Origin: Occallatibacter savannae
Lineage (GTDB): Bacteria > Acidobacteriota > Terriglobia > Terriglobales > Acidobacteriaceae
DNA: 64,000 nucleotides
Assembly: GCF_003131205.1 (NCBI RefSeq)
Contig: NZ_QFFY01000001.1
Span: 434,001 to 498,000 of the forward strand
Direction: 5' to 3'
Under the pieces are notes generated by a model. The model did no database searches, was not told the DNA's origin, and saw only the letters and a program-made list of their open reading frames with translations. Position numbers and translations under genes: made by a program. Shown here one piece after another: positions 1 to 64,000 of the stretch (the first letter of the stretch is position 1; the number at the start of each line of letters is the position of its first letter).

Positions 1-505
1 CGCCCGAACCTCCGAAGATACCGACGCGCTGTCCTCGACCCACTGTCAGCAAGGCGTCAATCGTTCGCACACCTGTTCCCAGGGGCGTTCGAATCGGCAT
101 TCGCTCCAGTGGATTGCATGGTGCGGTGTTAAGGGCGCACCGCACGGTTGGGCAGGCGACCTTACCGCCTTTGAGTGGCAATCCTTGAGCATCCAAAACT
201 CTTCCGATCACCCCATCGCCAACAGCGATATGAGGCCGTTCTCCCAAGGCCGTCAGCCGGTCTCCAAATCTGACCCCGTCGGCTTTCACGAGTGGCATGG
301 AAAGCACGTTCGTACCGCGGAACCCAATCACTTCTGCCGCGTGACTTAGCCCGTGCGAATCCTCTATTTCACAACAATCCCCAACCCCTGCTACCGGCCC
401 CGCGGATTCGATCGTCAGTCCCAGCGACTGGACGATCCTTCCGCGCCATCGCCAGGGCTGGCTCCGAGCCAGAACATCGTGGTACCGGCTTAACCATTCG
501 CTCAT
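1..505 (-). CDS. fliI: Flagellum-specific ATPase FliI, N-terminal part (truncated by window edge)
   Basis: Reverse-strand reading starts MSEWLSRYHDVL at 505 and continues to ...GVRTIDALLTVGRGQRVGIFGGSG, a FliI/F1-ATPase-type Walker A approach; ATGA overlap with the upstream fliH stop at 502. Confidence 0.88.
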   Translation of the reverse strand, partial: MSEWLSRYHDVLARSQPWRWRGRIVQSLGLTIESAGPVAGVGDCCEIEDSHGLSHAAEVIGFRGTNVLSMPLVKADGVRFGDRLTALGERPHIAVGDGVIGRVLDAQGLPLKGGKVACPTVRCALNTAPCNPLERMPIRTPLGTGVRTIDALLTVGRGQRVGIFGGSG

Positions 506-1245
506 GCGTTCGCGTCGCCTGTCTGCGTTTCAGAAGGACCGCGCCCCTCCAGCGGTGATTCTGCATCCTGCCGAATGAGAATTCTTTCGATCTCGCGCAG
601 CTGGCTCGTGATGCTGAGATCTACGGAGCCACAGTTCGTTTCGAGTTCACATTCGCCTGCACAGAGCTCTTCATCCAGGATGATCTCCGGTTTTACCTTC
701 AAGCTGGGGAGGTGCTCAAATGTCTGTTGCCAAAGATCGCCGTCCACTTTGGGTACACGCAATCGAACGGTCGCATGATCCGCAAGTTGCCCTAGAGCGG
801 CTCGAATAGAATTCGTCAACACCAGAGGATCAACTACAACTTCGTGCCGTACGATCCGCTCAGCAATGCGAAGAGCCAGTTCAACAATCTCCGGCTCGAG
901 CTCCTGCATCAACTTCTTGCGCTCAAGGGCGATCCTGTCACACATCGATGCGACCTGTTCAGTCCTTCGCCTCTCAATCTGATCCAGCCTTATCGATTGC
1001 CGGTGCTGCTCAATTCGGCGACCTTCCTCAATTCCTTCTCTTCTTCCCCTGTCGAACGCCTCGGACAGCGTTTCTGGGTGCGAACTACCTGAAGGTGAAC
1101 TCTCATTCTCGTAAGACTCCACAGCAGCCGTGGCTGCCAGATCCATCGAGAGCACGTTCTGCCACATGGAGGCGCTCGCGTGTTCACCCGCAGTCGGATA
1201 TCTGTAGTCTTCGACTCTTTTCCATGCATTCCCTGGCAAATCCAA
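502..1245 (-). CDS. fliH: Flagellar assembly protein FliH
   Basis: 247 aa; C-terminal FliH/V-ATPase-E-like region (ALRIAERIVRHEVVVDPLVLTNSIRAAL); lies between fliG and fliI. Confidence 0.85.
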   Translation of the reverse strand: MDLPGNAWKRVEDYRYPTAGEHASASMWQNVLSMDLAATAAVESYENESSPSGSSHPETLSEAFDRGRREGIEEGRRIEQHRQSIRLDQIERRRTEQVASMCDRIALERKKLMQELEPEIVELALRIAERIVRHEVVVDPLVLTNSIRAALGQLADHATVRLRVPKVDGDLWQQTFEHLPSLKVKPEIILDEELCAGECELETNCGSVDLSITSQLREIERILIRQDAESPLEGRGPSETQTGDANA

Positions 1246-1264
1246 TCTCCCACCAGAGCACTTT

Positions 1265-2314
1265 TTAGGCCAGCATCTCGTCTCCCGTTTCCAGCTTCAA
1301 AACCACTTTCCCCTCCGCCTCAAGCCGTCGAGCGAAGTTCAGAATCTCCTGCTGCGCCTGTGCAACTTCCCTCGAACGTACTGGACCGAGGACCTCCATG
1401 TCCTCCCGCATCATCTCTGAGGCCCGAGCACTCATGGCCTTGAAGATCGCCGCTCGCAGATCATCCTTCGCGCCGCGAAGAGCCATAGCAAGTACTTTCT
1501 TATCTACGCCGGACACAACTTCGCGAATGGTTGCGGGGGGAACGGTTACAAGGTCCTCAAATGTGAACATTAGGTTTCGAATGCTTAGCGCCAGTTCCGG
1601 CTGCGACTCCTCGATTGATTCAAGAATCCGCTTCGCCTCCTCTGCATTCAACCGATTCATCAGATCCGCAACGGCTTTGAACCCCGAATAGCTTCGCCTT
1701 TGCGTATCGCCTACCTTCTCAAGCCGCCGATGCAGCGTCTGTGCAACCTTCTGAGCCATCTCTGGCGAAAACTGCCTCATCTCCGCCAAACGCTGGATCG
1801 ACACTACCCGATGCTCCTCGGTTAAATTGCTGAGCACGAGAGAGGCCTGTTTAGGATCGAGGTGGGCAAGAACCAACGCGATGGTCTGCGGATGCTCCGC
1901 GTCAAGAAGCTTTCCGAGCTGTTGTGGATCTGTGCGTTGAAGCTGAGCAAGATTGCCTTGCTCCATCTCCTGCGCACGCCGAATCTGAAGCATTAAGTCC
2001 TCTGCGCGCTGTTTCCCGAAGGCCTCCGCAAGCAGTCGGCTCGCAAAGTCGACCCCGCCGTGGACGATGTACCCCTGCGTCTCCAGCAATCCCCAGAACT
2101 CTTCCAGCACAGCAGACGTGATCTCCGGAGATACACCGCGAAGATTGGCGAATTCACCCGTGAGGCGTTCGACGTCCGGCTCAGGGAGACTACGAAGAAT
2201 CTCCTTGGCCAGAACCTCTCCTACCGCCATCAGCAGAACAGCGGCTTTTCGAGCACCAGATAGATGCGCGAGTTCGCTACGCTGCTCATTCGGGGTACCC
2301 ATACTTTCCTTCAA
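1265..2314 (-). CDS. fliG: Flagellar motor switch protein FliG
   Basis: 349 aa; FliG motifs KAAVLLMAVGE..., EHPQTIALVLAHL, MFTFEDLV. Confidence 0.95.
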   Translation of the reverse strand: MKESMGTPNEQRSELAHLSGARKAAVLLMAVGEVLAKEILRSLPEPDVERLTGEFANLRGVSPEITSAVLEEFWGLLETQGYIVHGGVDFASRLLAEAFGKQRAEDLMLQIRRAQEMEQGNLAQLQRTDPQQLGKLLDAEHPQTIALVLAHLDPKQASLVLSNLTEEHRVVSIQRLAEMRQFSPEMAQKVAQTLHRRLEKVGDTQRRSYSGFKAVADLMNRLNAEEAKRILESIEESQPELALSIRNLMFTFEDLVTVPPATIREVVSGVDKKVLAMALRGAKDDLRAAIFKAMSARASEMMREDMEVLGPVRSREVAQAQQEILNFARRLEAEGKVVLKLETGDEMLA

Positions 2315-2372
2315 ACGACTTGCCGAGGGTCGGTTAATCCGGTAGTCGTTGCCTTTTTCTTTCCCTATCTAC

Positions 2373-3980
2373 TCAATCGGAGTGAATCCAGCTTTGCAGA
2401 AGCCGCGATGTTTGTGTCGGCTCGTTTCTGATCTGACCAGTCACTTTGTCGAAGATCTCCTGCGCACGCAATCGCTCGGGGTCCGGCGCTCCAGTCTGCA
2501 ATCCCTGCTGGTGACCTTCGGTAGCGATCGGGGTCTTGTCTATCCCGACGGGGTTCCTAAGCGTTGTCAACTGCCTCAGCCCCGGACGTATACCGAAGAC
2601 GAGCAGTGCAACAGTTGCAAGCAGCAGGCAGACATACTTCACCACCTCAGGTTGTCTGCGAAGATTGGCAAGAATCTCAATGGGAGTTGATTGGCCGGTA
2701 CGGACGATGTTCTCCTCGAACTGCATGTTCTGGACCGTCAGCAAGTCTCCTCTTGCGTTGTCAAACCCCACCGCTGCCTGCGCGAGGACAGTGAGATTGT
2801 GCAGTTCTTCAGCTGAACGTGATGACCACTGAGCTGACCGGCTTTTGGTCGGTCCTGCGACCATACGATCGTTGACCACAACCGCGACTGTAATTCTCCG
2901 CACTTTGCCCGGACTGTCGACCCTGTGTCGAACAGTTTTCGATACGCCGTATGTTCCTGATTCCGTTCTCGAAGTCTGTGGAGTACTTGTCTGTTTCGGA
3001 AAGACCGGCACAGGTGTTGAGTTTGGTGCGTTGGACGCTGTACCGGGAACTCCCGAAGCAATGACCGCTCCTTCTGACGTCTGCTCAGTGCGCTCCATGC
3101 TAAGGGTGGCCGATTCTGTCGGATCATAGCTCTCGCTCGTCTCCTCCATCGACTCCTGATCGTAGTCAATGCTTGCCGATGCGCGTACGTTGCCTTGCCC
3201 TGTGATGGGCTCCAGTGTCGCAAGTACCTTCTGTTCAAGCGCCTGTTCTGCGCCTAGTCTGAGCGACTCCGCAGTTTTCGGCCCTAGCGGCTGCCGGCCT
3301 GCCGCATCCACCAGCACGACACGATCTGGCGACAGGCCATCAACCGCGGATGACAGAAGATTCCGGATTGAATCTGCCTCGCCCTCGGCCAGGGATGCGT
3401 GCCGAAGCTTCAGAACCACGGATGCCTTGGCAGGCCTTTGCTCATCCCGGAAGAGAGACTCGTGAGGCATGACGAGATGCACTCTCGCTAATTCGATGTC
3501 GGCTAGAGATGAAACGGTGTGTTCGAGTTCCCCCTCAAGCGCACGCTGATAGTTGACCTGCTCATCGAACTCCGAGCCCATCCAGTTTGGCTTGTCAAAC
3601 AGTTCGAACCCCATGCGACCCGTCCTTAGTGCCTTTCCAGATGTCGCGAGTCTTGCTTTATCCAGTTGTGCTGAGGGTACCCGCAGGGCAAGCCCGTCGT
3701 TGGAGAGTTCATAAGGGATCTGAGCCTGGGTGAGTGTCATACCGACCTGACGAGCGTCTTCTGCGTCGAGCCCCGAGTACAGCGTCTTCCACTCTGTTCG
3801 AAATCCGAGCCAGGCTAAGAGCGAAACTAGAACAGTTGCGGAAGACAGGGTTAAAGCTGTCCATCGGCGCTTGGATGCCGGCATCGCCAGCCATGTACTT
3901 TGAAGTCGCGACCATAGCCCCCTACTGGCATCACCGCCAGGAGGCACTCGCTTCTCGAGTTGAATCGCCTGAGAGGCCAT
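2373..3980 (-). CDS. fliF: Flagellar M-ring protein FliF
   Basis: 535 aa; TLYSGLDAEDARQV, ASVVLKLRHASL, KTVRHRVDSPGKVRRITVAVVVND; two TM segments. Confidence 0.95.
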   Translation of the reverse strand: MASQAIQLEKRVPPGGDASRGLWSRLQSTWLAMPASKRRWTALTLSSATVLVSLLAWLGFRTEWKTLYSGLDAEDARQVGMTLTQAQIPYELSNDGLALRVPSAQLDKARLATSGKALRTGRMGFELFDKPNWMGSEFDEQVNYQRALEGELEHTVSSLADIELARVHLVMPHESLFRDEQRPAKASVVLKLRHASLAEGEADSIRNLLSSAVDGLSPDRVVLVDAAGRQPLGPKTAESLRLGAEQALEQKVLATLEPITGQGNVRASASIDYDQESMEETSESYDPTESATLSMERTEQTSEGAVIASGVPGTASNAPNSTPVPVFPKQTSTPQTSRTESGTYGVSKTVRHRVDSPGKVRRITVAVVVNDRMVAGPTKSRSAQWSSRSAEELHNLTVLAQAAVGFDNARGDLLTVQNMQFEENIVRTGQSTPIEILANLRRQPEVVKYVCLLLATVALLVFGIRPGLRQLTTLRNPVGIDKTPIATEGHQQGLQTGAPDPERLRAQEIFDKVTGQIRNEPTQTSRLLQSWIHSD

Positions 3981-4062
3981 AGTCTCGCCCGTTGAAATCC
4001 GTCAAGTATTTCGCCGCCCCTTGCTCCCATTCGTCGCAATCAGCGAAATGGCTTTTCTCACT

Positions 4063-4392
4063 TCAGAACTGCATGCTCATGATGCTCTGATAGGACTGGA
4101 CTGCTTTGTTGCGCATCGACAGCGTAAGCTCAAACGCCGCATTCGCCTTCTCAGCAGCGATCAATGCCTGGTGCACATCCACACCGGTTCCTTTCATCAA
4201 CCCTTCCACTGCGGTCCGCGCCTGTCCTTCGAGTCGCTCGACACTTCCGATTGACTCGCGCAAAAGGCCCCCAAACTCATCGCCGTGGAGATGCTCTGTT
4301 TTCTTGGACTGCTTCAACTGGATCAATGAGGCTCGTTCCAGCCCGACAGATCCAGCAAATTCTGCAGTTGTGACCGATAAACCGGACATCAT
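4063..4392 (-). CDS. fliE: Flagellar hook-basal body protein FliE
   Basis: 109 aa; C-terminal ...GTGVDVHQALIAAEKANAAFELTLSMRNKAVQSYQSIMSMQF typical of FliE. Confidence 0.93.
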   Translation of the reverse strand: MMSGLSVTTAEFAGSVGLERASLIQLKQSKKTEHLHGDEFGGLLRESIGSVERLEGQARTAVEGLMKGTGVDVHQALIAAEKANAAFELTLSMRNKAVQSYQSIMSMQF

Positions 4393-4411
4393 TCCGTATT
4401 TGCCTTTCCTC

Positions 4412-4873
4412 TCAAGATCTGGCGATCTCCAGCGCTGAAGTGATCATGCTCTTCTCGGCCTGCACTGCCGAACTGTTCAGCCCGTAAGCGCGGCTTGCAC
4501 CCATCAGATCGACCATTTCGGTGAGCGGGTTGATGTCGGGATATGCGACATACCCGTCCGGACCTGCGTCAGGATGCCCGGGATCATAGCGCTTCAAAGG
4601 AGCCGACTTATCTTCCAAGACGGTCTCGATGTGAACTCCGCCGGCCGGCTCTCCATCGGAGAAGAGCAGCCCAGATCGCGCTTTCTGCATTCTGTCGCCA
4701 AACTCCAAGGGCGCTGGGTTCTCTGCGAAGACGAGATGGCGCCGCCTGTAGGGTCCGCCTGCTTCGGTCCGCGTGGTCTCTGCGTTCGCCATATTGGCTG
4801 CGACGACTTCTGCCCTGATTCGTTCGGCTCGCATTGCTGATCCAGATGCTTCCATAATTCCAAAGAGATTCAT
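4412..4873 (-). CDS. flgC: Flagellar basal-body rod protein FlgC
   Basis: 153 aa; N-terminal rod motif and YVAYPDINPLTEMVDLMGASRAYGLNSSAVQAEKSMITSALEIAR. Confidence 0.95.
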   Translation of the reverse strand: MNLFGIMEASGSAMRAERIRAEVVAANMANAETTRTEAGGPYRRRHLVFAENPAPLEFGDRMQKARSGLLFSDGEPAGGVHIETVLEDKSAPLKRYDPGHPDAGPDGYVAYPDINPLTEMVDLMGASRAYGLNSSAVQAEKSMITSALEIARS

Positions 4874-4899
4874 CGTGCCTCTCCGTCCTTTCGCAGGAA

Positions 4900-5256
4900 C
4901 TACCTGTCTGCGTGAATAGCATCCATCATTCTCTGGTTTTCGAGCCTCAGGAGACTTATGCCGGTTCGGAACTTCAGCTGCGCGACTGCGAGCTTCATGC
5001 TTTCCCGGTCGACCGAAACGTTGTTGCCATCGGGCCGGGAGATCAGTCCTTCAACGTCATGCACCCTCGGAGGATGAGATCGTCCGTTCTCAATCGTCTC
5101 GAAAGCCTTCGCTATTTCCGCCTCAAAATCGAATCCACGCGCGCGGAACCCCGGAGTATCTACATTTGCCATGTTGAAGGCGGATACCTTCGCCTCGCTC
5201 GCGGACAGATCCAGATACCGCGACAACTGCTCACCCAACTTGGTCTCGATTCGCAT
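4900..5256 (-). CDS. flgB: Flagellar basal-body rod protein FlgB
   Basis: 118 aa; FNMANVDTPGFRARGFDFE...NNVSVDRESMKLAVAQLKFRTG. Confidence 0.93.
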   Translation of the reverse strand: MRIETKLGEQLSRYLDLSASEAKVSAFNMANVDTPGFRARGFDFEAEIAKAFETIENGRSHPPRVHDVEGLISRPDGNNVSVDRESMKLAVAQLKFRTGISLLRLENQRMMDAIHADR

Positions 5257-5301
5257 GCGGGACTCCTCCTTGTCGTTGTTGACGCCAGTCGACTCGCAGA
5301 G

Positions 5302-6642
5302 CTAATCAGCTTCATCCCCAAAATCAATCTCCGAGACGCTCAGAACGGGCTCATCTCCCGCCAAAATGCTTGCGCGTTCCAGCACGTGCTGAAGTTCACG
5401 AACGTTTCCCGGCCATGGATATGCGCACAGCAGGTTCATAGCTTTGTCGTCCAGCCGCTTGACCGGCTTTGCCCGTCCCATTCTTTCCATAAAGTGGTGC
5501 ACTAGCACCGGAATGTCATCGACCCTCTCTGACAATGCCGGTGTCCGGATTAGAAATACTGCAAGGCGAAAATATAGGTCCGAACGAAAACCTCCAGACT
5601 TCGACGATTGCCGCAGGCGCTGGTGAGTTGCCGAAATGATTCGCACATCTACCTTCACGTTCTCGTTATCTCCGACCCGTTGCAATTCTCCGCTCTCAAC
5701 GAAGCGAAGCAGCTTGGCTTGAAGACTGAGCGGCATCTCACCGATCTCATCAAGAAAGAGCGTTCCTCCGTTTGCCGCTTCGATGCGCCCGGTACGTCCT
5801 TGCAGTGCACCTGTGAATGCCCCTCGTGTGTGTCCGAAGAGTTCCGCTTCCAGAAGCGCCTCAGGGATCGCGGCGCAATTGATCGCAACGAACGGCTTGT
5901 GACAGCGTGAGGACATACGATGCAGGGCCGCGGCAACTACTTCCTTTCCTGAACCTGTTGGGCCCTCGATCAATACCGGTGTACTGAGAGGTGCAACTCG
6001 CCGGATACGGCGGCTGACTTCGAGCATGACTGCCGACTCGCCGACCAGGCCCGGAATGCGCCCCTCCGTGGGACTTCCGGAGGGCGAACACGACTGAGAT
6101 CTTTGACATGTTGAGGCTGCATCAGAGACTCGAAGTAAGTGCCTCCTGCCTTTGTTCTCGAGCGAAGCGGGCAATATTGAACTCGGCGAGCCGTTCTGTT
6201 CTGAAATGCTGTCTCCCATAGGAGGCGCCGCATTCCAGACCGCAGTGTCGGTCCGCTCCGCGCGGTTCAGTGCATACAGGATTTCTTGTCGGAATGGGCT
6301 CGGAGTAGCGTCCTTGAGCGGGCCGTCGTCGTTCGTAATGATATCCACCCCCGGAAAAGAGACATGAAACTCACGCAGGAATTCCTTAATATCCAGATCC
6401 GGAAGCCACGAGTCCACGATGATGGTTTGGGGCTGACAATCCATGGCTTCGCCCCACGCCTGAGCTCCGCCGTTTGCTTCCCGGACGCTCCATCGGAGCC
6501 CGGTCAAGGCGGCGCTTACAGACTTCCGGAAGCAGCCGTCTGCGCTGGCAACCAGCGCGGTGCGCTGCTTCACCGAAGGTTTTGTTGCGGAATGAATCAC
6601 CGTAGCCATTTCTCTTCTCCGTTCATCCTCGACGTTCCTCAA
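5302..6642 (-). CDS. Sigma-54-dependent transcriptional activator (flagellar regulator type), AAA+ domain, no C-terminal HTH
   Basis: [15 protein letters not shown] Walker A, GAFTGA loop ([12 protein letters not shown]), [14 protein letters not shown] Walker B; ends ...[12 protein letters not shown] directly after the AAA+ lid. Confidence 0.9.
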
Positions 6643-7340
6643 TCGGCGGCTTGGAACCCTGCTTGAAGTCCTGACGAGCTGGTGATCATATAGCCTCTTC
6701 CATGAATGGTTCGAATGATGGAACCCGGAGGACGATCGTCAAGCTTGCGCCGCAGATAGTTCACATACACGTCAACGATATTTGTGGTCTGCGTCGTTTC
6801 TGACTTCCATATCCGCTGAAGAAGCTCTGAGCGTGACAGACATGCGCCACGATTGAGCATTAGTTGTTCCAGCAGCGCGAACTCTTTGTTGGTCAGTTCC
6901 ACCGCGTTTCCGCCGCGCTTCACTGCTCGGCTCATCCGGTCCACTTCCAAATCCTCGATCTTCAGCAACGCGTTGACAGAGGTCCTTCGCCGGAGCAGCG
7001 CACCGCAGCGTGCACGAAGTTCCACCATACTGAACGGTTTCTGCAGGAGATCGTCTGCTCCGTGCTCGATGCATCGAACTCGGCTCTGAAGATCCGTCCG
7101 GCCGGTCAGAACCAGGATCGGCCTGTCCGCATTTAGCTGACGCATCTCATCCAATGCGCTCTCTCCGTCCTTCTTGGGAAGGTTGAGATCAAGGATCGTC
7201 AGATCCGGAACCTCGTCTCGGAACACCTCTACGGCTTTCACCCCGTCTGAGACGACCCGGACGCGACAACCGTCCGCCTCAAATGCGCGCCCTAGGAACA
7301 ATGCAAGTGCAGGGTCATCTTCAGCGATTAGCAGTGTCAT
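6639..7340 (-). CDS. OmpR-family response regulator (receiver + winged helix)
   Basis: MTLLIAEDDPALALFLG..., TILDLNLPKKDGE, VLTGR, KPFS; C-terminal NIVDVYVNYLRRKLDD...IRTIHGRGYMI. Confidence 0.93.
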   Translation of the reverse strand: MTLLIAEDDPALALFLGRAFEADGCRVRVVSDGVKAVEVFRDEVPDLTILDLNLPKKDGESALDEMRQLNADRPILVLTGRTDLQSRVRCIEHGADDLLQKPFSMVELRARCGALLRRRTSVNALLKIEDLEVDRMSRAVKRGGNAVELTNKEFALLEQLMLNRGACLSRSELLQRIWKSETTQTTNIVDVYVNYLRRKLDDRPPGSIIRTIHGRGYMITSSSGLQAGFQAAD

Positions 7341-7393
7341 TCCGGCGCATCCCTTGGCTGTGTAGCCGATGAGTTCGAAGTGCGAAGTGCCGG

Positions 7394-7409
7394 GTTAGAT
7401 TGATCTAAC
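7394..7409. promoter_or_regulatory. Perfect inverted repeat GTTAGAT-TG-ATCTAAC upstream of the response regulator gene
   Basis: 7-bp arms and 2-nt centre, about 54 bp upstream of the start at 7340. Confidence 0.4.
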
Positions 7410-7597
7410 GCGGCGTCACCTCTCAACAATCGCGCCAAGTGAATAGGAATTCAATGCAAAGGAATGCGGAAGACGAAGTCGGATTTCAAGGTGGGTCTGC
7501 TCGAACCCAGGTTCCAAAATGGAGCCGATCGGGTCTGAATAGTGATGGTCAACACATCTTAGTCGTTCTGTTTACGGTACCGGCGGCTATCCTTCCT

Positions 7598-8650
7598 TCA
7601 AGCGCTCTTATCGAGCTCCCGCGCTCGTTCACGGCACATGTCTAAATCCGCTCGTTCAAGTACCGCATGGACATCGTCGCCGTCCTGATAACTGGCCACT
7701 CCAATGGACGCTTTAAGCGGAACATTCACATAGCCGGATCTGCCTGGAACATGATATTTCCTGCAGATTGTTGCTCTCAGCCGCTCCACCTTAGGCTTTA
7801 TCTCTTCCCCGACGTCGTCCAGAAGCAGCATGAATTCGTCATTGCCCCAACGCCCCACGACGTCTGTAAATCGACACGCTGAACGAAGTTCACGAGCAAA
7901 TTCCTTCAGCAGCAAGTCGCCAACAAGGTTGCCGTGGGCCTCCACCACTCTATGAAACTCGTCGATATCAATAAGTACGATTGAAAACAGAGCTTCCGAG
8001 TGAATCCGTTCCTGAATACGTCCCTCCACCCAATGGCGGCTCCCAATTCCAGTCAGCGCATCGCGCGATGAGATCCGCTCTGCGCTTTCCAGCCTTGTCT
8101 GGTAGGTCGATACCTCCGCCCGAAGATGATCGATCAAGGCTCTCCCTTCAGCATGAATCTTTTCAACCGCACCCTTCAGATCGCGCGCGCTTGCCTCCAG
8201 CGATACACGTATCCGACTCACGTCCTCCAGCCCTGCGATGGAGGTCAATTGCTTCGTGATACAGTCGATGCTCTGCGCGATCCGATCGTCCTTGTTCCCG
8301 AGTGACTCCACTGTGCGAGAGACCACAAGCAACATATCTCGGACGTCAGCGGCCTTTTCGTCGTAGTAACTCTCCACATCCTTTGACCACTTCTGGAGTA
8401 CCTCCCGGATTCCCATTTCTGCCACTCTAAGAAGAGGTTCTGAGGTCGGAGGTCGCAACATTTCCGCGAAGTGCATAATGCCCCGCTTGAGTTGCTGTTC
8501 CCGAGCGCGGCAGATGTTGCTCCCGGATTCGCACATCTGAGTGAGAGTTGCCAGGTATGCTTCGACCACTTCGGTACACGGAGAGCGATCAGTCGTATTC
8601 CCAGGCACTCGGCTGCTCGTTCCGTCCAGATACTGCTTCAGCGAGATCAT
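7598..8650 (-). CDS. GGDEF-domain protein (putative diguanylate cyclase, variant GNDEF active site)
   Basis: 350 aa; SSRDALTGIGSRHWVEGRI, RFTDVVGRWGNDEFMLLL, KASIGVASYQDGDDVHAVLERADLDM. Confidence 0.88.
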   Translation of the reverse strand: MISLKQYLDGTSSRVPGNTTDRSPCTEVVEAYLATLTQMCESGSNICRAREQQLKRGIMHFAEMLRPPTSEPLLRVAEMGIREVLQKWSKDVESYYDEKAADVRDMLLVVSRTVESLGNKDDRIAQSIDCITKQLTSIAGLEDVSRIRVSLEASARDLKGAVEKIHAEGRALIDHLRAEVSTYQTRLESAERISSRDALTGIGSRHWVEGRIQERIHSEALFSIVLIDIDEFHRVVEAHGNLVGDLLLKEFARELRSACRFTDVVGRWGNDEFMLLLDDVGEEIKPKVERLRATICRKYHVPGRSGYVNVPLKASIGVASYQDGDDVHAVLERADLDMCRERARELDKSA

Positions 8651-8755
8651 CTCGGCGCACTCATTCCTCAGGAGACTTCATCGGCACCGGATCGCCAGCC
8701 AATAGTTGGGCTAACTTCTTGAACACGGGGGAGAATGAAAGGCAAAAATAATCCC

Positions 8756-8783
8756 TTGCAATTCGCTTTTTCTTCGCTATAAT
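8756..8783 (+). promoter_or_regulatory. Sigma-70-type promoter of lexA (TTGCAA-16-TATAAT)
   Basis: TTGCAA at 8756-8761, 16-nt spacer, TATAAT at 8778-8783; only 6 nt separate TATAAT from the ATG at 8790. Confidence 0.65.
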
Positions 8784-8789
8784 CCGCCC

Positions 8790-9395
8790 ATGGCTGTCAC
8801 GCGAAGGCAAAAAGAAATCATCGACTTCCTTGAATCGTTCGTGTCTCGAAATGGCTATTCTCCGTCTTTCGAAGAGATTGCCCGTGCTATGGGCCTCAAG
8901 AGCCTTGCAACGGTGCACAAGCACGTGACCAACCTCGAGAAGAAGGGCCTACTTGATCGCGTTCACAACCGAAGCCGCTCTATCGATATTCTTCCCCCGG
9001 GCACGCGTACCCGTTCCAGTGATCGCTTGCCACTCGCGGGCCGTATCGCCGCAGGTCTTCCTGTTGAAACAGCAGAAAACAGTGAGACCATTTCGCTACG
9101 TGACGTGGTTGGAAACCGGGATGTTTTTGCCTTGGAAGTGAAGGGCGACTCGATGCGAGACGAGCACATCATCAACGGCGACTACGTGCTTGTGGAGCGG
9201 GCAAGAACCGCCCGTCAAGGCGAGATCGTGGTAGCGTTGGTACACGGCTCCGAAACCACGCTGAAACGTTTCTACTCGGAAGGCAACATGATACGTCTGC
9301 AGCCAGCAAACACCGAAATGGAGCCAATCTTTGTCCCCGCAGCCCACGTAGCTATCCAGGGCAGAGTCCTCGGGGTGCTTCGCAAGTATCGCTGA
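8790..9395 (+). CDS. lexA: LexA repressor
   Basis: 201 aa; HTH FEEIARAMGLKSLATVHKHVTNLEKKG, cleavage-site/S24 region LPLAGRIAAGLPVE, GDSMRDEHI, KRFY. Confidence 0.95.
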   Translation: MAVTRRQKEIIDFLESFVSRNGYSPSFEEIARAMGLKSLATVHKHVTNLEKKGLLDRVHNRSRSIDILPPGTRTRSSDRLPLAGRIAAGLPVETAENSETISLRDVVGNRDVFALEVKGDSMRDEHIINGDYVLVERARTARQGEIVVALVHGSETTLKRFYSEGNMIRLQPANTEMEPIFVPAAHVAIQGRVLGVLRKYR

Positions 9396-9399
9396 GCGC

Positions 9400-9430
9400 A
9401 AGAAAGCCCGGCATCTCGCCGGGCTTTCTT
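9400..9430. terminator. Bidirectional intrinsic terminator between convergent lexA and trx
   Basis: AAGAAAGCCCGGCATCTCGCCGGGCTTTCTT: GC-rich stem flanked by A/T tracts on both sides. Confidence 0.8.
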
Positions 9431-9448
9431 AACACCTTCTACAATGAC

Positions 9449-9781
9449 TCAGGCCAGAAGGCGCTGTACCTTCTCCTCGATCACATTCTGCGGCGCATAC
9501 CCTACTACCTGGTCGGCAACCTTGCCTCCCTTGAAGAACAGCAGTGCCGGTATGCCTCGAATTCCGTACCGGGAAGGTGTGGCGGCATTATGGTCGACAT
9601 CCACCTTGGCCACCTTCAGTTTGCCCGCATAGCTCTGTGCAACTCCATCCACGATTGGAGCAATCGCCCTGCAGGGGCCGCACCAGGCCGCCCAGAAATC
9701 CACCAGGACCGGCTGCTCACTCTTCAAAACCTCTTGCTCAAACGTCGCGTCGCTTACTTCCAGAACTCCTGCACCCGCCAT
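9449..9781 (-). CDS. trxA: Thioredoxin
   Basis: 110 aa; VLVDFWAAWCGPCRAIAPIVD and YGIRGIPALLFFKGG. Confidence 0.95.
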   Translation of the reverse strand: MAGAGVLEVSDATFEQEVLKSEQPVLVDFWAAWCGPCRAIAPIVDGVAQSYAGKLKVAKVDVDHNAATPSRYGIRGIPALLFFKGGKVADQVVGYAPQNVIEEKVQRLLA

Positions 9782-9929
9782 GATTCTCCTTATCGTGCCA
9801 GCGCACTCAACCAGACTACCTGAGCGGCGCCACTATAAGATGCCTCAAATGTCGGATTGGTCGCAACGTGTCCCGAACCTCGCATTCGGAAGGGCTTGGG
9901 TCCCCAACAATTGCGCGCCCGCAAAATAG

Positions 9930-9962
9930 AAGCGCCCGGATCCTGTACGGATCGCGGGCGCT
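9930..9962. other. Stable hairpin AGCGCCCGGATCC-TGTAC-GGATCGCGGGCGCT
   Basis: Inverted repeat with one bulged base in the trx-thrB intergenic region; no clear U-tract. Confidence 0.45.
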
Positions 9963-10136
9963 AGAGCAGCCCTCCCCCAGAACTGCCCACGCTGCGAATT
10001 TAGGTTGTCTTTACTTCAAGATCAAGGAAACTTAGGTAATCGATCAGGTAATCGTCAGGCGGTGATTTACCTCACGGTCATCACGCCACTTGAAGGGTAA
10101 CTGCTCAGTGAACTTGAAGCAGACAACCAGAACTGT

Positions 10137-11045
10137 TCAGCCTCTCAATTCGGCCGCGCCGACCGGCTGAAAGCGGCTGACACAGAAATGCGCCCTCGCT
10201 GGTGAAATCGCGCTGTGCATCAGTTCGCAAGCTCCAGCCGTTTCGCTCTCGGCCCCAACGATCGCCAGGACCGCAGGTCCTGCACCACTCAACGCGATCC
10301 CGAGAATTCCTTCTCTGCCGGCCAGCGGAAGAAGCTGCGGAAGCAGCCCACACAGTTCCGAGCGGTAAGGCTGGTGAATTCGGTCGCGCATCGCCACCCT
10401 CAACAGATCACCGCGTGCTTGTGCGAACGCAAGTCCAAGGATCGACACCGACTGCAGGTTTATCACCACGTCCTCGCTCGAGTAGTTCCCCGGCAGAACG
10501 GCACGTGCTGTTGCTGTAGCCAGCGACTCCGCCGGGTATGCAACGATCGCTCTCCATTCCGACGGCGGCTCGACCCGTGCGGCGTATACCGAACTTCCGT
10601 TCATGGCGGCAGCGACGAAGCCACCGAGCCAGCATGCTGCGGCGTTGTCGGGGTGGCCCTCAAGCGCGCATGCCTCTTCGAGGACTCGATCGCTGCTCCA
10701 GTGCAAATGCCCGAAATGGACCGCTAAAGCAATGCCCGCAAGTCTGCCGGCCGCGGAAGACCCGCACCCCATGCCAAGCGGGATCTCATTTTGCATCTGG
10801 ATCGTAAGTGGTACAACGGGCCTACCCTGCGCGACCAGCAGACGCCTGTAGGTTTCTAGGATTAGATTGTTCTCCACCTTCGAACAGATCTCGGCATTGC
10901 AGCCATTTGCACTGATTGAGAACTCATCTGCGCGCTGGGCTTCAATCTTGAGATAAAAATCAAGGGCAACGGCGGCGGTATCGAATCCGGAACCCAGATT
11001 TGCCGAAGTCGCCGGAAACTTCATCCGGAATATCTTCTCGGTCAT
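10137..11045 (-). CDS. thrB: Homoserine kinase (GHMP family)
   Basis: 302 aa; FPATSANLGSGFDTAAVAL, EIPLGMGCGSSAAGRLAGIALA, GIALSGAGPAVLAI. Confidence 0.92.
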   Translation of the reverse strand: MTEKIFRMKFPATSANLGSGFDTAAVALDFYLKIEAQRADEFSISANGCNAEICSKVENNLILETYRRLLVAQGRPVVPLTIQMQNEIPLGMGCGSSAAGRLAGIALAVHFGHLHWSSDRVLEEACALEGHPDNAAACWLGGFVAAAMNGSSVYAARVEPPSEWRAIVAYPAESLATATARAVLPGNYSSEDVVINLQSVSILGLAFAQARGDLLRVAMRDRIHQPYRSELCGLLPQLLPLAGREGILGIALSGAGPAVLAIVGAESETAGACELMHSAISPARAHFCVSRFQPVGAAELRG

Positions 11046-12397
11046 TCGCCGAATTCCTTGAGCGCCGCCAGCACCGAGTCTGGCGTAGCGTCAACGACGA
11101 CCGCATCTCGCTTCCGTTCGGCGATCTCTTCCTCATGCTCTGCCGTCTCTTCATCTTCAAGAAGAGTACCGCGATGGAAATTGATCGTGTAGTCGGCATC
11201 TTTCAGAGTGTGCCCGGTGAGAAGCAGCACCACAGATTCGTTCGCCGCTACCTTGCCTTGAGCGCACAGCTTCTTCAAGCCCGCAAGCGTAACTGCGGAG
11301 GCAGGCTCGCAGCCGAGCCCTTCGGCTCCGATTTCCGCTTTCGCAATCGCGATCTCCGCTTCGGAGACATCCAGGCACCAGCCGCCGGAATCGCGAATGA
11401 CCTTCGCTGCTTTGCGCCATGAGGCGGGATTCCCTATTCTGATTGCAGTCGCGCGTGTCTGCGCTTCGACGGGCTGCAACTCCTGGCCATTGCTCTCAGC
11501 AAATGATCGCACCAGCGGATTTGCCCCCTCCGCCTGAACCACGGAGATTCTGGGCATACGAGCAACCAGGCCAAGCTCCTTGAGTTCACGAAAGCCTTTG
11601 CCCAGAGCTGAACTGTTCGCAAGATTGCCGCCCGGGACGATTAGATGATCCGGAACCATCCAGTCGAACGCCTCCGCTATCTCCATCGCCGGCGTCTTCT
11701 GCCCTTCCAGTCGATAGGGATTCACTGAATTCAAAAGATAGATCGGAGCTTCGTTCACGATCTGTGCGAGAACTTTTACACAGCCGTCAAAATCGGTCCG
11801 GAGCTGACATGTGACAGCGCCGTAATCCATGGCCTGCGACAACTTGCCCCACGCAATCTTTCCCTCGGGGATCAGTACAAGGCCGCGAAGGCCCGCGCGC
11901 GCGGCATATGCCGCCATCGCTGCCGATGTGTTTCCAGTCGAAGCGCATGCCACCCACTTAAAGCCACGCTCGCGGGCAACACTTAAGGCAGCTGTCATAC
12001 CCGCGTCCTTGAAGGAGCCCGTGGGGTTCATTCCCTGGTGCTTTGCGAACAATTCATCGAGCCCCAGTGCCTTAGCTGCTCTTTTTAGCTTGTACAAAGG
12101 GGTGTTTCCTTCTCGCAGGCTCACGGCATTGCCGAAGTTGTCAAGAATTGGTAGAAATTCCCGAAACCGCCACACACCGCTCTGGTCGAGTGCTTCGCCT
12201 GAACAGCGGCGTTCACGCCACAACCACTTCAAGGCGCCAGGGTTGGGTCGGTCCTTGCCCGGACCACGCCCCCACCCAGCGTACTCGACCTCAAACAGGT
12301 CGCCGCACTCCGCACAGCGGAAGTCGGGGCGCGCCTCATTGCCTGCGATGCGCGCGCCACATCCGAAGCACCTCAAGCTGTGCAAGTTGTCGTTCAT
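11042..12397 (-). CDS. thrC: Threonine synthase
   Basis: 451 aa; N-terminal Cys ribbon CFGCGARI..FRCAECG; HQGMNPTGSFKDAGMTAALS, CASTGNTSAAMAAYAARAGL; ATGA overlap with thrB. Confidence 0.93.
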   Translation of the reverse strand: MNDNLHSLRCFGCGARIAGNEARPDFRCAECGDLFEVEYAGWGRGPGKDRPNPGALKWLWRERRCSGEALDQSGVWRFREFLPILDNFGNAVSLREGNTPLYKLKRAAKALGLDELFAKHQGMNPTGSFKDAGMTAALSVARERGFKWVACASTGNTSAAMAAYAARAGLRGLVLIPEGKIAWGKLSQAMDYGAVTCQLRTDFDGCVKVLAQIVNEAPIYLLNSVNPYRLEGQKTPAMEIAEAFDWMVPDHLIVPGGNLANSSALGKGFRELKELGLVARMPRISVVQAEGANPLVRSFAESNGQELQPVEAQTRATAIRIGNPASWRKAAKVIRDSGGWCLDVSEAEIAIAKAEIGAEGLGCEPASAVTLAGLKKLCAQGKVAANESVVLLLTGHTLKDADYTINFHRGTLLEDEETAEHEEEIAERKRDAVVVDATPDSVLAALKEFGE

Positions 12398-12470
12398 GCT
12401 CTTGGTCTTAGCCTATCAGAGCCATGAATCACTCCTCATCACAGCTAGGTGGCAAGTCGTTGCTGCTGAT

Positions 12471-13547
12471 TCAGAACCCGATGAGCACAGGTTCTATCTC
12501 AAGATCAATCGAGAACTTCGCAGAAACAGCCGTTCTTATAGCGTGCGCCAGAGCCAAGATCTCCGCCGCGGTCGCACCCCCGAGATTCACCAGAGCCAAC
12601 GTATGTTTCGAAGAGATGGCTGCACGACCCAGTCGAAACCCTCGACAGAACCCGGATCTCTCCATCAGCCAGGCGGCCGAAATCTTCATCATGGCTGGAA
12701 ACTCCGGGCCCGCAGGAAAGCGCGGCGGTTCCGCACCCGCGATCCGCGCAATCTCTGCTGCCTTCTCCTCAGCGATCACGGGGTTCTTGAAGAAGCTTCC
12801 TGCGCTTCGACAATCTGCATCCCCCTCCACCAGAAGCATGCCTTTCGATCTCCGGATTCGTCGCACCGCTTCAGCCACTTCTGTCAGAGATGGTTTGGAT
12901 TCTCCCGGAAACTCACGTTGCACGTCAGCGTACTTTAGGATCGGCGATCCTCCCCTGGTGAGCCGGTACACCACCGAAAGGATCACAAAACGACCTCTAT
13001 CTGCCGTGTTGAATCGGCTTCGGCGGTAGGCGAACGCACACTCGTCCGCACGGAAGTCGGCGATCTCGTTTCGCTCAAGATCAAGTGCCCGGACCTCATA
13101 GATGGTGCTCGCAACTTCCTGTCCGTAGGCGCCGACATTCTGAACCGGCGTACCGCCTACCGTTCCCGGAATTCCCGCGAGACATTCGAGCCCTGCACTG
13201 TTTTCTTCCACCGTCCGTTGAACGAAGGTATCCCAGTCCTCGCCTGCTGCCGCCGTGTAGTATCGTTCCCAATCTGCTCGCGCGATCGCTACGTGAACTC
13301 CCTTGAGACCCAACTTGATCACGACCCCGTTGAATCCCGCATCGGCCACCAGCAGATTGCTTCCACCACCCAGGACAAACAGCGGCACCCCCCCTGCCGT
13401 GGCCCACTTGACCGCCTCCAATACCTCGTCCTCAGTCTCAGGCTCTGCAAACCAGCGCGCCGGTCCACCCACCCCCAGCGTTGTCAGCGGCCCAAGCTCC
13501 CTGTTTTCTTCGATCCGCATTTCCATCAAGGGTAAATCAGGGCTCAA
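12471..13547 (-). CDS. murB: UDP-N-acetylenolpyruvoylglucosamine reductase MurB
   Basis: 358 aa; TTLGVGGPARWFAEP, VLGGGSNLLVAD, GLECLAGIPGTVGGTPVQNVGAYGQEV, SAGSFFKNPV. Confidence 0.95.
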   Translation of the reverse strand: MSPDLPLMEMRIEENRELGPLTTLGVGGPARWFAEPETEDEVLEAVKWATAGGVPLFVLGGGSNLLVADAGFNGVVIKLGLKGVHVAIARADWERYYTAAAGEDWDTFVQRTVEENSAGLECLAGIPGTVGGTPVQNVGAYGQEVASTIYEVRALDLERNEIADFRADECAFAYRRSRFNTADRGRFVILSVVYRLTRGGSPILKYADVQREFPGESKPSLTEVAEAVRRIRRSKGMLLVEGDADCRSAGSFFKNPVIAEEKAAEIARIAGAEPPRFPAGPEFPAMMKISAAWLMERSGFCRGFRLGRAAISSKHTLALVNLGGATAAEILALAHAIRTAVSAKFSIDLEIEPVLIGF

Positions 13548-13600
13548 TGCCTGCTTTTCTGTAGAATGAAGTCAGGCAGTCCACATCTGCCGGAGGTTAC

Positions 13601-14029
13601 ATGTATCCAGAACTGATGGTCATTCCCATGCGCGAAGAGCTCACCCGCGCTGGCATCACGGAATCTCGCACCGCCGATGAAGTCGACGCCGCCGTCTCGC
13701 AACCCGGAACCACCCTCGTCGTGGTGAACTCGATTTGCGGCTGCGCTGCCGGCAAGATGCGTCCCGGCGTCCGCCTCGCGCTTTCCAATACGCAGAACCA
13801 GCCCGACCGCAAGATCACCGTCTTCGCTGGCCAGGACCGCGAAGCCACTGAACGCGCCCGCAGCTACTTCGACGGGAACCCGCCCACCTCGCCCGCCATC
13901 GCCATCATGCGCGACGGCAAGCTCGTCTACCTCATGCAGCGCTTCGTCATCGAGCAGTCCACCGCGCAGCAGATCGCCGGCGAACTCATCCGCGCCTTCG
14001 ACGAGTTCTGCGCCAAAGCGACGGCATAA
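13601..14029 (+). CDS. BrxA/BrxB-family bacilliredoxin
   Basis: 142 aa; MYPELMVIPMREELTRAG, VVVNSICGCAAGKMRPGV (CGC motif). Confidence 0.9.
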   Translation: MYPELMVIPMREELTRAGITESRTADEVDAAVSQPGTTLVVVNSICGCAAGKMRPGVRLALSNTQNQPDRKITVFAGQDREATERARSYFDGNPPTSPAIAIMRDGKLVYLMQRFVIEQSTAQQIAGELIRAFDEFCAKATA

Positions 14030-14045
14030 CCTAAACATCTGCGCA

Positions 14046-14084
14046 AACATGAACGGCCTTCCGCACAGGAAGGCCGTTCATGTT
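14046..14084. terminator. Bidirectional terminator-like hairpin, perfect 17-bp stem
   Basis: AACATGAACGGCCTTCC-GCACA-GGAAGGCCGTTCATGTT between convergent bacilliredoxin and permease genes. Confidence 0.8.
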
Positions 14085-14094
14085 GCATCGCATT

Positions 14095-15663
14095 TCAGCC
14101 TGCCTTTGAAGAAGAGTTACGAGACCAAAGCCAGTACACCGGCGCCCCGAGAACTACGATTGCCAGTCCCGGCCACGTGTATTGCGGCTTGTAGCGCAGA
14201 AGCACGATACAAATCCAGGAAGCCATCACGATGTAGAGGCCCGGAAGCACGGGATATCCCAGAGCCTTGTACGGACGGCTCGCATCGGGCTGCTTCACGC
14301 GAAGCACGAATAGTCCCAGAATCGTCAACATGTAAAAAACCAGCGCCGCGAAGATGATGTAGTCGAGTAGCTGGCTATATGACCCGGAGATGCACAGCAG
14401 CGCTGTCCAGCACGCCTGCACCATCAATCCCGTAGCCGGCGTCTTGTACTTCTCGTTTAGCTTGCCTACGGACCTGAAGAACAGCCCGTCTTGGCTCATT
14501 GCGTAGTAAACGCGCGCCCCCGCCAGTGACAGTCCGTTCGCGCAGCCGAAGGTTGAGATCATGATGGCGGCAGCCATCAGGTACGCTCCGCCCGAGTGGA
14601 ACACCACTGCAAGAGCAGCTGTTCCGACCCGATCCTCGGCAGCAAACTGAATTCCTCGCGCTAGCGCTGTCGTACCCTGCGGGTCTCCGTGCATCGGCAG
14701 CACCATCAAGTAGCCGATCGTCGCCAGGACGTACACCGTTGTGACAAACCCAGTACCCAGAACCAGCGACAGTGGTATGTTGCGCCGCGGATTCTTCACC
14801 TCTCCGGCAGTGAACGTTATGTTGTTCCAGGCATCCGATGAAAACAATGATCCGACCTGCACCACAGCGAGTACTACGACCAGATTGACCAGCACGATTG
14901 GGCCGCCGATACCCACCTGCACCGGATGCATCGCGTGCCAACCCGCATTCCTCCAGAACTCGCTCATATTCGAGCCAAAGTTCGCAGCCATCGCGGTCGC
15001 ATTTCGCCCAATCGTCAACGTCAGCAGGATAAGGCCAGCCATCGAAAGCGCCTTCGCCGACGTGAAGATGTTCTGGATCAGTGCACCGAGCTTCACGCCG
15101 AAGATGTTCACGACCGCCAGGAAAAACACCACGATGATTCCCGTCAGGTTGGCAGTGTTCACGCCGATATCCATGTTCCCCAACACCATCGGCCCCAGAG
15201 CGATCGGTGGCACGTGAGCAATATGCCATAGCCAGTGCGTGGTCGAGATCGTCGGGAAGAATACCCCGAGAAATTTGCCGAACGCTACGCATACCGCAGC
15301 GATGGTCCCCGTCTGGATTACCATGAAGAGCGTCCAGCCGTAGAGGAACCCCCACATCGGCCCCAATGCTTCTCTCAGATACACGTATTGGCCGCCGGCC
15401 TTCGGCATCATCGCTGCGAGCTCGCCATAGCTGAGCGCGCCGATCATCGTCAGAATTCCCGTGACAATCCAAGCGCCAACCACTAGGGCAGGTGAGTTTG
15501 TCGTTCGCGCAATATCAGCGTTGACCAAGAATATCCCGGATCCGATCATCGATCCGGCTACGAGCGCGGTAGAACTGAATAGCCCAAGTGTCGGCACCAT
15601 TCCAGGCGCATGGCTCGTCTCGGAGCGCTGTTTTTCAGAGGTGGTAAGTTCAGGGGTCGCCAC
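14095..15663 (-). CDS. APC-family amino acid permease
   Basis: 522 aa; SMIGSGIFLVNADIART, GGQYVYLREALGPMWGFLYGW; about 12 TM helices. Confidence 0.9.
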   Translation of the reverse strand: MATPELTTSEKQRSETSHAPGMVPTLGLFSSTALVAGSMIGSGIFLVNADIARTTNSPALVVGAWIVTGILTMIGALSYGELAAMMPKAGGQYVYLREALGPMWGFLYGWTLFMVIQTGTIAAVCVAFGKFLGVFFPTISTTHWLWHIAHVPPIALGPMVLGNMDIGVNTANLTGIIVVFFLAVVNIFGVKLGALIQNIFTSAKALSMAGLILLTLTIGRNATAMAANFGSNMSEFWRNAGWHAMHPVQVGIGGPIVLVNLVVVLAVVQVGSLFSSDAWNNITFTAGEVKNPRRNIPLSLVLGTGFVTTVYVLATIGYLMVLPMHGDPQGTTALARGIQFAAEDRVGTAALAVVFHSGGAYLMAAAIMISTFGCANGLSLAGARVYYAMSQDGLFFRSVGKLNEKYKTPATGLMVQACWTALLCISGSYSQLLDYIIFAALVFYMLTILGLFVLRVKQPDASRPYKALGYPVLPGLYIVMASWICIVLLRYKPQYTWPGLAIVVLGAPVYWLWSRNSSSKAG

Positions 15664-15715
15664 TGCGCTTGTTTTATCCGAATTCGACTCGATTTGTCTC
15701 GCCTAAACTTCCGTC

Positions 15716-16357
15716 TCAGCTAAGCTCCCTTACCCACCGTGCAAACTCTCGGGCAGGATCTGCAGCCTTGAAGATAGCTTCTGAAACCGCAACCATAGTG
15801 GCGCCGGCGTCGAGCACAGCTCTCGCGTTCGCCAGCGTTATGCCTGCAGCCGCACTCAATACCACGCCGGATCCTGCCTGTTCGCGCAAGCGGCGAACGC
15901 CCTCGACGCCGATGGGCACCTCTTCCGTGCGTTTTGTGCGGGTCTCGAAAACTGGGCCAATCGCCAGATAGTCCGCTGGCACACCCAAAATTCCCGGAAC
16001 CAGGTCATGGCTACCTCCAAATGTACCTACGATCCGAGAAGGTCCTAAAAGCGATCGAGCCTGCGAGGGAGACAGATCCCCTTCGTCGACATGCACCCCG
16101 TTAAAGCCAATTTTGCCTACCAGATCTGCCCGGTCATCTAGAATCAACTTCACATATTGGCTCGGCATCGCTCTTCGCAAGACTGCTGAGTCAGAGATGA
16201 TCTCAGACTCCGATCCAACCTTGTTGCGGTACTCCAGCAGAGTAACTCCCTCGCCCACAAGCGAGGTGCCGAGTCTTATCAGATACTTTTCGCGGTCGAC
16301 TTTCGGAATCACTGACGCGTCGAGAATCGGATACACCTTCGGGAACACAAGCGCCAT
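15716..16357 (-). CDS. thiE: Thiamine phosphate synthase-like (ThiE family)
   Basis: 213 aa; TIM-barrel with LLEYRNK, DDRADL, GVHVDEGDLS, YLAIGPVFETRTK. Confidence 0.75.
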   Translation of the reverse strand: MALVFPKVYPILDASVIPKVDREKYLIRLGTSLVGEGVTLLEYRNKVGSESEIISDSAVLRRAMPSQYVKLILDDRADLVGKIGFNGVHVDEGDLSPSQARSLLGPSRIVGTFGGSHDLVPGILGVPADYLAIGPVFETRTKRTEEVPIGVEGVRRLREQAGSGVVLSAAAGITLANARAVLDAGATMVAVSEAIFKAADPAREFARWVRELS

Positions 16358-16435
16358 CAGCTCAGCTTAATTCAAAGCCGCACCCGCGACCGATGGAGCC
16401 ACCGGGCGTCCCGGACTTCCAGTGCATAAATCTCT

Positions 16436-16936
16436 TCACATCTCGTCCGCGGACGGACCGTATGTGCCAGGGATCTTCTTATCAAGCATGCGCAAGTAGA
16501 CCCCTAACTGGCTTCGATGGTGAATGAGGTGGTTCATCACCCAGGTACGCCATACGTTGTACTTGCTGTCGTCGATCCAGGTCTGGTCACCAGCCACGAA
16601 CTTCCAATTCGAATCCCACTTCTCCGGAGTCATCGCAGCCAGCGCTGGCTCAACCTCCTTCACCTGCTTCTCAAAGCGTGTCAACAGCTCCTGCTTGCTG
16701 CTTGGATCCTTTGAGTTCATCTCCGGGTTCCAGTCCAGCCGGTCCCGGGTGAGCGTATGCAGTGCCCAGTCTCCGTTCGTGTCGGACACGTGCCCGGCGA
16801 GTTTGCCGAGCTTCATGGATTTGGCATGCGGTTGCCAATCGAAATCGAGATCCTCGGGGATAGCCTCAAGCAGCTTCCGGGTATTGGCCGTCTCGCGGTT
16901 GTATTCAGCGATAAGTTCTCTTTGAATGTCCATCAT
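16436..16936 (-). CDS. DinB/YfiT-family protein
   Basis: 166 aa; LAGHVSD...VWRTWVMNHLIHHRSQLGVYLRML metal-binding His pattern. Confidence 0.8.
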   Translation of the reverse strand: MMDIQRELIAEYNRETANTRKLLEAIPEDLDFDWQPHAKSMKLGKLAGHVSDTNGDWALHTLTRDRLDWNPEMNSKDPSSKQELLTRFEKQVKEVEPALAAMTPEKWDSNWKFVAGDQTWIDDSKYNVWRTWVMNHLIHHRSQLGVYLRMLDKKIPGTYGPSADEM

Positions 16937-17026
16937 GCATCCTCCGCCTTGCGATGGACAGCATATCTGATTCCCGTGTGAATACGCGAAGAAAGAGCGG
17001 CACGCCCTGTTCGTCCAAACTCCGCC

Positions 17027-18439
17027 TCAAACTGATCGGCGAGCCTCTGAAACGATCGGCAGCCCCGCCGCCTCCCACGCCGCCAGTCCGCCGGCAATCT
17101 CGATGAGGTTCGTGATGCCGTGCTGGTGCAAGATGCTTACCGCGATCGACGATCGGTAGCCTCCCGCACAGTGCACCGCGATCCGGCGATCGCATGGTAC
17201 ACTCGGGATCCTTTCCTGCAAACGATTTAAAGGGATGTTCGTGCTCGATGCGATGTGTTTCCCTTCCCATTCCGAAGGCGCACGAACATCGAGCAAAAAC
17301 GGAGGGTCCGAAGATTCCAGTTCATCCGCCGCAACCAGCACACTCACGCGCTCAGTTGGCCACACAAGGTCTGGCCGATCCGCGAGAGAGGACATCCCGC
17401 CTGCAAGACAGCCCATAATGTGATCGAATCCGATCCGGCCTAGGCGAACAGCTGCCTCGTATTCACGGCCCGGTTCGGAAATAATCACGATAGGCTTCGA
17501 GCGGTCCAGCACCGTCCCTGCCCACGTCGCGTACTGACCTCCGAGCCCGATGTTGATGCTGCCGGCCAAATGTCCCTTCGCATACTCGCTAGGCTCTCGG
17601 ACGTCCAGAATCTGCGCGCCTCGATCCCCCAAGGCCAGCACCTCGTCCAGTTCTACATTCCGCAGTACCTGCTCTATCTTCTGGTCGAGCGTCGCGCGCT
17701 CTCGGGTATTCAGCACGGCATCATAGGTGAAGTAGGGCGGCGCGTCAGGCTGGTCGGCTGTCACCAGCCTAATGAATTCATCCTTCGACATCGGCTTCAA
17801 CGCGTAGTTGAACCGTCTCTGGTCCCCAAGCGTCGAGACCGTGTCCGACGAGAGCTTCTTGCCGCAAAGCGATCCCGCGCCATGCGCAGGATAAACAAGG
17901 ATCGAGTCAGGCAAAGTCAAGAGCTTCGTATGCAGAGAATCGTACAGATGTCCGCCCAGTTCATCCGCTGTCCACCCGAGCGATGCCCGAAGATCGGGTC
18001 TTCCCACGTCGCCGATGAAAAGAGTGTCGCCGGTGAGCACCGCGTACGGATCAATGTCGCTCTTTGATCGATCGAACACAAGAATCGAGATGGATTCGAT
18101 CGTGTGCCCCGGCGTATGCAACACCTGCAGCCGCATTCCGGGGAAATCGATGACATCGCCGTCCTTCATGCGAATAAAGCTATACTCTGCCTCAGCCCGC
18201 GATCCGAGGTGAATCGTGGCCCCGCATGCATCTCTCAGCTCGAGATGTCCGGCAACGAAATCAGCGTGAAAGTGCGTCAGGAATACGTGCCGGATTTTCA
18301 GCCCGAACTTCTGGGAGTCGACAACGTACTGGTGAATATCCCGCTGCGGGTCCACAATCACCGCAGTCTCGCTCTCCTCGTCTCCGAGAAAATACGACGC
18401 ATGGGCGAGACAGCCGAGATAGTACTGCTTCAGGATCAT
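17027..18439 (-). CDS. MBL-fold hydrolase with two rhodanese domains (persulfide dioxygenase-like)
   Basis: 470 aa; THFHADFVAGH, HTPGHT, TGDTLFIGDVGRPDL; rhodanese repeats ILDVREPSEYAKGH and LLDVRAPSEWEGKH. Confidence 0.9.
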   Translation of the reverse strand: MILKQYYLGCLAHASYFLGDEESETAVIVDPQRDIHQYVVDSQKFGLKIRHVFLTHFHADFVAGHLELRDACGATIHLGSRAEAEYSFIRMKDGDVIDFPGMRLQVLHTPGHTIESISILVFDRSKSDIDPYAVLTGDTLFIGDVGRPDLRASLGWTADELGGHLYDSLHTKLLTLPDSILVYPAHGAGSLCGKKLSSDTVSTLGDQRRFNYALKPMSKDEFIRLVTADQPDAPPYFTYDAVLNTRERATLDQKIEQVLRNVELDEVLALGDRGAQILDVREPSEYAKGHLAGSINIGLGGQYATWAGTVLDRSKPIVIISEPGREYEAAVRLGRIGFDHIMGCLAGGMSSLADRPDLVWPTERVSVLVAADELESSDPPFLLDVRAPSEWEGKHIASSTNIPLNRLQERIPSVPCDRRIAVHCAGGYRSSIAVSILHQHGITNLIEIAGGLAAWEAAGLPIVSEARRSV

Positions 18440-18488
18440 TGGGTGCCTGCGAGTCTAACACCGCAATTGCTCGCCGTCAGCCGAAAAC

Positions 18489-20900
18489 TCAATGCTTCTT
18501 CGCCTTTTCCGCAGGTAGCGCGAATGCCACATACATGCCTCCCTGCGGCTCATTCGGAGTTCGCGCATTGCTCGCGGCGATCACGACATACTGTCGGCCG
18601 TCCACAGAATAGGTAGCCGGCGTCGCCACTCCGGAGAACGGAAGTTCAGTCTGCCAAAGCACCTTACCTGTCGATGTATCGAACGCTCGGAACATGTGAT
18701 CGTGCACTGTTGCTCCAATAAAGAGTACGCCGCTCGCAGTCACAACCGGGCCACCGTAGTTCTCGCTTCCAGTGTCAGCCATGCCCTGTTTCGCCAACGC
18801 TGGATACTGGCCGAGCGGTACCTTCCAGAGATATTTGCCCGTTTTCAGATCGATCGCGTTGAGCGTCCCCCACGGGGGAGTGATTGCCGGATACCCATCC
18901 GGATCAAGGAACTTCCGGTAACCGCTGAAGATGTATTTGTTCGAGAACTCGTCAGGATTGGCGTCCTGCCGTTTCACAGTCGTCCCAACCTCCAGGAACC
19001 GCATTAGCGCCTCCAGTTGAGCTCCCTTTGCATCTGCCGGAGGCATATCGCCCTTGCCCTTCTGAACCACTTCCGCAACTTGCGAAGCGTTCAGTCGAGC
19101 GCCGATCCCAATCAGAGATGGGGCTGGTTGAATTCCCTCCAGCTTTTCTCCATGACAAGTGGCACACTGCTCCATGTATACCTTTGCTCCCTCCGGATCC
19201 ACGGCGGAACTCTGCGTATGTTGTGGAGCAGGCGCAGCCTCCATCTCCCGGGGCGGCGCAGCAGCGCCAGCGCCCCGCAGGTAGGTCAGCAACGACTCCA
19301 GATGTTCTCCCTTGATATCCGGGAACGACGGCATACGCCCGATTCCGTGCTGGATCGTGGAAACAACTTTGTCGTTCGGTAGCCGACCGCTTATGTTCAC
19401 GAGCGAGGGGAAGGTTGGCGGCGATCCGGCTCGGTCCATTCCGTGGCACATCGCGCATTGGCTCTGATACAGCGCCTCGCCTGGGCTGTGCGCGCTGCTC
19501 GGTGCAATCGCTCCCGTCCACACCATCTCTGTAGCGTTGATGTAAATCACCCCATGCACCGGGTCAATCGCCGGACCACCCCACTCTGCCCCACCATCGA
19601 AGCCCGGGAAGATCACCGTCTGCTGGCCCGCCGCGAAGGGATAGAACTGCCCGCCATTTCTGAAAGTGTGAAAGGTCTTCAATGCCCAGTCGTGTGCAGC
19701 GGGAGTTCGTGACGTGAGAATGCTCTCGCTCAATTCCTGGCGCGCATACGGCTCGGGCAGATCCGGCTTGGGTTGAGTTGGCGCGGTCACCTCCCCTGGT
19801 ACGTCGCTCTTCGGATAAGCGTGTTCGTGGATTGGAAATAGTGGCTCGCCATTCTCTCGATTGAAAAGATAGAGATAACCCTGCTTAGTTGGCTGAGCGA
19901 TGCCGTTGATCTTCTTGCCATCTCTCTCAATGCTGAAGAGCGCCGGAGGCGAAGGGAAGTCCCGGTCCCAGATATCGTGGTGCACTCCCTGAAAATGCCA
20001 TATTCGCTTTCCGGTGTTCGCATCAAGAGCCAGAAGGCTGTTCGCGTAGAGGTCGTTGCCGACTCGATCTCCACCGTAGAAATCCATCACGGCAGAGCCG
20101 GTTGGAACGTAGACGATTCCACGCTCCGCATCGAGTGCCATGCCGCACCAATTATTTGCGGCGCCTGCGTCTTTGTATGCTTCCTTGGGCCATGTCTCAT
20201 AGCCAGGCTCTCCCGGCACGGGTATAGTGTGGAAGGTCCAGCGAAGCTCCCCGGTTCTGAGATCGAAGGCCTGAATATATCCGGGTGGCGAAGGCTTCGC
20301 TTCCGGATTTCGCCCGCCCACGATGATGAGGTTCTTGTAGACCACCCCAGGAGTGGTGAGAGCTATTGAAAGAGCGCTGAAATCGCTCTTCACTCCCGGG
20401 ATGCCCAACCCTCTCCGAAGATCTACGTGACCGCTTTCTCCGAAACTGTTGATGAGGTGCCCTGTGTCCGCATCCAGGCAGTACAAAAAGTTCATGACAC
20501 CTGCATAGATGCGCCCGTGCTCGCCATCATTCCAGTACACGAGCCCTCGAGCCGGCTGACCTGCAACGATACCCGAATCGAACTTCCACTTCAGGTTTCC
20601 TGTCGCGGCATCCAGAGCAATCACCTCATCCTTCGGTGTGTAGCCATAGAGAGTTCGGCCCACAATGAGCGGATTGGTCTGGATGCTTCCCTGCTCGTTC
20701 GTGTCGTACGTCCACGCCTTTTCCAGCGCCTGAACGTTCTCGCGATTGATCTGGGTTAGCGGCGAGTAGTGGTCGCCATCTAGGCCGCCGTTGTAGACCG
20801 GCCAGTCAGCCCCGGTCTGCGCATTTGAACAAAGGGCCGATGTCAGGACGGTGAGCAGAATAAGGAAAACCAATTGCGCAAAGCGGAGAAGAGGGGCCAT
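18489..20900 (-). CDS. PQQ-dependent dehydrogenase (quinoprotein beta-propeller) with two internal cytochrome c domains
   Basis: 803 aa; signal peptide, DWPVYNGGLDGDHYSPLTQINRENV, CAMCHG and CATCHG heme sites, C-terminal propeller blades. Confidence 0.9.
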   Translation of the reverse strand: MAPLLRFAQLVFLILLTVLTSALCSNAQTGADWPVYNGGLDGDHYSPLTQINRENVQALEKAWTYDTNEQGSIQTNPLIVGRTLYGYTPKDEVIALDAATGNLKWKFDSGIVAGQPARGLVYWNDGEHGRIYAGVMNFLYCLDADTGHLINSFGESGHVDLRRGLGIPGVKSDFSALSIALTTPGVVYKNLIIVGGRNPEAKPSPPGYIQAFDLRTGELRWTFHTIPVPGEPGYETWPKEAYKDAGAANNWCGMALDAERGIVYVPTGSAVMDFYGGDRVGNDLYANSLLALDANTGKRIWHFQGVHHDIWDRDFPSPPALFSIERDGKKINGIAQPTKQGYLYLFNRENGEPLFPIHEHAYPKSDVPGEVTAPTQPKPDLPEPYARQELSESILTSRTPAAHDWALKTFHTFRNGGQFYPFAAGQQTVIFPGFDGGAEWGGPAIDPVHGVIYINATEMVWTGAIAPSSAHSPGEALYQSQCAMCHGMDRAGSPPTFPSLVNISGRLPNDKVVSTIQHGIGRMPSFPDIKGEHLESLLTYLRGAGAAAPPREMEAAPAPQHTQSSAVDPEGAKVYMEQCATCHGEKLEGIQPAPSLIGIGARLNASQVAEVVQKGKGDMPPADAKGAQLEALMRFLEVGTTVKRQDANPDEFSNKYIFSGYRKFLDPDGYPAITPPWGTLNAIDLKTGKYLWKVPLGQYPALAKQGMADTGSENYGGPVVTASGVLFIGATVHDHMFRAFDTSTGKVLWQTELPFSGVATPATYSVDGRQYVVIAASNARTPNEPQGGMYVAFALPAEKAKKH

Positions 20901-21011
20901 GTTGTGTAGTCGCGAGTCTGAACTCGGCCCGACAAGAATACACGCCGGACCCTGGGCCTCTCACCTTTCCGGGCATTGTGGCATCCACTTCAAATCAATA
21001 CAACGCGCGGT

Positions 21012-21911
21012 TTACTGTAGCTTGTCGAATAGGCTTCCTGAACCCAACTGGACGATCACCGCTTCGAGCGCCGTTTGCTGTGTCTTGGTCAGGGACAGCT
21101 GAGTGGCCACCTCTGCTAAATCGGCCTGCATCAGCTCTGTTTGTGCCGCGGCAAGCTGAGTTTTCTCGTTTGTCACGGCCTCACCAGCAGCTGAAATCTG
21201 AGTAATTGAGTTGTCGATCTGAACTCGTTGTTGCGACACATAGTTTAACGTCGCGGTCAGCGCCTCTGTGTCCTGAGCTGTTTGGCTGGGATTCAAGTTG
21301 CCGCCCGAAAGCTCTGCAATCAGGCTATGCAGCACTCCGAATACGCTGTTGGCTCCGAGAAACATCTGATCACCGGGGACGTTCAGCTGAATTCGCTGCC
21401 CGTTCGGAGTGACCAGGTAACTAATATCGCTATCGCCGACGTACGTTGTCACGCCCGGAGTGGTTGCTGAGGACGTGGAAAAAGGCTGAGCCATCGTCCT
21501 GCCACCGGCGAAAATGTACTGCCCTTGATAGTTGCTGTTCGCCAATGATTCCACTTCACGTAAGATTCCCGCTAATTGGCCCGCGATTGCCTTCACATCG
21601 CTTGCGTTCTTCGTTCCATTGTTGGCGCTCGTGGCCAGCGAGATCGCCTGATTTAGCTGACCAACAACACTCCCCAACGCTGAGTCTGCCACTTGGAGCT
21701 GGCCGGTTACGAGGCTGGAAGTCTGCGTGAAAGCATCGTCTGCTTGTATCTGGTTCAACAAGAGGGCATTTCTCCCCGCCGCAACCGGATCGTCCGAGAT
21801 CGCGCCGATTCGCACCCCACTCGCGACTTGATTGCTCAGTCGCTGCTCGCGGCTGACGGCACTATCGAGGGCGTCTACCAGATTCGATACATACGATGGA
21901 TCAACTCGCAT
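21012..21911 (-). CDS. flgL: Flagellar hook-associated protein FlgL
   Basis: 299 aa; flagellin-like N-terminus (SRLSNQVASGVRIGAISDDPVAAGRNALLLNQI) and C-terminal helix. Confidence 0.9.
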   Translation of the reverse strand: MRVDPSYVSNLVDALDSAVSREQRLSNQVASGVRIGAISDDPVAAGRNALLLNQIQADDAFTQTSSLVTGQLQVADSALGSVVGQLNQAISLATSANNGTKNASDVKAIAGQLAGILREVESLANSNYQGQYIFAGGRTMAQPFSTSSATTPGVTTYVGDSDISYLVTPNGQRIQLNVPGDQMFLGANSVFGVLHSLIAELSGGNLNPSQTAQDTEALTATLNYVSQQRVQIDNSITQISAAGEAVTNEKTQLAAAQTELMQADLAEVATQLSLTKTQQTALEAVIVQLGSGSLFDKLQ

Positions 21912-21949
21912 TTCATTCGCTCACGTGTTTGCAAAAGATCATCACCGTC

Positions 21950-23371
21950 CTACGAGACGGTCGTTTGTTCGCCAAGGTTGATCGCCGAAGCCAGGATCCG
22001 GTTGAGGATAGCGAATATCTGAGATGCTGCCTGGTAGCTTCGCTCAAACTGCTGCATGAAAGCTGCTTCATCATTCAAATTCACACCGGACAGAGCGTTC
22101 CTGGCCGTCTGCAATTGCGTCAGGGACGCGCTTTCTGCTGTGTTCTCGATCTCAACTTGTGAAACGGTGGCACCAAGACTCGTAACAAAACTTGAGTAGA
22201 AACCTGATGGGGTCAGCCCTCGGATTACTCCGGCGTTGCGCAGACCTGCAAGGGCCACGGCGTTGGCATTGTCTCCGCTTCCCTGATTGGCAGCTGCTGC
22301 CGCCACTTGTGAAGGGTCGGTCATCAACACGCTCATGTTCGCAGCACTGCCGGTGGTTGTAATCGGCTCATTGAAGATGTAAAGCGGATTTGCTGCGGTC
22401 CCGCTATTGCCGTTCAGATCTGTTCCACCGTTGTTCAATGCGTTGGTCTGCTTCGAAATTCCGTATGCGAGTTGGTCCAGCTGCTCGATAATCTGCGGCA
22501 AGTCCTGATCTCGTGCGGTAAGAAGACCACCCAACTCCCCCCCGCTCCCGGTCAGATCTGCAGTAATATCGGTGCTGCCAAGAAAAAACCGGGTCATACC
22601 ATTCACAAATCCAGTCGCGATGGTGTAGCTGGTGCCCTCTGAAACCAGCATCTCTCCGGTCGCTGTCGTAATCGAGGTTCCATTGTTTTCTGTCCTGATC
22701 TGGTTGATTCCGATCAACTGAGAAAGCTTCAATAAGTCCGACTGGCGTTCGTCCTCCAGGCTCCCGCCGTCCCGATCTGGCGAATTTCCTTCGATCTCCA
22801 AATTGAGCTTCGCAATTGCCGCCGTGAGCGAGTTCACCTGAATCGTTATGCTGGAAGCTTGCTGATCTAGCGAGTTCCTTTGCCCATTCAGGCTCGCTGC
22901 TGCATTCGACATGTCCCCAGCCAATGTCCGCGCGCTCGCAAGCACCTGGGATCGCAATGACATGTCCGTAGGATTCGCTTCAAGAGAAGCGAACGAATCA
23001 AAGAATGCCGTGATGTCGCTTCCGATGTCCCCTGCCATTGAGCTCGAAGATCCTGAAGCAGGAGGGAAGAGCCTCTCTGCGGAACGTAAAGCAGTTAGCC
23101 GGGCAGCAGAGGCCGATGCAACTTGCTGTTGCTGCGCCACTCTCTGTTCCAGAATTCGGTCGCGCACCGAGGTCGGGCCGGTCTGGCTTACCCCAGTTCC
23201 ATAGGACACTCCATTGATCTCTACCGGAGCATTCTCGCTCCAGTTTGGAACCTCGCGCGTGTATCCGGGCGTGTTGGCATTGGCAACATTGTTTGCAACC
23301 ACATCCAGCGCTGATTGATCTGCCTCCAGCGCGCCCGTAACAAGATATAAGGCTGAGCTGATCGTCCCCAT
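21950..23371 (-). CDS. flgK: Flagellar hook-associated protein FlgK
   Basis: MGTISSALYLVTGALEADQSALDVVANNVANANTPGYTREV; the start at 23371 fits better than the longer ORF start, which overlaps flgN. Confidence 0.93.
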   Translation of the reverse strand: MGTISSALYLVTGALEADQSALDVVANNVANANTPGYTREVPNWSENAPVEINGVSYGTGVSQTGPTSVRDRILEQRVAQQQQVASASAARLTALRSAERLFPPASGSSSSMAGDIGSDITAFFDSFASLEANPTDMSLRSQVLASARTLAGDMSNAAASLNGQRNSLDQQASSITIQVNSLTAAIAKLNLEIEGNSPDRDGGSLEDERQSDLLKLSQLIGINQIRTENNGTSITTATGEMLVSEGTSYTIATGFVNGMTRFFLGSTDITADLTGSGGELGGLLTARDQDLPQIIEQLDQLAYGISKQTNALNNGGTDLNGNSGTAANPLYIFNEPITTTGSAANMSVLMTDPSQVAAAAANQGSGDNANAVALAGLRNAGVIRGLTPSGFYSSFVTSLGATVSQVEIENTAESASLTQLQTARNALSGVNLNDEAAFMQQFERSYQAASQIFAILNRILASAINLGEQTTVS

Positions 23372-23372
23372 C

Positions 23373-23672
23373 TCAATCCTGTGCCCCACCTTCCTCAAGT
23401 ACCGCGAAAGGCCGATATTCAAGATGCACCGACCGCTTCGTTCTCGAACGGTGTAGGAATCTCCTGTTGTCCCCAGTGACGGCAAGCACGCTGGCAAACG
23501 CAGCTGTCTCTGTCTTCAGGTCACGGTCCGGGTCTGCCCCTGACTCTGGAATGTTTCCACTCAAAGCGCTAATCTGGGCAAGGATCTCCTCCAGTAGCAC
23601 ATTGTCACATCGCGCCAGCGCACGCCCTGCTTCTTCGACTAGTCCCTTCATGCTCGGTTGCGCCAAGGTCAT
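23373..23672 (-). CDS. flgN: Putative flagellar chaperone FlgN-like protein
   Basis: 99 aa alpha-helical ORF between flgM and flgK; assignment mainly positional. Confidence 0.55.
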   Translation of the reverse strand: MTLAQPSMKGLVEEAGRALARCDNVLLEEILAQISALSGNIPESGADPDRDLKTETAAFASVLAVTGDNRRFLHRSRTKRSVHLEYRPFAVLEEGGAQD

Positions 23673-23683
23673 CGATGCTCCGC

Positions 23684-23998
23684 CTATTCCCCTTCGCCGC
23701 GCAAGTTGGCGCCGAGCATCGCGTCCACCACCTTATCAGCAACCTTGGATGGCTCCACCTTATAGCTTCCCGAAGCCAGTGCCTGCTGGATGGCAGCGAC
23801 TTTGTCAAGCCTTACGCCGTCCTGTCCCGCACTACTCTGCATCGCGGCGCCGATCCCGCTCAGCGTGGCCTCATCACCAGTGAATGCGGTCTGCGGTTTG
23901 CTTGACTCTGAATCTTTAAGCCTGACGCCCTTCGCCGCCTCGCTTGAACGAACCCCCAGAAGCGTCTTCAGTGCCTCAGCGTTGTTTCGGATCTCCAT
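23684..23998 (-). CDS. flgM: Anti-sigma-28 factor FlgM
   Basis: 104 aa; C-terminal VAAIQQALASGSYKVEPSKVADKVVDAML. Confidence 0.9.
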   Translation of the reverse strand: MEIRNNAEALKTLLGVRSSEAAKGVRLKDSESSKPQTAFTGDEATLSGIGAAMQSSAGQDGVRLDKVAAIQQALASGSYKVEPSKVADKVVDAMLGANLRGEGE

Positions 23999-24019
23999 AC
24001 GGAACCCTCCTAGGCGGAT

Positions 24020-24046
24020 TCATCGGCTCCACGTCGGATAACGTTA
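24020..24046 (-). promoter_or_regulatory. Sigma-28 (FliA)-type promoter upstream of flgM
   Basis: Minus strand TAACGTTA-N11-GCCGATGA, compared with the enterobacterial FliA consensus TAAAGTTT-N11-GCCGATAA; exact 11-nt spacing, 22 nt upstream of the flgM start. Confidence 0.75.
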
Positions 24047-24065
24047 GCGCAAACACACCGGAATC

Positions 24066-24368
24066 CTAAAGTTTTCCAGGAACAATTGCACTGTTGTCAC
24101 CTGTGCCATTTCGGGAGAGGCCTGCAATAATCCGGTCAGCAATCCCGAATCCTCCAGTCCGGCTCAAAGCCTGTCCGAACATCTCGCCTCCAAAATCTGC
24201 CAGCGCCCCGTCCGACGTTTCATCACCCAACCCGTCGAACCGCGTGAGAGGACGGATCATCTCTTTCATCATCTGGGCTTCGAATTCCTGTGCTGCATTG
24301 ATGAGTCGCGGCTCGGCTTTCGCGATCTCAATTCGCGCACCGTAGCCGGCGTCTCTTACGCTCAGCAT
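24066..24368 (-). CDS. flgJ: FlgJ-type rod-binding protein (no muramidase domain)
   Basis: 100 aa; AAQEFEAQMMKEMIRPL...GALADFGGEMFGQALSRTGGFGIAD. Confidence 0.88.
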   Translation of the reverse strand: MLSVRDAGYGARIEIAKAEPRLINAAQEFEAQMMKEMIRPLTRFDGLGDETSDGALADFGGEMFGQALSRTGGFGIADRIIAGLSRNGTGDNSAIVPGKL

Positions 24369-25603
24369 TAGAGAACCTCCAGATCTGCCTCGAGTGCACC
24401 CGCTTCCTTCATAGCCTGAAGGATCGCAATCACCTCCCTCGCGCCTGCTCCAATCTGCTGCAGTTCCTGCACAAGGTCCTCTACTGTCGCGCCCTGCTTC
24501 AACATGATGCGATTCACGGGCTTGTCTTGCGCATCCACGCGTTCCCGCTCCACCGCCAGTGTTGTTCCACCTGAGAGCGCAGGAGGCTGGGAAACCTGGA
24601 ACTCTGATTGCACGTTTACGGCCAGGCCACCCTGCAAGATCGATACTGGAAGCAGCCTTACTGTCCCTCCGATCACCACCGTGCCCGTCCTCTCGTTTAC
24701 CACCACCCGTGCGCGCGGGAATACTTCCACCTCCACCTCTTCAACTCTGTCAATCAGAGAGGCGATATCTTCATTCCCTTCCGGCACGACTTCGACGCGC
24801 CTGCTGTCGATGGCGCGGGCCCGATTGCTTCCGATCGCGAGATTCACGGCTCCGGCCATCTTTTCCGCTGTATGAAAGTCGGCGTCGTTAAGGATCAGGC
24901 TCACCGTCCGCAGCTGCTTCACTTCAAACCCGACCGGCCGCTCCACCACGGCTCCTCCTGGTATCCTGGCCGTCGTCGGGTGGTTCAGCTGCCGTGAACT
25001 CCCTCCGGCGCTGCTCATGTAACCCCCCAGAACAACCGCGCCTTGAGCCTGAGCGTAGATCTGTCCATCCGGGCCATACAGTGGCGTCATCAAGAGAATT
25101 CCTCCTTCGAGCGATCGCGCATCGCCTGCCGAGGACGCCGTTACATCGACTCGAAACCCGGGACGGCTGAACGGAGGCAGGGTCGCCACCACGAATACCG
25201 CCGCCGTATTCTTCACCTGCATGTTGCTGGCACTGTTCGAGCCGGTTTGGGGGACCGTCACTCCCATACGCTCCAAAGCCGAGATCAGCGTTTGTGCCGG
25301 AAATACCGTCTGCGAACTGTCTCCCGTTCCCCGCAATCCCACGATCAGTCCGTACCCGACCAACTGGTTGTCGCGAATGCCCTCGATCGTCGCAACGTCC
25401 TTTACGCGAGCGAAACGTCCCGGTGGCACTCCGTGCGCCGGCCTCGCATTCGCAAGGCCGGCACAGGCCAACGTCCAGCCCAGAATCATTGCCAAACCAC
25501 CTGCGCTCACCCGATAGCAAAATAAGGAAAGTGAAAAAAGCACGAGAGGCGCGAAAGACCCATCCATTGCACTGGCTGTTTTCATGTTTCTCATCGAAAT
25601 CAT
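24368..25603 (-). CDS. flgI: Flagellar P-ring protein FlgI
   Basis: 411 aa; RVKDVATIEGIRDNQLVGYGLIVGLRGTGD, RIPGGAVVER. Confidence 0.95.
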   Translation of the reverse strand: MISMRNMKTASAMDGSFAPLVLFSLSLFCYRVSAGGLAMILGWTLACAGLANARPAHGVPPGRFARVKDVATIEGIRDNQLVGYGLIVGLRGTGDSSQTVFPAQTLISALERMGVTVPQTGSNSASNMQVKNTAAVFVVATLPPFSRPGFRVDVTASSAGDARSLEGGILLMTPLYGPDGQIYAQAQGAVVLGGYMSSAGGSSRQLNHPTTARIPGGAVVERPVGFEVKQLRTVSLILNDADFHTAEKMAGAVNLAIGSNRARAIDSRRVEVVPEGNEDIASLIDRVEEVEVEVFPRARVVVNERTGTVVIGGTVRLLPVSILQGGLAVNVQSEFQVSQPPALSGGTTLAVERERVDAQDKPVNRIMLKQGATVEDLVQELQQIGAGAREVIAILQAMKEAGALEADLEVL

Positions 25604-25616
25604 TCTCGGGTATTCC

Positions 25617-26339
25617 CTAGAACACCAGCAGCCTCTCTAGCCAGCGAACAAGCGGGTTCTGGCGATACGTGGAGTCGCTTACAATGCCTTTCCCCGTGAC
25701 CTCAAGCTCCAGATCCGTCATCGCTGTAGATAGCACCTGGTTCTGGGCGCTCACATCTTCAGGTCGCACTAGTCCTCTCAACTTGATTACCTGCGTCTGC
25801 TGTGAAAATGTCAGCTGCCGTGTGGCCTGCACCACAAGCATCCCGTTAGGAAGCACCTCCACGACCTCACCTCCGAAGGTCGTCGAAACACTTGAGTTCG
25901 TAGTGCTTTGTCCCTGTGCCGTCAAGCCCGAGGAAGAATTCTGCCCGACCAGGTTTGAGAGGCTGTTCGATGCTTTCAGCGCTCCAAACAGTGAGGAGAC
26001 ACTCGAGCTCGCATTTGATGCGCGAACATTCTTTACCTGTCCGTCGGTAGAAGCTGCAAGGCTCTCAATCACCACGATCGAGACCACGTCGTGCATGCGC
26101 GCCGCCTTGGCATCTGTACCGAGCCGCACGAGCCGTCCCTCCGCGCTCCAGATTGATCCCGGCGTAGCTACCTCTGCTGCGTGTTGCGCTCTCACGCGCT
26201 CCACATACGACCGCAGAGCCTGCTCAGGAGCCGTCTTGCTCAACGGCTGCGCTTTTCTTGCTCCATGAGCGGTCTGCGGCGCACCGAAGATCCAGAGAGT
26301 CGAAAGAAAAATGATGATGCTCCCGTAGGGATATCTCAT
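25617..26339 (-). CDS. flgH: Flagellar L-ring protein FlgH
   Basis: 240 aa; GSIWSAEGRLVRLGTDAKAARMHDVVSIVV, LVVQATRQLTFSQQTQVIKLRGLVRPEDVS. Confidence 0.92.
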   Translation of the reverse strand: MRYPYGSIIIFLSTLWIFGAPQTAHGARKAQPLSKTAPEQALRSYVERVRAQHAAEVATPGSIWSAEGRLVRLGTDAKAARMHDVVSIVVIESLAASTDGQVKNVRASNASSSVSSLFGALKASNSLSNLVGQNSSSGLTAQGQSTTNSSVSTTFGGEVVEVLPNGMLVVQATRQLTFSQQTQVIKLRGLVRPEDVSAQNQVLSTAMTDLELEVTGKGIVSDSTYRQNPLVRWLERLLVF

Positions 26340-26806
26340 TCGAGCGCCTCACGTGTATCAGCCAGAACAGCTCCGCCCGGAGATACAATCCGGGCGCGCA
26401 CAACTTGGCCCGAAACTTGAATTCGTACTCTAATCCAATCGCCGTATGACCCGCTGGTCAAAGCAGTCGCACCCAGATCGGCTTGCACAAGTGGGCTGCT
26501 TCGCGACACGCGTAGTAGTTCCCCGTTTCGAACAAGCACTTGACGGCCGTTCGCCCTTGCCCCGATGCCGACTTCGACCATCTTCCCCGGGCCGCCCGGG
26601 TGCCGGAAATCCCTACCAACCTTCCAGAGGGTGCCGGTCGTCGGATCGCAAACGAGCAAGCCATCGGCCGCGCGGTCAGCAGCCTTCGTTGCTGGAGTCA
26701 CTTGCCGGGATTGCCGTTCTCCTTGAACTTCACTGATGGCTGTCGTGGGCGATTGCAGGAGGCCGACGCCGATCAACATGACGCGTATTGCTTGCTTACT
26801 GCGCAT
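26336..26806 (-). CDS. flgA: FlgA-like P-ring chaperone (short)
   Basis: 156 aa; C-terminal SAF-like segment QVLVRNGELLRVSRSSPLVQADLGATALTSGSYGDWIRVRIQVSGQVVRARIVSPGGAVL; lies between flgH and flgG. Confidence 0.75.
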   Translation of the reverse strand: MRSKQAIRVMLIGVGLLQSPTTAISEVQGERQSRQVTPATKAADRAADGLLVCDPTTGTLWKVGRDFRHPGGPGKMVEVGIGARANGRQVLVRNGELLRVSRSSPLVQADLGATALTSGSYGDWIRVRIQVSGQVVRARIVSPGGAVLADTREALE

Positions 26807-26815
26807 CGGTTGCTC

Positions 26816-27604
26816 CTAACGGGAGAGGTTGTTTACCTGCGAATACATGTCATCCGCTGCTTTGATCACCTTTGAATTCGATTCGTAGGCGCGCTGAGCC
26901 AGCACCATCTGCACGAACTCGGTAACGACATCGACGTTCGAGTTCTCCAGATAACCTTGCTGCAAACTCCCGAGACCCTCTGTCCCGCCAGGGTTGCCGA
27001 GTACTGGATCGCCGGAACTCAGGGTCGAGCGCAGAAGATTCGATCCCATACTCTCCAGCCCTCCCGGATTCGGAAATGTCGCGAGCTGCAGTTGCCCAAG
27101 CTGAGACGGATTCTGCTGTCCAGAAAGCGTCGCATTGACCACGCCGTATTGCGTGATCGTCACCGCCGTCGCATTCGCTGGAATCGTGATGTTCGGCACG
27201 ACCGGGTCTCCGTCCGTCGTGACGATCGTCCCCTGGTTATTCAGGTGAAACTGCCCCGCTCGTGTATACGCAACTGTTCCGTCCGGTCGTTGAACTTGAA
27301 AGAAGCCGGGGCCCTCAATGGCAATATCCAGCGGATTCGATGTCTGGTTGAGAGCGCCCTGGCTCATGATCATCTCGGTAGCAGCCGACTTCGTTCCCAG
27401 CCCGATCTGCAGACCGGCAGATACTGTGGATTGGCTTTGTGCTGCTCCCGGGGTCACCAGATTTTGATAGATCATGTCCTGGAATTGCAGCCGCAACTGT
27501 CTGAATCCAGTCGTCGATGAATTGGCCAGATTGTTTGCAATCGTATCCAGGTTCATCTGCTGGGCGGTCATACCACTTGCCGCCGTGTACAGCGCTCGAA
27601 TCAT
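26816..27604 (-). CDS. flgG: Flagellar basal-body rod protein FlgG
   Basis: 262 aa; MIRALYTAASGMTAQQMNLDTIANNLANSSTTGFR...VDVVTEFVQMVLAQRAYESNSKVIKAADDMYSQVNNL. Confidence 0.96.
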   Translation of the reverse strand: MIRALYTAASGMTAQQMNLDTIANNLANSSTTGFRQLRLQFQDMIYQNLVTPGAAQSQSTVSAGLQIGLGTKSAATEMIMSQGALNQTSNPLDIAIEGPGFFQVQRPDGTVAYTRAGQFHLNNQGTIVTTDGDPVVPNITIPANATAVTITQYGVVNATLSGQQNPSQLGQLQLATFPNPGGLESMGSNLLRSTLSSGDPVLGNPGGTEGLGSLQQGYLENSNVDVVTEFVQMVLAQRAYESNSKVIKAADDMYSQVNNLSR

Positions 27605-27622
27605 GGCTTGCTCCTGTGATCT

Positions 27623-28402
27623 CTAAACCTTGGGTAGGTCCTCGGTAGCCGTCTTATTGAACTCCGTATGGAACACCATCAGAGCTTTTTGCATCATCTC
27701 GGCCTGCCGCTGCATCACCAGCAGGTCGAGTGAGCCTTGAATCGCGTCCTGATTCGCGCCCTCGAGTTCTCCTTGACGGATTACGTATGCCTTGGGCGCC
27801 CCGATAGAAGCGCCCTCAGGAGCTGCATACCGGTTTGCTCCTTCTGCCTTAAACGACTGGGTTCCTTGTGGGAAACCGAAGACGCCGACACTCGCGAAAA
27901 CCGCGCCGTCGACCGAGAGCGCTCCATCGGCTCCCACGGAAATCTGCCCCGGAGGCGTAGGAATCGACTGTTTCGAATGCGAAAGCACTGGTTCCCCCGC
28001 TGCGGTCACCAGCAATCCTGCCTGAGAACGGTGGAAACTTCCGTCCCTCGTGAACCGCAGTCCGTTCGCGGTCTGGACAGCAAAAAAGCCATCGCCTTCG
28101 ATTGCGAGATCCAAAGGATTGCCCGTATGCTGCATGGGCCCCTGTGCCCCGCTCAGCTGAGAGCCTCCGAGCAATCCAAATTCATTGACAGCTTGTCCGA
28201 CCTGGGAAGGTTCCCTCTGCTCAGCGAGATAGGACCGAAAGTACTCGCGCTCGGCGCGGAAACCCGGCGTCCGCGCATTGGCCAGGTTGGCTGCGGCCTG
28301 GTCCAAGGCCTGAGCGCGCGCCACCCATCCCGATACTGCCGCATAATATCCGCTGTCCAAGTCTGCTCCTTCGTAGAGGAGGAGGAGCAGAAAGGTGGCC
28401 AA
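27623..28402 (-). CDS. flgF: Flagellar basal-body rod protein FlgF
   Basis: 259 aa; DSGYYAAVSGWVARAQALDQAAANLANARTPGFRAERE; NPLDLAIEGDGFFAVQTANGLRFTRDGSF. Confidence 0.9.
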   Translation of the reverse strand: MATFLLLLLYEGADLDSGYYAAVSGWVARAQALDQAAANLANARTPGFRAEREYFRSYLAEQREPSQVGQAVNEFGLLGGSQLSGAQGPMQHTGNPLDLAIEGDGFFAVQTANGLRFTRDGSFHRSQAGLLVTAAGEPVLSHSKQSIPTPPGQISVGADGALSVDGAVFASVGVFGFPQGTQSFKAEGANRYAAPEGASIGAPKAYVIRQGELEGANQDAIQGSLDLLVMQRQAEMMQKALMVFHTEFNKTATEDLPKV

Positions 28403-28498
28403 AGGGATCGGTCAGATCTAAGAGAAAACTCACATTCGGCGAAACCAACCGCGTTCGCCTACACGCCTCACATGGCGGTGCAGCGGCTTAACTCTCTC

Positions 28499-29071
28499 TT
28501 ACAGCAACTCATCGCAGACGATTGAAACCCGGAAATCCGTGCCATCGAATGTGAACATTTGTACCAAACTGAACTCCGGACTCTGCATATGAAGGTTATA
28601 ATCTCGCCCCGAGATTACCGCGGGAACTGACAATCCACAGCTGGATGCCAAGTCGGGGACCTTGCTCTTCCAGGTGCCGGCCACCATGTTGCACAGCTCT
28701 CCCACCGCATCCTTCACCACGTCGTCAAGACTTTCGAATTCCATGCCGGTCATGCGGCTAGCAATCTGCCGTGCGCTCGATTCGTCGCACGTGATCACGC
28801 ATGCCCCACTCAGAATCCCGCCAAAACCCACTACTGCAGTTACGGATTCAGCGCCTGCCAGGTCGCTCTCCGATTCACGCGATCGCATTGCCTCACGCGG
28901 CACTCCGAGCATCATGTCAAACACTTCCAGAACACTCGATTTCAGGTTTTCTGGATCGGATATAAGATGCGCTGAATCCCGAAGACTCAGTGTCATTGAA
29001 CGCTCCTCATCTTCTGCCCGACACTGAGCCCGCATCCCGTGCGCGTTCTGTCGAACCCCGTTGAGTGTCAT
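28499..29071 (-). CDS. cheX: CheX-like chemotaxis phosphatase
   Basis: FESLDDVVKDAVGELCNMVAGTWKSKVPD (CheC/CheX E..N motif); likely start is the internal MTLSLRDS. Confidence 0.85.
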   Translation of the reverse strand: MTLNGVRQNAHGMRAQCRAEDEERSMTLSLRDSAHLISDPENLKSSVLEVFDMMLGVPREAMRSRESESDLAGAESVTAVVGFGGILSGACVITCDESSARQIASRMTGMEFESLDDVVKDAVGELCNMVAGTWKSKVPDLASSCGLSVPAVISGRDYNLHMQSPEFSLVQMFTFDGTDFRVSIVCDELL

Positions 29072-29080
29072 AATTGCTAA

Positions 29081-29464
29081 TCACGCCTTCGGCAAAAGCG
29101 ACAACACCTTCTGCTTTACCTGGTCCGCAGTGAACGGCTTGCGGATATACCCGATGGCACCGGCTTCAATCGCCTGCTTCACATGTTCCTCGCTGGATTC
29201 GGTGGTGATCATCACCACAGGAACACCCTCCGCCAACTGCTGCTTCCGCAACTGCCGCACGAATTCCAACCCGTCCATTGCAGGCATGTTGATGTCGGAA
29301 AGAATAAGATCCACCCGCCTCGACCTCAAGACCTCGAGTCCTTCCACGCCCGACCCTGCCTCTACTACGATCAGCGACTCGAGGCCGGCCTGGCGCAGTG
29401 ACCTTTCTACGATCTTGCGCATCACCGACGAGTCATCCACAATCAGGGCTTGAACCTCAGGCAT
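29081..29464 (-). CDS. cheY: CheY-type single-domain response regulator
   Basis: 127 aa; VDDSSVMRKIVERSLRQAG, LILSDINMPAMDGLEFVRQLRK, RKPFTADQVKQKVLSLL. Confidence 0.92.
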   Translation of the reverse strand: MPEVQALIVDDSSVMRKIVERSLRQAGLESLIVVEAGSGVEGLEVLRSRRVDLILSDINMPAMDGLEFVRQLRKQQLAEGVPVVMITTESSEEHVKQAIEAGAIGYIRKPFTADQVKQKVLSLLPKA

Positions 29465-29485
29465 GCTCGCTTCCCCCTGCTGCTC

Positions 29486-29512
29486 TTATCGGCAGGTTGC
29501 GCCCCGCCTTCA
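29486..29512 (-). promoter_or_regulatory. Possible sigma-28 promoter upstream of cheY
   Basis: Minus strand TGAAGGCG-N11-GCCGATAA: perfect -10 octamer, partial -35, 22 nt upstream of the cheY start. Confidence 0.5.
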
Positions 29513-30439
29513 CCTCAGAGGGCCTCCTTTGCATACGACGTCTCGGATCGAAGCGGTCTTCATCGGTACCGCATGACCGGGCTCTGTTAGCATCCGTAGC
29601 CACAACCAGTCGTGCACTCGTACCAGCCGCGAAGAGACTGGCTGAGCACGCTCGAGTGACTTCGTCAAAAGGTGGGCCGCAGCTGATTCGGAAGCCGCTT
29701 CACCTACTTGTACTTCCGGGAAAGCTTCTGCCTCAATCGATTGCATCGCGAAGCGGTGAGAAGAAGACGGCACGATCCCGCCTTCTACTTTTCTGGCCGT
29801 CATCCTCTCAAGAGCAAACACAAGTGCCGTATCCACGCATTGTTCAAAGCCGAGGTACAAGAACTTCCCCGTTGCATCTACTAGAGGCAGCGCTCCGAAC
29901 GCTTCCAGGAGAGTTCGCGGGAGAACCTGGTAACTGGCCGTCAGTCCGCCGTTCCCCATTGGAAGAGCCGGACACCCCCACTGGATACTCAATGCTCGGC
30001 AGACAAGCGCCTCCGTCGTCGCGCCCTGGCGAATAAGCCATTCGCCAATTCGGAATTGACCTTCTTTCCTTTGCGCTTCGACTGCTCGTCGCAACTGGCT
30101 GCTGGTGATCCAGCCTTGTTCAAGCATGAGGAGCCCAAGCGGAACTCTGTGGTGGTACGGCTTCGCTTCCTGTACCCAGTCCCCAAGTTCTCGACTGACA
30201 GCGAGTTGGAGACGTGCCAGGGTGCATTCCGGAGAGCATAGCCAGCCCCCTTCAAACAATGGGCGCTTTCGACTGCGAAACAGTTGAAGCCAGCCAGAGC
30301 GGCATGCGGGATTCGAACAGTGCCGGATCAGCGCCGAACTTCTATCTGCGTCCGCTCCCCAACGGATCGGTGTCGGCTGCCAATCTCCATCCATGCGTGC
30401 TGACAAGGGCTGTGTGCTACCTAACCTCAGAATAGGCAT
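29510..30439 (-). CDS. Orphan protein with Cys motifs and an MshEN/GspE N-terminal-like domain
   Basis: 309 aa; CSNPAC..CSPEC; VPLGLLMLEQGWITSSQLRRAVEAQRKEG-QFRIGEWLIRQGATTEALVCRALSIQWGCPAL resembles the GspE/PilB N-terminal domain; no ATPase domain. Confidence 0.6.
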   Translation of the reverse strand: MPILRLGSTQPLSARMDGDWQPTPIRWGADADRSSALIRHCSNPACRSGWLQLFRSRKRPLFEGGWLCSPECTLARLQLAVSRELGDWVQEAKPYHHRVPLGLLMLEQGWITSSQLRRAVEAQRKEGQFRIGEWLIRQGATTEALVCRALSIQWGCPALPMGNGGLTASYQVLPRTLLEAFGALPLVDATGKFLYLGFEQCVDTALVFALERMTARKVEGGIVPSSSHRFAMQSIEAEAFPEVQVGEAASESAAAHLLTKSLERAQPVSSRLVRVHDWLWLRMLTEPGHAVPMKTASIRDVVCKGGPLR

Positions 30440-31179
30440 CGTATGCTCTCCAGCCGTTTCTGCGGTGCAGCAACCTCGGTAACTCGGAGTCCAAAGTTCC
30501 CGTCGACCAGAACCACGGCTCCACGCGCCACAATCTTGTTTCCAACGATCAGGTCCACGGGATCAGTAACCTGCCGGTCGAGTTCCACAACATCGCCCGG
30601 GCCCAATTCAAGAATTTCGCCCAACGGCATCTCGCAACACCCAAATCGCAAAGCAGCTTCCAACTCGACATCGAGCAGAAGCTCGACTCCGGGACTGAGC
30701 TCTGGCTTTGCGACAACCTCGCTGTGGCTTTCCGCACTGATGGACCCGCTCTCCTGAAGCTTCCGGGCCGTGAGTCCGTCGTAGACGGAAACACACCAGG
30801 ACCGTTCGGTCGTCTTCAACTGAAATACACGGCTCGCTGTCGCTCCTGCTTTCCCTGTACTGAAAGAAGTGACCTGGCATTTCTTCCCCGCCGTGGCCAG
30901 CAACTCGCCGGCCGCTGCTTCTGCCACTTCTCGCAGCAGTTCGCCCCAAGACGTTGTTTGCTCCGGGCCCTGTCCCAGCAGAGCCGCTTCGAGGATGAGG
31001 GCGTCAAGGGAGACAGTAAATCTGCCCTCGACTTCTCCTTCTACCTGCGCAGTAAACGCGAGTTCGCCGGTCGGCCGGGCGCCACTATCGCTGGCCTCCA
31101 CAAAACTGGGCTCGCCGGCTAACGCCTGCGGAAGAAGCGATCCCGCTACCGATATCCAGCAATCAAGAAACGTGTTCAT
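30427..31179 (-). CDS. fliN: FliN-like SpoA-domain protein with N-terminal extension
   Basis: 250 aa; C-terminal LLLDVELEAALRFGCCEMPLGEILELGPGDVVELDRQVTDPVDLIVGNKIVARGAVVLVDGNFGLRVTEV. Confidence 0.87.
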   Translation of the reverse strand: MNTFLDCWISVAGSLLPQALAGEPSFVEASDSGARPTGELAFTAQVEGEVEGRFTVSLDALILEAALLGQGPEQTTSWGELLREVAEAAAGELLATAGKKCQVTSFSTGKAGATASRVFQLKTTERSWCVSVYDGLTARKLQESGSISAESHSEVVAKPELSPGVELLLDVELEAALRFGCCEMPLGEILELGPGDVVELDRQVTDPVDLIVGNKIVARGAVVLVDGNFGLRVTEVAAPQKRLESIRCLF

Positions 31180-32140
31180 GCTCTCCGGCCCTATTCAATT
31201 CCTGCAGGCGGCCTCCACGGTGAGTGCCATGCTGCACCACCTCCACCGTTCCCAGTTCCTGACCTCCAACCCGCCACTCCGCAGCGACTGCGGTTGAGAT
31301 TCCAAGACGCAGCACATCGCCTTCTCGCAACGATTCGATCTCACGTGTCGCAATGCGTACACTCGGCAGTTGGACAGATGCACCGAGACGGATTCTCCCC
31401 GCCGCAGCCCGGATTCGAGCGCGCGTCTCAGGAGAGTGGCGGTGGCGACGACCCCAGTCGGTCGTCAGACGCCGCAGAATCGTGTTTGCCACAACTGCCG
31501 GAAACGCAAGATTCAGCAGACCTGAGCCCTGCGGCATTCGGATCTCGAAGGTCAGGCAGAGCGTCTTTTCATTCACCGACATGATGCGTGCTACCTGAGT
31601 CTGCATCTGGCGCTTTTCAAAGTTGAAGCTCAGACCGACGGACTGCCAGGCGGACGTCAATTCCCGGCAGATAATCTCGACGACGCTCCCGAGAATAGCT
31701 TCTTCTATGTCGGTAAGTTCTCGCAGTGGCCCTTCTTTCCCATTCCCCCCCAGCAACAGGTCGATGATCGGGGGAGCCAGTCCCAGGTCGAGTTGCAAAA
31801 TCGAGAGCGCTCCAAGGGGCTCCAGCCGCACCGATGTTACATAGCTGATCTCCGGGATGCGCATGAGGAACTCGCTGAATGGAATCTGCTCCGCCGATAC
31901 GAGGTTGACTTGGAAACGGCAGCGGAGCCAAGCCGCCAGGTTGTGTGTGAGATTGCGCGCAAACAAATCATTGAGCATGCTGATCGCTCGCAATTGCTCA
32001 TTTGAGATCTGTCCCGCGCGCGCAAAGTTGTATGCTACCGCGGCGCGCACAGCAGCGGAACCGCTCGCTGGCTCCGGAGAAGAAGCCCGTGCAGCACGGA
32101 ACAACGCGTCGATCTCATCCTGCTTCAGCAACTTTTCCAT
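31163..32140 (-). CDS. fliM: Flagellar motor switch protein FliM
   Basis: 325 aa; MEKLLKQDEIDALF, MLNDLFARNLTHNLAAWLR, EFLMRIPEISYVTSV. Confidence 0.92.
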   Translation of the reverse strand: MEKLLKQDEIDALFRAARASSPEPASGSAAVRAAVAYNFARAGQISNEQLRAISMLNDLFARNLTHNLAAWLRCRFQVNLVSAEQIPFSEFLMRIPEISYVTSVRLEPLGALSILQLDLGLAPPIIDLLLGGNGKEGPLRELTDIEEAILGSVVEIICRELTSAWQSVGLSFNFEKRQMQTQVARIMSVNEKTLCLTFEIRMPQGSGLLNLAFPAVVANTILRRLTTDWGRRHRHSPETRARIRAAAGRIRLGASVQLPSVRIATREIESLREGDVLRLGISTAVAAEWRVGGQELGTVEVVQHGTHRGGRLQELNRAGEHEHVS

Positions 32141-32175
32141 GCAGCTATCCTTTGCCCTTCACCAGTACGCGCGTC

Positions 32176-33000
32176 TCAATCAGATAGGGACTGCGCGGTA
32201 GCTTTCCGTTTCGGCTTTGAGAATTCCCGCAGAGCTGCTCTCAGGTGCACTACCGCAGAAGAGTGGATCTGCGAAACACGAGATTCCACAACTCCCAGCG
32301 CCAGTCCGATCTCTCTCATCGTCAACTCCTCGTAGTAGTAGAGTGTCATTACCAAACGCTCCCTCTCGGGCAAACCCTCGATTGCTTCGGTCAGTTTCTC
32401 TCTAAGTTCTCCACGTAGGCAGCAGAAGAGCGGATCTTCGTCAGGCCGTCCGGGTACATACGCCAGCTCCTCCTCCCCCGAATCCTCGTTGTGCTCCGCG
32501 TGAAGCGTGCCGATCTCAAGGCCCTTGAGATCTCCGAGAAGTGTCTGGTAGTCTTCAACGCTGATTCGCAGTTCTGCTGCGATCTCCGCTTCGGTTGGAG
32601 CCCGCCCAAGCCGGCCGGTGAGCAAACTGATTGCCTCTTCCACCGCCCTCCCTTTTCGCCGCAGATCTCGCGGACTCCAGTCAAGCGTGCGTAGACTGTC
32701 GAGAATCGCTCCCCTGATTCGAAATTGCGCATAACTGCGGAATTGAACCTTCTTCTGCGGATCGAATTTTGTGAAGGCGTCCATCAGGCCCAGCACGCCT
32801 GCGGAGACCAGGTCCTCCATCTCCACATGTTGCGGAAGGCGCTCGTGGATGCGGCGCGCCAGAAAACGCACGATCGGCAGGTGTTCCAGAAGCAGTCTCT
32901 CGTCTTCCCCCGCGATAGCGGTTTGCGGCAGATCCCCCGGATATGGGCTCGCAATCCGTCTAGCCTGCGAAGGCCCCCGCAACTCTGAACTTGTCGCCAT
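32176..33000 (-). CDS. fliA: RNA polymerase sigma factor FliA (sigma-28)
   Basis: Sigma regions HVEMEDLVSAGVLGLMDAFTKFDPQKKVQFRSYAQFRIRGAILDSLR and LVMTLYYYEELTMREIGLALGVVESRVSQIH; start chosen at the internal Met (33000) so as not to overlap flhA. Confidence 0.92.
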   Translation of the reverse strand: MATSSELRGPSQARRIASPYPGDLPQTAIAGEDERLLLEHLPIVRFLARRIHERLPQHVEMEDLVSAGVLGLMDAFTKFDPQKKVQFRSYAQFRIRGAILDSLRTLDWSPRDLRRKGRAVEEAISLLTGRLGRAPTEAEIAAELRISVEDYQTLLGDLKGLEIGTLHAEHNEDSGEEELAYVPGRPDEDPLFCCLRGELREKLTEAIEGLPERERLVMTLYYYEELTMREIGLALGVVESRVSQIHSSAVVHLRAALREFSKPKRKATAQSLSD

Positions 33001-33023
33001 TCGCTTGTCTCCAGTCCCCCACA

Positions 33024-34535
33024 TCAACGGACAGTTCCCGCGGGTCTCAGCCGTATCTCTGGCGGAATCTCCGCCGCGGCAACCACCGCCAGCATGGGTA
33101 TAAGCGGTTCCAGCCATCGCTTTACGTGATAGCGAGCCGGACTCGGACAAAGGAGCACAGGGAGTGCCGAATTGTGCGTAGAACTTATAAGAGATCTCAA
33201 AGAATCGATCAGACGCCGGACTAGAGGAACTCCGGAACTCGACTTCCCGGACAACAGACGATGAGAACTGTCCGGCGAAAGAGCCTCCACGATCTCCTCC
33301 TCGAGCGCAGGATCCAGTAAGAGCACGGGCAGTTGCCCGTCCGAGTCCAACAACGGTGCAACCAGCCGTCGTCCAAGCGCCTGGCGAACACCCTCCACGA
33401 GCACCACAAGGTTTTTGTTGACCGCAGCCGTCTCAAGCAGGGTCTCCAGGATGGTTCCCAAGTCTCGGATCGAAACTCGTTCCCGAAGCAGCTGCTCGAG
33501 GACCCGGTTCACCTCGCCCAGCGTAAGCAGCTTCGGAACCAGTTCCTCCAGCAGTTTCGGATGGCTCTCATTGAGCGAATCCATCAGCCGCTTGGCTTCA
33601 GCCCTGCCCAGAAGTTCATGTGCATGCCGCCGGATCATTTCCCCGAGGTGGGTCGTCATGACTGTCACTCCATCAACGACCGAATAGCCGGCTGCAACTG
33701 CCTGCTCCTCCAGTGCGGGCGAAATCCAGGTTGCCGGTACTCCGAATGCCGGATCCCGCGTCTCCCGTCCCGGCAGCGGACGGCGATTTGGATCGGCGGA
33801 CACCGCCAGAACCTGCCCGCCATCCAGTTGCCACCGCGCTACCTCGATTCCTCTCAGCGAGATCACGTACTCTCGCGGATGGAGACGAAGGTTATCTGAG
33901 ATGTGCACAGGAGGTATAAGAAATCCCATCTCTGCAGACAGGTGACGCCGCAGGGCACGTACGCGGTTCAGAAGTGTCCCGCCTTGCTTCTCGTCCACCA
34001 GGGGGATCAACTGGAATCCGATCTCGAGCGTCAGTTCCTCGACGCGCAACAGTCCTGCGAGATCCGCAGAAGGCGCCTGCTCTGGCTTCTTCTGCTTCTC
34101 AATCGCCCCATCCTCCGAAGCCGATCCTTTCACCGGCTCCTTGGCCATTCTTCTTCCCGCCCAGACCAGCCCACCGCCCACCAGCAGAAATGTCGCGCCC
34201 GGCAGTCCCGGGATTAAACACATCGCTGCACACACTCCACCTGCAACGTACAGCGTAGAGGGACGCGCGAAAAGCTGTTGCCGGATTTCGGTCCCGAGCA
34301 ACGCAGCGGAGTTCGCTCGTGTCAGCGTGATTCCACCCGCAACCGAAACGAGCAGCGACGGAATCAGCGTCACCAGGCCGTCCCCGACGGTCAGCACCGT
34401 ATAGGTTCGCGCTGCCTCGCCAATTGCAACCCCCTGCTGCAGCGTTCCGATGAGCAATCCGGCTACGATATTGATCGCCGTGATCAGAATGGTCGCCATC
34501 GAATCGCGCTGGTTGAAGCGCGCCGCACCATCCAT
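33024..34535 (-). CDS. flhA: FlhA, C-terminal part (remaining TM helices and cytoplasmic domain); separated from the N-terminal part by one in-frame TAA
   Basis: 503 aa; begins MDGAARFNQRDSMATILITAINIVAGLLIGTLQQGV, which continues the FlhA sequence in the same frame as the 34542..35129 ORF. Confidence 0.9.
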   Translation of the reverse strand: MDGAARFNQRDSMATILITAINIVAGLLIGTLQQGVAIGEAARTYTVLTVGDGLVTLIPSLLVSVAGGITLTRANSAALLGTEIRQQLFARPSTLYVAGGVCAAMCLIPGLPGATFLLVGGGLVWAGRRMAKEPVKGSASEDGAIEKQKKPEQAPSADLAGLLRVEELTLEIGFQLIPLVDEKQGGTLLNRVRALRRHLSAEMGFLIPPVHISDNLRLHPREYVISLRGIEVARWQLDGGQVLAVSADPNRRPLPGRETRDPAFGVPATWISPALEEQAVAAGYSVVDGVTVMTTHLGEMIRRHAHELLGRAEAKRLMDSLNESHPKLLEELVPKLLTLGEVNRVLEQLLRERVSIRDLGTILETLLETAAVNKNLVVLVEGVRQALGRRLVAPLLDSDGQLPVLLLDPALEEEIVEALSPDSSHRLLSGKSSSGVPLVRRLIDSLRSLISSTHNSALPVLLCPSPARYHVKRWLEPLIPMLAVVAAAEIPPEIRLRPAGTVR

Positions 34536-34541
34536 CGCTCC

Positions 34542-35129
34542 TTAAAACTCCGCCTCGCGCGCGATCGCGAGTCGCCGGCGTCTGGCCTCCGCTTCATCGA
34601 TGAGCCCGGCGTTCATGTCCGCGTCGATCGCCATCTGCTTGCCCGGCAGCGCGTCCAGCGTGAATCTTGCCGTCACTTCAGCCGTTCGCACCGCTCCATG
34701 CGAAACCACCAGGAACTGGATTGCGACCAGAGCCAGAAACAGCACGAATCCCACAATGTAATTCCCGCCCACCACAAACTGACCGAATGCTTCAATCACC
34801 TTGCCCGCGGCCGCCGTCCCCTCAGAACCGTGCAGCAGAATCCTTCGGCTTGAGGCAAGATTCAGTGCGAGTCGAAACAGCGTCAGCAGGAGCAACAGCG
34901 TCGGGAAAACGGACAGTTCGACTGCTCGACGAATCTGGACTGAAGAGAGAAATACGATGACGGACGCTCCCATGGAGAGCGCAAGCAAAAGATCGAGAAC
35001 CGGCGCAGGGAGCGGAACCAGCATCACGAATATCACGCTGATGGCGCCAATCGGCAACAGATACTCTCGAAATTGCAGGAGAATACCGGCGGGGGCCGGG
35101 TTCGCGATTGAGACGCTGGCAGTGCTCAT
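34542..35129 (-). CDS. flhA: FlhA, N-terminal part (first TM helices and FHIPEP signature), ends at in-frame TAA
   Basis: 195 aa; [22 protein letters not shown]-type [65 protein letters not shown]. Confidence 0.92.
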
Positions 35130-36283
35130 TTCTTCCCCTTCTCTTTCCCTTCGGATCGTTGTTGAGCAACGTTCAGAGAAGTGTGGGGTGCAGTGCCGTT
35201 CCTCTCCCGGTTTCGTGCACGACGTTCACGCAATTCCTCCTCCACTCTCTGTCTGTACAGATAGGCAAGAATCGCTGCGACGGCCTCGTAGAGATCTGCG
35301 GGGATCGCCTGACCGACCTCTACCCACCGGTACAGAGAGCGCGCGAGCGGCGGATTTTCCACGATCGGTACTCCCGCCCACCTTGCCTCCGACTTGATCT
35401 CCTCGGCCCGCAGATTTCGCCCCTTCGCCACAACCCTGGGAGCTTCCATCGTTCCGAAATCGAATCCGAGCGCCACCGCATAGTGCGTTGGATTCGTCAG
35501 AACCACAGCCGCGCGCCCCACGTCCGACTTCACCTTTCGCCGGCGCATCTGCCGTTGCAGTCCACGGATTCGGCTTTTTGTTTGCGGGCTGCCCTCCATC
35601 TCTTTGAATTCCTGCTTCAGCTCTTCGCGACTCATCATCAGCCGCGCTTCTCGGCTCCTCCACTCCACGATGTAGTCAATCAGCGCCCAGCCCAGCAGAA
35701 CCCATGCGGTTGCAGCAAGCAGGCCGTAAACGTCCGCGCCGAGCAGCTCGAGGCGTTTCGTCGAGAAAGGTGGAATCGAAAGTTGATGCGCAATGCGCTG
35801 AACAGCAACGATCGCTAGAATCATTGCCGGTATGATTGATTTGCCGACGCGCGAAGCTGCTCGAAGTGAGAACACGTTCTTCGCGTTCGTCGCGGGATTG
35901 ATTCGGTCGAAACGAAAACCGAGAGCAGCCCCGCTCACCTGTACACCCCCGCCCTGCAAGATGCTGCACAACAACGATGCACCCACGATCGTTGTCATGA
36001 TGATCGCGACCGGAATGCACGATTGAATTAGCGGTGCGCGCAGACCCAGAATCAGGTTCTGCATTCCCGCTTCGCGAGTTGAGCCTCCCGATGCGCTGTC
36101 AAACGCGGCCATCAGGAAAGAGCGGAATGCATCCACCATCCTGCTTCCGAAGAGTCCCATGCACAGAACCCCAGCCAGAGTTCCCGCGGCCGAAGCCAGC
36201 TCACGGCTGCGCAGAACATCTCCTTGCTTTCGCGCCTTCTCGCGTCGCTGAGGAGTTGCCTGTTCAGTGCGATCGTTCGGCAC
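35126..36283 (-). CDS. flhB: Flagellar export protein FlhB
   Basis: 385 aa; [25 protein letters not shown] and NPTH autocleavage motif ([13 protein letters not shown]). Confidence 0.95.
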
Positions 36284-37072
36284 TTAGCCCTTCATTCCGT
36301 TCGCGGCGGCCGCAGGTGCGAGCTGCAGCAGGTGCTCCGCCATGTCAAGTAAAGCCGCGAATCGCGCCTCGATGAATCTGGGCCACAATGCCAGCGATCC
36401 CGTCAGAACACCAAACCCTGCGATGGTCTTCAAGGGAACGGTCAATGACATCACTGGAAGCTGAGGGCTTAGTCTGCTCATCAGCGCCACGGCGATCTCG
36501 ACGAGCATCGTGGCTGCAAGCACCGGAGCTGCGAGCTCCACCGCTGCCAGGAAAATTCCGCTGGCGGCCTGAACGATTGCATGTGAAGTTACGGGAAGCA
36601 GCACGTAACTCCCGAGCGGTACTGCGCGGAAACTCCGTGCCATCGACGCGAGCACAATGCGATCCAGGCCGGCTGCAATCACCGTCAGGCTTCCCATGAG
36701 TTGAAAAAGGTCGCTCATGAGCGATGTCTGAATCGAAGACGTCGGATCGAGCAGATTCACAGCGGAAAAGCTGAACTGCACCCCAACAATCTCTCCTGCA
36801 AACAAAAGGGTTTCATTGAAAAGCGCAAGAATGATTCCGTACACCATCCCCACCATCAGTTCACCCATCACAGAGCCGAACCCGATCTCCGCATGCGCTC
36901 TCGGCAATGCGGCGACGAGCGGAGCGAGCAGGAAGGCGACCGCGCCCACAAAAACAGCTTTCGTGCGCATTGGTAGGGCTGGCGATGAGAAGAATGGCGC
37001 GAACAGGATGATCCCGCTCACGCGAACCAGCGCAAGGAGCATTGCGCTCAAGAACTGCGTCCACTCGCCCAT
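36284..37072 (-). CDS. fliR: Flagellar export protein FliR
   Basis: 262 aa; FSSPALPMRTKAVFVGAVAFLLAPLV, GEIVGVQFSFSAVNLLDPTSS. Confidence 0.93.
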   Translation of the reverse strand: MGEWTQFLSAMLLALVRVSGIILFAPFFSSPALPMRTKAVFVGAVAFLLAPLVAALPRAHAEIGFGSVMGELMVGMVYGIILALFNETLLFAGEIVGVQFSFSAVNLLDPTSSIQTSLMSDLFQLMGSLTVIAAGLDRIVLASMARSFRAVPLGSYVLLPVTSHAIVQAASGIFLAAVELAAPVLAATMLVEIAVALMSRLSPQLPVMSLTVPLKTIAGFGVLTGSLALWPRFIEARFAALLDMAEHLLQLAPAAAANGMKG

Positions 37073-37081
37073 CTTTCCTCT

Positions 37082-37351
37082 TCAGCCCAGGTAGCGATGG
37101 AGGTCGCCCATCAAATGCATCGCGTACGCGGTTATTCGCCCCAGGAACCATGGCATCCCGCCGAGCAAGATCGCTGCCACCGCGAGCAGGCGCGGCACGG
37201 AGGTTAACGACTGGTCCTGGACGTTCGTCAGGGTTTGGAACAGAGTAAGCACGAACCCGAGTAGCACGGTCGCAACCAGAACCGGCGCCGTGAGAATCAT
37301 GGCCTCCTTCATCAGCTGCCGCAGCAATTCCGACACCAGATCTGGCGACAT
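37082..37351 (-). CDS. fliQ: Flagellar export protein FliQ
   Basis: 89 aa; LTAPVLVATVLLGFVLTLFQTLTNVQDQSLTSVPRLLAV. Confidence 0.94.
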   Translation of the reverse strand: MSPDLVSELLRQLMKEAMILTAPVLVATVLLGFVLTLFQTLTNVQDQSLTSVPRLLAVAAILLGGMPWFLGRITAYAMHLMGDLHRYLG

Positions 37352-37364
37352 ACGAGTGCGCTCC

Positions 37365-38072
37365 TTAGAAACTTTTCAACAGTGAATGCGCTAGAAGGTT
37401 CCAGCCGTCAACCATGACAAACAGAAGGATCTTGAGGGGCGTTGAAACTACAACGGGTGGCAGTTGAAACATCCCGATTGAGGTCGTGATCGCGGCGGTA
37501 ACCATGTCGATCAGGAGAAACGGCAGGAACAGAACGGCTCCGATCGCGAAGCCTGCCTTCAGTTCTGAAAGAATGTAGGCCGGGATGACGACCCGCATCG
37601 GCAGATCATCTGGCGCGTTCGGCCGCTCCACCTGTCCGGCGGCAGCAAACAAGGCGAGATCCTTCTGCCGAGCGTAGCGCAGCAGGAAGTGCTTGACCGG
37701 TTTCGATCCGAGTTCGATCGCCTCCCACCCCGTGATCTTCGCTGCCCGATACGGATCCACCGCTTCTCGGTTCACGTCTGCGACGACGGGCGCGAGCAGA
37801 AACCAGGTCATCATCAGTCCGAGACCGAGAAGAGTGGGATTCGACGGAGCTGTCTGAGTCCCAAGAGCCTGACGCAGAAAGTGAAACACCACCAGCAGGC
37901 GGACCAGAGGTGTCATGCACATCAATATCGCCGGAACAAGCGTGATCAAAGTCAAGACGAACAGAATCGTCCACGGCGCCGAATCTGACGGCTGGAACCG
38001 CGTCGACAAGTCTGGGATCAGCTGAGAAGCAGCCGGACTCGCCGCGCGCGATGCGACAAACAGCACTGTCAT
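37365..38072 (-). CDS. fliP: Flagellar export protein FliP
   Basis: 235 aa; TLITLVPAILMCMTPLVRLLVVFHFLRQALGTQTAPSNP, VVIPAYILSELKAGFAIGAVLFLPFLLIDMVTAAITTSIGM. Confidence 0.95.
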   Translation of the reverse strand: MTVLFVASRAASPAASQLIPDLSTRFQPSDSAPWTILFVLTLITLVPAILMCMTPLVRLLVVFHFLRQALGTQTAPSNPTLLGLGLMMTWFLLAPVVADVNREAVDPYRAAKITGWEAIELGSKPVKHFLLRYARQKDLALFAAAGQVERPNAPDDLPMRVVIPAYILSELKAGFAIGAVLFLPFLLIDMVTAAITTSIGMFQLPPVVVSTPLKILLFVMVDGWNLLAHSLLKSF

Positions 38073-38368
38073 ACGCAGCTGCCCTCGACCGGGATCGCTA
38101 CCGGCCTCCGCAGCGGATAAAATGCCGTCGCGCTTCCATCCGAAGTTGCAACCAGGAGACGTTCATCTTCGACCTCGACGAGGAGCAGACCCTGACGAGG
38201 AGTCACCCTGAACCGGTCGAGGATCTTCAGCCGGGACTCGGATGCAGCACGCGCTCGCAACCGCGTCATAAAAGCCCCTGCAACTCTCCTGCACATACGA
38301 GCAATCACCGGATCGGTCGACTCCCTTCGGCGGACGGCCCCCATCAATGAATCCTTGAAAGCGTTCAA
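38069..38368 (-). CDS. fliO: FliO-like protein lacking an evident TM segment
   Basis: 99 aa; ILDRFRVTPRQGLLLVEVEDERLLVATSDG resembles the FliO cytoplasmic core; positioned between fliN and fliP. Confidence 0.6.
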   Translation of the reverse strand: MNAFKDSLMGAVRRRESTDPVIARMCRRVAGAFMTRLRARAASESRLKILDRFRVTPRQGLLLVEVEDERLLVATSDGSATAFYPLRRPVAIPVEGSCV

Positions 38369-38378
38369 AACTCCCTCC

Positions 38379-38750
38379 TCAGGCCAACCTCGTAATCCTT
38401 ACAGCCAGCCTTTGTTCGATCACTTCAATCTCTGACCAGGCGAGTTGCGTCCCGTGGGCCGCAAGCGGCATGTCCTCGCCCTCCATCCAGCGCGTCACAA
38501 TCACCTGCCCCTGGCTCAACGCCAGCACATCGCGAACCCGAAATCGCTCGATCGGAACCGAAACGTCGACTTCAACCGGGATCCGACGGACTCCTGATCG
38601 CTCTTCAGTTGCGGCTTCTGGTAGTTCTGGAACAACCCCGGCAGGTGTCGCGGGCGAGGCAGTCAGCTCGGTTCGGGCATTCGACGAATTCACCTTCGCA
38701 ATCTGCTGCTCCAGACCGCCGAGTTGGCCCTCTGTCCCCATTCGGAACAA
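38379..38750 (-). CDS. fliN: Flagellar motor switch protein FliN (short)
   Basis: 123 aa; IPVEVDVSVPIERFRVRDVLALSQGQVIVTRWMEGEDMPLAAHGTQLAWSEIEVIEQRLAVRITRLA. Confidence 0.85.
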   Translation of the reverse strand: MFRMGTEGQLGGLEQQIAKVNSSNARTELTASPATPAGVVPELPEAATEERSGVRRIPVEVDVSVPIERFRVRDVLALSQGQVIVTRWMEGEDMPLAAHGTQLAWSEIEVIEQRLAVRITRLA

Positions 38751-38925
38751 CTCTGTGCATGAGGGGCACCAGAAGGGGCTGAGTGATCTTGGAAAAAACT
38801 CATGATTTCCCGGACACGCCTCGTCCGCAGGCAGGTCCTTCCATCCATCACTTCGCTGCTACACTAGACCAAGAGAATGCCCGAGAGTTTGGTGAACGAC
38901 GGCTGCCATTCGAGGTCAAAAGAAA

Positions 38926-39879
38926 ATGCCACAACAGAATGAAAACAAGAGTCTTCCTGGAACCGGTCTCCGCCTGAAAGTGGGTCTCGCCGAGATGCTG
39001 AAAGGCGGCGTCATCATGGACGTCATGAGCGTCGAACAAGCCCTGATCGCTGAGGAAGCAGGTGCCGCCTCCGTCATGGCTCTTGAACGCGTCCCCGCAA
39101 TGATCCGCGCCGAAGGCGGTGTGGCCCGCATGGCCAAGCCCAGCCTCATCAAGCAGATCATGACGGCGGTCAACATCCCTGTCATGGCCAAGGCTCGCAT
39201 CGGGCACTTCGCTGAAGCTCAGATCCTGCAGGAGATCGGCGTCGATTTCATCGACGAGAGCGAAGTCCTTACGCCGGCCGACGAGACTCATCACATCGAC
39301 AAACATGCCTTTACGACGCCCTTCGTCTGCGGTGCCCGCAACCTCGGTGAAGCGCTCCGCCGAATCGCCGAAGGCGCGGCCATGATCCGCACCAAGGGAG
39401 AAGCCGGCACGGGTGACGTGGTTCACGCAGTGCAGCACATGCGTCAGATCATCAAGGAGATGAGAGCCCTGACCGTACTCTCAGAACAGGAGCTCTATGC
39501 GGCCGCCAAGGAGCACCAGGCCCCGTACGAGCTCGTCCGCATGGTTGCTGCATCCGGCAAGCTTCCGGTCCCCAATTTCTCCGCGGGTGGCATCGCCACT
39601 CCTGCCGACGCTGCCCTCATGATGCAGCTCGGAGCCGAAGCCATCTTCGTCGGTTCCGGGATATTCATGAAGGAGCGCGCCACCCCTCTCGATGTCGAAA
39701 ACGATCCGGCTGAGCGGGCTGAAGCAGTATCCCGCGCCAAGGCCATCGTGATCGCCACCACTCACTACAACGATCCCAAGATCCTTGCAGAAGTCAGCGA
39801 ACAGGTGACCGGAACCATGAAGGGTCTCGCAGCAGCAGCCATCGAAGAATCGCAGCTCCTCCAGACGCGCGGCTGGTAG
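38926..39879 (+). CDS. pdxS: Pyridoxal 5'-phosphate synthase PdxS
   Basis: 317 aa; [69 protein letters not shown]. Confidence 0.97.
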
Positions 39880-39897
39880 CGAATCGCTGGTCCCAGG

Positions 39898-39922
39898 GCC
39901 GGAGGCGCACCGCGTCTCCGGC
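39898..39922. terminator. Hairpin GCCGGAG...CTCCGGC followed by short T run
   Basis: GCCGGAG-GCGCACCGCGT-CTCCGGC-CTTT in the pdxS-pdxT gap; possible attenuator. Confidence 0.4.
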
Positions 39923-39990
39923 TTTCGCGTTTCAGCCTCTTCCATTGCGTTAGCAATTTCTAAGAACTGTTCGAACCAAGGAGAGTCAGC

Positions 39991-40605
39991 TTGCACGTCG
40001 ATCCGCCAAAGCCACATATCGGGGTGCTGGCTATCCAGGGAGACTATGCTGCCCACGCCAGGGCTCTTGCCGAATGCGGTGCAATCCCGGTCGAAGTTCG
40101 AAAGCGTGAAGAGCTACGGGGTTTGGATGGGCTGATCATCCCCGGCGGCGAATCGAGCACGATGCTGAAATTTCTTGAACGCCGCGACCTGTTCGACGAT
40201 CTGAAACAGTTCTGCCAATCCAGTCCGGTCTTCGGTACTTGCGCCGGTGCAATCCTCCTCGCGCGTGAAGTCCGCAATCCTCCTCAGGCAAGCCTAGGTG
40301 TTCTCGACGCAGTCATCGAGCGCAACGCCTATGGAAGGCAGATCGACTCGTCAATCCTCTTCTCTGAGACGAAACTGCCGGGGGACAAGCTCGAAATGGT
40401 CTTCATCCGCGCACCACGGATCGTTGAAACCGGACCCAGCGTTGAAGTGCTCGCCCATCGCGACGGAAGACCCACCCTGGTGCGGCAAGGCAAGCTAATG
40501 GCCGCGACTTTCCATCCCGAACTCACCCCTGACGATCGCCGCGTGCACCAGTCTTTTGTTGATTTGGTCAACTCCGGCCTCCGCAAGAAAATGAAAGCGT
40601 CTTAG
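39991..40605 (+). CDS. pdxT: PdxT glutaminase subunit of PLP synthase (TTG start)
   Basis: 204 aa; IGVLAIQGDYAAHARAL, IIPGGESSTMLKFL, PVFGTCAGAILLAREV. Confidence 0.95.
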   Translation: MHVDPPKPHIGVLAIQGDYAAHARALAECGAIPVEVRKREELRGLDGLIIPGGESSTMLKFLERRDLFDDLKQFCQSSPVFGTCAGAILLAREVRNPPQASLGVLDAVIERNAYGRQIDSSILFSETKLPGDKLEMVFIRAPRIVETGPSVEVLAHRDGRPTLVRQGKLMAATFHPELTPDDRRVHQSFVDLVNSGLRKKMKAS

Positions 40606-40689
40606 AGGATGAGAAAAAAGGCCATCCTGTTCCGAAGTGGCCGCGTCCAAGGACTAGTGGTATAGTCTGATCTCCACCAGAGGCTGTAG

Positions 40690-41454
40690 ATGCCCGCGAC
40701 CTTTACGCATTCCCCTGCGGAAACGGAACGGAAAGAGCCAGGAATTGGCGGAAAGCCACCCCTTGACCGGCGCCCGACGGGTGGCGGCGGAGGAGGAGGT
40801 GACGACGACAGGCAGCATGAGCGTCGTGGTCCGCGCGAGTTACTGCACAAGATCCGCTTCTCCGTCTTTTCAATCCTCGCCGCCGACATGATGTTTTTCG
40901 CGATCCTGGTCGCTCTATTTTTCGCGCGTCAGGCTGGCACCCACATGGACCCGCGCACCCACGAGCAGATTGGTGATTGGCATCCCGTTCTCCTGCCGCC
41001 CATTCTCTTCCTGAATACCGCAGTCCTTCTTCTGAGCAGCCTCACCATCGAAATAGCTCGTCGCAACATCTTCCGGGAGATCGATGTCCTCGAGGAGTGG
41101 CTGGGCCTCGGCCATCCCGCCTTGCAGCGCACTCTTCCCTGGATGGCAGGAACACTTGCTCTTGGCTTTCTCTTCTTAATCGGACAGTGGGTAGCCTGGC
41201 TCCAGCTGATTGCTCAGGGATTCGCATTCAACCACGCTTCAACTCCCGCGAGCTACTTCTTCTACATCATCACCGGATTGCATGCCGCGCACCTCATCGC
41301 AGGAGTCATCGCGCTCGCAATCATTCTCGCAATCGTCCGCAACTTCAAACGAGTCGAGCTTCGCCAGATCGCAGTAGATGCCACCGCGTGGTACTGGCAC
41401 GCGATGGGACTCGCTTGGATAGTGCTCTTCGCAGTGCTGGTCATCGGTCAATAG
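40690..41454 (+). CDS. Cytochrome c oxidase subunit III-like protein
   Basis: 254 aa; FNHASTPASYFFYIITGLHAAHLIAGVIAL, VDATAWYWHAMGLAWIVLFAVLVI; Gly-rich N-terminal linker. Confidence 0.88.
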   Translation: MPATFTHSPAETERKEPGIGGKPPLDRRPTGGGGGGGDDDRQHERRGPRELLHKIRFSVFSILAADMMFFAILVALFFARQAGTHMDPRTHEQIGDWHPVLLPPILFLNTAVLLLSSLTIEIARRNIFREIDVLEEWLGLGHPALQRTLPWMAGTLALGFLFLIGQWVAWLQLIAQGFAFNHASTPASYFFYIITGLHAAHLIAGVIALAIILAIVRNFKRVELRQIAVDATAWYWHAMGLAWIVLFAVLVIGQ

Positions 41455-41463
41455 CCGCTGACA

Positions 41464-42495
41464 TCACGGGATATACACGCCAGTCTTGTTCGGTTCGGCC
41501 ACGATCGTGAACTCGTCCTTTTTTTCCACCCCAAGCGTCTCAGCGTTCGGATCTGTGACCTTCCACATGACCGCGTGAATCTTGCCGCGTTCATAATCCA
41601 TGGTTAGGTAGTGATAAACCGGAAACCCTGTATCTCTGTAAAGGTCTGCAGATCCTCTGAACAGGAGTGGATAGGGTTCGGCGCCCCCTCCGCCGGATGT
41701 CACGTACTCGACGCCATTTCGCTCAAACCTCTCATAATTGTGGATGTGACCGCTCAGCACGATCACCTTCGCGTGCATTTTGTGCAAGTGAATCTCCATC
41801 AAGTGGCGCAGCGTCAGCGCCTCTTTTGACGGCAGATTCGTAAACAGCTGTGACTGTTGATCGACAACCCACGGCGTGTGATAGAGGATGAAGAGAAATT
41901 CCACCTGCTTGGGCACATGATCGAGTTGCGCCGCAAACCACGTTGCCTGCGTACTTGTGCCGCCGGAAGGCGACGTCATATCCAGCGAAATTACCTCCAC
42001 GCTTCCCATCAGAACCGAGTAATATCGGTGGCCCTTCAATCCCGGATAATTCTCGAGGTAATTCGCAATCCCTTTTTGCTCACCGCCCCTGACCTCGTGG
42101 TTCCCAATCGTAGGAAGAACCAGCGTATGTTCCGCCGTCCAGGACCTTGTCTCGTCGCGGTATACCTGCCAGTCACCCTTTGTTGCACCCGCGTAGGGCA
42201 TATCACCAGTGACCATCAGGACCTCCGGCTTCTCTCGACCAATCTGCTCGGCCAGCCACTTCCTGACGCGCGGATTCGTCCCGATCTTCACCAACGGATT
42301 GGTGAAACGCATATCACCGTAACCCACCATGTGTATGGGCATTCCGGGCGCATATTTCGAAATCGTGAACGTGGGATTGATGTCGATCTTTTCAGCAGGT
42401 TGCGCGTGCGCCGCCGGAGCAACTGCAAGAGTGATCGCCAGGCACGCCGCGCTTTTCAGAAGTAAGGTGAGGCACTTCGGAAGCTGTTGAAACAC
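41464..42495 (-). CDS. Secreted metallophosphoesterase
   Basis: 343 aa; signal peptide; MVGYGDMRF, VTGDMPYAG, LPTIGNHEVRGG, VLSGHIHNYERF. Confidence 0.88.
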   Translation of the reverse strand: MFQQLPKCLTLLLKSAACLAITLAVAPAAHAQPAEKIDINPTFTISKYAPGMPIHMVGYGDMRFTNPLVKIGTNPRVRKWLAEQIGREKPEVLMVTGDMPYAGATKGDWQVYRDETRSWTAEHTLVLPTIGNHEVRGGEQKGIANYLENYPGLKGHRYYSVLMGSVEVISLDMTSPSGGTSTQATWFAAQLDHVPKQVEFLFILYHTPWVVDQQSQLFTNLPSKEALTLRHLMEIHLHKMHAKVIVLSGHIHNYERFERNGVEYVTSGGGGAEPYPLLFRGSADLYRDTGFPVYHYLTMDYERGKIHAVMWKVTDPNAETLGVEKKDEFTIVAEPNKTGVYIP

Positions 42496-42527
42496 AAGCT
42501 CAGACTACCAGAGCAAGCATGATCGTC

Positions 42528-42917
42528 TCATCGCGCCGGATTGACCCCTGACCTCTCCGCCCGCAGCACATACCCGCGCAGAAACGACATGATCCGCTCG
42601 CCAACCCCGGGAACCACTGGACAGGCCACGTAAATCTCCCGATTCAATCTCATCAAAATCTGAATCGCATCGACCCGCGGATCGGCCGCCCTCACTTCCT
42701 CTGCGTGCTCGACATACTCATCGCTCAGATACTCAATCGCGTGCCCCAGAATTTCCAGCGCCCGTCCCGCTTCCGGAGATATCCGCCGCGCTCTCATTTC
42801 CGCCGCCATTCGTCTGTTCCCGCCCGCCTCGATGCCAGCCTTTATCGGCGGTTCCCTCAGAAATTTCACCTTCATCCGTTCCGAGCCGCCATTCGGGTCA
42901 AGACCCTGTGATCTCAC
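42528..42917 (-). CDS. Hypothetical protein
   Basis: 129 aa ORF with good coding character; no recognised domain. Confidence 0.55.
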   Translation of the reverse strand: MRSQGLDPNGGSERMKVKFLREPPIKAGIEAGGNRRMAAEMRARRISPEAGRALEILGHAIEYLSDEYVEHAEEVRAADPRVDAIQILMRLNREIYVACPVVPGVGERIMSFLRGYVLRAERSGVNPAR

Positions 42918-43191
42918 TCACAGATGCATGATTCGGCCACATCGTATACACATCCCAGTGAAGGAGTGACAGTTCTCACATCCGCGATTGTGTGTCCCAC
43001 TACGCCCTATCATTTTTCGAACCATCCGGGAAGGGCTTCCGTGGCTCTAAATGTGAGATTGAGAGGGGCTTCCTCGTCTTGACGGGATCAGTTTTGGAAC
43101 CTAAGCTCAAACCAGCGGCCTGTCGCAGTGGAGCCGATTCGGGACAGGTGCGAACGCCGCCATCTTCAAACGCGTCGCGAACAGGAAGACC

Positions 43192-43593
43192 ATGATTCCC
43201 TACCACTGGCAATATTTGTCTCTTATGCTGCAAATTGTGTTTGCAGTGGGACTTGCAGCCGTCATGGTGCTTGCCTCATGGTTCATTGGCCGCCATCGCA
43301 ACCTTCCCGTAAAGCTCGCCGCCTACGAGTGCGGTATTGAATCCGTCGGCGATGCTCGAGCGCGCTTCAGCGTTCGCTTCTATATGGTGGCGATGCTCTT
43401 CATCCTGTTCGATGTCGAAGCGGTGTTCATGATGCCCTGGGCCGTCATCTACCGCCAGCTCCCCCATATCACCGGCCAGCGCCTCTTCGGATTCTGGGAG
43501 ATGATCGTCTACCTCGGCTTCATCGTCGTGGGCCTCTACTACATCATTCGTAAAGGCATCCTCAACTGGAGCATGGATAAGGCGGACCTCTAA
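43192..43593 (+). CDS. nuoA: NADH-quinone oxidoreductase subunit A
   Basis: 133 aa; LAAYECGIESVGDARARFSVRFYMVAMLFILFDVEAVFMMPWAV. Confidence 0.95.
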   Translation: MIPYHWQYLSLMLQIVFAVGLAAVMVLASWFIGRHRNLPVKLAAYECGIESVGDARARFSVRFYMVAMLFILFDVEAVFMMPWAVIYRQLPHITGQRLFGFWEMIVYLGFIVVGLYYIIRKGILNWSMDKADL

Positions 43594-44100
43594 ATGGCAG
43601 AAGCCACCCAGGAAACCATTGCTGGCAAGCAGGCTGTACTCGAGAGAATGTCGGACCATGCTGCGGTGAAGGCACTCGTTGCCTGGAACGCCGACGCGAT
43701 CATAGACGCTCTCTTCGATCGCGGAGAGCTCAGCCTTACCGTGCCCTCCGAAAACATCGTCGAAGCCGTGCAGGCAATCAAAGAAGCCGGCTACAACGCC
43801 TTTGAAGACATGACGGCCGTGGACTGGCTTCCCTCTGATCCGCGCTTCCAACTCACCTATCACATCCTTTCGCACGCGATGAAGCAGCGCGTTCGGATCA
43901 AGGCCTGGGTCTCTGAAGCCGACCCTGCGGTCGAATCCATCACTTCAGTTTTCCCCGGCGCCAACTTCTACGAGCGCGAAGTCTTCGATCTCTTCGGAAT
44001 CCGCTTCGAAGGTCACCCCAACCTCCGCCGCATCATGATGCCGGAAGAGTGGGTCGGACATCCCCTTCGCAAGGACTACCCCGTGGAGGGCTACCGATGA
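43594..44100 (+). CDS. nuoC: NADH-quinone oxidoreductase subunit C
   Basis: 168 aa; PGANFYEREVFDLFGIRFEGHPNLRRIMMPEEWVGHPLRKDYPVEGY. Confidence 0.95.
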   Translation: MAEATQETIAGKQAVLERMSDHAAVKALVAWNADAIIDALFDRGELSLTVPSENIVEAVQAIKEAGYNAFEDMTAVDWLPSDPRFQLTYHILSHAMKQRVRIKAWVSEADPAVESITSVFPGANFYEREVFDLFGIRFEGHPNLRRIMMPEEWVGHPLRKDYPVEGYR

Positions 44101-45317
44101 GCGTCGACGTAGGTACGCCGATCCTTCAAGCCCCGCCCGCCGAAGGCTCCAAAGACCAGCACATGGTCCTTAATATGGGACCGCAGCACCCCTCCACGCA
44201 CGGTGTGCTCCGCCTTGTACTCGAAATCGACGGCGAAATTGTGGTCCGCCTCTACCCCGAAGTCGGCTATCTCCACACCGGCATCGAGAAGACCTGCGAG
44301 TCGAAGTTCTACCAGCAGGTCGTCCCGCTGACCGATCGCGTCGACTACCTCGGCCCGCTGGCCAACAATCTCTGCTACTGCCTCGCCGTCGAGAAACTTC
44401 TCGGCCTGGAAATTCCCGAACGCGCAGTCTGGATCCGCGTTCTTCTTACCGAGCTGACGAGAATCAATTCGCACCTCATCTGGCTCGGCACGCATGCCAT
44501 GGACATCGGCGCGCTCACAGTCTTCCTCTACACCTTCCGCGAACGCGAAGAAATCCTGCGCATCTTCGAAGCCGTCTCCGGCCAGCGGATGATGACCAGC
44601 TACTTCCGCATCGGCGGCCTCGCCATGGAGCCGCCCCTCGACCTCTTTGATCGCATTCAGCGGTTCATCAGGACTCTTCCCGAGAAAATTGACGAGTACT
44701 CGAACCTTCTCACCGGCAATCCCATCTTCCGGAATCGTCTCCTTGGCGTCGGCATCCTGACTCCCGAAGACGCAGTCGCTCTCGCCGTTACCGGACCCAC
44801 GCTGCGCGGCTCCGGCGTCGATTTTGACCTTCGCCGCGACATGCCCTACGCCGGGTACGAGAAGTTTCAGTTCCGCGTGCCGATCTCGAATCGCTGCGAC
44901 TGCTGGGGCCGTTACGAAGTCCGACTCGAAGAGATGCGCGAAAGCATCAAGATCATCCAGCAGGCCCTCGACGGCATGCCTGGCGGCCCCGTCAAGGCCG
45001 ACGCACCAAAAATCATTCTCCCCGATCGCGAAAAGATGAAGACCCAGATGGAAGCACTCATCCATCACTTCAAAATCGTGACCGAGGGCTTCAACGTTCC
45101 CGCCGGCGAAGTCTTCCAGACTATTGAATCCGGCCATGGAACCATGGGTTACTACGTCGTCTCTGACGGCACAGCCAAACCGTATCGCGTGCACATGCGC
45201 TATCCGGGGTTCGCCTCATTGCAGGCGCTTGAAACCATGTGCCAGGGCCGCATGCTCGCCGACGTAGTCGCCGTCATCGGCTCCATCGACATCGTTCTCG
45301 GAGAAATCGACCGCTGA
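44097..45317 (+). CDS. nuoD: NADH-quinone oxidoreductase subunit D
   Basis: MVLNMGPQHPSTHGVLRLVLEIDGE..., YLHTGIEK; start at the internal ATG overlapping the nuoC stop (ATGA). Confidence 0.96.
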   Translation: MSVDVGTPILQAPPAEGSKDQHMVLNMGPQHPSTHGVLRLVLEIDGEIVVRLYPEVGYLHTGIEKTCESKFYQQVVPLTDRVDYLGPLANNLCYCLAVEKLLGLEIPERAVWIRVLLTELTRINSHLIWLGTHAMDIGALTVFLYTFREREEILRIFEAVSGQRMMTSYFRIGGLAMEPPLDLFDRIQRFIRTLPEKIDEYSNLLTGNPIFRNRLLGVGILTPEDAVALAVTGPTLRGSGVDFDLRRDMPYAGYEKFQFRVPISNRCDCWGRYEVRLEEMRESIKIIQQALDGMPGGPVKADAPKIILPDREKMKTQMEALIHHFKIVTEGFNVPAGEVFQTIESGHGTMGYYVVSDGTAKPYRVHMRYPGFASLQALETMCQGRMLADVVAVIGSIDIVLGEIDR

Positions 45318-45326
45318 ATTTCTTAA

Positions 45327-45510
45327 AGGGCACGAATGGAATCGTGCTAGGCGGCAGGCAAAACAATAAGCGTCAGGGCACGACTTTAGTCGTGCCGCAC
45401 AACGCAAAAGAAGAACCAGGGCTTTAGCCCCTGCAACGAATCAAGTTTTGAAAGGGCACGACTTTAGTCGTGCCAAAGAGAGTCAAGAGAAACCGGGGCT
45501 TTAGCCCCTG
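45327..45510. repeat. Composite palindromic repeat (A0-A1-B1-A2-B2)
   Basis: GGCACGACT-TT-AGTCGTGCC at 45377-45396 and 45455-45474; GGGCTTTAGCCCC-type at 45417-45433 and 45495-45508; degenerate GCACGAATGGAATCGTGC at 45330-45347. Confidence 0.88.
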
Positions 45511-45517
45511 AGGGAAG

Positions 45518-45847
45518 ATGGGGCAGGCCAAAACCGAAACAACCTGCGAGCAACTGTACATCGAACTTTGGGTTTCACTCGCCTCCCTGCTTCGCAGTTA
45601 CACCGCGGCGCACGGGCTCAATGGGGACAGGCAGGCAACAGTCGAACTAGGGGAAAATCACATCACGGTCCGCCACGGCAGCAACTGGCTTGACCTCAAA
45701 CGCAACGGCGCGCACATCACCTGGTCGCGCGACAACGGACAAAGCGGAATAGTGGAACTCACAGAAGCCGGAAGACTCCGCAGCACAACCGGCGAGGAAG
45801 AAATGGATATGGCAGCAGAAGCATGGGCAAGGGAGATGATGCAATGA
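45518..45847 (+). CDS. Small hypothetical protein between nuoD and nuoE
   Basis: 109 aa; stop overlaps the nuoE start (ATGCAATGA); no recognised domain. Confidence 0.65.
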   Translation: MGQAKTETTCEQLYIELWVSLASLLRSYTAAHGLNGDRQATVELGENHITVRHGSNWLDLKRNGAHITWSRDNGQSGIVELTEAGRLRSTTGEEEMDMAAEAWAREMMQ

Positions 45848-46356
45848 CAGCCGAAACCATGAGCATCTTCTCGCCCAAAGTCGCGGCCCGCTTCGACGCG
45901 CTCGTCGAGAAATACCCCGTCCGCCGTTCCGCCCTCGTTCCCATGCTCCTCTACGCGCAGGACGAAATCGGCTACCTCTCCGACGCGGTGATCGCCGAAG
46001 TCGCCCAGCGCATCGGTATCACAGAGCTCGACGTCCGCAACGTTGCCACCTACTACTCCATGCTCCGCTTCAAGCCGGCCGGAAAATACAATGTGCAGGT
46101 CTGCACCAACATCAGCTGCATGCTCCGCGGAGCCTACGACGTCTTCGAGAAATTCCAGGAAGAGCTCGGCATCGGCCACAAAGGCGTCACCTCCGACGGC
46201 GTATTCTCCCTTGAAGAGGTCGAGTGCATCGGCGCCTGCTGCTGGGCCCCTGCCATCCAGGTCAACTACGACTTCCACGATGACCTCACTCCAGAGAGCG
46301 TCTCCGGCATTCTTGCCCAATACCGACAGAAATCCGAGGGCCAGAACAATGCCTAG
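45844..46356 (+). CDS. nuoE: NADH-quinone oxidoreductase subunit E
   Basis: YYSMLRFKPAGKYNVQVCTNISCMLRGAYDVFE, VECIGACCWAPAIQVN ([2Fe-2S] cysteines). Confidence 0.95.
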   Translation: MTAETMSIFSPKVAARFDALVEKYPVRRSALVPMLLYAQDEIGYLSDAVIAEVAQRIGITELDVRNVATYYSMLRFKPAGKYNVQVCTNISCMLRGAYDVFEKFQEELGIGHKGVTSDGVFSLEEVECIGACCWAPAIQVNYDFHDDLTPESVSGILAQYRQKSEGQNNA

Positions 46357-47665
46357 GCTCGTCTCCCATCCCGACGAAGTAAAGGTCGTCTCCAAGCGCT
46401 TCGGCCAGGGCGCGGCCAACATTGACAAGTACATCGAGCTTGGCGGTTACGAAGCCATCCGCAAGTGTCTCGCCCAAGGCCCCGACTGGGTCATCGAAGA
46501 GATGAAGGCCTCCAACCTCCGCGGTCGCGGCGGCGCAGGATTCCCCACTGGCATGAAGTGGTCCTTCGTCCCCAAGCAGTCCGCCAAGCCCAAGTACGTC
46601 CTCATCAACGGCGACGAGAGCGAACCCGGCACCTGCAAAGACCACCTCATCTTCCTGCACGACCCGCACTCCGTCATCGAAGGCACCATCATCGCCGGCC
46701 TCGCCATCGGCTCCAAGATGGGCTTCATCTATCTGCGCGGCGAATACCGCTACCTCCTCGAGATCATGGAGAAAGCCGTAGCCGACGCCTACGCAAAAGG
46801 CTTTCTCGGCAAAAACATCTTCGGCACCGACACCGAATTTCAGATCATCACCCAGAGCGGCGCAGGTGCCTACGAAGTCGGCGAAGAATCCGCGCTCATG
46901 GAATCTCTCGAAGGCAAGCGTGGCGTCCCACGTATCAAGCCGCCCTTCCCCGCTGTCGTCGGCCTCTACGGCGGACCCACCGTCATCAACAACGCCGAGA
47001 CCATCGCCACCGTCCCCCACGTCATCAACATGGGTGGCACAGCCTTCGCAGCCATCGGCTCGCCCCGCAACGGCGGCACGCGCCTCTTCGGCATCAGCGG
47101 ACACATTGAGCGCCCCGGAGTGTATGAACTCCCCATGGGCTACAACCTCAAGAAGATGATCTACGACGTCGCTGGCGGCGTCCGTGGCGGCCGTACTCTC
47201 AAAGCCGTAGTCCCCGGCGGATCATCCACGCCTGTCCTCCTTCCGGAAGAAATCGAAAACCTCGGCATGGACTTCGATCAGGTCGGCAAAGCCGGCTCGA
47301 TGCTTGGCTCCGGCGGAGTCGTCGTCATCGACGATCAGACCTGCATCGTCGAGTTCGCCCTCCGCACCATCAGCTTCTATCAGCACGAGAGCTGCGGCTG
47401 GTGCATTCCCTGTCGCGAAGGTACCGACTGGCTCAAGAAATCCCTCACGCGCTTCCACGCAGGTTTCGGAACAGCGAAGGACATCGACAACATTCGCTAC
47501 CTCGCCGAAAACATGATGGGCCGCACCTTCTGCCCGCTCGGCGACGCAGCCGCAATGCCCACACTGGGCTTCGTCAAAAAGTTCCGCAAAGAATTCGAAG
47601 ATCACCTCGACGGGAAGCCCTGCCCCTTCGCAAAGCACGGCGCCCCGGAGCTGACCATCGTGTAA
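46349..47665 (+). CDS. nuoF: NADH-quinone oxidoreductase subunit F
   Basis: LRGRGGAGFPTGMKWSF, NGDESEPGTCKDH, ESCGWCIPCREG; start at internal ATG overlapping nuoE. Confidence 0.96.
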   Translation: MPRLVSHPDEVKVVSKRFGQGAANIDKYIELGGYEAIRKCLAQGPDWVIEEMKASNLRGRGGAGFPTGMKWSFVPKQSAKPKYVLINGDESEPGTCKDHLIFLHDPHSVIEGTIIAGLAIGSKMGFIYLRGEYRYLLEIMEKAVADAYAKGFLGKNIFGTDTEFQIITQSGAGAYEVGEESALMESLEGKRGVPRIKPPFPAVVGLYGGPTVINNAETIATVPHVINMGGTAFAAIGSPRNGGTRLFGISGHIERPGVYELPMGYNLKKMIYDVAGGVRGGRTLKAVVPGGSSTPVLLPEEIENLGMDFDQVGKAGSMLGSGGVVVIDDQTCIVEFALRTISFYQHESCGWCIPCREGTDWLKKSLTRFHAGFGTAKDIDNIRYLAENMMGRTFCPLGDAAAMPTLGFVKKFRKEFEDHLDGKPCPFAKHGAPELTIV

Positions 47666-47691
47666 CGGGTTTTAGGAGTAACAAACTGTAT

Positions 47692-47800
47692 CAGGGCACC
47701 ACTTTAGTTGTGATATGCAGTAGGCACAACAGGAAGCGTCAGGGCACGACTTCAGTCGTGCCGAAAAAGTGCAAGACAAGAACCGGGGCTTTAGCCCCTG
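47692..47800. repeat. Composite palindromic repeat (A0'-A1'-B')
   Basis: GGCACGACTTCAGTCGTGCC at 47743-47762 and GGGGCTTTAGCCCC at 47785-47798, preceded by degenerate GGGCACCACTTTAGTTGTG; homologous layout to 45327-45433. Confidence 0.87.
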
Positions 47801-47816
47801 CGGCACCAAAGGACGA

Positions 47817-50153
47817 ATGGCAGACGTTACATTCACAGTCGATGGAAAGAAACTGACCGCCCCCGCAGGGACGCTGCTCATTGAAGCATGCCGCAAAGCC
47901 GGCATTGAGATCCCCGCCTTCTGCTACTACCCCGGACTCAGCCTTCAGGCCGCATGCCGCATGTGCGTCGTCCGTCAGGAAAAGGTTCCCAAGCTTCAGA
48001 CCGCCTGCACTACGACCGTAGCCGAAGGCCAGGTCTTCACCACCGACTCACCGGAAATCGCACAGGCCCGCAAAGCCACCATCGAACTCCTCCTTGGCAA
48101 CCACCCGCTCGACTGCCCCGTCTGCGACGCCGGCGGTGAGTGCGAGTTGCAGGACATGACCTTCAAGTACGGCGCCGGCGAAAGCCTCATGGTCGATGCC
48201 AAGCGCCATCGCGAAGAACAGCAGTGGTCCCCAGCCGTCTTCTACGATCGCCCCCGTTGCATCCTGTGCTATCGCTGCACACGCGTCTGCGGAGAAGGCA
48301 TGGACGTCTGGGCGCTCGGCGTACAGAACCGCGGCGTCACCTCCGTCATCTCGCCCGATGGCGGCGACCAGCTCGACTGCGAGCAGTGCGGCATGTGCAT
48401 CGACATCTGCCCCGTCGGCGCTCTCACCAGCGGCAGCTACCGCTACAAGACCCGCCCCTGGGAGATGAATCACGTCTCCACCGTCTGCACCCACTGCGCC
48501 GACGGTTGCAAGGTCACGCTCGGCATCCGCCAGTCCACCAACGGTGCTGAAATCATCCGCGCCGACAATCGCGACAAGAGCGGCATCAACGGCGACTTCC
48601 TCTGCGCCAAAGGCCGCTTCGGCTTCGACTTCGTCGAAAACCCCGAACGTCTCACCGCTCCTCTGGTCCGCAACCATGAAGGCAAGCTCGAGCCAACCAC
48701 CTGGGAACACGCCTTCCGCGTAGCCGGTGCAAAGCTCAAGGAAATCCGCGACACGCGCGGCGGCGCTGCCATCGGCGTCATCGGCTCCAATCGCACCACC
48801 AACGAAGAAAACTACCTCCTTCAGAAATTTGCGCGCACCGTCCTCCGCACCAGCAACATCGACCACGAGCGCACCACCGACTACGTCTCCTTCGCGCGCG
48901 CCATGGCAGGCCATCCCGGCAAGTCAGCCAGCCTACGCGACATCTCCGCCGCCCCGGCGATCCTCCTCATCGGCGGCGACCCCACAGCTGAGCATCCTCT
49001 TCTCGCCTGGACCATCCGCACCAACGTCCGCCTCAATCGCGCCCGCCTCTACGTCGCCAACGAGACCCAAATCAAGCTCGAGCGCCAGGCCAAAGCCGCA
49101 CTCCGCCTTCCCGCCGGCGGCTACGCTTCGCTCACGAAATTCCTGAGCAGAACTGATTCGAAAATCAACGACCCAGCCTTTCGCGACGCGCTCCTCGCAG
49201 AAGAGAACCTCGTCGTCATCTTCGGCGCGGAGTTCCGCGGCTCCGGTGTCGACGAACTCGTAAATTGGGGCCTCAGCCGTCCCAATGTTCGCTTCGCCTA
49301 CCTTGGCGACTACTCAAACTCCCGCGGCGCAGCCGACATGGGTCTCCTGCCCGATCGCCTCCCCGGCTACGTTCCCGTCAGCACACACGACGCATTCGCC
49401 GACGAATACCCCGGAATGCCGCACACCATCGGGCTGAACCAGCCGCAGATGCTCTCTTCCGCTGCGGGCGGCTCCTTGCAAGCACTCCTCATCATCGGAG
49501 CCAATCCCCTCGAGATCGACACCTTCGACCCGGCATCTCTCAAAGGCAAGTTTGTGGTGGTCACGGACATGTTCCTGACCCAGACGGCAGCCGTAGCCGA
49601 CGTCGTCTTCCCTGCAGCCAGCCTCTACGAGAAAACCGGCACCGTGACCAACACATACGGCGACATTCAGCTTGTTCGCAAGGCCGCGGACACACCCGGC
49701 ATCAAGCCCGACTTTGAAATTCTCGTCAAGCTCGCCGCCAGCATGGACACCAACGTCAAATCTCTTGTCCCCTTCGGGAAAACCGGCGTCAAAGTCGACC
49801 TCGGCCAGTCGCGCGGCGCGCAGATGGGCGAAGCTGATCGCCACGCCATCTGGCTCACCGCTCAGGGCCTCGAGCCCCGCGTCAGCCCCTTCGATCCGCT
49901 CGCCATCCTCGACGAAATCGAGCGCCTCGTTCCGTCCTACAAACTCGATCGCGTCAATCTCTTCGGCGGCAACGACATTCATACCGAGCCCGGCTTCGTT
50001 CCCGTTTCCGCACTCACTTCAAGCGGCCCTGACGTGGTCAGGCCCAGCCACAACGGTCTCTTCACCTCCGGCACGCTTGGCCGATACAGCAAAGGCATCG
50101 CAGATCTCCAGCGCCATCAGGCCGAAGTAAAACAAGAAGCAGTTGCAGGTTGA
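47817..50153 (+). CDS. nuoG: NADH-quinone oxidoreductase subunit G
   Basis: MADVTFTVDGKKLTAPAGTLLIEACRKAGIEIPAFCYYPGL...; CPVCDAGGECELQDM; CEQCGMCIDICPVGAL; molybdopterin-like C-terminus. Confidence 0.94.
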   Translation: MADVTFTVDGKKLTAPAGTLLIEACRKAGIEIPAFCYYPGLSLQAACRMCVVRQEKVPKLQTACTTTVAEGQVFTTDSPEIAQARKATIELLLGNHPLDCPVCDAGGECELQDMTFKYGAGESLMVDAKRHREEQQWSPAVFYDRPRCILCYRCTRVCGEGMDVWALGVQNRGVTSVISPDGGDQLDCEQCGMCIDICPVGALTSGSYRYKTRPWEMNHVSTVCTHCADGCKVTLGIRQSTNGAEIIRADNRDKSGINGDFLCAKGRFGFDFVENPERLTAPLVRNHEGKLEPTTWEHAFRVAGAKLKEIRDTRGGAAIGVIGSNRTTNEENYLLQKFARTVLRTSNIDHERTTDYVSFARAMAGHPGKSASLRDISAAPAILLIGGDPTAEHPLLAWTIRTNVRLNRARLYVANETQIKLERQAKAALRLPAGGYASLTKFLSRTDSKINDPAFRDALLAEENLVVIFGAEFRGSGVDELVNWGLSRPNVRFAYLGDYSNSRGAADMGLLPDRLPGYVPVSTHDAFADEYPGMPHTIGLNQPQMLSSAAGGSLQALLIIGANPLEIDTFDPASLKGKFVVVTDMFLTQTAAVADVVFPAASLYEKTGTVTNTYGDIQLVRKAADTPGIKPDFEILVKLAASMDTNVKSLVPFGKTGVKVDLGQSRGAQMGEADRHAIWLTAQGLEPRVSPFDPLAILDEIERLVPSYKLDRVNLFGGNDIHTEPGFVPVSALTSSGPDVVRPSHNGLFTSGTLGRYSKGIADLQRHQAEVKQEAVAG

Positions 50154-50178
50154 ACTTTTTCCGAAAGGCTTTAGGAAC

Positions 50179-51228
50179 GTGACGATTCTGCAGTTTTTCC
50201 TCTGGAGCTTGCTCAAGGTCATCGTAGTCACGGTCGTGCTCCTCATGGCCGTTGCCTACACCGTGCTCCTTGAGCGCAAGCTCGTCGGTCGCATCCAGAA
50301 TCGCTGGGGACCCAGCCGCGTCGGCCCCTTCGGCCTCCTCCAGCCTCTCGTCGACGGCGCAAAATCCTTCCTCAAGGAAGACATCATTCCCACCGCCGTC
50401 TACCGTCCTCTTTATCTGCTCGCCCCGGTCATCGCGCTCAGCTGCGCACTCATCTCCATCGCCGTCGTCCCCTTCGGCGACCCCAGCATCACCGGCCCCG
50501 GCAACTTCCACGTCTTCCAGATCGCCGACGTCAACATCGGCCTCCTCGTCATCCTCGGCATCACCTCCATCGGCGTCTACGGAATCGCCCTCGCCGGATG
50601 GTCTTCTAACAACAAGTATTCGCTGCTCGGTTCCCTTCGTTCTTCCGCCCAGCTCGTCAGCTACGAGCTCGCCCTCGGTCTGTCCCTCGTCGGCGTTGTG
50701 ATGCGCTCAGAATCTTTGAACCTCGACAAGATCGTCCAGACCCAAGCGACGCACGGCCTCCTCTCCTGGAACCTCTTCGGCGGATTCCAGTTCGTCGCAT
50801 TCTTCATTTACCTCATGGCCGCCTTCGCCGAAACCAACCGCGCTCCTTTCGACCTGCCCGAAGCCGAAAGCGAACTGACCGCCGGCTACCACACGGAGTA
50901 CAGCTCCATGAAGTTCGCCATGTTCTTCATGGCCGAATACGCCAACATGATCACCGTCGGCTGCGTTGCCACCCTGCTCTTCCTCGGCGGCTGGACCAGC
51001 CCGTTCGGCAACCTACTTCCGACGCCCAACAACATCGTCATCCGCTCCATCCTGCCGATGTTCTGGTTCGTTATCAAGGTTTTCAGTTTCCTGTGTCTCT
51101 ACGTCTGGGTGCGCGGCACATTGCCCCGCTTCCGCTATGACCAGCTCATGAATTACGGGTGGCGTTGGCTCATGCCTCTCGCCATCCTCAACATCGTTGG
51201 TACCAGCCTCTGGCTCGCCTACCGCTAG
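50179..51228 (+). CDS. nuoH: NADH-quinone oxidoreductase subunit H (GTG start likely)
   Basis: LERKLVGRIQNRWGPSRVGPFGLLQPLVDGAKSFLKEDIIP, ETNRAPFDLPEAESELTAGYHTEYSSMKFAMFF. Confidence 0.95.
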   Translation: MTILQFFLWSLLKVIVVTVVLLMAVAYTVLLERKLVGRIQNRWGPSRVGPFGLLQPLVDGAKSFLKEDIIPTAVYRPLYLLAPVIALSCALISIAVVPFGDPSITGPGNFHVFQIADVNIGLLVILGITSIGVYGIALAGWSSNNKYSLLGSLRSSAQLVSYELALGLSLVGVVMRSESLNLDKIVQTQATHGLLSWNLFGGFQFVAFFIYLMAAFAETNRAPFDLPEAESELTAGYHTEYSSMKFAMFFMAEYANMITVGCVATLLFLGGWTSPFGNLLPTPNNIVIRSILPMFWFVIKVFSFLCLYVWVRGTLPRFRYDQLMNYGWRWLMPLAILNIVGTSLWLAYR

Positions 51229-51231
51229 TAC

Positions 51232-51293
51232 CTGGGTGCCCCAGAGCCTGCCCTGAGCGAAGCCGAAGGGTCTCGTTCATGACACCTGGGAAA
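51232..51293. repeat. Dispersed-repeat-like segment (CCTGAGCGAAGCCGAAGGGTCT)
   Basis: Non-coding nuoH-nuoJ gap containing a motif resembling repeats I recognise from other bacterial genomes; single copy in this window. Confidence 0.45.
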
Positions 51294-51412
51294 GATAAAG
51301 GTTGATCCGGAGCACTGTTCATCCATCACCGGGTTTGCCGCAACCGCTCAGTTAGAATCGGAAGGGTTTCATCACCTTCCCACAACCGGATCCTTCGTAA
51401 GCGACTTCAACG

Positions 51413-51925
51413 ATGCACCTGATTCTTTTCATCATCTTCGCTGCACTCTGCCTCACAGGAGCCGTCAATCTCCTGTTTCAGAAGCAGCCCATCAATAGCG
51501 CGCTCTCGCTCATCGTTGTCATGACGTCGCTGGCAGTGCTCTATCTTCTCCTCGGCGCTGAATTCCTCGCCGCCGCGCAGGTTATCGTCTACGCGGGCGC
51601 CATCATGGTGCTCTTCACGTTCGTCGTCATGCTCCTCAACGCGGGCCGAGAAGAGCGCACCCTGGGCAGCAGCGCGTACCGCACCGTCGGATTCCCCGCC
51701 GTCGCCGCCATCCTCGCCGTCATCGCCACCGGCTTTATGAAACTTCAAGGCTTCGGCGACGCCGGCATCCAGGACCACATCACCAGCACCGCCGATCTCA
51801 GCACTGTCCTCTTCACGCGACTTCTGCTCCCCTTCGAAGTCACCTCTGTCCTGATCCTCGTCGCCATCCTTGGATCCGTGGCCCTCGCCCGCAAAGGCGA
51901 CGCGGAAGGAAGGGAGCCTAGGTAA
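51413..51925 (+). CDS. nuoJ: NADH-quinone oxidoreductase subunit J
   Basis: 170 aa; [51 protein letters not shown]-type motif. Confidence 0.94.
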
Positions 51926-51926
51926 T

Positions 51927-52244
51927 ATGCATCTCTCTCCTGAAGTCCCGCTTGTCTGGTATCTGCTCCTCAGCGCCGTTCTCTTCTGCCTCGGCGTCGT
52001 CGGATTCCTGATCAAGCGCAATCTCATCACGGTCTTCATGTCCATCGAGCTCATGCTCAACGCCGTGAATCTCTCTTTCGTCACCTTCGCCCACCAATGG
52101 CACGACGTCAAAGGACAGATCTTCGTCTTCTTTGTCATGGTGGTCGCCGCTGCTGAAGCCGCCGTTGGCCTCGCCATCATCATTGCCGTATTCCGCGCCC
52201 GCGCCACGCTCGCCGTCGATCGCATCGACCTGATGAAACTATGA
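51927..52244 (+). CDS. nuoK: NADH-quinone oxidoreductase subunit K
   Basis: [43 protein letters not shown]. Confidence 0.95.
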
Positions 52245-54148
52245 ACGAATCCCTCCATCTCTGGCTGATCCCGCTCCTGCCCTTCATCGGATTCCTCCTG
52301 AACGGGCTGCTCGGCCGTCGCCTTCCCAAAGCAGTCGTCAGCGCAATCGCGCTTCTCGCGCCGCTTGGATCATTCCTCGTTGTCCTGCTCGCATCGCGCG
52401 CCGCACTGCCGCATTCCGAAAGCTACGGCAACTGGATCACCGTCGGCCCCCTCAACATCGACCTCACCTTCGTCCTCGATCAGCTCTCGCTGATCATGCT
52501 CCTCGTCATCACCGGCGTAGGCTTCCTCATCCACATCTACTCCGTCGGCTACATGCACGACGATGAAGGTTACTGGCGCTACTTCGCATACCTCAACCTC
52601 TTCCTCTTCTTCATGACCACGCTGGTCCTCGCCGGCAACGCGCTACTCATGTTCGTTGGATGGGAAGGCGTCGGTCTCGCCTCGTACCTGCTCATCGGCT
52701 TCTGGTTCCAGAAGAAGTCCGCCTCCGACGCCGGCAAAAAAGCATTCATTGTCAACCGCATCGGCGACTTCGGCTTCCTCATCGGCCTCTTCCTCCTCCT
52801 CGCCAACTTCGGCACACTCTCCTTCAGCGACCTCGCCCAGAAGATCGCAGCCAATCCCACCATGACTGGCGGCGTACTCACCGCGATCGCCCTCTGCCTT
52901 TTCATCGGAGCCACCGGCAAAAGCGCGCAGCTTCCTCTCTACGTCTGGCTGCCCGACGCCATGGAAGGACCTACGCCCGTCTCCGCGCTCATCCACGCCG
53001 CCACCATGGTCACTGCCGGCGTCTACATGGTCGCCCGCACCCACTTCATCTTCGACCGCTCGCCGCTCGCACTCAGCGTCGTCGCCATCATCGGAGCAGC
53101 CACCGCGCTCTTCGCAGCGACCATAGGTCTCGTTCAGACCGACATCAAGCGCGTCCTCGCCTACTCCACCGTCTCGCAGCTCGGCTACATGTTCCTCGGT
53201 TGCGGCGTCGCTGCCTACTCTGCGGCCATCTTCCACCTCATGACGCACGCCTTCTTCAAGGCACTTCTTTTCCTCGCCGCAGGCTCCGTCATCCACGCGA
53301 TGGGCGGCGAGCAGGACATGCGCAAGATGGGTGGCCTTCGCACCAAGACTCCCATCACCTTCTGGACCATGACCATGGCAGTCCTCGCAATCTCGGGATT
53401 TCCATTCATGTCCGCCTTCTTCTCCAAAGACGCGATCCTCGCCGCAGCCTTCGCCTCCGGAAGCCTCGGCAAGCTCCTCTGGTTCGTCGGACTCGTCACT
53501 GCCGGTCTAACGGCCTTCTACATGTTCCGCCTGTGGTATCTCACCTTCTTCGGCGAAACCCGAAGCCACGACGCTCACTCGCATGAGAGCCCCTGGTCCA
53601 TGCTCGGCCCTCTCGCCATTCTCGCGGTCCTCTCCGTAGGCGGCGGTTGGATCGGCGCAGGCCGCTTCGGCGCATTCCTCTCTCCGGTGCTCGGAACCAA
53701 AACCGAAGAGCTCACCGGCAGCCTCGAATACATCATGATGGCCCTCGCCGTCGCCGCTGGAGCATTAGGCTGGTTCCTCGCCCACCGCATGTACCACCAA
53801 CGCTCCGCCGCTGCGCAACTCGCGGCGCCCGCGCCCGCCGGATACAACCTGCTCCAGAACAAATACTACGTCGACGAGTTCTACAACCTCATCGTCGTCA
53901 AGCCGCTCCTCACCCTCTCCAAGTACTTCCTCGAGTGGGTCGTCGACTTCGCTATCCTCGGCGGACTCGCCTGGCTTCTCGCCGGCATCGCCTCTCTGTC
54001 GGGCGCAATCCTTCAGCGCTGGCAATCCGGCAACATCCGCTCTTACGCCGCGTGGCTAGCCCTCGGCGCCGCCGTCCTACTCTACTTCGTTCTCGCTCCG
54101 CACGTCTTCGGAGCGGCCTCTCTGCACCTCGGAATGGCGGGTCACTGA
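52241..54148 (+). CDS. nuoL: NADH-quinone oxidoreductase subunit L
   Basis: 635 aa; [80 protein letters not shown]. Confidence 0.96.
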
Positions 54149-55662
54149 TGGACAGCATGATTCTCACTCTGATCCTCCTCGCCCCGCTCGCCGGCGCCAT
54201 CCTCGTCGCGCTCCTCCCCGACCGCAGCAAACTCCCCGCCTGGCTCGCGCTCATCTCCACCCTCGTCACCTTCGGCCTCGCGCTCCACCTCCCCGCGCAC
54301 TACGACGCCGCGCATCCCGGCTTTCAGTTCGTCGTGAACAAGCCTTGGATTGAAAACCCCGCCATCTTCTACCACGTCGGTGTCGACGGCCTCAGCCTCT
54401 GGCTTGTCGTCCTCGTAGGCCTCCTCGGTCCCATCGGAGTTCTCGCCAGTTGGAAGGCCATTCAGCGCCGCGAAAAGGTCTACTACTCGCTCTTCCTCGT
54501 CCAGCAGACCGCCATGCTCGGCGTCTTCATCTCGCTCGACCTCATGGTCTATTACGGCTTCTGGGAACTGTCCCTCGTCCCCATGGCCATCCTCATCGCG
54601 ATGTACGGCCGCAAAAACGGTCCTGCCGCCGCAACCAAATTCTTTCTCTTCACGTTCATCCCATCAGCCCCACTCCTCGTCGCCATCCTGTATCTCTACT
54701 CGCGGACAGGCTCCTTCCAGTTCCCCGACCTCCGTACCGACATCGCCGTCGGCGCAGTTCCCGCAGGAGCCCTCTTCTGGGTCGCTCTCGCCTTCCTTTT
54801 CGCCTTCGCAGTGAAGGTCCCCGTCTTCCCACTCCACGGCTGGCTGGCCGACACATTCTCTGAAGCTCCCGTCGCCATGGCCATGGTCGTCGCCGGCAAA
54901 CTCGGCCTCTACTCAATGCTGCGCTTCCATGTCGGCCTCTTCCCCGTTCAGGCCCACAACATCGCGCCACTCCTCATCGCTCTCGGCGTCATCGGCATCC
55001 TCTACGGCGCCTGTCTCGCCCTCGTCCAGCGCGACTACTGGCGCTTTCTCGCCTTCGCGGCCATGAGCCACCTCGGCCTTATCACCGTCGGCGTCTACGG
55101 CTTCACCCTCACCGGCTGGACCGGCGCAACCTACCAGATCCTCAACAACGAACTCATCGACGCCGCCCTCTTCGTGCTCCTCGGCGCTCTCGAGATTCGC
55201 TACGCCACCAGCCAGATCGCCGCATATGGCGGCCTTGCCAATCGTGTGCCGCGTCTGGCCACTCTGTTTGTCATCGTCTCTCTCGCCATGATCGGTCTGC
55301 CCATGCTGAACGGCTTCATCGGAGAATTCCTCATCCTCTCCAGCACCTTCACCATTAGTCATAGCTGGGCGATCGCCGCTACCGTCGGCGTCATCCTCAG
55401 CGCCGCCTACATGCTGTGGATGATCCAGCGCGTCTTCTACGGCACTGAAAGCAAACTCGCCGCAGAGTCTCCCGCAACCGACCTCCGGCTCAGTGAGCAG
55501 CTCGTCCTCTGGCCCATCGCAGTCCTGCTCCTCATCATGGGCGTCGCCCCGAACCTCTGGCTCCGTACCATCGAAACGGCGCCGAAACCCATCGTCCTCC
55601 AGCAGGCACGATCAGCCGATCAGCCCGCCGTCACTTCAGTCCCGATGGAGGTCCAGCGGTGA
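54148..55662 (+). CDS. nuoM: NADH-quinone oxidoreductase subunit M
   Basis: FYHVGVDGLSLWLVVLVGLLGPIGVLASW, FWELSLVPMAILIAMYG; start at TGATG overlap with nuoL. Confidence 0.95.
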   Translation: MDSMILTLILLAPLAGAILVALLPDRSKLPAWLALISTLVTFGLALHLPAHYDAAHPGFQFVVNKPWIENPAIFYHVGVDGLSLWLVVLVGLLGPIGVLASWKAIQRREKVYYSLFLVQQTAMLGVFISLDLMVYYGFWELSLVPMAILIAMYGRKNGPAAATKFFLFTFIPSAPLLVAILYLYSRTGSFQFPDLRTDIAVGAVPAGALFWVALAFLFAFAVKVPVFPLHGWLADTFSEAPVAMAMVVAGKLGLYSMLRFHVGLFPVQAHNIAPLLIALGVIGILYGACLALVQRDYWRFLAFAAMSHLGLITVGVYGFTLTGWTGATYQILNNELIDAALFVLLGALEIRYATSQIAAYGGLANRVPRLATLFVIVSLAMIGLPMLNGFIGEFLILSSTFTISHSWAIAATVGVILSAAYMLWMIQRVFYGTESKLAAESPATDLRLSEQLVLWPIAVLLLIMGVAPNLWLRTIETAPKPIVLQQARSADQPAVTSVPMEVQR

Positions 55663-57173
55663 ACTCCATTCCCGACATCTACCGCATCCTCCCCGAAGTC
55701 ATCCTCACCATCACAGGCGTTCTCGTCATGCTCATCGACGCCTCGCTCGCACCGCTGACCTCGCGCCGCACTCTAGGCTGGTTCGCCACCATCGGAACCG
55801 GTGTTGCCTACCTCGCCAGCGTCTGGCAGCTCTCGCTTCCTATGGGCACAGGCTACTCCGGCACAGTCGAGACCAGCCCCTTCACTGTCTTCTTCCACGT
55901 CCTCATCTGCGGCATCGTCATCGTCACCCTGCTTCTCTCTCTCGACGCACTTCCTGAAGACAGTCACCACCAGGGCGAGTACTATGCGCTGATGGTGTTC
56001 GGAGCTGTCGGCATGTGTCTCCTCACCGCTGCCACCGAGCTCCTCGTCGTCTTCATCGGACTCGAAATCTCCTCCATCTCCACCTACATTCTCGCGGGCT
56101 ACCGCAAGCAGACTGGCAAGGGCCCTGAAGCTGCCATCAAATACTTCCTCCTCGGCTCCTTCGCCACCGCATTCCTCCTCTACGGCATAGCCATGGTCTT
56201 CGGTGCCACCGGCACCACCTCCATCTACGACATCGCCCGACAAGCCGCCACCGCTCAGAACCAACTCCTCGTGGAGGGTGCGCTCGCCATGATGCTCGTC
56301 GGAATCCTGTTCAAGGTTTCCGCAGCGCCATTCCACGTATGGACCCCGGACGTCTACGAAGGCGCGCCATCGCCCGTCGTCGCTCTTATGTCAACGGGCC
56401 CCAAGGCGGCCGCCTTCGCATTCCTTCTCCGCCTCCTCTACGAGATGTTCCCGCACCTCCGCCATCTCTGGTCGCCGGTACTCTGGGTAGTCGCCGTCCT
56501 CTCCATGACCATCGGCAACCTCGCCGCACTGCGCCAGCAGAACGTCAAGCGCATGCTCGCCTACTCCGCCATCGCACACGCAGGCTACTTGCTCGCCGCT
56601 TTCGCCGGATTCGGCTCCACAGGAATCGCCGCAGCCACCTTCTACACTGCCGCCTACGCCGCAATGAACGTCGGCATCTTCGCCCTCGTCACCATCGCCG
56701 GGGGCTACAACGACGAGCGCCCCCTCATCGCCGACTACAAGGGCCTCATCTACCGCTCGCCTCTCCTCGGCAGCCTGATCATCTTCTTTCTGATCTCGCT
56801 CATCGGCATCCCCTTCACCGGCGGCTTCTTCGGCAAGTTCTATTCCTTCACCGCAGCCGTCGGCGGAGGCGCCGTGATCCTCGCCGTGATCGGACTTCTC
56901 AACTCCGGCCTTGCCGCGGCATACTATCTCCGGCTCGCCTTTGCCGTGGCCCAGCGGCCCGATGAGGAAGACCGAGCCGTCCGCACCCCAATTGCTCCCA
57001 TTGGGCTCGGAATCATCACCGCGCTGGCACTGGCTACGATCGCCACCCTGGCTCTCGGCATCGTGCCTGGGGGCGCACTTCACGCAGCGGAAACCGGCGC
57101 GCACACCCTGCAGCCTTCCCCTGCACCTGCTTCCGTCCCTGCCGAGGTCACGGTCATCCAGACTACTCCGTAA
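55659..57173 (+). CDS. nuoN: NADH-quinone oxidoreductase subunit N
   Basis: 504 aa; ELLVVFIGLEISSISTYILAGYRKQTGKGPEAAIKYFLLGSFATAFLLYG, PFHVWTPDVYEGAPSPVVALMSTGPKAA. Confidence 0.95.
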   Translation: MNSIPDIYRILPEVILTITGVLVMLIDASLAPLTSRRTLGWFATIGTGVAYLASVWQLSLPMGTGYSGTVETSPFTVFFHVLICGIVIVTLLLSLDALPEDSHHQGEYYALMVFGAVGMCLLTAATELLVVFIGLEISSISTYILAGYRKQTGKGPEAAIKYFLLGSFATAFLLYGIAMVFGATGTTSIYDIARQAATAQNQLLVEGALAMMLVGILFKVSAAPFHVWTPDVYEGAPSPVVALMSTGPKAAAFAFLLRLLYEMFPHLRHLWSPVLWVVAVLSMTIGNLAALRQQNVKRMLAYSAIAHAGYLLAAFAGFGSTGIAAATFYTAAYAAMNVGIFALVTIAGGYNDERPLIADYKGLIYRSPLLGSLIIFFLISLIGIPFTGGFFGKFYSFTAAVGGGAVILAVIGLLNSGLAAAYYLRLAFAVAQRPDEEDRAVRTPIAPIGLGIITALALATIATLALGIVPGGALHAAETGAHTLQPSPAPASVPAEVTVIQTTP

Positions 57174-58407
57174 GTGCTTCGATCTTTGTACTCGGGCTGC
57201 GATTGCGGCCCCTCAAAAGCTCTTCATAGAACAAAACCGTCATACGGAGAACGCGCTGCTGCTCAAAGTGCTCAACAGCCCACTTTCGCGCGGCTTCGCC
57301 CATCTTCGCCCGTAAGTCTTCATCGCCCAGTAGGCGAAGCACCGCCTCAGCAATTGCATCCGCATACCCGGGTGGAACAAGCAGCCCCGTGACCTCCGGC
57401 ACCACCGCATCGCACGATCCCGTACACGTCGTCGCCACCGCCGGAACCCCGGACGCCGCTGCCTCCAGCACTACGTTTGGAAAACCCTCCCGCCACGACG
57501 GCAGCACCATCACATCCATAGCCCTGTAGTACGGTGCTGCATCCGCAACGTATCCTGTGCACACAATTCGCGGATGTCCCTCGATCCGTTCCCGAAGCCC
57601 GCGCCCAAGCGCGTCACTTGCTGCGTCGAACCAACCCACCAGTAGCAGATAGCAGTCCGGCTGCCTCCTCAAGATCTTCGCGAATGCCTCGAGCAGCTCT
57701 GGAACGCCCTTATCTACGGTCAAACGCCCCACAAATCCGATCACGCGCGCACTCGCAGGTATGCCCCATTCTTCGCGGACCCCCGACTCCCCCGGCGAGA
57801 ACCTCAGAGCATCCACCCCGTTGCTGCTTCCCTCACCCAGAGTCCTTGTCTTCTTCTCGTTTGAGATGCCGAGTTCGTGAGCCCGCCGGCCCAGGCTCTT
57901 ACTGTTCGCTACAACCACGTGCGAACATGCCGCGGCCAGCCTTTCTGACCAGAGAAGAATCATTCGCATCAACCCGGAACAGGTCTCCACGCGCAGACCG
58001 CGCAGGAAATATACGCGCACAGGAACCCGATGAATCCATGCTGCAACGATCCCAAGCAGCCCTGCTTTCGGAGTGCTGAACTCCACGATGTCCGGCTTAA
58101 TCCTGTTCAGAAGCCTCAGCAATCTACAGAAGGCTATAAGGTCGCGAACACCAGCAATTTCGCGTTCCATAGGCAGCACATGCGTAGACACGCCTCGCAC
58201 GCTCTTTGCCCCAGCGCTCATCGCACCCGGGCCCGAAACGATCGAAACGCGAAATCCCGCATCCATCAATGCCTGTGAGCGAGCAGGCAGCAGGATGCAT
58301 GTCTGAGCGCTCGTCACGCCGACAAGAATGTGTGGCCTCGAGTCTGTGGTTCCAAACAGCTCGCTTCGATCAGCCGGCAAAACGCTCATGCAACGAGGCC
58401 CCGCCAT
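57163..58407 (-). CDS. GT4-like glycosyltransferase
   Basis: GFVGRLTVDKGVPELLEAF, VMVLPSWREGFPNVVLEAAASGVPAVAT, GLLVPPGYADAIAEAVLRLL; tail overlaps nuoN by 11 bp. Confidence 0.9.
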   Translation of the reverse strand: MAGPRCMSVLPADRSELFGTTDSRPHILVGVTSAQTCILLPARSQALMDAGFRVSIVSGPGAMSAGAKSVRGVSTHVLPMEREIAGVRDLIAFCRLLRLLNRIKPDIVEFSTPKAGLLGIVAAWIHRVPVRVYFLRGLRVETCSGLMRMILLWSERLAAACSHVVVANSKSLGRRAHELGISNEKKTRTLGEGSSNGVDALRFSPGESGVREEWGIPASARVIGFVGRLTVDKGVPELLEAFAKILRRQPDCYLLLVGWFDAASDALGRGLRERIEGHPRIVCTGYVADAAPYYRAMDVMVLPSWREGFPNVVLEAAASGVPAVATTCTGSCDAVVPEVTGLLVPPGYADAIAEAVLRLLGDEDLRAKMGEAARKWAVEHFEQQRVLRMTVLFYEELLRGRNRSPSTKIEALTE

Positions 58408-58509
58408 TCCTCAGAGTCAAACAACTCTAGCAACTGGTCTGTGCTTCGTTTGTGAGAGCGGTCACTTACTCTTGGTCAAGTTTTTCCTACCTTGAATCCT
58501 TGAACTCGT

Positions 58510-59625
58510 ATGACCGCTTGCCAACGGCCAACATTACTCTTACTTATCCCGCACCTCGCAGGCGGCGGCTCCGAGCGCGTCATCGAGACGCTGGCACGCT
58601 CGCTCGACTCTGCGAAATATAACGTCCACCTCGCTCTCATTGCCCCAGCTCAAAGTCATCACCAGCTCCCTTCGCTTCCGGCGACAGTCCATCAACTCGC
58701 CGCGACGCGGGTCCGGCGTAGCATCATCCCGTTACTCTCGCTGATCTGGAAGATTCGCCCCGATCTCATCCTCTCCGGAATCGCACATCTCAATCTTCTG
58801 GTCCTCGCACTGAAGCCCTTCATCCCGCGCGCAACACGGATCATGGTCCGCCAGAATGGAGCACTCGCCGAGACGCTCCGCTCGATCTCACCGCTGCTGT
58901 CGCGCCGCGCTTACTCGCTCGCTTACCGGCACGCTGATCGCGTCATCTGCCAAAGCAAAGCCATGGCTCAAGAAATTCGAAGTGGACTCCATGTACGGAT
59001 GTCAGATCTCGTCGTCCTTCCAAACCCGACAGATGTCTCGTCAATCCGCAGCATGTCCTTCTCTCAGCAGAAATCCATCTCGGCGATTCTCACTCTGATC
59101 GCGATTGGGCGCCTCGTACCTCAGAAGGGGTTCGATCTCCTCCTTGACGCTCTGGCTGCTCTTCCTCCTCAACTCTCCTCCACAGAACTGATCCTGGTCG
59201 GGGAAGGCCCTCAACAGTCCCATCTCGAACGACAGGCGCTTGAGCTCGGCATACGCAGCCGCATACATTTTGTTGGGCACGTGCCTGATCCGGTCGTACG
59301 CTTCCCTTACGCCACCGCTTTTGTCCTATCTTCGCGAACCGAGGGCATGCCGAACGCGATGCTCGAGGCTGCCGCAGCGGGCCTTCCCATCGTCGCTACT
59401 CCTGCTTCCGCCGGAGTCGTCGATCTCCTGAAGAACCACGATGGCGTATGGCTCGCATCGTGCGTCTCCTCAGAAGCCCTCCGGATAGTTCTCCAGGATG
59501 CGCTCGTCAGCCTCCGTCCGGGACAACGCTATCCCCACATGTGGATTGAACCCTACGAACTACCGCGTGCCCTGGCCTCCTACGAATCTGAGATCGATCG
59601 TCTCCTCGTGTGCCGCAGCTCTTGA
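58510..59625 (+). CDS. GT4-like glycosyltransferase
   Basis: HLAGGGSERVIETLARSL, IGRLVPQKGFDLLLDAL, AFVLSSRTEGMPNAMLEAAAAGLPIVAT. Confidence 0.9.
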   Translation: MTACQRPTLLLLIPHLAGGGSERVIETLARSLDSAKYNVHLALIAPAQSHHQLPSLPATVHQLAATRVRRSIIPLLSLIWKIRPDLILSGIAHLNLLVLALKPFIPRATRIMVRQNGALAETLRSISPLLSRRAYSLAYRHADRVICQSKAMAQEIRSGLHVRMSDLVVLPNPTDVSSIRSMSFSQQKSISAILTLIAIGRLVPQKGFDLLLDALAALPPQLSSTELILVGEGPQQSHLERQALELGIRSRIHFVGHVPDPVVRFPYATAFVLSSRTEGMPNAMLEAAAAGLPIVATPASAGVVDLLKNHDGVWLASCVSSEALRIVLQDALVSLRPGQRYPHMWIEPYELPRALASYESEIDRLLVCRSS

Positions 59626-60788
59626 TGCACATCGCCTACCTCATCCCGACTATCGACCGCATCGGCGGAGCAGAGCGTCAGCTCCTGCTCCTGGCCAATG
59701 GCATGGCTGAGCGCGGCTGGCGCGTCACCCTGATCAGCCTTTACGGAGATGGCCAACCGCTCGCAAACCAGCTTACGGCGGCGAACCTTTCCTTCATCAG
59801 CCTTGGCATGACTTCCGGACTTAGCGACGCGCATGGCTGGAACACTCTGCGCCAGCTCATCAAGTCAGCACCCCCTGACATCCTTCACTCGCATTTAGCT
59901 CAAGCAGCCCTGATGGGCCGTGGTATTCGCGCCATAGCGCCCCTCCGTGTCCTCATCGATACGATCCATTCTCCCGCCACCGGTTCGAGCACTCGCCGAA
60001 GGGGCTATCGTCTGACTTCATCGATTCCCGACTGCGTCACCGCAGTGAGCCGCACCGCTGCACGCACCTGGCTCGATGCAGGCATCGTCGATGAACGAAC
60101 CATCACGGTCATCCCGAACGGTATCGATAGCCGACGCTGGCCCCTGAAGACGACCGGCGCGAGGAGATCAAACCGTTCAGATGAATTCCGCTGGCTTGCA
60201 GTGGGCAGGCTGGAACCGGTTAAGGACTACGCAACGATGCTCCATGCTTTCGCGATGCTGCCGCAAACGGCCCGCCTCAGCATCTGCGGTTCCGGCCCTC
60301 TCGAAAATGAACTGCGTGCTCTCGCCACACGGCTAGATCTGCAAGAACGGGTTCTCTTCCTCGGCTTCCAAACGAATTTAGCTCAGTTGATGCAAGCTCA
60401 CGACGCTTTCGTCCTTAGTTCTCGTTGGGAGGGTCTGCCGATGGCCCTCCTGGAGGCTTCCGCATGCGGACTCCCCGCCGTATTCACAGACATCGATGGT
60501 TGCCGAGAAGTCCTCACCAGCTCATCGCTCCCAACCGCACCGGTCGGAAACCCGAAAGCACTCGCCATTGCGATGAAAGCGTTAATGAACTTGCCTGAAT
60601 CCGCGCGCATCGAACTCGGCCACAGAGGCAGGAAACAAATCGTCAGCCGATTTGATCTCAGTTCAGTCCTTGACCAATGGGAACTCCTCTACCGCCAGCT
60701 CCTGGCCAAGAACCCTAAACGTAGGCGCTTTCGCCTCCGCGCAAGTCTGTCCCTCCCAGCTAATTCCCTCAAGAGTTTCAGTCTTTAG
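59625..60788 (+). CDS. GT4-like glycosyltransferase
   Basis: MHIAYLIPTIDRIGGAERQLLLLANGM, AVGRLEPVKDYATMLHAF, AFVLSSRWEGLPMALLEASACGLPAVFTDI; TGATG coupling with the preceding gene. Confidence 0.9.
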   Translation: MHIAYLIPTIDRIGGAERQLLLLANGMAERGWRVTLISLYGDGQPLANQLTAANLSFISLGMTSGLSDAHGWNTLRQLIKSAPPDILHSHLAQAALMGRGIRAIAPLRVLIDTIHSPATGSSTRRRGYRLTSSIPDCVTAVSRTAARTWLDAGIVDERTITVIPNGIDSRRWPLKTTGARRSNRSDEFRWLAVGRLEPVKDYATMLHAFAMLPQTARLSICGSGPLENELRALATRLDLQERVLFLGFQTNLAQLMQAHDAFVLSSRWEGLPMALLEASACGLPAVFTDIDGCREVLTSSSLPTAPVGNPKALAIAMKALMNLPESARIELGHRGRKQIVSRFDLSSVLDQWELLYRQLLAKNPKRRRFRLRASLSLPANSLKSFSL

Positions 60789-62002
60789 GCAAGTGACGGC
60801 GCATTAAATTCTGCAGAGTCGCTAACCGGGACCTGATCGCGATCAGACATCCTCAAGTTCGATTCTCCCGCAGTCCCTCCGCTCGCAGCCGCAACGCCGA
60901 TCATCAGCCAAGTGATCCTGTTCTCCCACAGGGTTCCAGTCAGCGACGAGATTACCCACAGCAGCATGAGAATGGAAAGGCCGAGCCGCACGGTAGGTTC
61001 CGACCTCCAGATCGCACGCGCAGCAACCAGGAAAATGGCTAAAAATAGAGACAATCCGCACAGGCCGCTTTCAACCAGGAGTGCAAGGGGTGTGTTGTGC
61101 GCCGTATCCTCCGGTGCAAGCTTCGCCGCCGACACAAACGCACCCGCGCCGCGTCCAATGATCGGAGCATCCTCAAACGCTTCCCACCCCGCCGACCAGA
61201 TATTCACTCTCTGATTCAGATCTCCGTACTGACGCGCCTGCGCAGCACTGCCAAGCCTGTCAAGAGTGCCGGACGGAGCTACAACGAAGATCACGCCTGC
61301 GGCAAACACCACGGAGCCAGCTGCGATCAGAGTCGCCCTCGCGTGCGAGCGTAGCCCGGCCAACACACAGCCAACAAGAGCGACGAGCTCCAGGAGAATC
61401 CCGCTTCGGGAGGCGGTGACCAAGATGGCTGCGGAACCCAAAGGAAAATACAGCAGAGCCAACGCTCGCTCGCGCCGTGTGCATGTGCCCGCGGCTACCA
61501 GCATAGCGATCGGGAACCCGAACACAAGGAGCCTTGCCACGTCGTTGGGGTCTTGCCCAATCGCGGCGAATCGTACTTGCTCGGAGGCAAGTCGAACTGC
61601 AGAGACGAAACCTGCCATTGTCAAAAGAGCCAGAACTCCCGAACCCGCCAGCCATGCGCGAAGCAACATCCGCAGATCAAGCTTGCTGTCCACGAACTCC
61701 CATATTAGCCAGACCACCATCATCTCTTGCGCGTAAGCGCGCAAATGGAACAGTGTCAGTTGCGGGACCAGCGTCCAAAGCAACGTGCAGCACTGCCAGA
61801 GGTAAAAAGCAATCATCAGCCAGTGAATCGCACCTGTTCGCCTGAATCTTCCCTCCAGCAGCACAGCGGGAACAGCTGCCAGCAACGTCAGTATGCCGAG
61901 TACTCGCGCAACATTTCCGAACGGCGCCCCTGCGTCCAGGGAATACTCCCACGGAATCGCAAAAACGAACAGAACCAGCAGAACCCATGCTGTACGTCGC
62001 AT
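60785..62002 (-). CDS. O-antigen ligase/Wzy-like polymerase (WaaL family)
   Basis: 405 aa; multiple TM helices; NIWSAGWEAFEDAPIIGRGAGAFVSAAKLAPEDTAHNTPLALLVESGLCGL typical of Wzy_C. Confidence 0.85.
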   Translation of the reverse strand: MRRTAWVLLVLFVFAIPWEYSLDAGAPFGNVARVLGILTLLAAVPAVLLEGRFRRTGAIHWLMIAFYLWQCCTLLWTLVPQLTLFHLRAYAQEMMVVWLIWEFVDSKLDLRMLLRAWLAGSGVLALLTMAGFVSAVRLASEQVRFAAIGQDPNDVARLLVFGFPIAMLVAAGTCTRRERALALLYFPLGSAAILVTASRSGILLELVALVGCVLAGLRSHARATLIAAGSVVFAAGVIFVVAPSGTLDRLGSAAQARQYGDLNQRVNIWSAGWEAFEDAPIIGRGAGAFVSAAKLAPEDTAHNTPLALLVESGLCGLSLFLAIFLVAARAIWRSEPTVRLGLSILMLLWVISSLTGTLWENRITWLMIGVAAASGGTAGESNLRMSDRDQVPVSDSAEFNAPSLA

Positions 62003-62005
62003 CCT

Positions 62006-64000
62006 TCAATACCTCTGCGAGTACACCAGCCCGGAATAGATACTCACCCCTACCGCGGACTGCACTACTGACTCCAGGCTGCGGTTGATGAGGTTTTTTG
62101 CCATCGAATTCGGCACAAATAGAATGTCTCGATCGCGAACGGGTAGATCTGGATCTTTGCCCCTGAGCATCCGTTTGAGGTTCAATGTTGTGACCGTTCG
62201 TCCTCCCGGCTGTTCGCGGATGAGAACAGCTTCTTTGAGCGACGCGTTCTGAGTCGGTCCCCAGGCCAGCGATATGGCTTGCACCACCGTGATCGCCTGC
62301 ACGGGATCGACAGGGAACCCGCCCGGCCGAATCACATCGCCCACCACGTAAACGAGCCCCGCCCTGCCAACCTGAACTGTGTCTCCTGCTTCGAGTTCCG
62401 GATTGTGTTTCCCTCCGGGATCAATTCCGCTCGGATCGAGCACCACAGCTTCGGGCTTCTCAGGATCGCTCCGGTGCGTGATCGAGACCAGGCGCCCGGC
62501 ATTTGGGCTCAATCCGGATGCCAACGAAATCAGATCCAGCAGCTTATGATGAACGGTGAAGCTGTAAACGCCCGGCCGCACCACCTCGCCTAGCACTGAC
62601 ACATCCTGCCCCGCATACGCCGTCACCAGCACCTTCACCTGCGGACGGCGCAACATTCCGTTGACAATCAACGCCTTCTCGATCGCGTGCGCAGCAGAGC
62701 GCTCGTCCAACCCACGGACGTCTACTTCGCCCGCCAGCGGCAGCACAACCGTGCCCGCTTCAGAAACACGGACGTTCTCCCGTAGATCTGTTCCATGTCC
62801 TTCGGTCACCTCCAGCAGGTCACCGGGCCCGATCGGCGCTGCCATCACCACAGCCGAGTGCTCTGGACCCGGAGGCGTACCCGCCGATGCTCCGCCCGCT
62901 CTGCCAGTCTTCCAAACATCCGGTGCATCCTTGGCGTTCGGCATCATCCTCAGGTCCATAGTCTGCGGGCTGTGTGCCACACCAGCCGGTAATCCTGACG
63001 TATTTGGTGTCGGTGCCTGGGCCTGGCTCAGGCTGGCACCGATCGCGATCAGAATCGAAATTGCTGCGGTCGGGAGATTTCTCTTGCGGAGACTCTCGAT
63101 CGCGAGCACGGCTACAACCGCAAGCCACATTGACACAAATGCCGTAATTGTGAGATCGAGCAGAGCATTCGGCGAGTCTGGCTTCGCGGGCACTCGCGCA
63201 TAGTCAATCACTCGAATTGTCGAGCCGCGGCTCCCCATGGCTACTTTCGCCTCTTCCGATCGCTGTAGAAGCGCCAGGTAGGTCTCGCGGTTTGTGTTCG
63301 CCTCCTGCCACATCGATTCGTAGGACAGGGCCGCGCCGCTCAGCTTCAAGCCTGCTCCGGTTACTTCGTTGACATTCTTGCGCAGCAACGCCTCGCGAGC
63401 TACCGATGTCTTCCATGCGCTTCGCAGGCTTTCCACAAGTTTCGCATGGGTCTCCTTGATCTGCAGGTCTGTATCTCGAAGCTCAGTGCGAATCTCCACA
63501 ACACGCGGAAAGTTGGGCCCATGCTCGATCTCCAAGCGTGCCTCCTCCAGCTCCAGGTCGCTTCTGCGTGCCCTCAATTGTTGCAAAAGGCTCATTTGCG
63601 GATTACCGCTCGACAATGCACGCTCGGCACTGACTGCCAACTCCGGATCGCCCTTCCTGACGGCCTCATATTCCGCTTCCCTGCCGATGCGCTCCGCCGT
63701 CGCATTCGCCAGCGCTCGATTGGCTTCTTCTATCTCCGTCATCACACCGTTCTGGGCAACATCTGCGACGGCCCCAGCTCTGGCCGAAGCGGTCACAATT
63801 CCATTTGTGCGTTGAAAATCAGCGAGCCTCAAGACATCTTGATCCACTCGCTTCTTCATTTCCTCAAGCTGTGTGCCAAGCCACTCTGCCCTTCCAGCAC
63901 TCGCCTGCAATCGCGAGTCTCTCTCCCTCCGTTCATACTCTTCAATCAACGCGTTCACAACCGCTGCAGACAACTCGGGATCACGGGACCGAAATCGTAT
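62006..64000 (-). CDS. Fused polysaccharide co-polymerase (Wzz/GumC GNVR) and outer-membrane polysaccharide export (Wza/SLBB) protein; N-terminus beyond window
   Basis: IRFRSRDPELSAAVVNALIEEYERRERDSRLQ (PCP) ... TM LLDLTITAFVSMWLAVVAVLAI ... TAAISILIAIGASLSQAQA ... IGPGDLLEVTEGHGTDLRENVRVSEAGTVVLPLAGEVDVRGL (Poly_export) ... SVLGEVVRPGVYSF (SLBB). One open frame to the window edge. Confidence 0.87.
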   Translation of the reverse strand: MRFRSRDPELSAAVVNALIEEYERRERDSRLQASAGRAEWLGTQLEEMKKRVDQDVLRLADFQRTNGIVTASARAGAVADVAQNGVMTEIEEANRALANATAERIGREAEYEAVRKGDPELAVSAERALSSGNPQMSLLQQLRARRSDLELEEARLEIEHGPNFPRVVEIRTELRDTDLQIKETHAKLVESLRSAWKTSVAREALLRKNVNEVTGAGLKLSGAALSYESMWQEANTNRETYLALLQRSEEAKVAMGSRGSTIRVIDYARVPAKPDSPNALLDLTITAFVSMWLAVVAVLAIESLRKRNLPTAAISILIAIGASLSQAQAPTPNTSGLPAGVAHSPQTMDLRMMPNAKDAPDVWKTGRAGGASAGTPPGPEHSAVVMAAPIGPGDLLEVTEGHGTDLRENVRVSEAGTVVLPLAGEVDVRGLDERSAAHAIEKALIVNGMLRRPQVKVLVTAYAGQDVSVLGEVVRPGVYSFTVHHKLLDLISLASGLSPNAGRLVSITHRSDPEKPEAVVLDPSGIDPGGKHNPELEAGDTVQVGRAGLVYVVGDVIRPGGFPVDPVQAITVVQAISLAWGPTQNASLKEAVLIREQPGGRTVTTLNLKRMLRGKDPDLPVRDRDILFVPNSMAKNLINRSLESVVQSAVGVSIYSGLVYSQRY

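What the first reader, a model, noticed from the sequence alone, without database searches (positions are those of the whole stretch)
33024..35129. flhA interrupted by a single in-frame TAA in the conserved FHIPEP region, with the frame otherwise intact
Seen: ORF 34542..35129 ends ...[11 protein letters not shown], and two codons later in the SAME frame (GGA GCG) ORF 33024..34535 begins ATG GAT GGT (MDGAARF...). Joined, they read ...RREAEF-[stop]-GAMDGAARFNQRDSMATILITAINIVAGLLIG..., which matches canonical FlhA ([22 protein letters not shown]...) residue for residue; the stop sits where Tyr is normal, so TAC/TAT to TAA explains it. Combined length is about 701 codons, normal for FlhA. No frameshift or other decay is visible and neighbouring flagellar genes are intact. 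The stop lies in a string TTTTAAGGAGCGATG, where AAGGAG resembles a Shine-Dalgarno (spacing to ATG only 2 nt), so termination-reinitiation giving a two-piece FlhA is conceivable. Alternatives are a very recent loss-of-motility mutation, a sequencing or assembly error, or stop readthrough.
Basis: partly seen in the sequence, partly recalled or inferred. Interest (0 to 1): 0.82.

Follow-up and report, generated by a model that had tools for sequence, protein, structure and literature searches.

The report
Flagellar export gene with nonsense mutation
In one soil acidobacterium the flagellar export gene flhA carries a single stop codon where all relatives encode an amino acid; the rest of the gene is undamaged, so this is most likely a very recent loss-of-motility mutation rather than a new two-part gene.

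Summary
The only flhA of this genome (window 33024-35129, minus strand) holds one in-frame TAA at 34542-34544, at the Tyr195 position of the solved 692-residue FlhA. The frame is otherwise open from start to end. Of 77 flhA loci surveyed, 65 have Tyr here, the rest Cys, Val, His or Phe, and only this genome has a stop. No other listed match in 60 near relatives or 300 family genomes carries one, so a conserved two-gene design is excluded. Both halves are as conserved as in the nearest sister (34 versus 33 lineage-specific changes), and the other flagellar genes compared are intact, so the stop is recent. In 397 genes compared (139,254 codons) there were two clear nonsense codons (flhA and an L-threonine aldolase gene) and no clear frameshift, which makes a generally poor assembly unlikely. 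None of 51 tRNAs reads a stop. The apparent Shine-Dalgarno comes from ordinary Gly-Ala codons and sits 2 nt from the ATG. Best reading: a young nonsense allele with probable loss of flagellar export. A single-base assembly error or partial function by reinitiation cannot be excluded. Brucella melitensis 16M flhA is a published precedent. Interest is low to moderate.

The parts
33024..35129 (-). flhA, whole gene including the interrupting stop (about 700 codons)
   Evidence: Single FHIPEP (PF00771) match in the genome, 784 bits, profile 1-656/657, one TAA inside; ORFs
34542..35129 (-). flhA piece 1: N-terminal transmembrane part up to the FHIPEP loop, equivalent to residues up to 194 of the solved FlhA
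34542..34544 (-). in-frame TAA at the Tyr195-equivalent codon
34533..34543 (-). AAGGAG-CG-ATG: Shine-Dalgarno-like string formed by the stop plus Gly-Ala codons; spacing 2 nt
33024..34535 (-). flhA piece 2: from the Met198 equivalent; holds the equivalents of D199, D208, D249 and the whole cytoplasmic domain
   Evidence: residue roles from PMC3139655 and PMC13308203
35126..36283 (-). flhB, intact, overlaps the flhA start by 4 nt (ATGA)
   Evidence: PF01312
36284..38072 (-). fliR, fliQ, fliP, intact
   Evidence: PF01311, PF01313, PF00813
32176..33150 (-). sigma-70-type factor (FliA-like), intact; start uncertain, listed ORF overlaps the flhA end
   Evidence: Sigma70 r2, r3, r4
30427..32140 (-). 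fliM and a FliN-like protein, intact
   Evidence: PF02154 and PF01052

Best explanation
A single base substitution turned the Tyr195-equivalent codon (TAT or TAC) of the only flhA into TAA, very recently, in the sequenced strain or its near ancestors. Translation ends after 195 residues, before the essential D208 and the cytoplasmic docking domain. Without FlhA the flagellar export gate cannot work, so flagellum assembly is expected to fail, or to be much reduced if some ribosomes restart at the ATG six bases after the stop. Shown: the stop, its uniqueness, intact flanking sequence and neighbours, unrelaxed divergence of both halves. Inferred: loss of function, and a change in the living strain rather than in the file.
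For: One flhA copy with one TAA. Among 77 flhA loci the codon is TAC 42, TAT 23, TGC 4, GTT 3, CAC 3, TTC 1, and TAA only here; nearest sister TAT. No listed match in other genomes of the 60 near relatives or 300 family genomes has an internal stop. Lineage-specific amino-acid changes in flhA 34 here versus 33 in the sister, dN about 0.09-0.11 with silent sites near saturation, other flagellar genes 260 versus 275: no relaxation yet. Other flagellar genes compared are open; FliF and flagellin intact. The genus loses flagella repeatedly: three relatives at least 96% complete have no match to FlhA, FliF or flagellin. A second isolated nonsense codon lies in an L-threonine aldolase gene, so nonsense alleles of dispensable genes occur in this strain. 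The stop removes D208 from piece 1; D208A, D208K and D208N abolish function in Salmonella (PMC3139655).
Against: The organism is probably Occallatibacter savannae A2-1c (inferred from the 16S identity pattern), which PMC12935467 lists with motility '(+)'; if that strain swims with flagella and carries this allele, the allele is not null. Silent sites are near saturation, so the selection test cannot see very recent relaxation. A single-base error in the file would look the same.
Confidence: 0.64

Rival explanations
1. Single-base sequencing or assembly error, or a minority culture variant taken up in the consensus; the living strain has an intact flhA.
For: No read data are available here; all relatives have a sense codon; both halves and the flagellar cluster look fully functional; the likely species is listed as weakly motile.
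Against: The event is a substitution, not the indel typical of poor long-read assemblies. In 397 genes and 139,254 codons of this genome there were only two clear internal stops and no clear frameshift. For random substitution errors only about 4-5% create stops (own estimate), so two stops would imply dozens of other errors in the same stretch. Both hits are in genes a cultured cell can probably do without.
Confidence: 0.2
2. Functional two-piece FlhA: ribosomes end at TAA and restart at the ATG six bases on, giving TM1-4 and TM5-8 plus cytoplasmic domain as two chains that assemble.
For: Stop and ATG are six bases apart in one frame, with AAGGAG next to them. The break falls in the cytoplasmic FHIPEP loop between TM4 and TM5, and a start at Met198 keeps D199, D208 and D249. 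The flhB-flhA junction overlaps by 4 nt, so coupled starts are probably used in this operon. Likely species listed as weakly motile.
Against: Spacing of 2 nt is at the low edge of the spacings at the 37 gene starts examined in the window. AAGGAG arises from Gly-Ala codons also seen in relatives with uninterrupted flhA. Met198 is conserved for the protein, not for starting. No relative shares the split. The next in-frame ATG would lose D199 and D208. Residues at the break line the central charged ring of the pore (PMC13308203).
Confidence: 0.12
3. Stop-codon readthrough or suppression gives some full-length FlhA.
For: The site tolerates Tyr, Cys, His, Phe and Val, so an inserted amino acid could work. 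Suppression was proposed for the stop-bearing fliF and flhA of Brucella melitensis 16M (PMC7410920).
Against: 51 tRNA genes were found and typed, none with a stop anticodon. UAA is read by both release factors (general knowledge).
Confidence: 0.03
4. Conserved two-gene flhA architecture.
For: None beyond the sequence itself.
Against: No fetched or listed relative has the stop.
Confidence: 0.01

Closest known systems
Brucella melitensis 16M flhA (BMEII0166-67)
   Same: flhA split into two annotated ORFs by a one-nucleotide substitution giving a premature stop, relative to a motile relative (PMC7410920).
   Different: Brucella carries several other broken flagellar genes and still builds a flagellum in some conditions; here flhA is the only broken gene among the flagellar genes compared. 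The position of the Brucella stop was not compared.
Laboratory motility mutants with flhA nonsense or indel alleles (Vibrio alginolyticus YM19 flhA Q295*, Campylobacter jejuni evolved lines)
   Same: Single-event disruption of flhA with the rest of the regulon mostly intact (PMC10956519; PMC7677240).
   Different: Those were seen against a known parent and with a phenotype; here neither is at hand.
Canonical FlhA export gate protein (PF00771; PDB 36hw, 7amy)
   Same: Both pieces together match end to end.
   Different: One stop codon at the Tyr195 equivalent.

Membership tests
FlhA / FHIPEP family (PF00771) | End-to-end match to the family profile | tested here: met
   Profile 1-656/657, 784 bits, well above the 29.1 cut-off; pieces 260.6 and 488.3 bits
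FlhA / FHIPEP family (PF00771) | Single uninterrupted reading frame | tested here: not met
   One TAA inside
FlhA / FHIPEP family (PF00771) | Placed with flhB, fliR, fliQ, fliP of a flagellar cluster | tested here: met
Recent nonsense pseudogene | Disabling stop absent from close relatives | tested here: met
Recent nonsense pseudogene | No accumulated further damage | tested here: met
   Open frame on both sides; equal divergence to sister
Recent nonsense pseudogene | Loss of protein function | not testable with these tools
   Needs motility or export assay
Recent nonsense pseudogene | Base supported by reads | not testable with these tools
   No reads held; indirect check of assembly quality
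Conserved split gene | Same split in sister species | tested here: not met
Stop-codon reassignment or suppression | tRNA with a stop-codon anticodon | tested here: not met
   51 tRNAs, none with an anticodon TTA, CTA or TCA; unusual tRNAs below the model cut-off would be missed

The most novel reading that the evidence does not exclude
The strain is motile and assembles a working FlhA nonamer from two separately translated chains, cut in the FHIPEP loop and restarted at Met198, showing that the proton-driven export gate tolerates a break beside its charged ring.
Probability: 0.1. Interest if true: 0.6.

Novelty: new member of a known kind. Interest (0 to 1): 0.2.

Why it matters
As it stands it is a clean snapshot of what is probably the first step of flagellum loss in a genus where some species lack the flagellar genes tested altogether, and a caution for genome-based prediction of motility, which would count this gene as present. 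If the split protein worked, it would be a natural test of how FlhA couples proton flow to export.

Tried and rejected
Conserved split: rejected by relatives. Second flhA copy that could stand in: none. Suppressor tRNA: none. A codon-usage scan for other nonsense codons found flhA and the threonine aldolase gene but could not tell them from genes that follow in the same frame, so homology was used instead. Excess of nonsense codons compared with sister genomes: two against none in a similar number of codons, too few to mean anything. Motility in the literature as a test: weak, because Occallatibacter bavaricus JP12 is reported non-motile with an uninterrupted flhA. Papers describing an engineered split FlhA: two searches found none. 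One alignment call failed on coordinates and was not needed.

Full report
What is there. On the minus strand of the window a flhA gene runs from 35129 to 33024. Its frame holds one stop, TAA at 34542-34544, then GGA GCG ATG and an open frame to the end. The two pieces (195 and 503 aa) match Pfam FHIPEP at positions 1-161 and 165-656 of 657. In the whole genome (6.28 Mb, 18 contigs, estimated 100% complete) this is the only match, 784 bits, with one TAA inside. Aligned with the solved 692-residue FlhA (PDB 36hw), piece 1 ends at residue 194 and piece 2 begins at Met198, so the stop is at Tyr195.

Is it shared? No. In 77 flhA loci surveyed (some species occur twice, from two searches) the residue is Tyr in 65, Cys in 4, Val in 3, His in 3, Phe in 1 and a stop only here. 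The nearest sister, the MAG SZAS-3, has TAT. In 60 near relatives and 300 family genomes, of which 146 have a match, every listed match in another genome is reported without an internal stop. This excludes a conserved two-gene architecture at the level of genus and family.

How old is it? Recent. Using Occallatibacter bavaricus as outgroup, flhA gained 34 amino-acid changes on this lineage and 33 on the sister lineage; other flagellar genes 260 and 275. dN between the two is 0.085 (N part) and 0.110 (C part) with silent differences of 0.62-0.63. So both halves were under normal purifying selection until lately. Silent sites are near saturation, so the test cannot tell a mutation in the laboratory from one many generations old. 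The other flagellar genes compared are intact, as are FliF and flagellin elsewhere on the contig.

Is it real? Reads are not available. As an indirect check, about 1.3 Mb of this genome was compared with sister proteins: 397 genes and 139,254 codons gave two convincing internal stops, flhA and an L-threonine aldolase gene (TAG where the sister has CAG, contig 1 position 1102397), and no convincing frameshift; a third flagged stop lies in a weak 120-residue alignment and looks spurious. The same test on O. bavaricus gave no convincing stop in 393 genes. A generally poor sequence is therefore unlikely, but one wrong base at this site cannot be excluded.

Could it still work? Readthrough: all 51 tRNA genes found were typed and none reads a stop. 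Reinitiation: the ATG lies six bases after the stop with AAGGAG two bases before it. The string comes from Gly-Ala codons, since five relatives with an uninterrupted gene also read GGA GCG ATG. Spacings at other starts in the window mostly run from 3 to 12. A start at Met198 would keep D199, D208 and D249; the next in-frame ATG would lose D199 and D208. D208 is essential in Salmonella FlhA (PMC3139655), and D199, R147, R154 and D158 line the central channel in the recent structure, where the FHIPEP loop forms a cytoplasmic cup (PMC13308203). A two-piece protein would have to assemble with a break at that place. It is possible, not supported.

Which organism? One relative (G002) is a single contig of 5,987,865 bases, the length given for O. 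bavaricus JP12. The 16S identities among G000, G272, G005 and G002 follow the published table if G000 is O. savannae A2-1c, G272 O. riparius and G005 Terracidiphilus gabretensis. This is an inference. The same paper lists O. savannae motility as '(+)' and JP12 as non-motile, although JP12 has an uninterrupted flhA, so phenotype reports do not decide the matter.

What is known. Nonsense and indel alleles of flhA are familiar: Brucella melitensis 16M (PMC7410920), a Vibrio alginolyticus mutant (PMC10956519), evolved Campylobacter jejuni (PMC7677240). In the genus studied here three relatives at least 96% complete have no match to FlhA, FliF or flagellin, so flagellum loss is part of its history. 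The finding is an ordinary event caught early, with a small chance of something more.

Noticed in passing
G000 contig 1, position 1102397 (L150, outside the window): A second isolated nonsense codon: L-threonine aldolase gene with TAG where the sister has CAG (Gln), 92% local identity on both sides.
   Followed up: partly
G004, G012, G032 (same genus): Three relatives, 96-99% complete, have no match to FlhA, FliF or flagellin: flagella seem to have been lost as a unit.
   Followed up: partly
G016 contig 151, 8738-10604: flhA of another genus member appears as two matches about 4 bases apart with profile positions 355-395 missing: perhaps an independent break, perhaps a MAG error.
   Followed up: no
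G002 (O. bavaricus JP12, 5,987,865 bp): Reported as non-motile although flhA is uninterrupted and flagellar genes in the compared stretch look intact.
   Followed up: partly
G000 contigs 3, 4, 6 (L117, L141, L187, L200): Four tRNA-Cys(GCA) genes, three of them nearly identical, which is more than usual.
   Followed up: no
G008, G013, G030, G337: Some genus members carry two flhA genes, in G008 about 375 kb apart on one contig; one type has Cys at the Tyr195 site.
   Followed up: no
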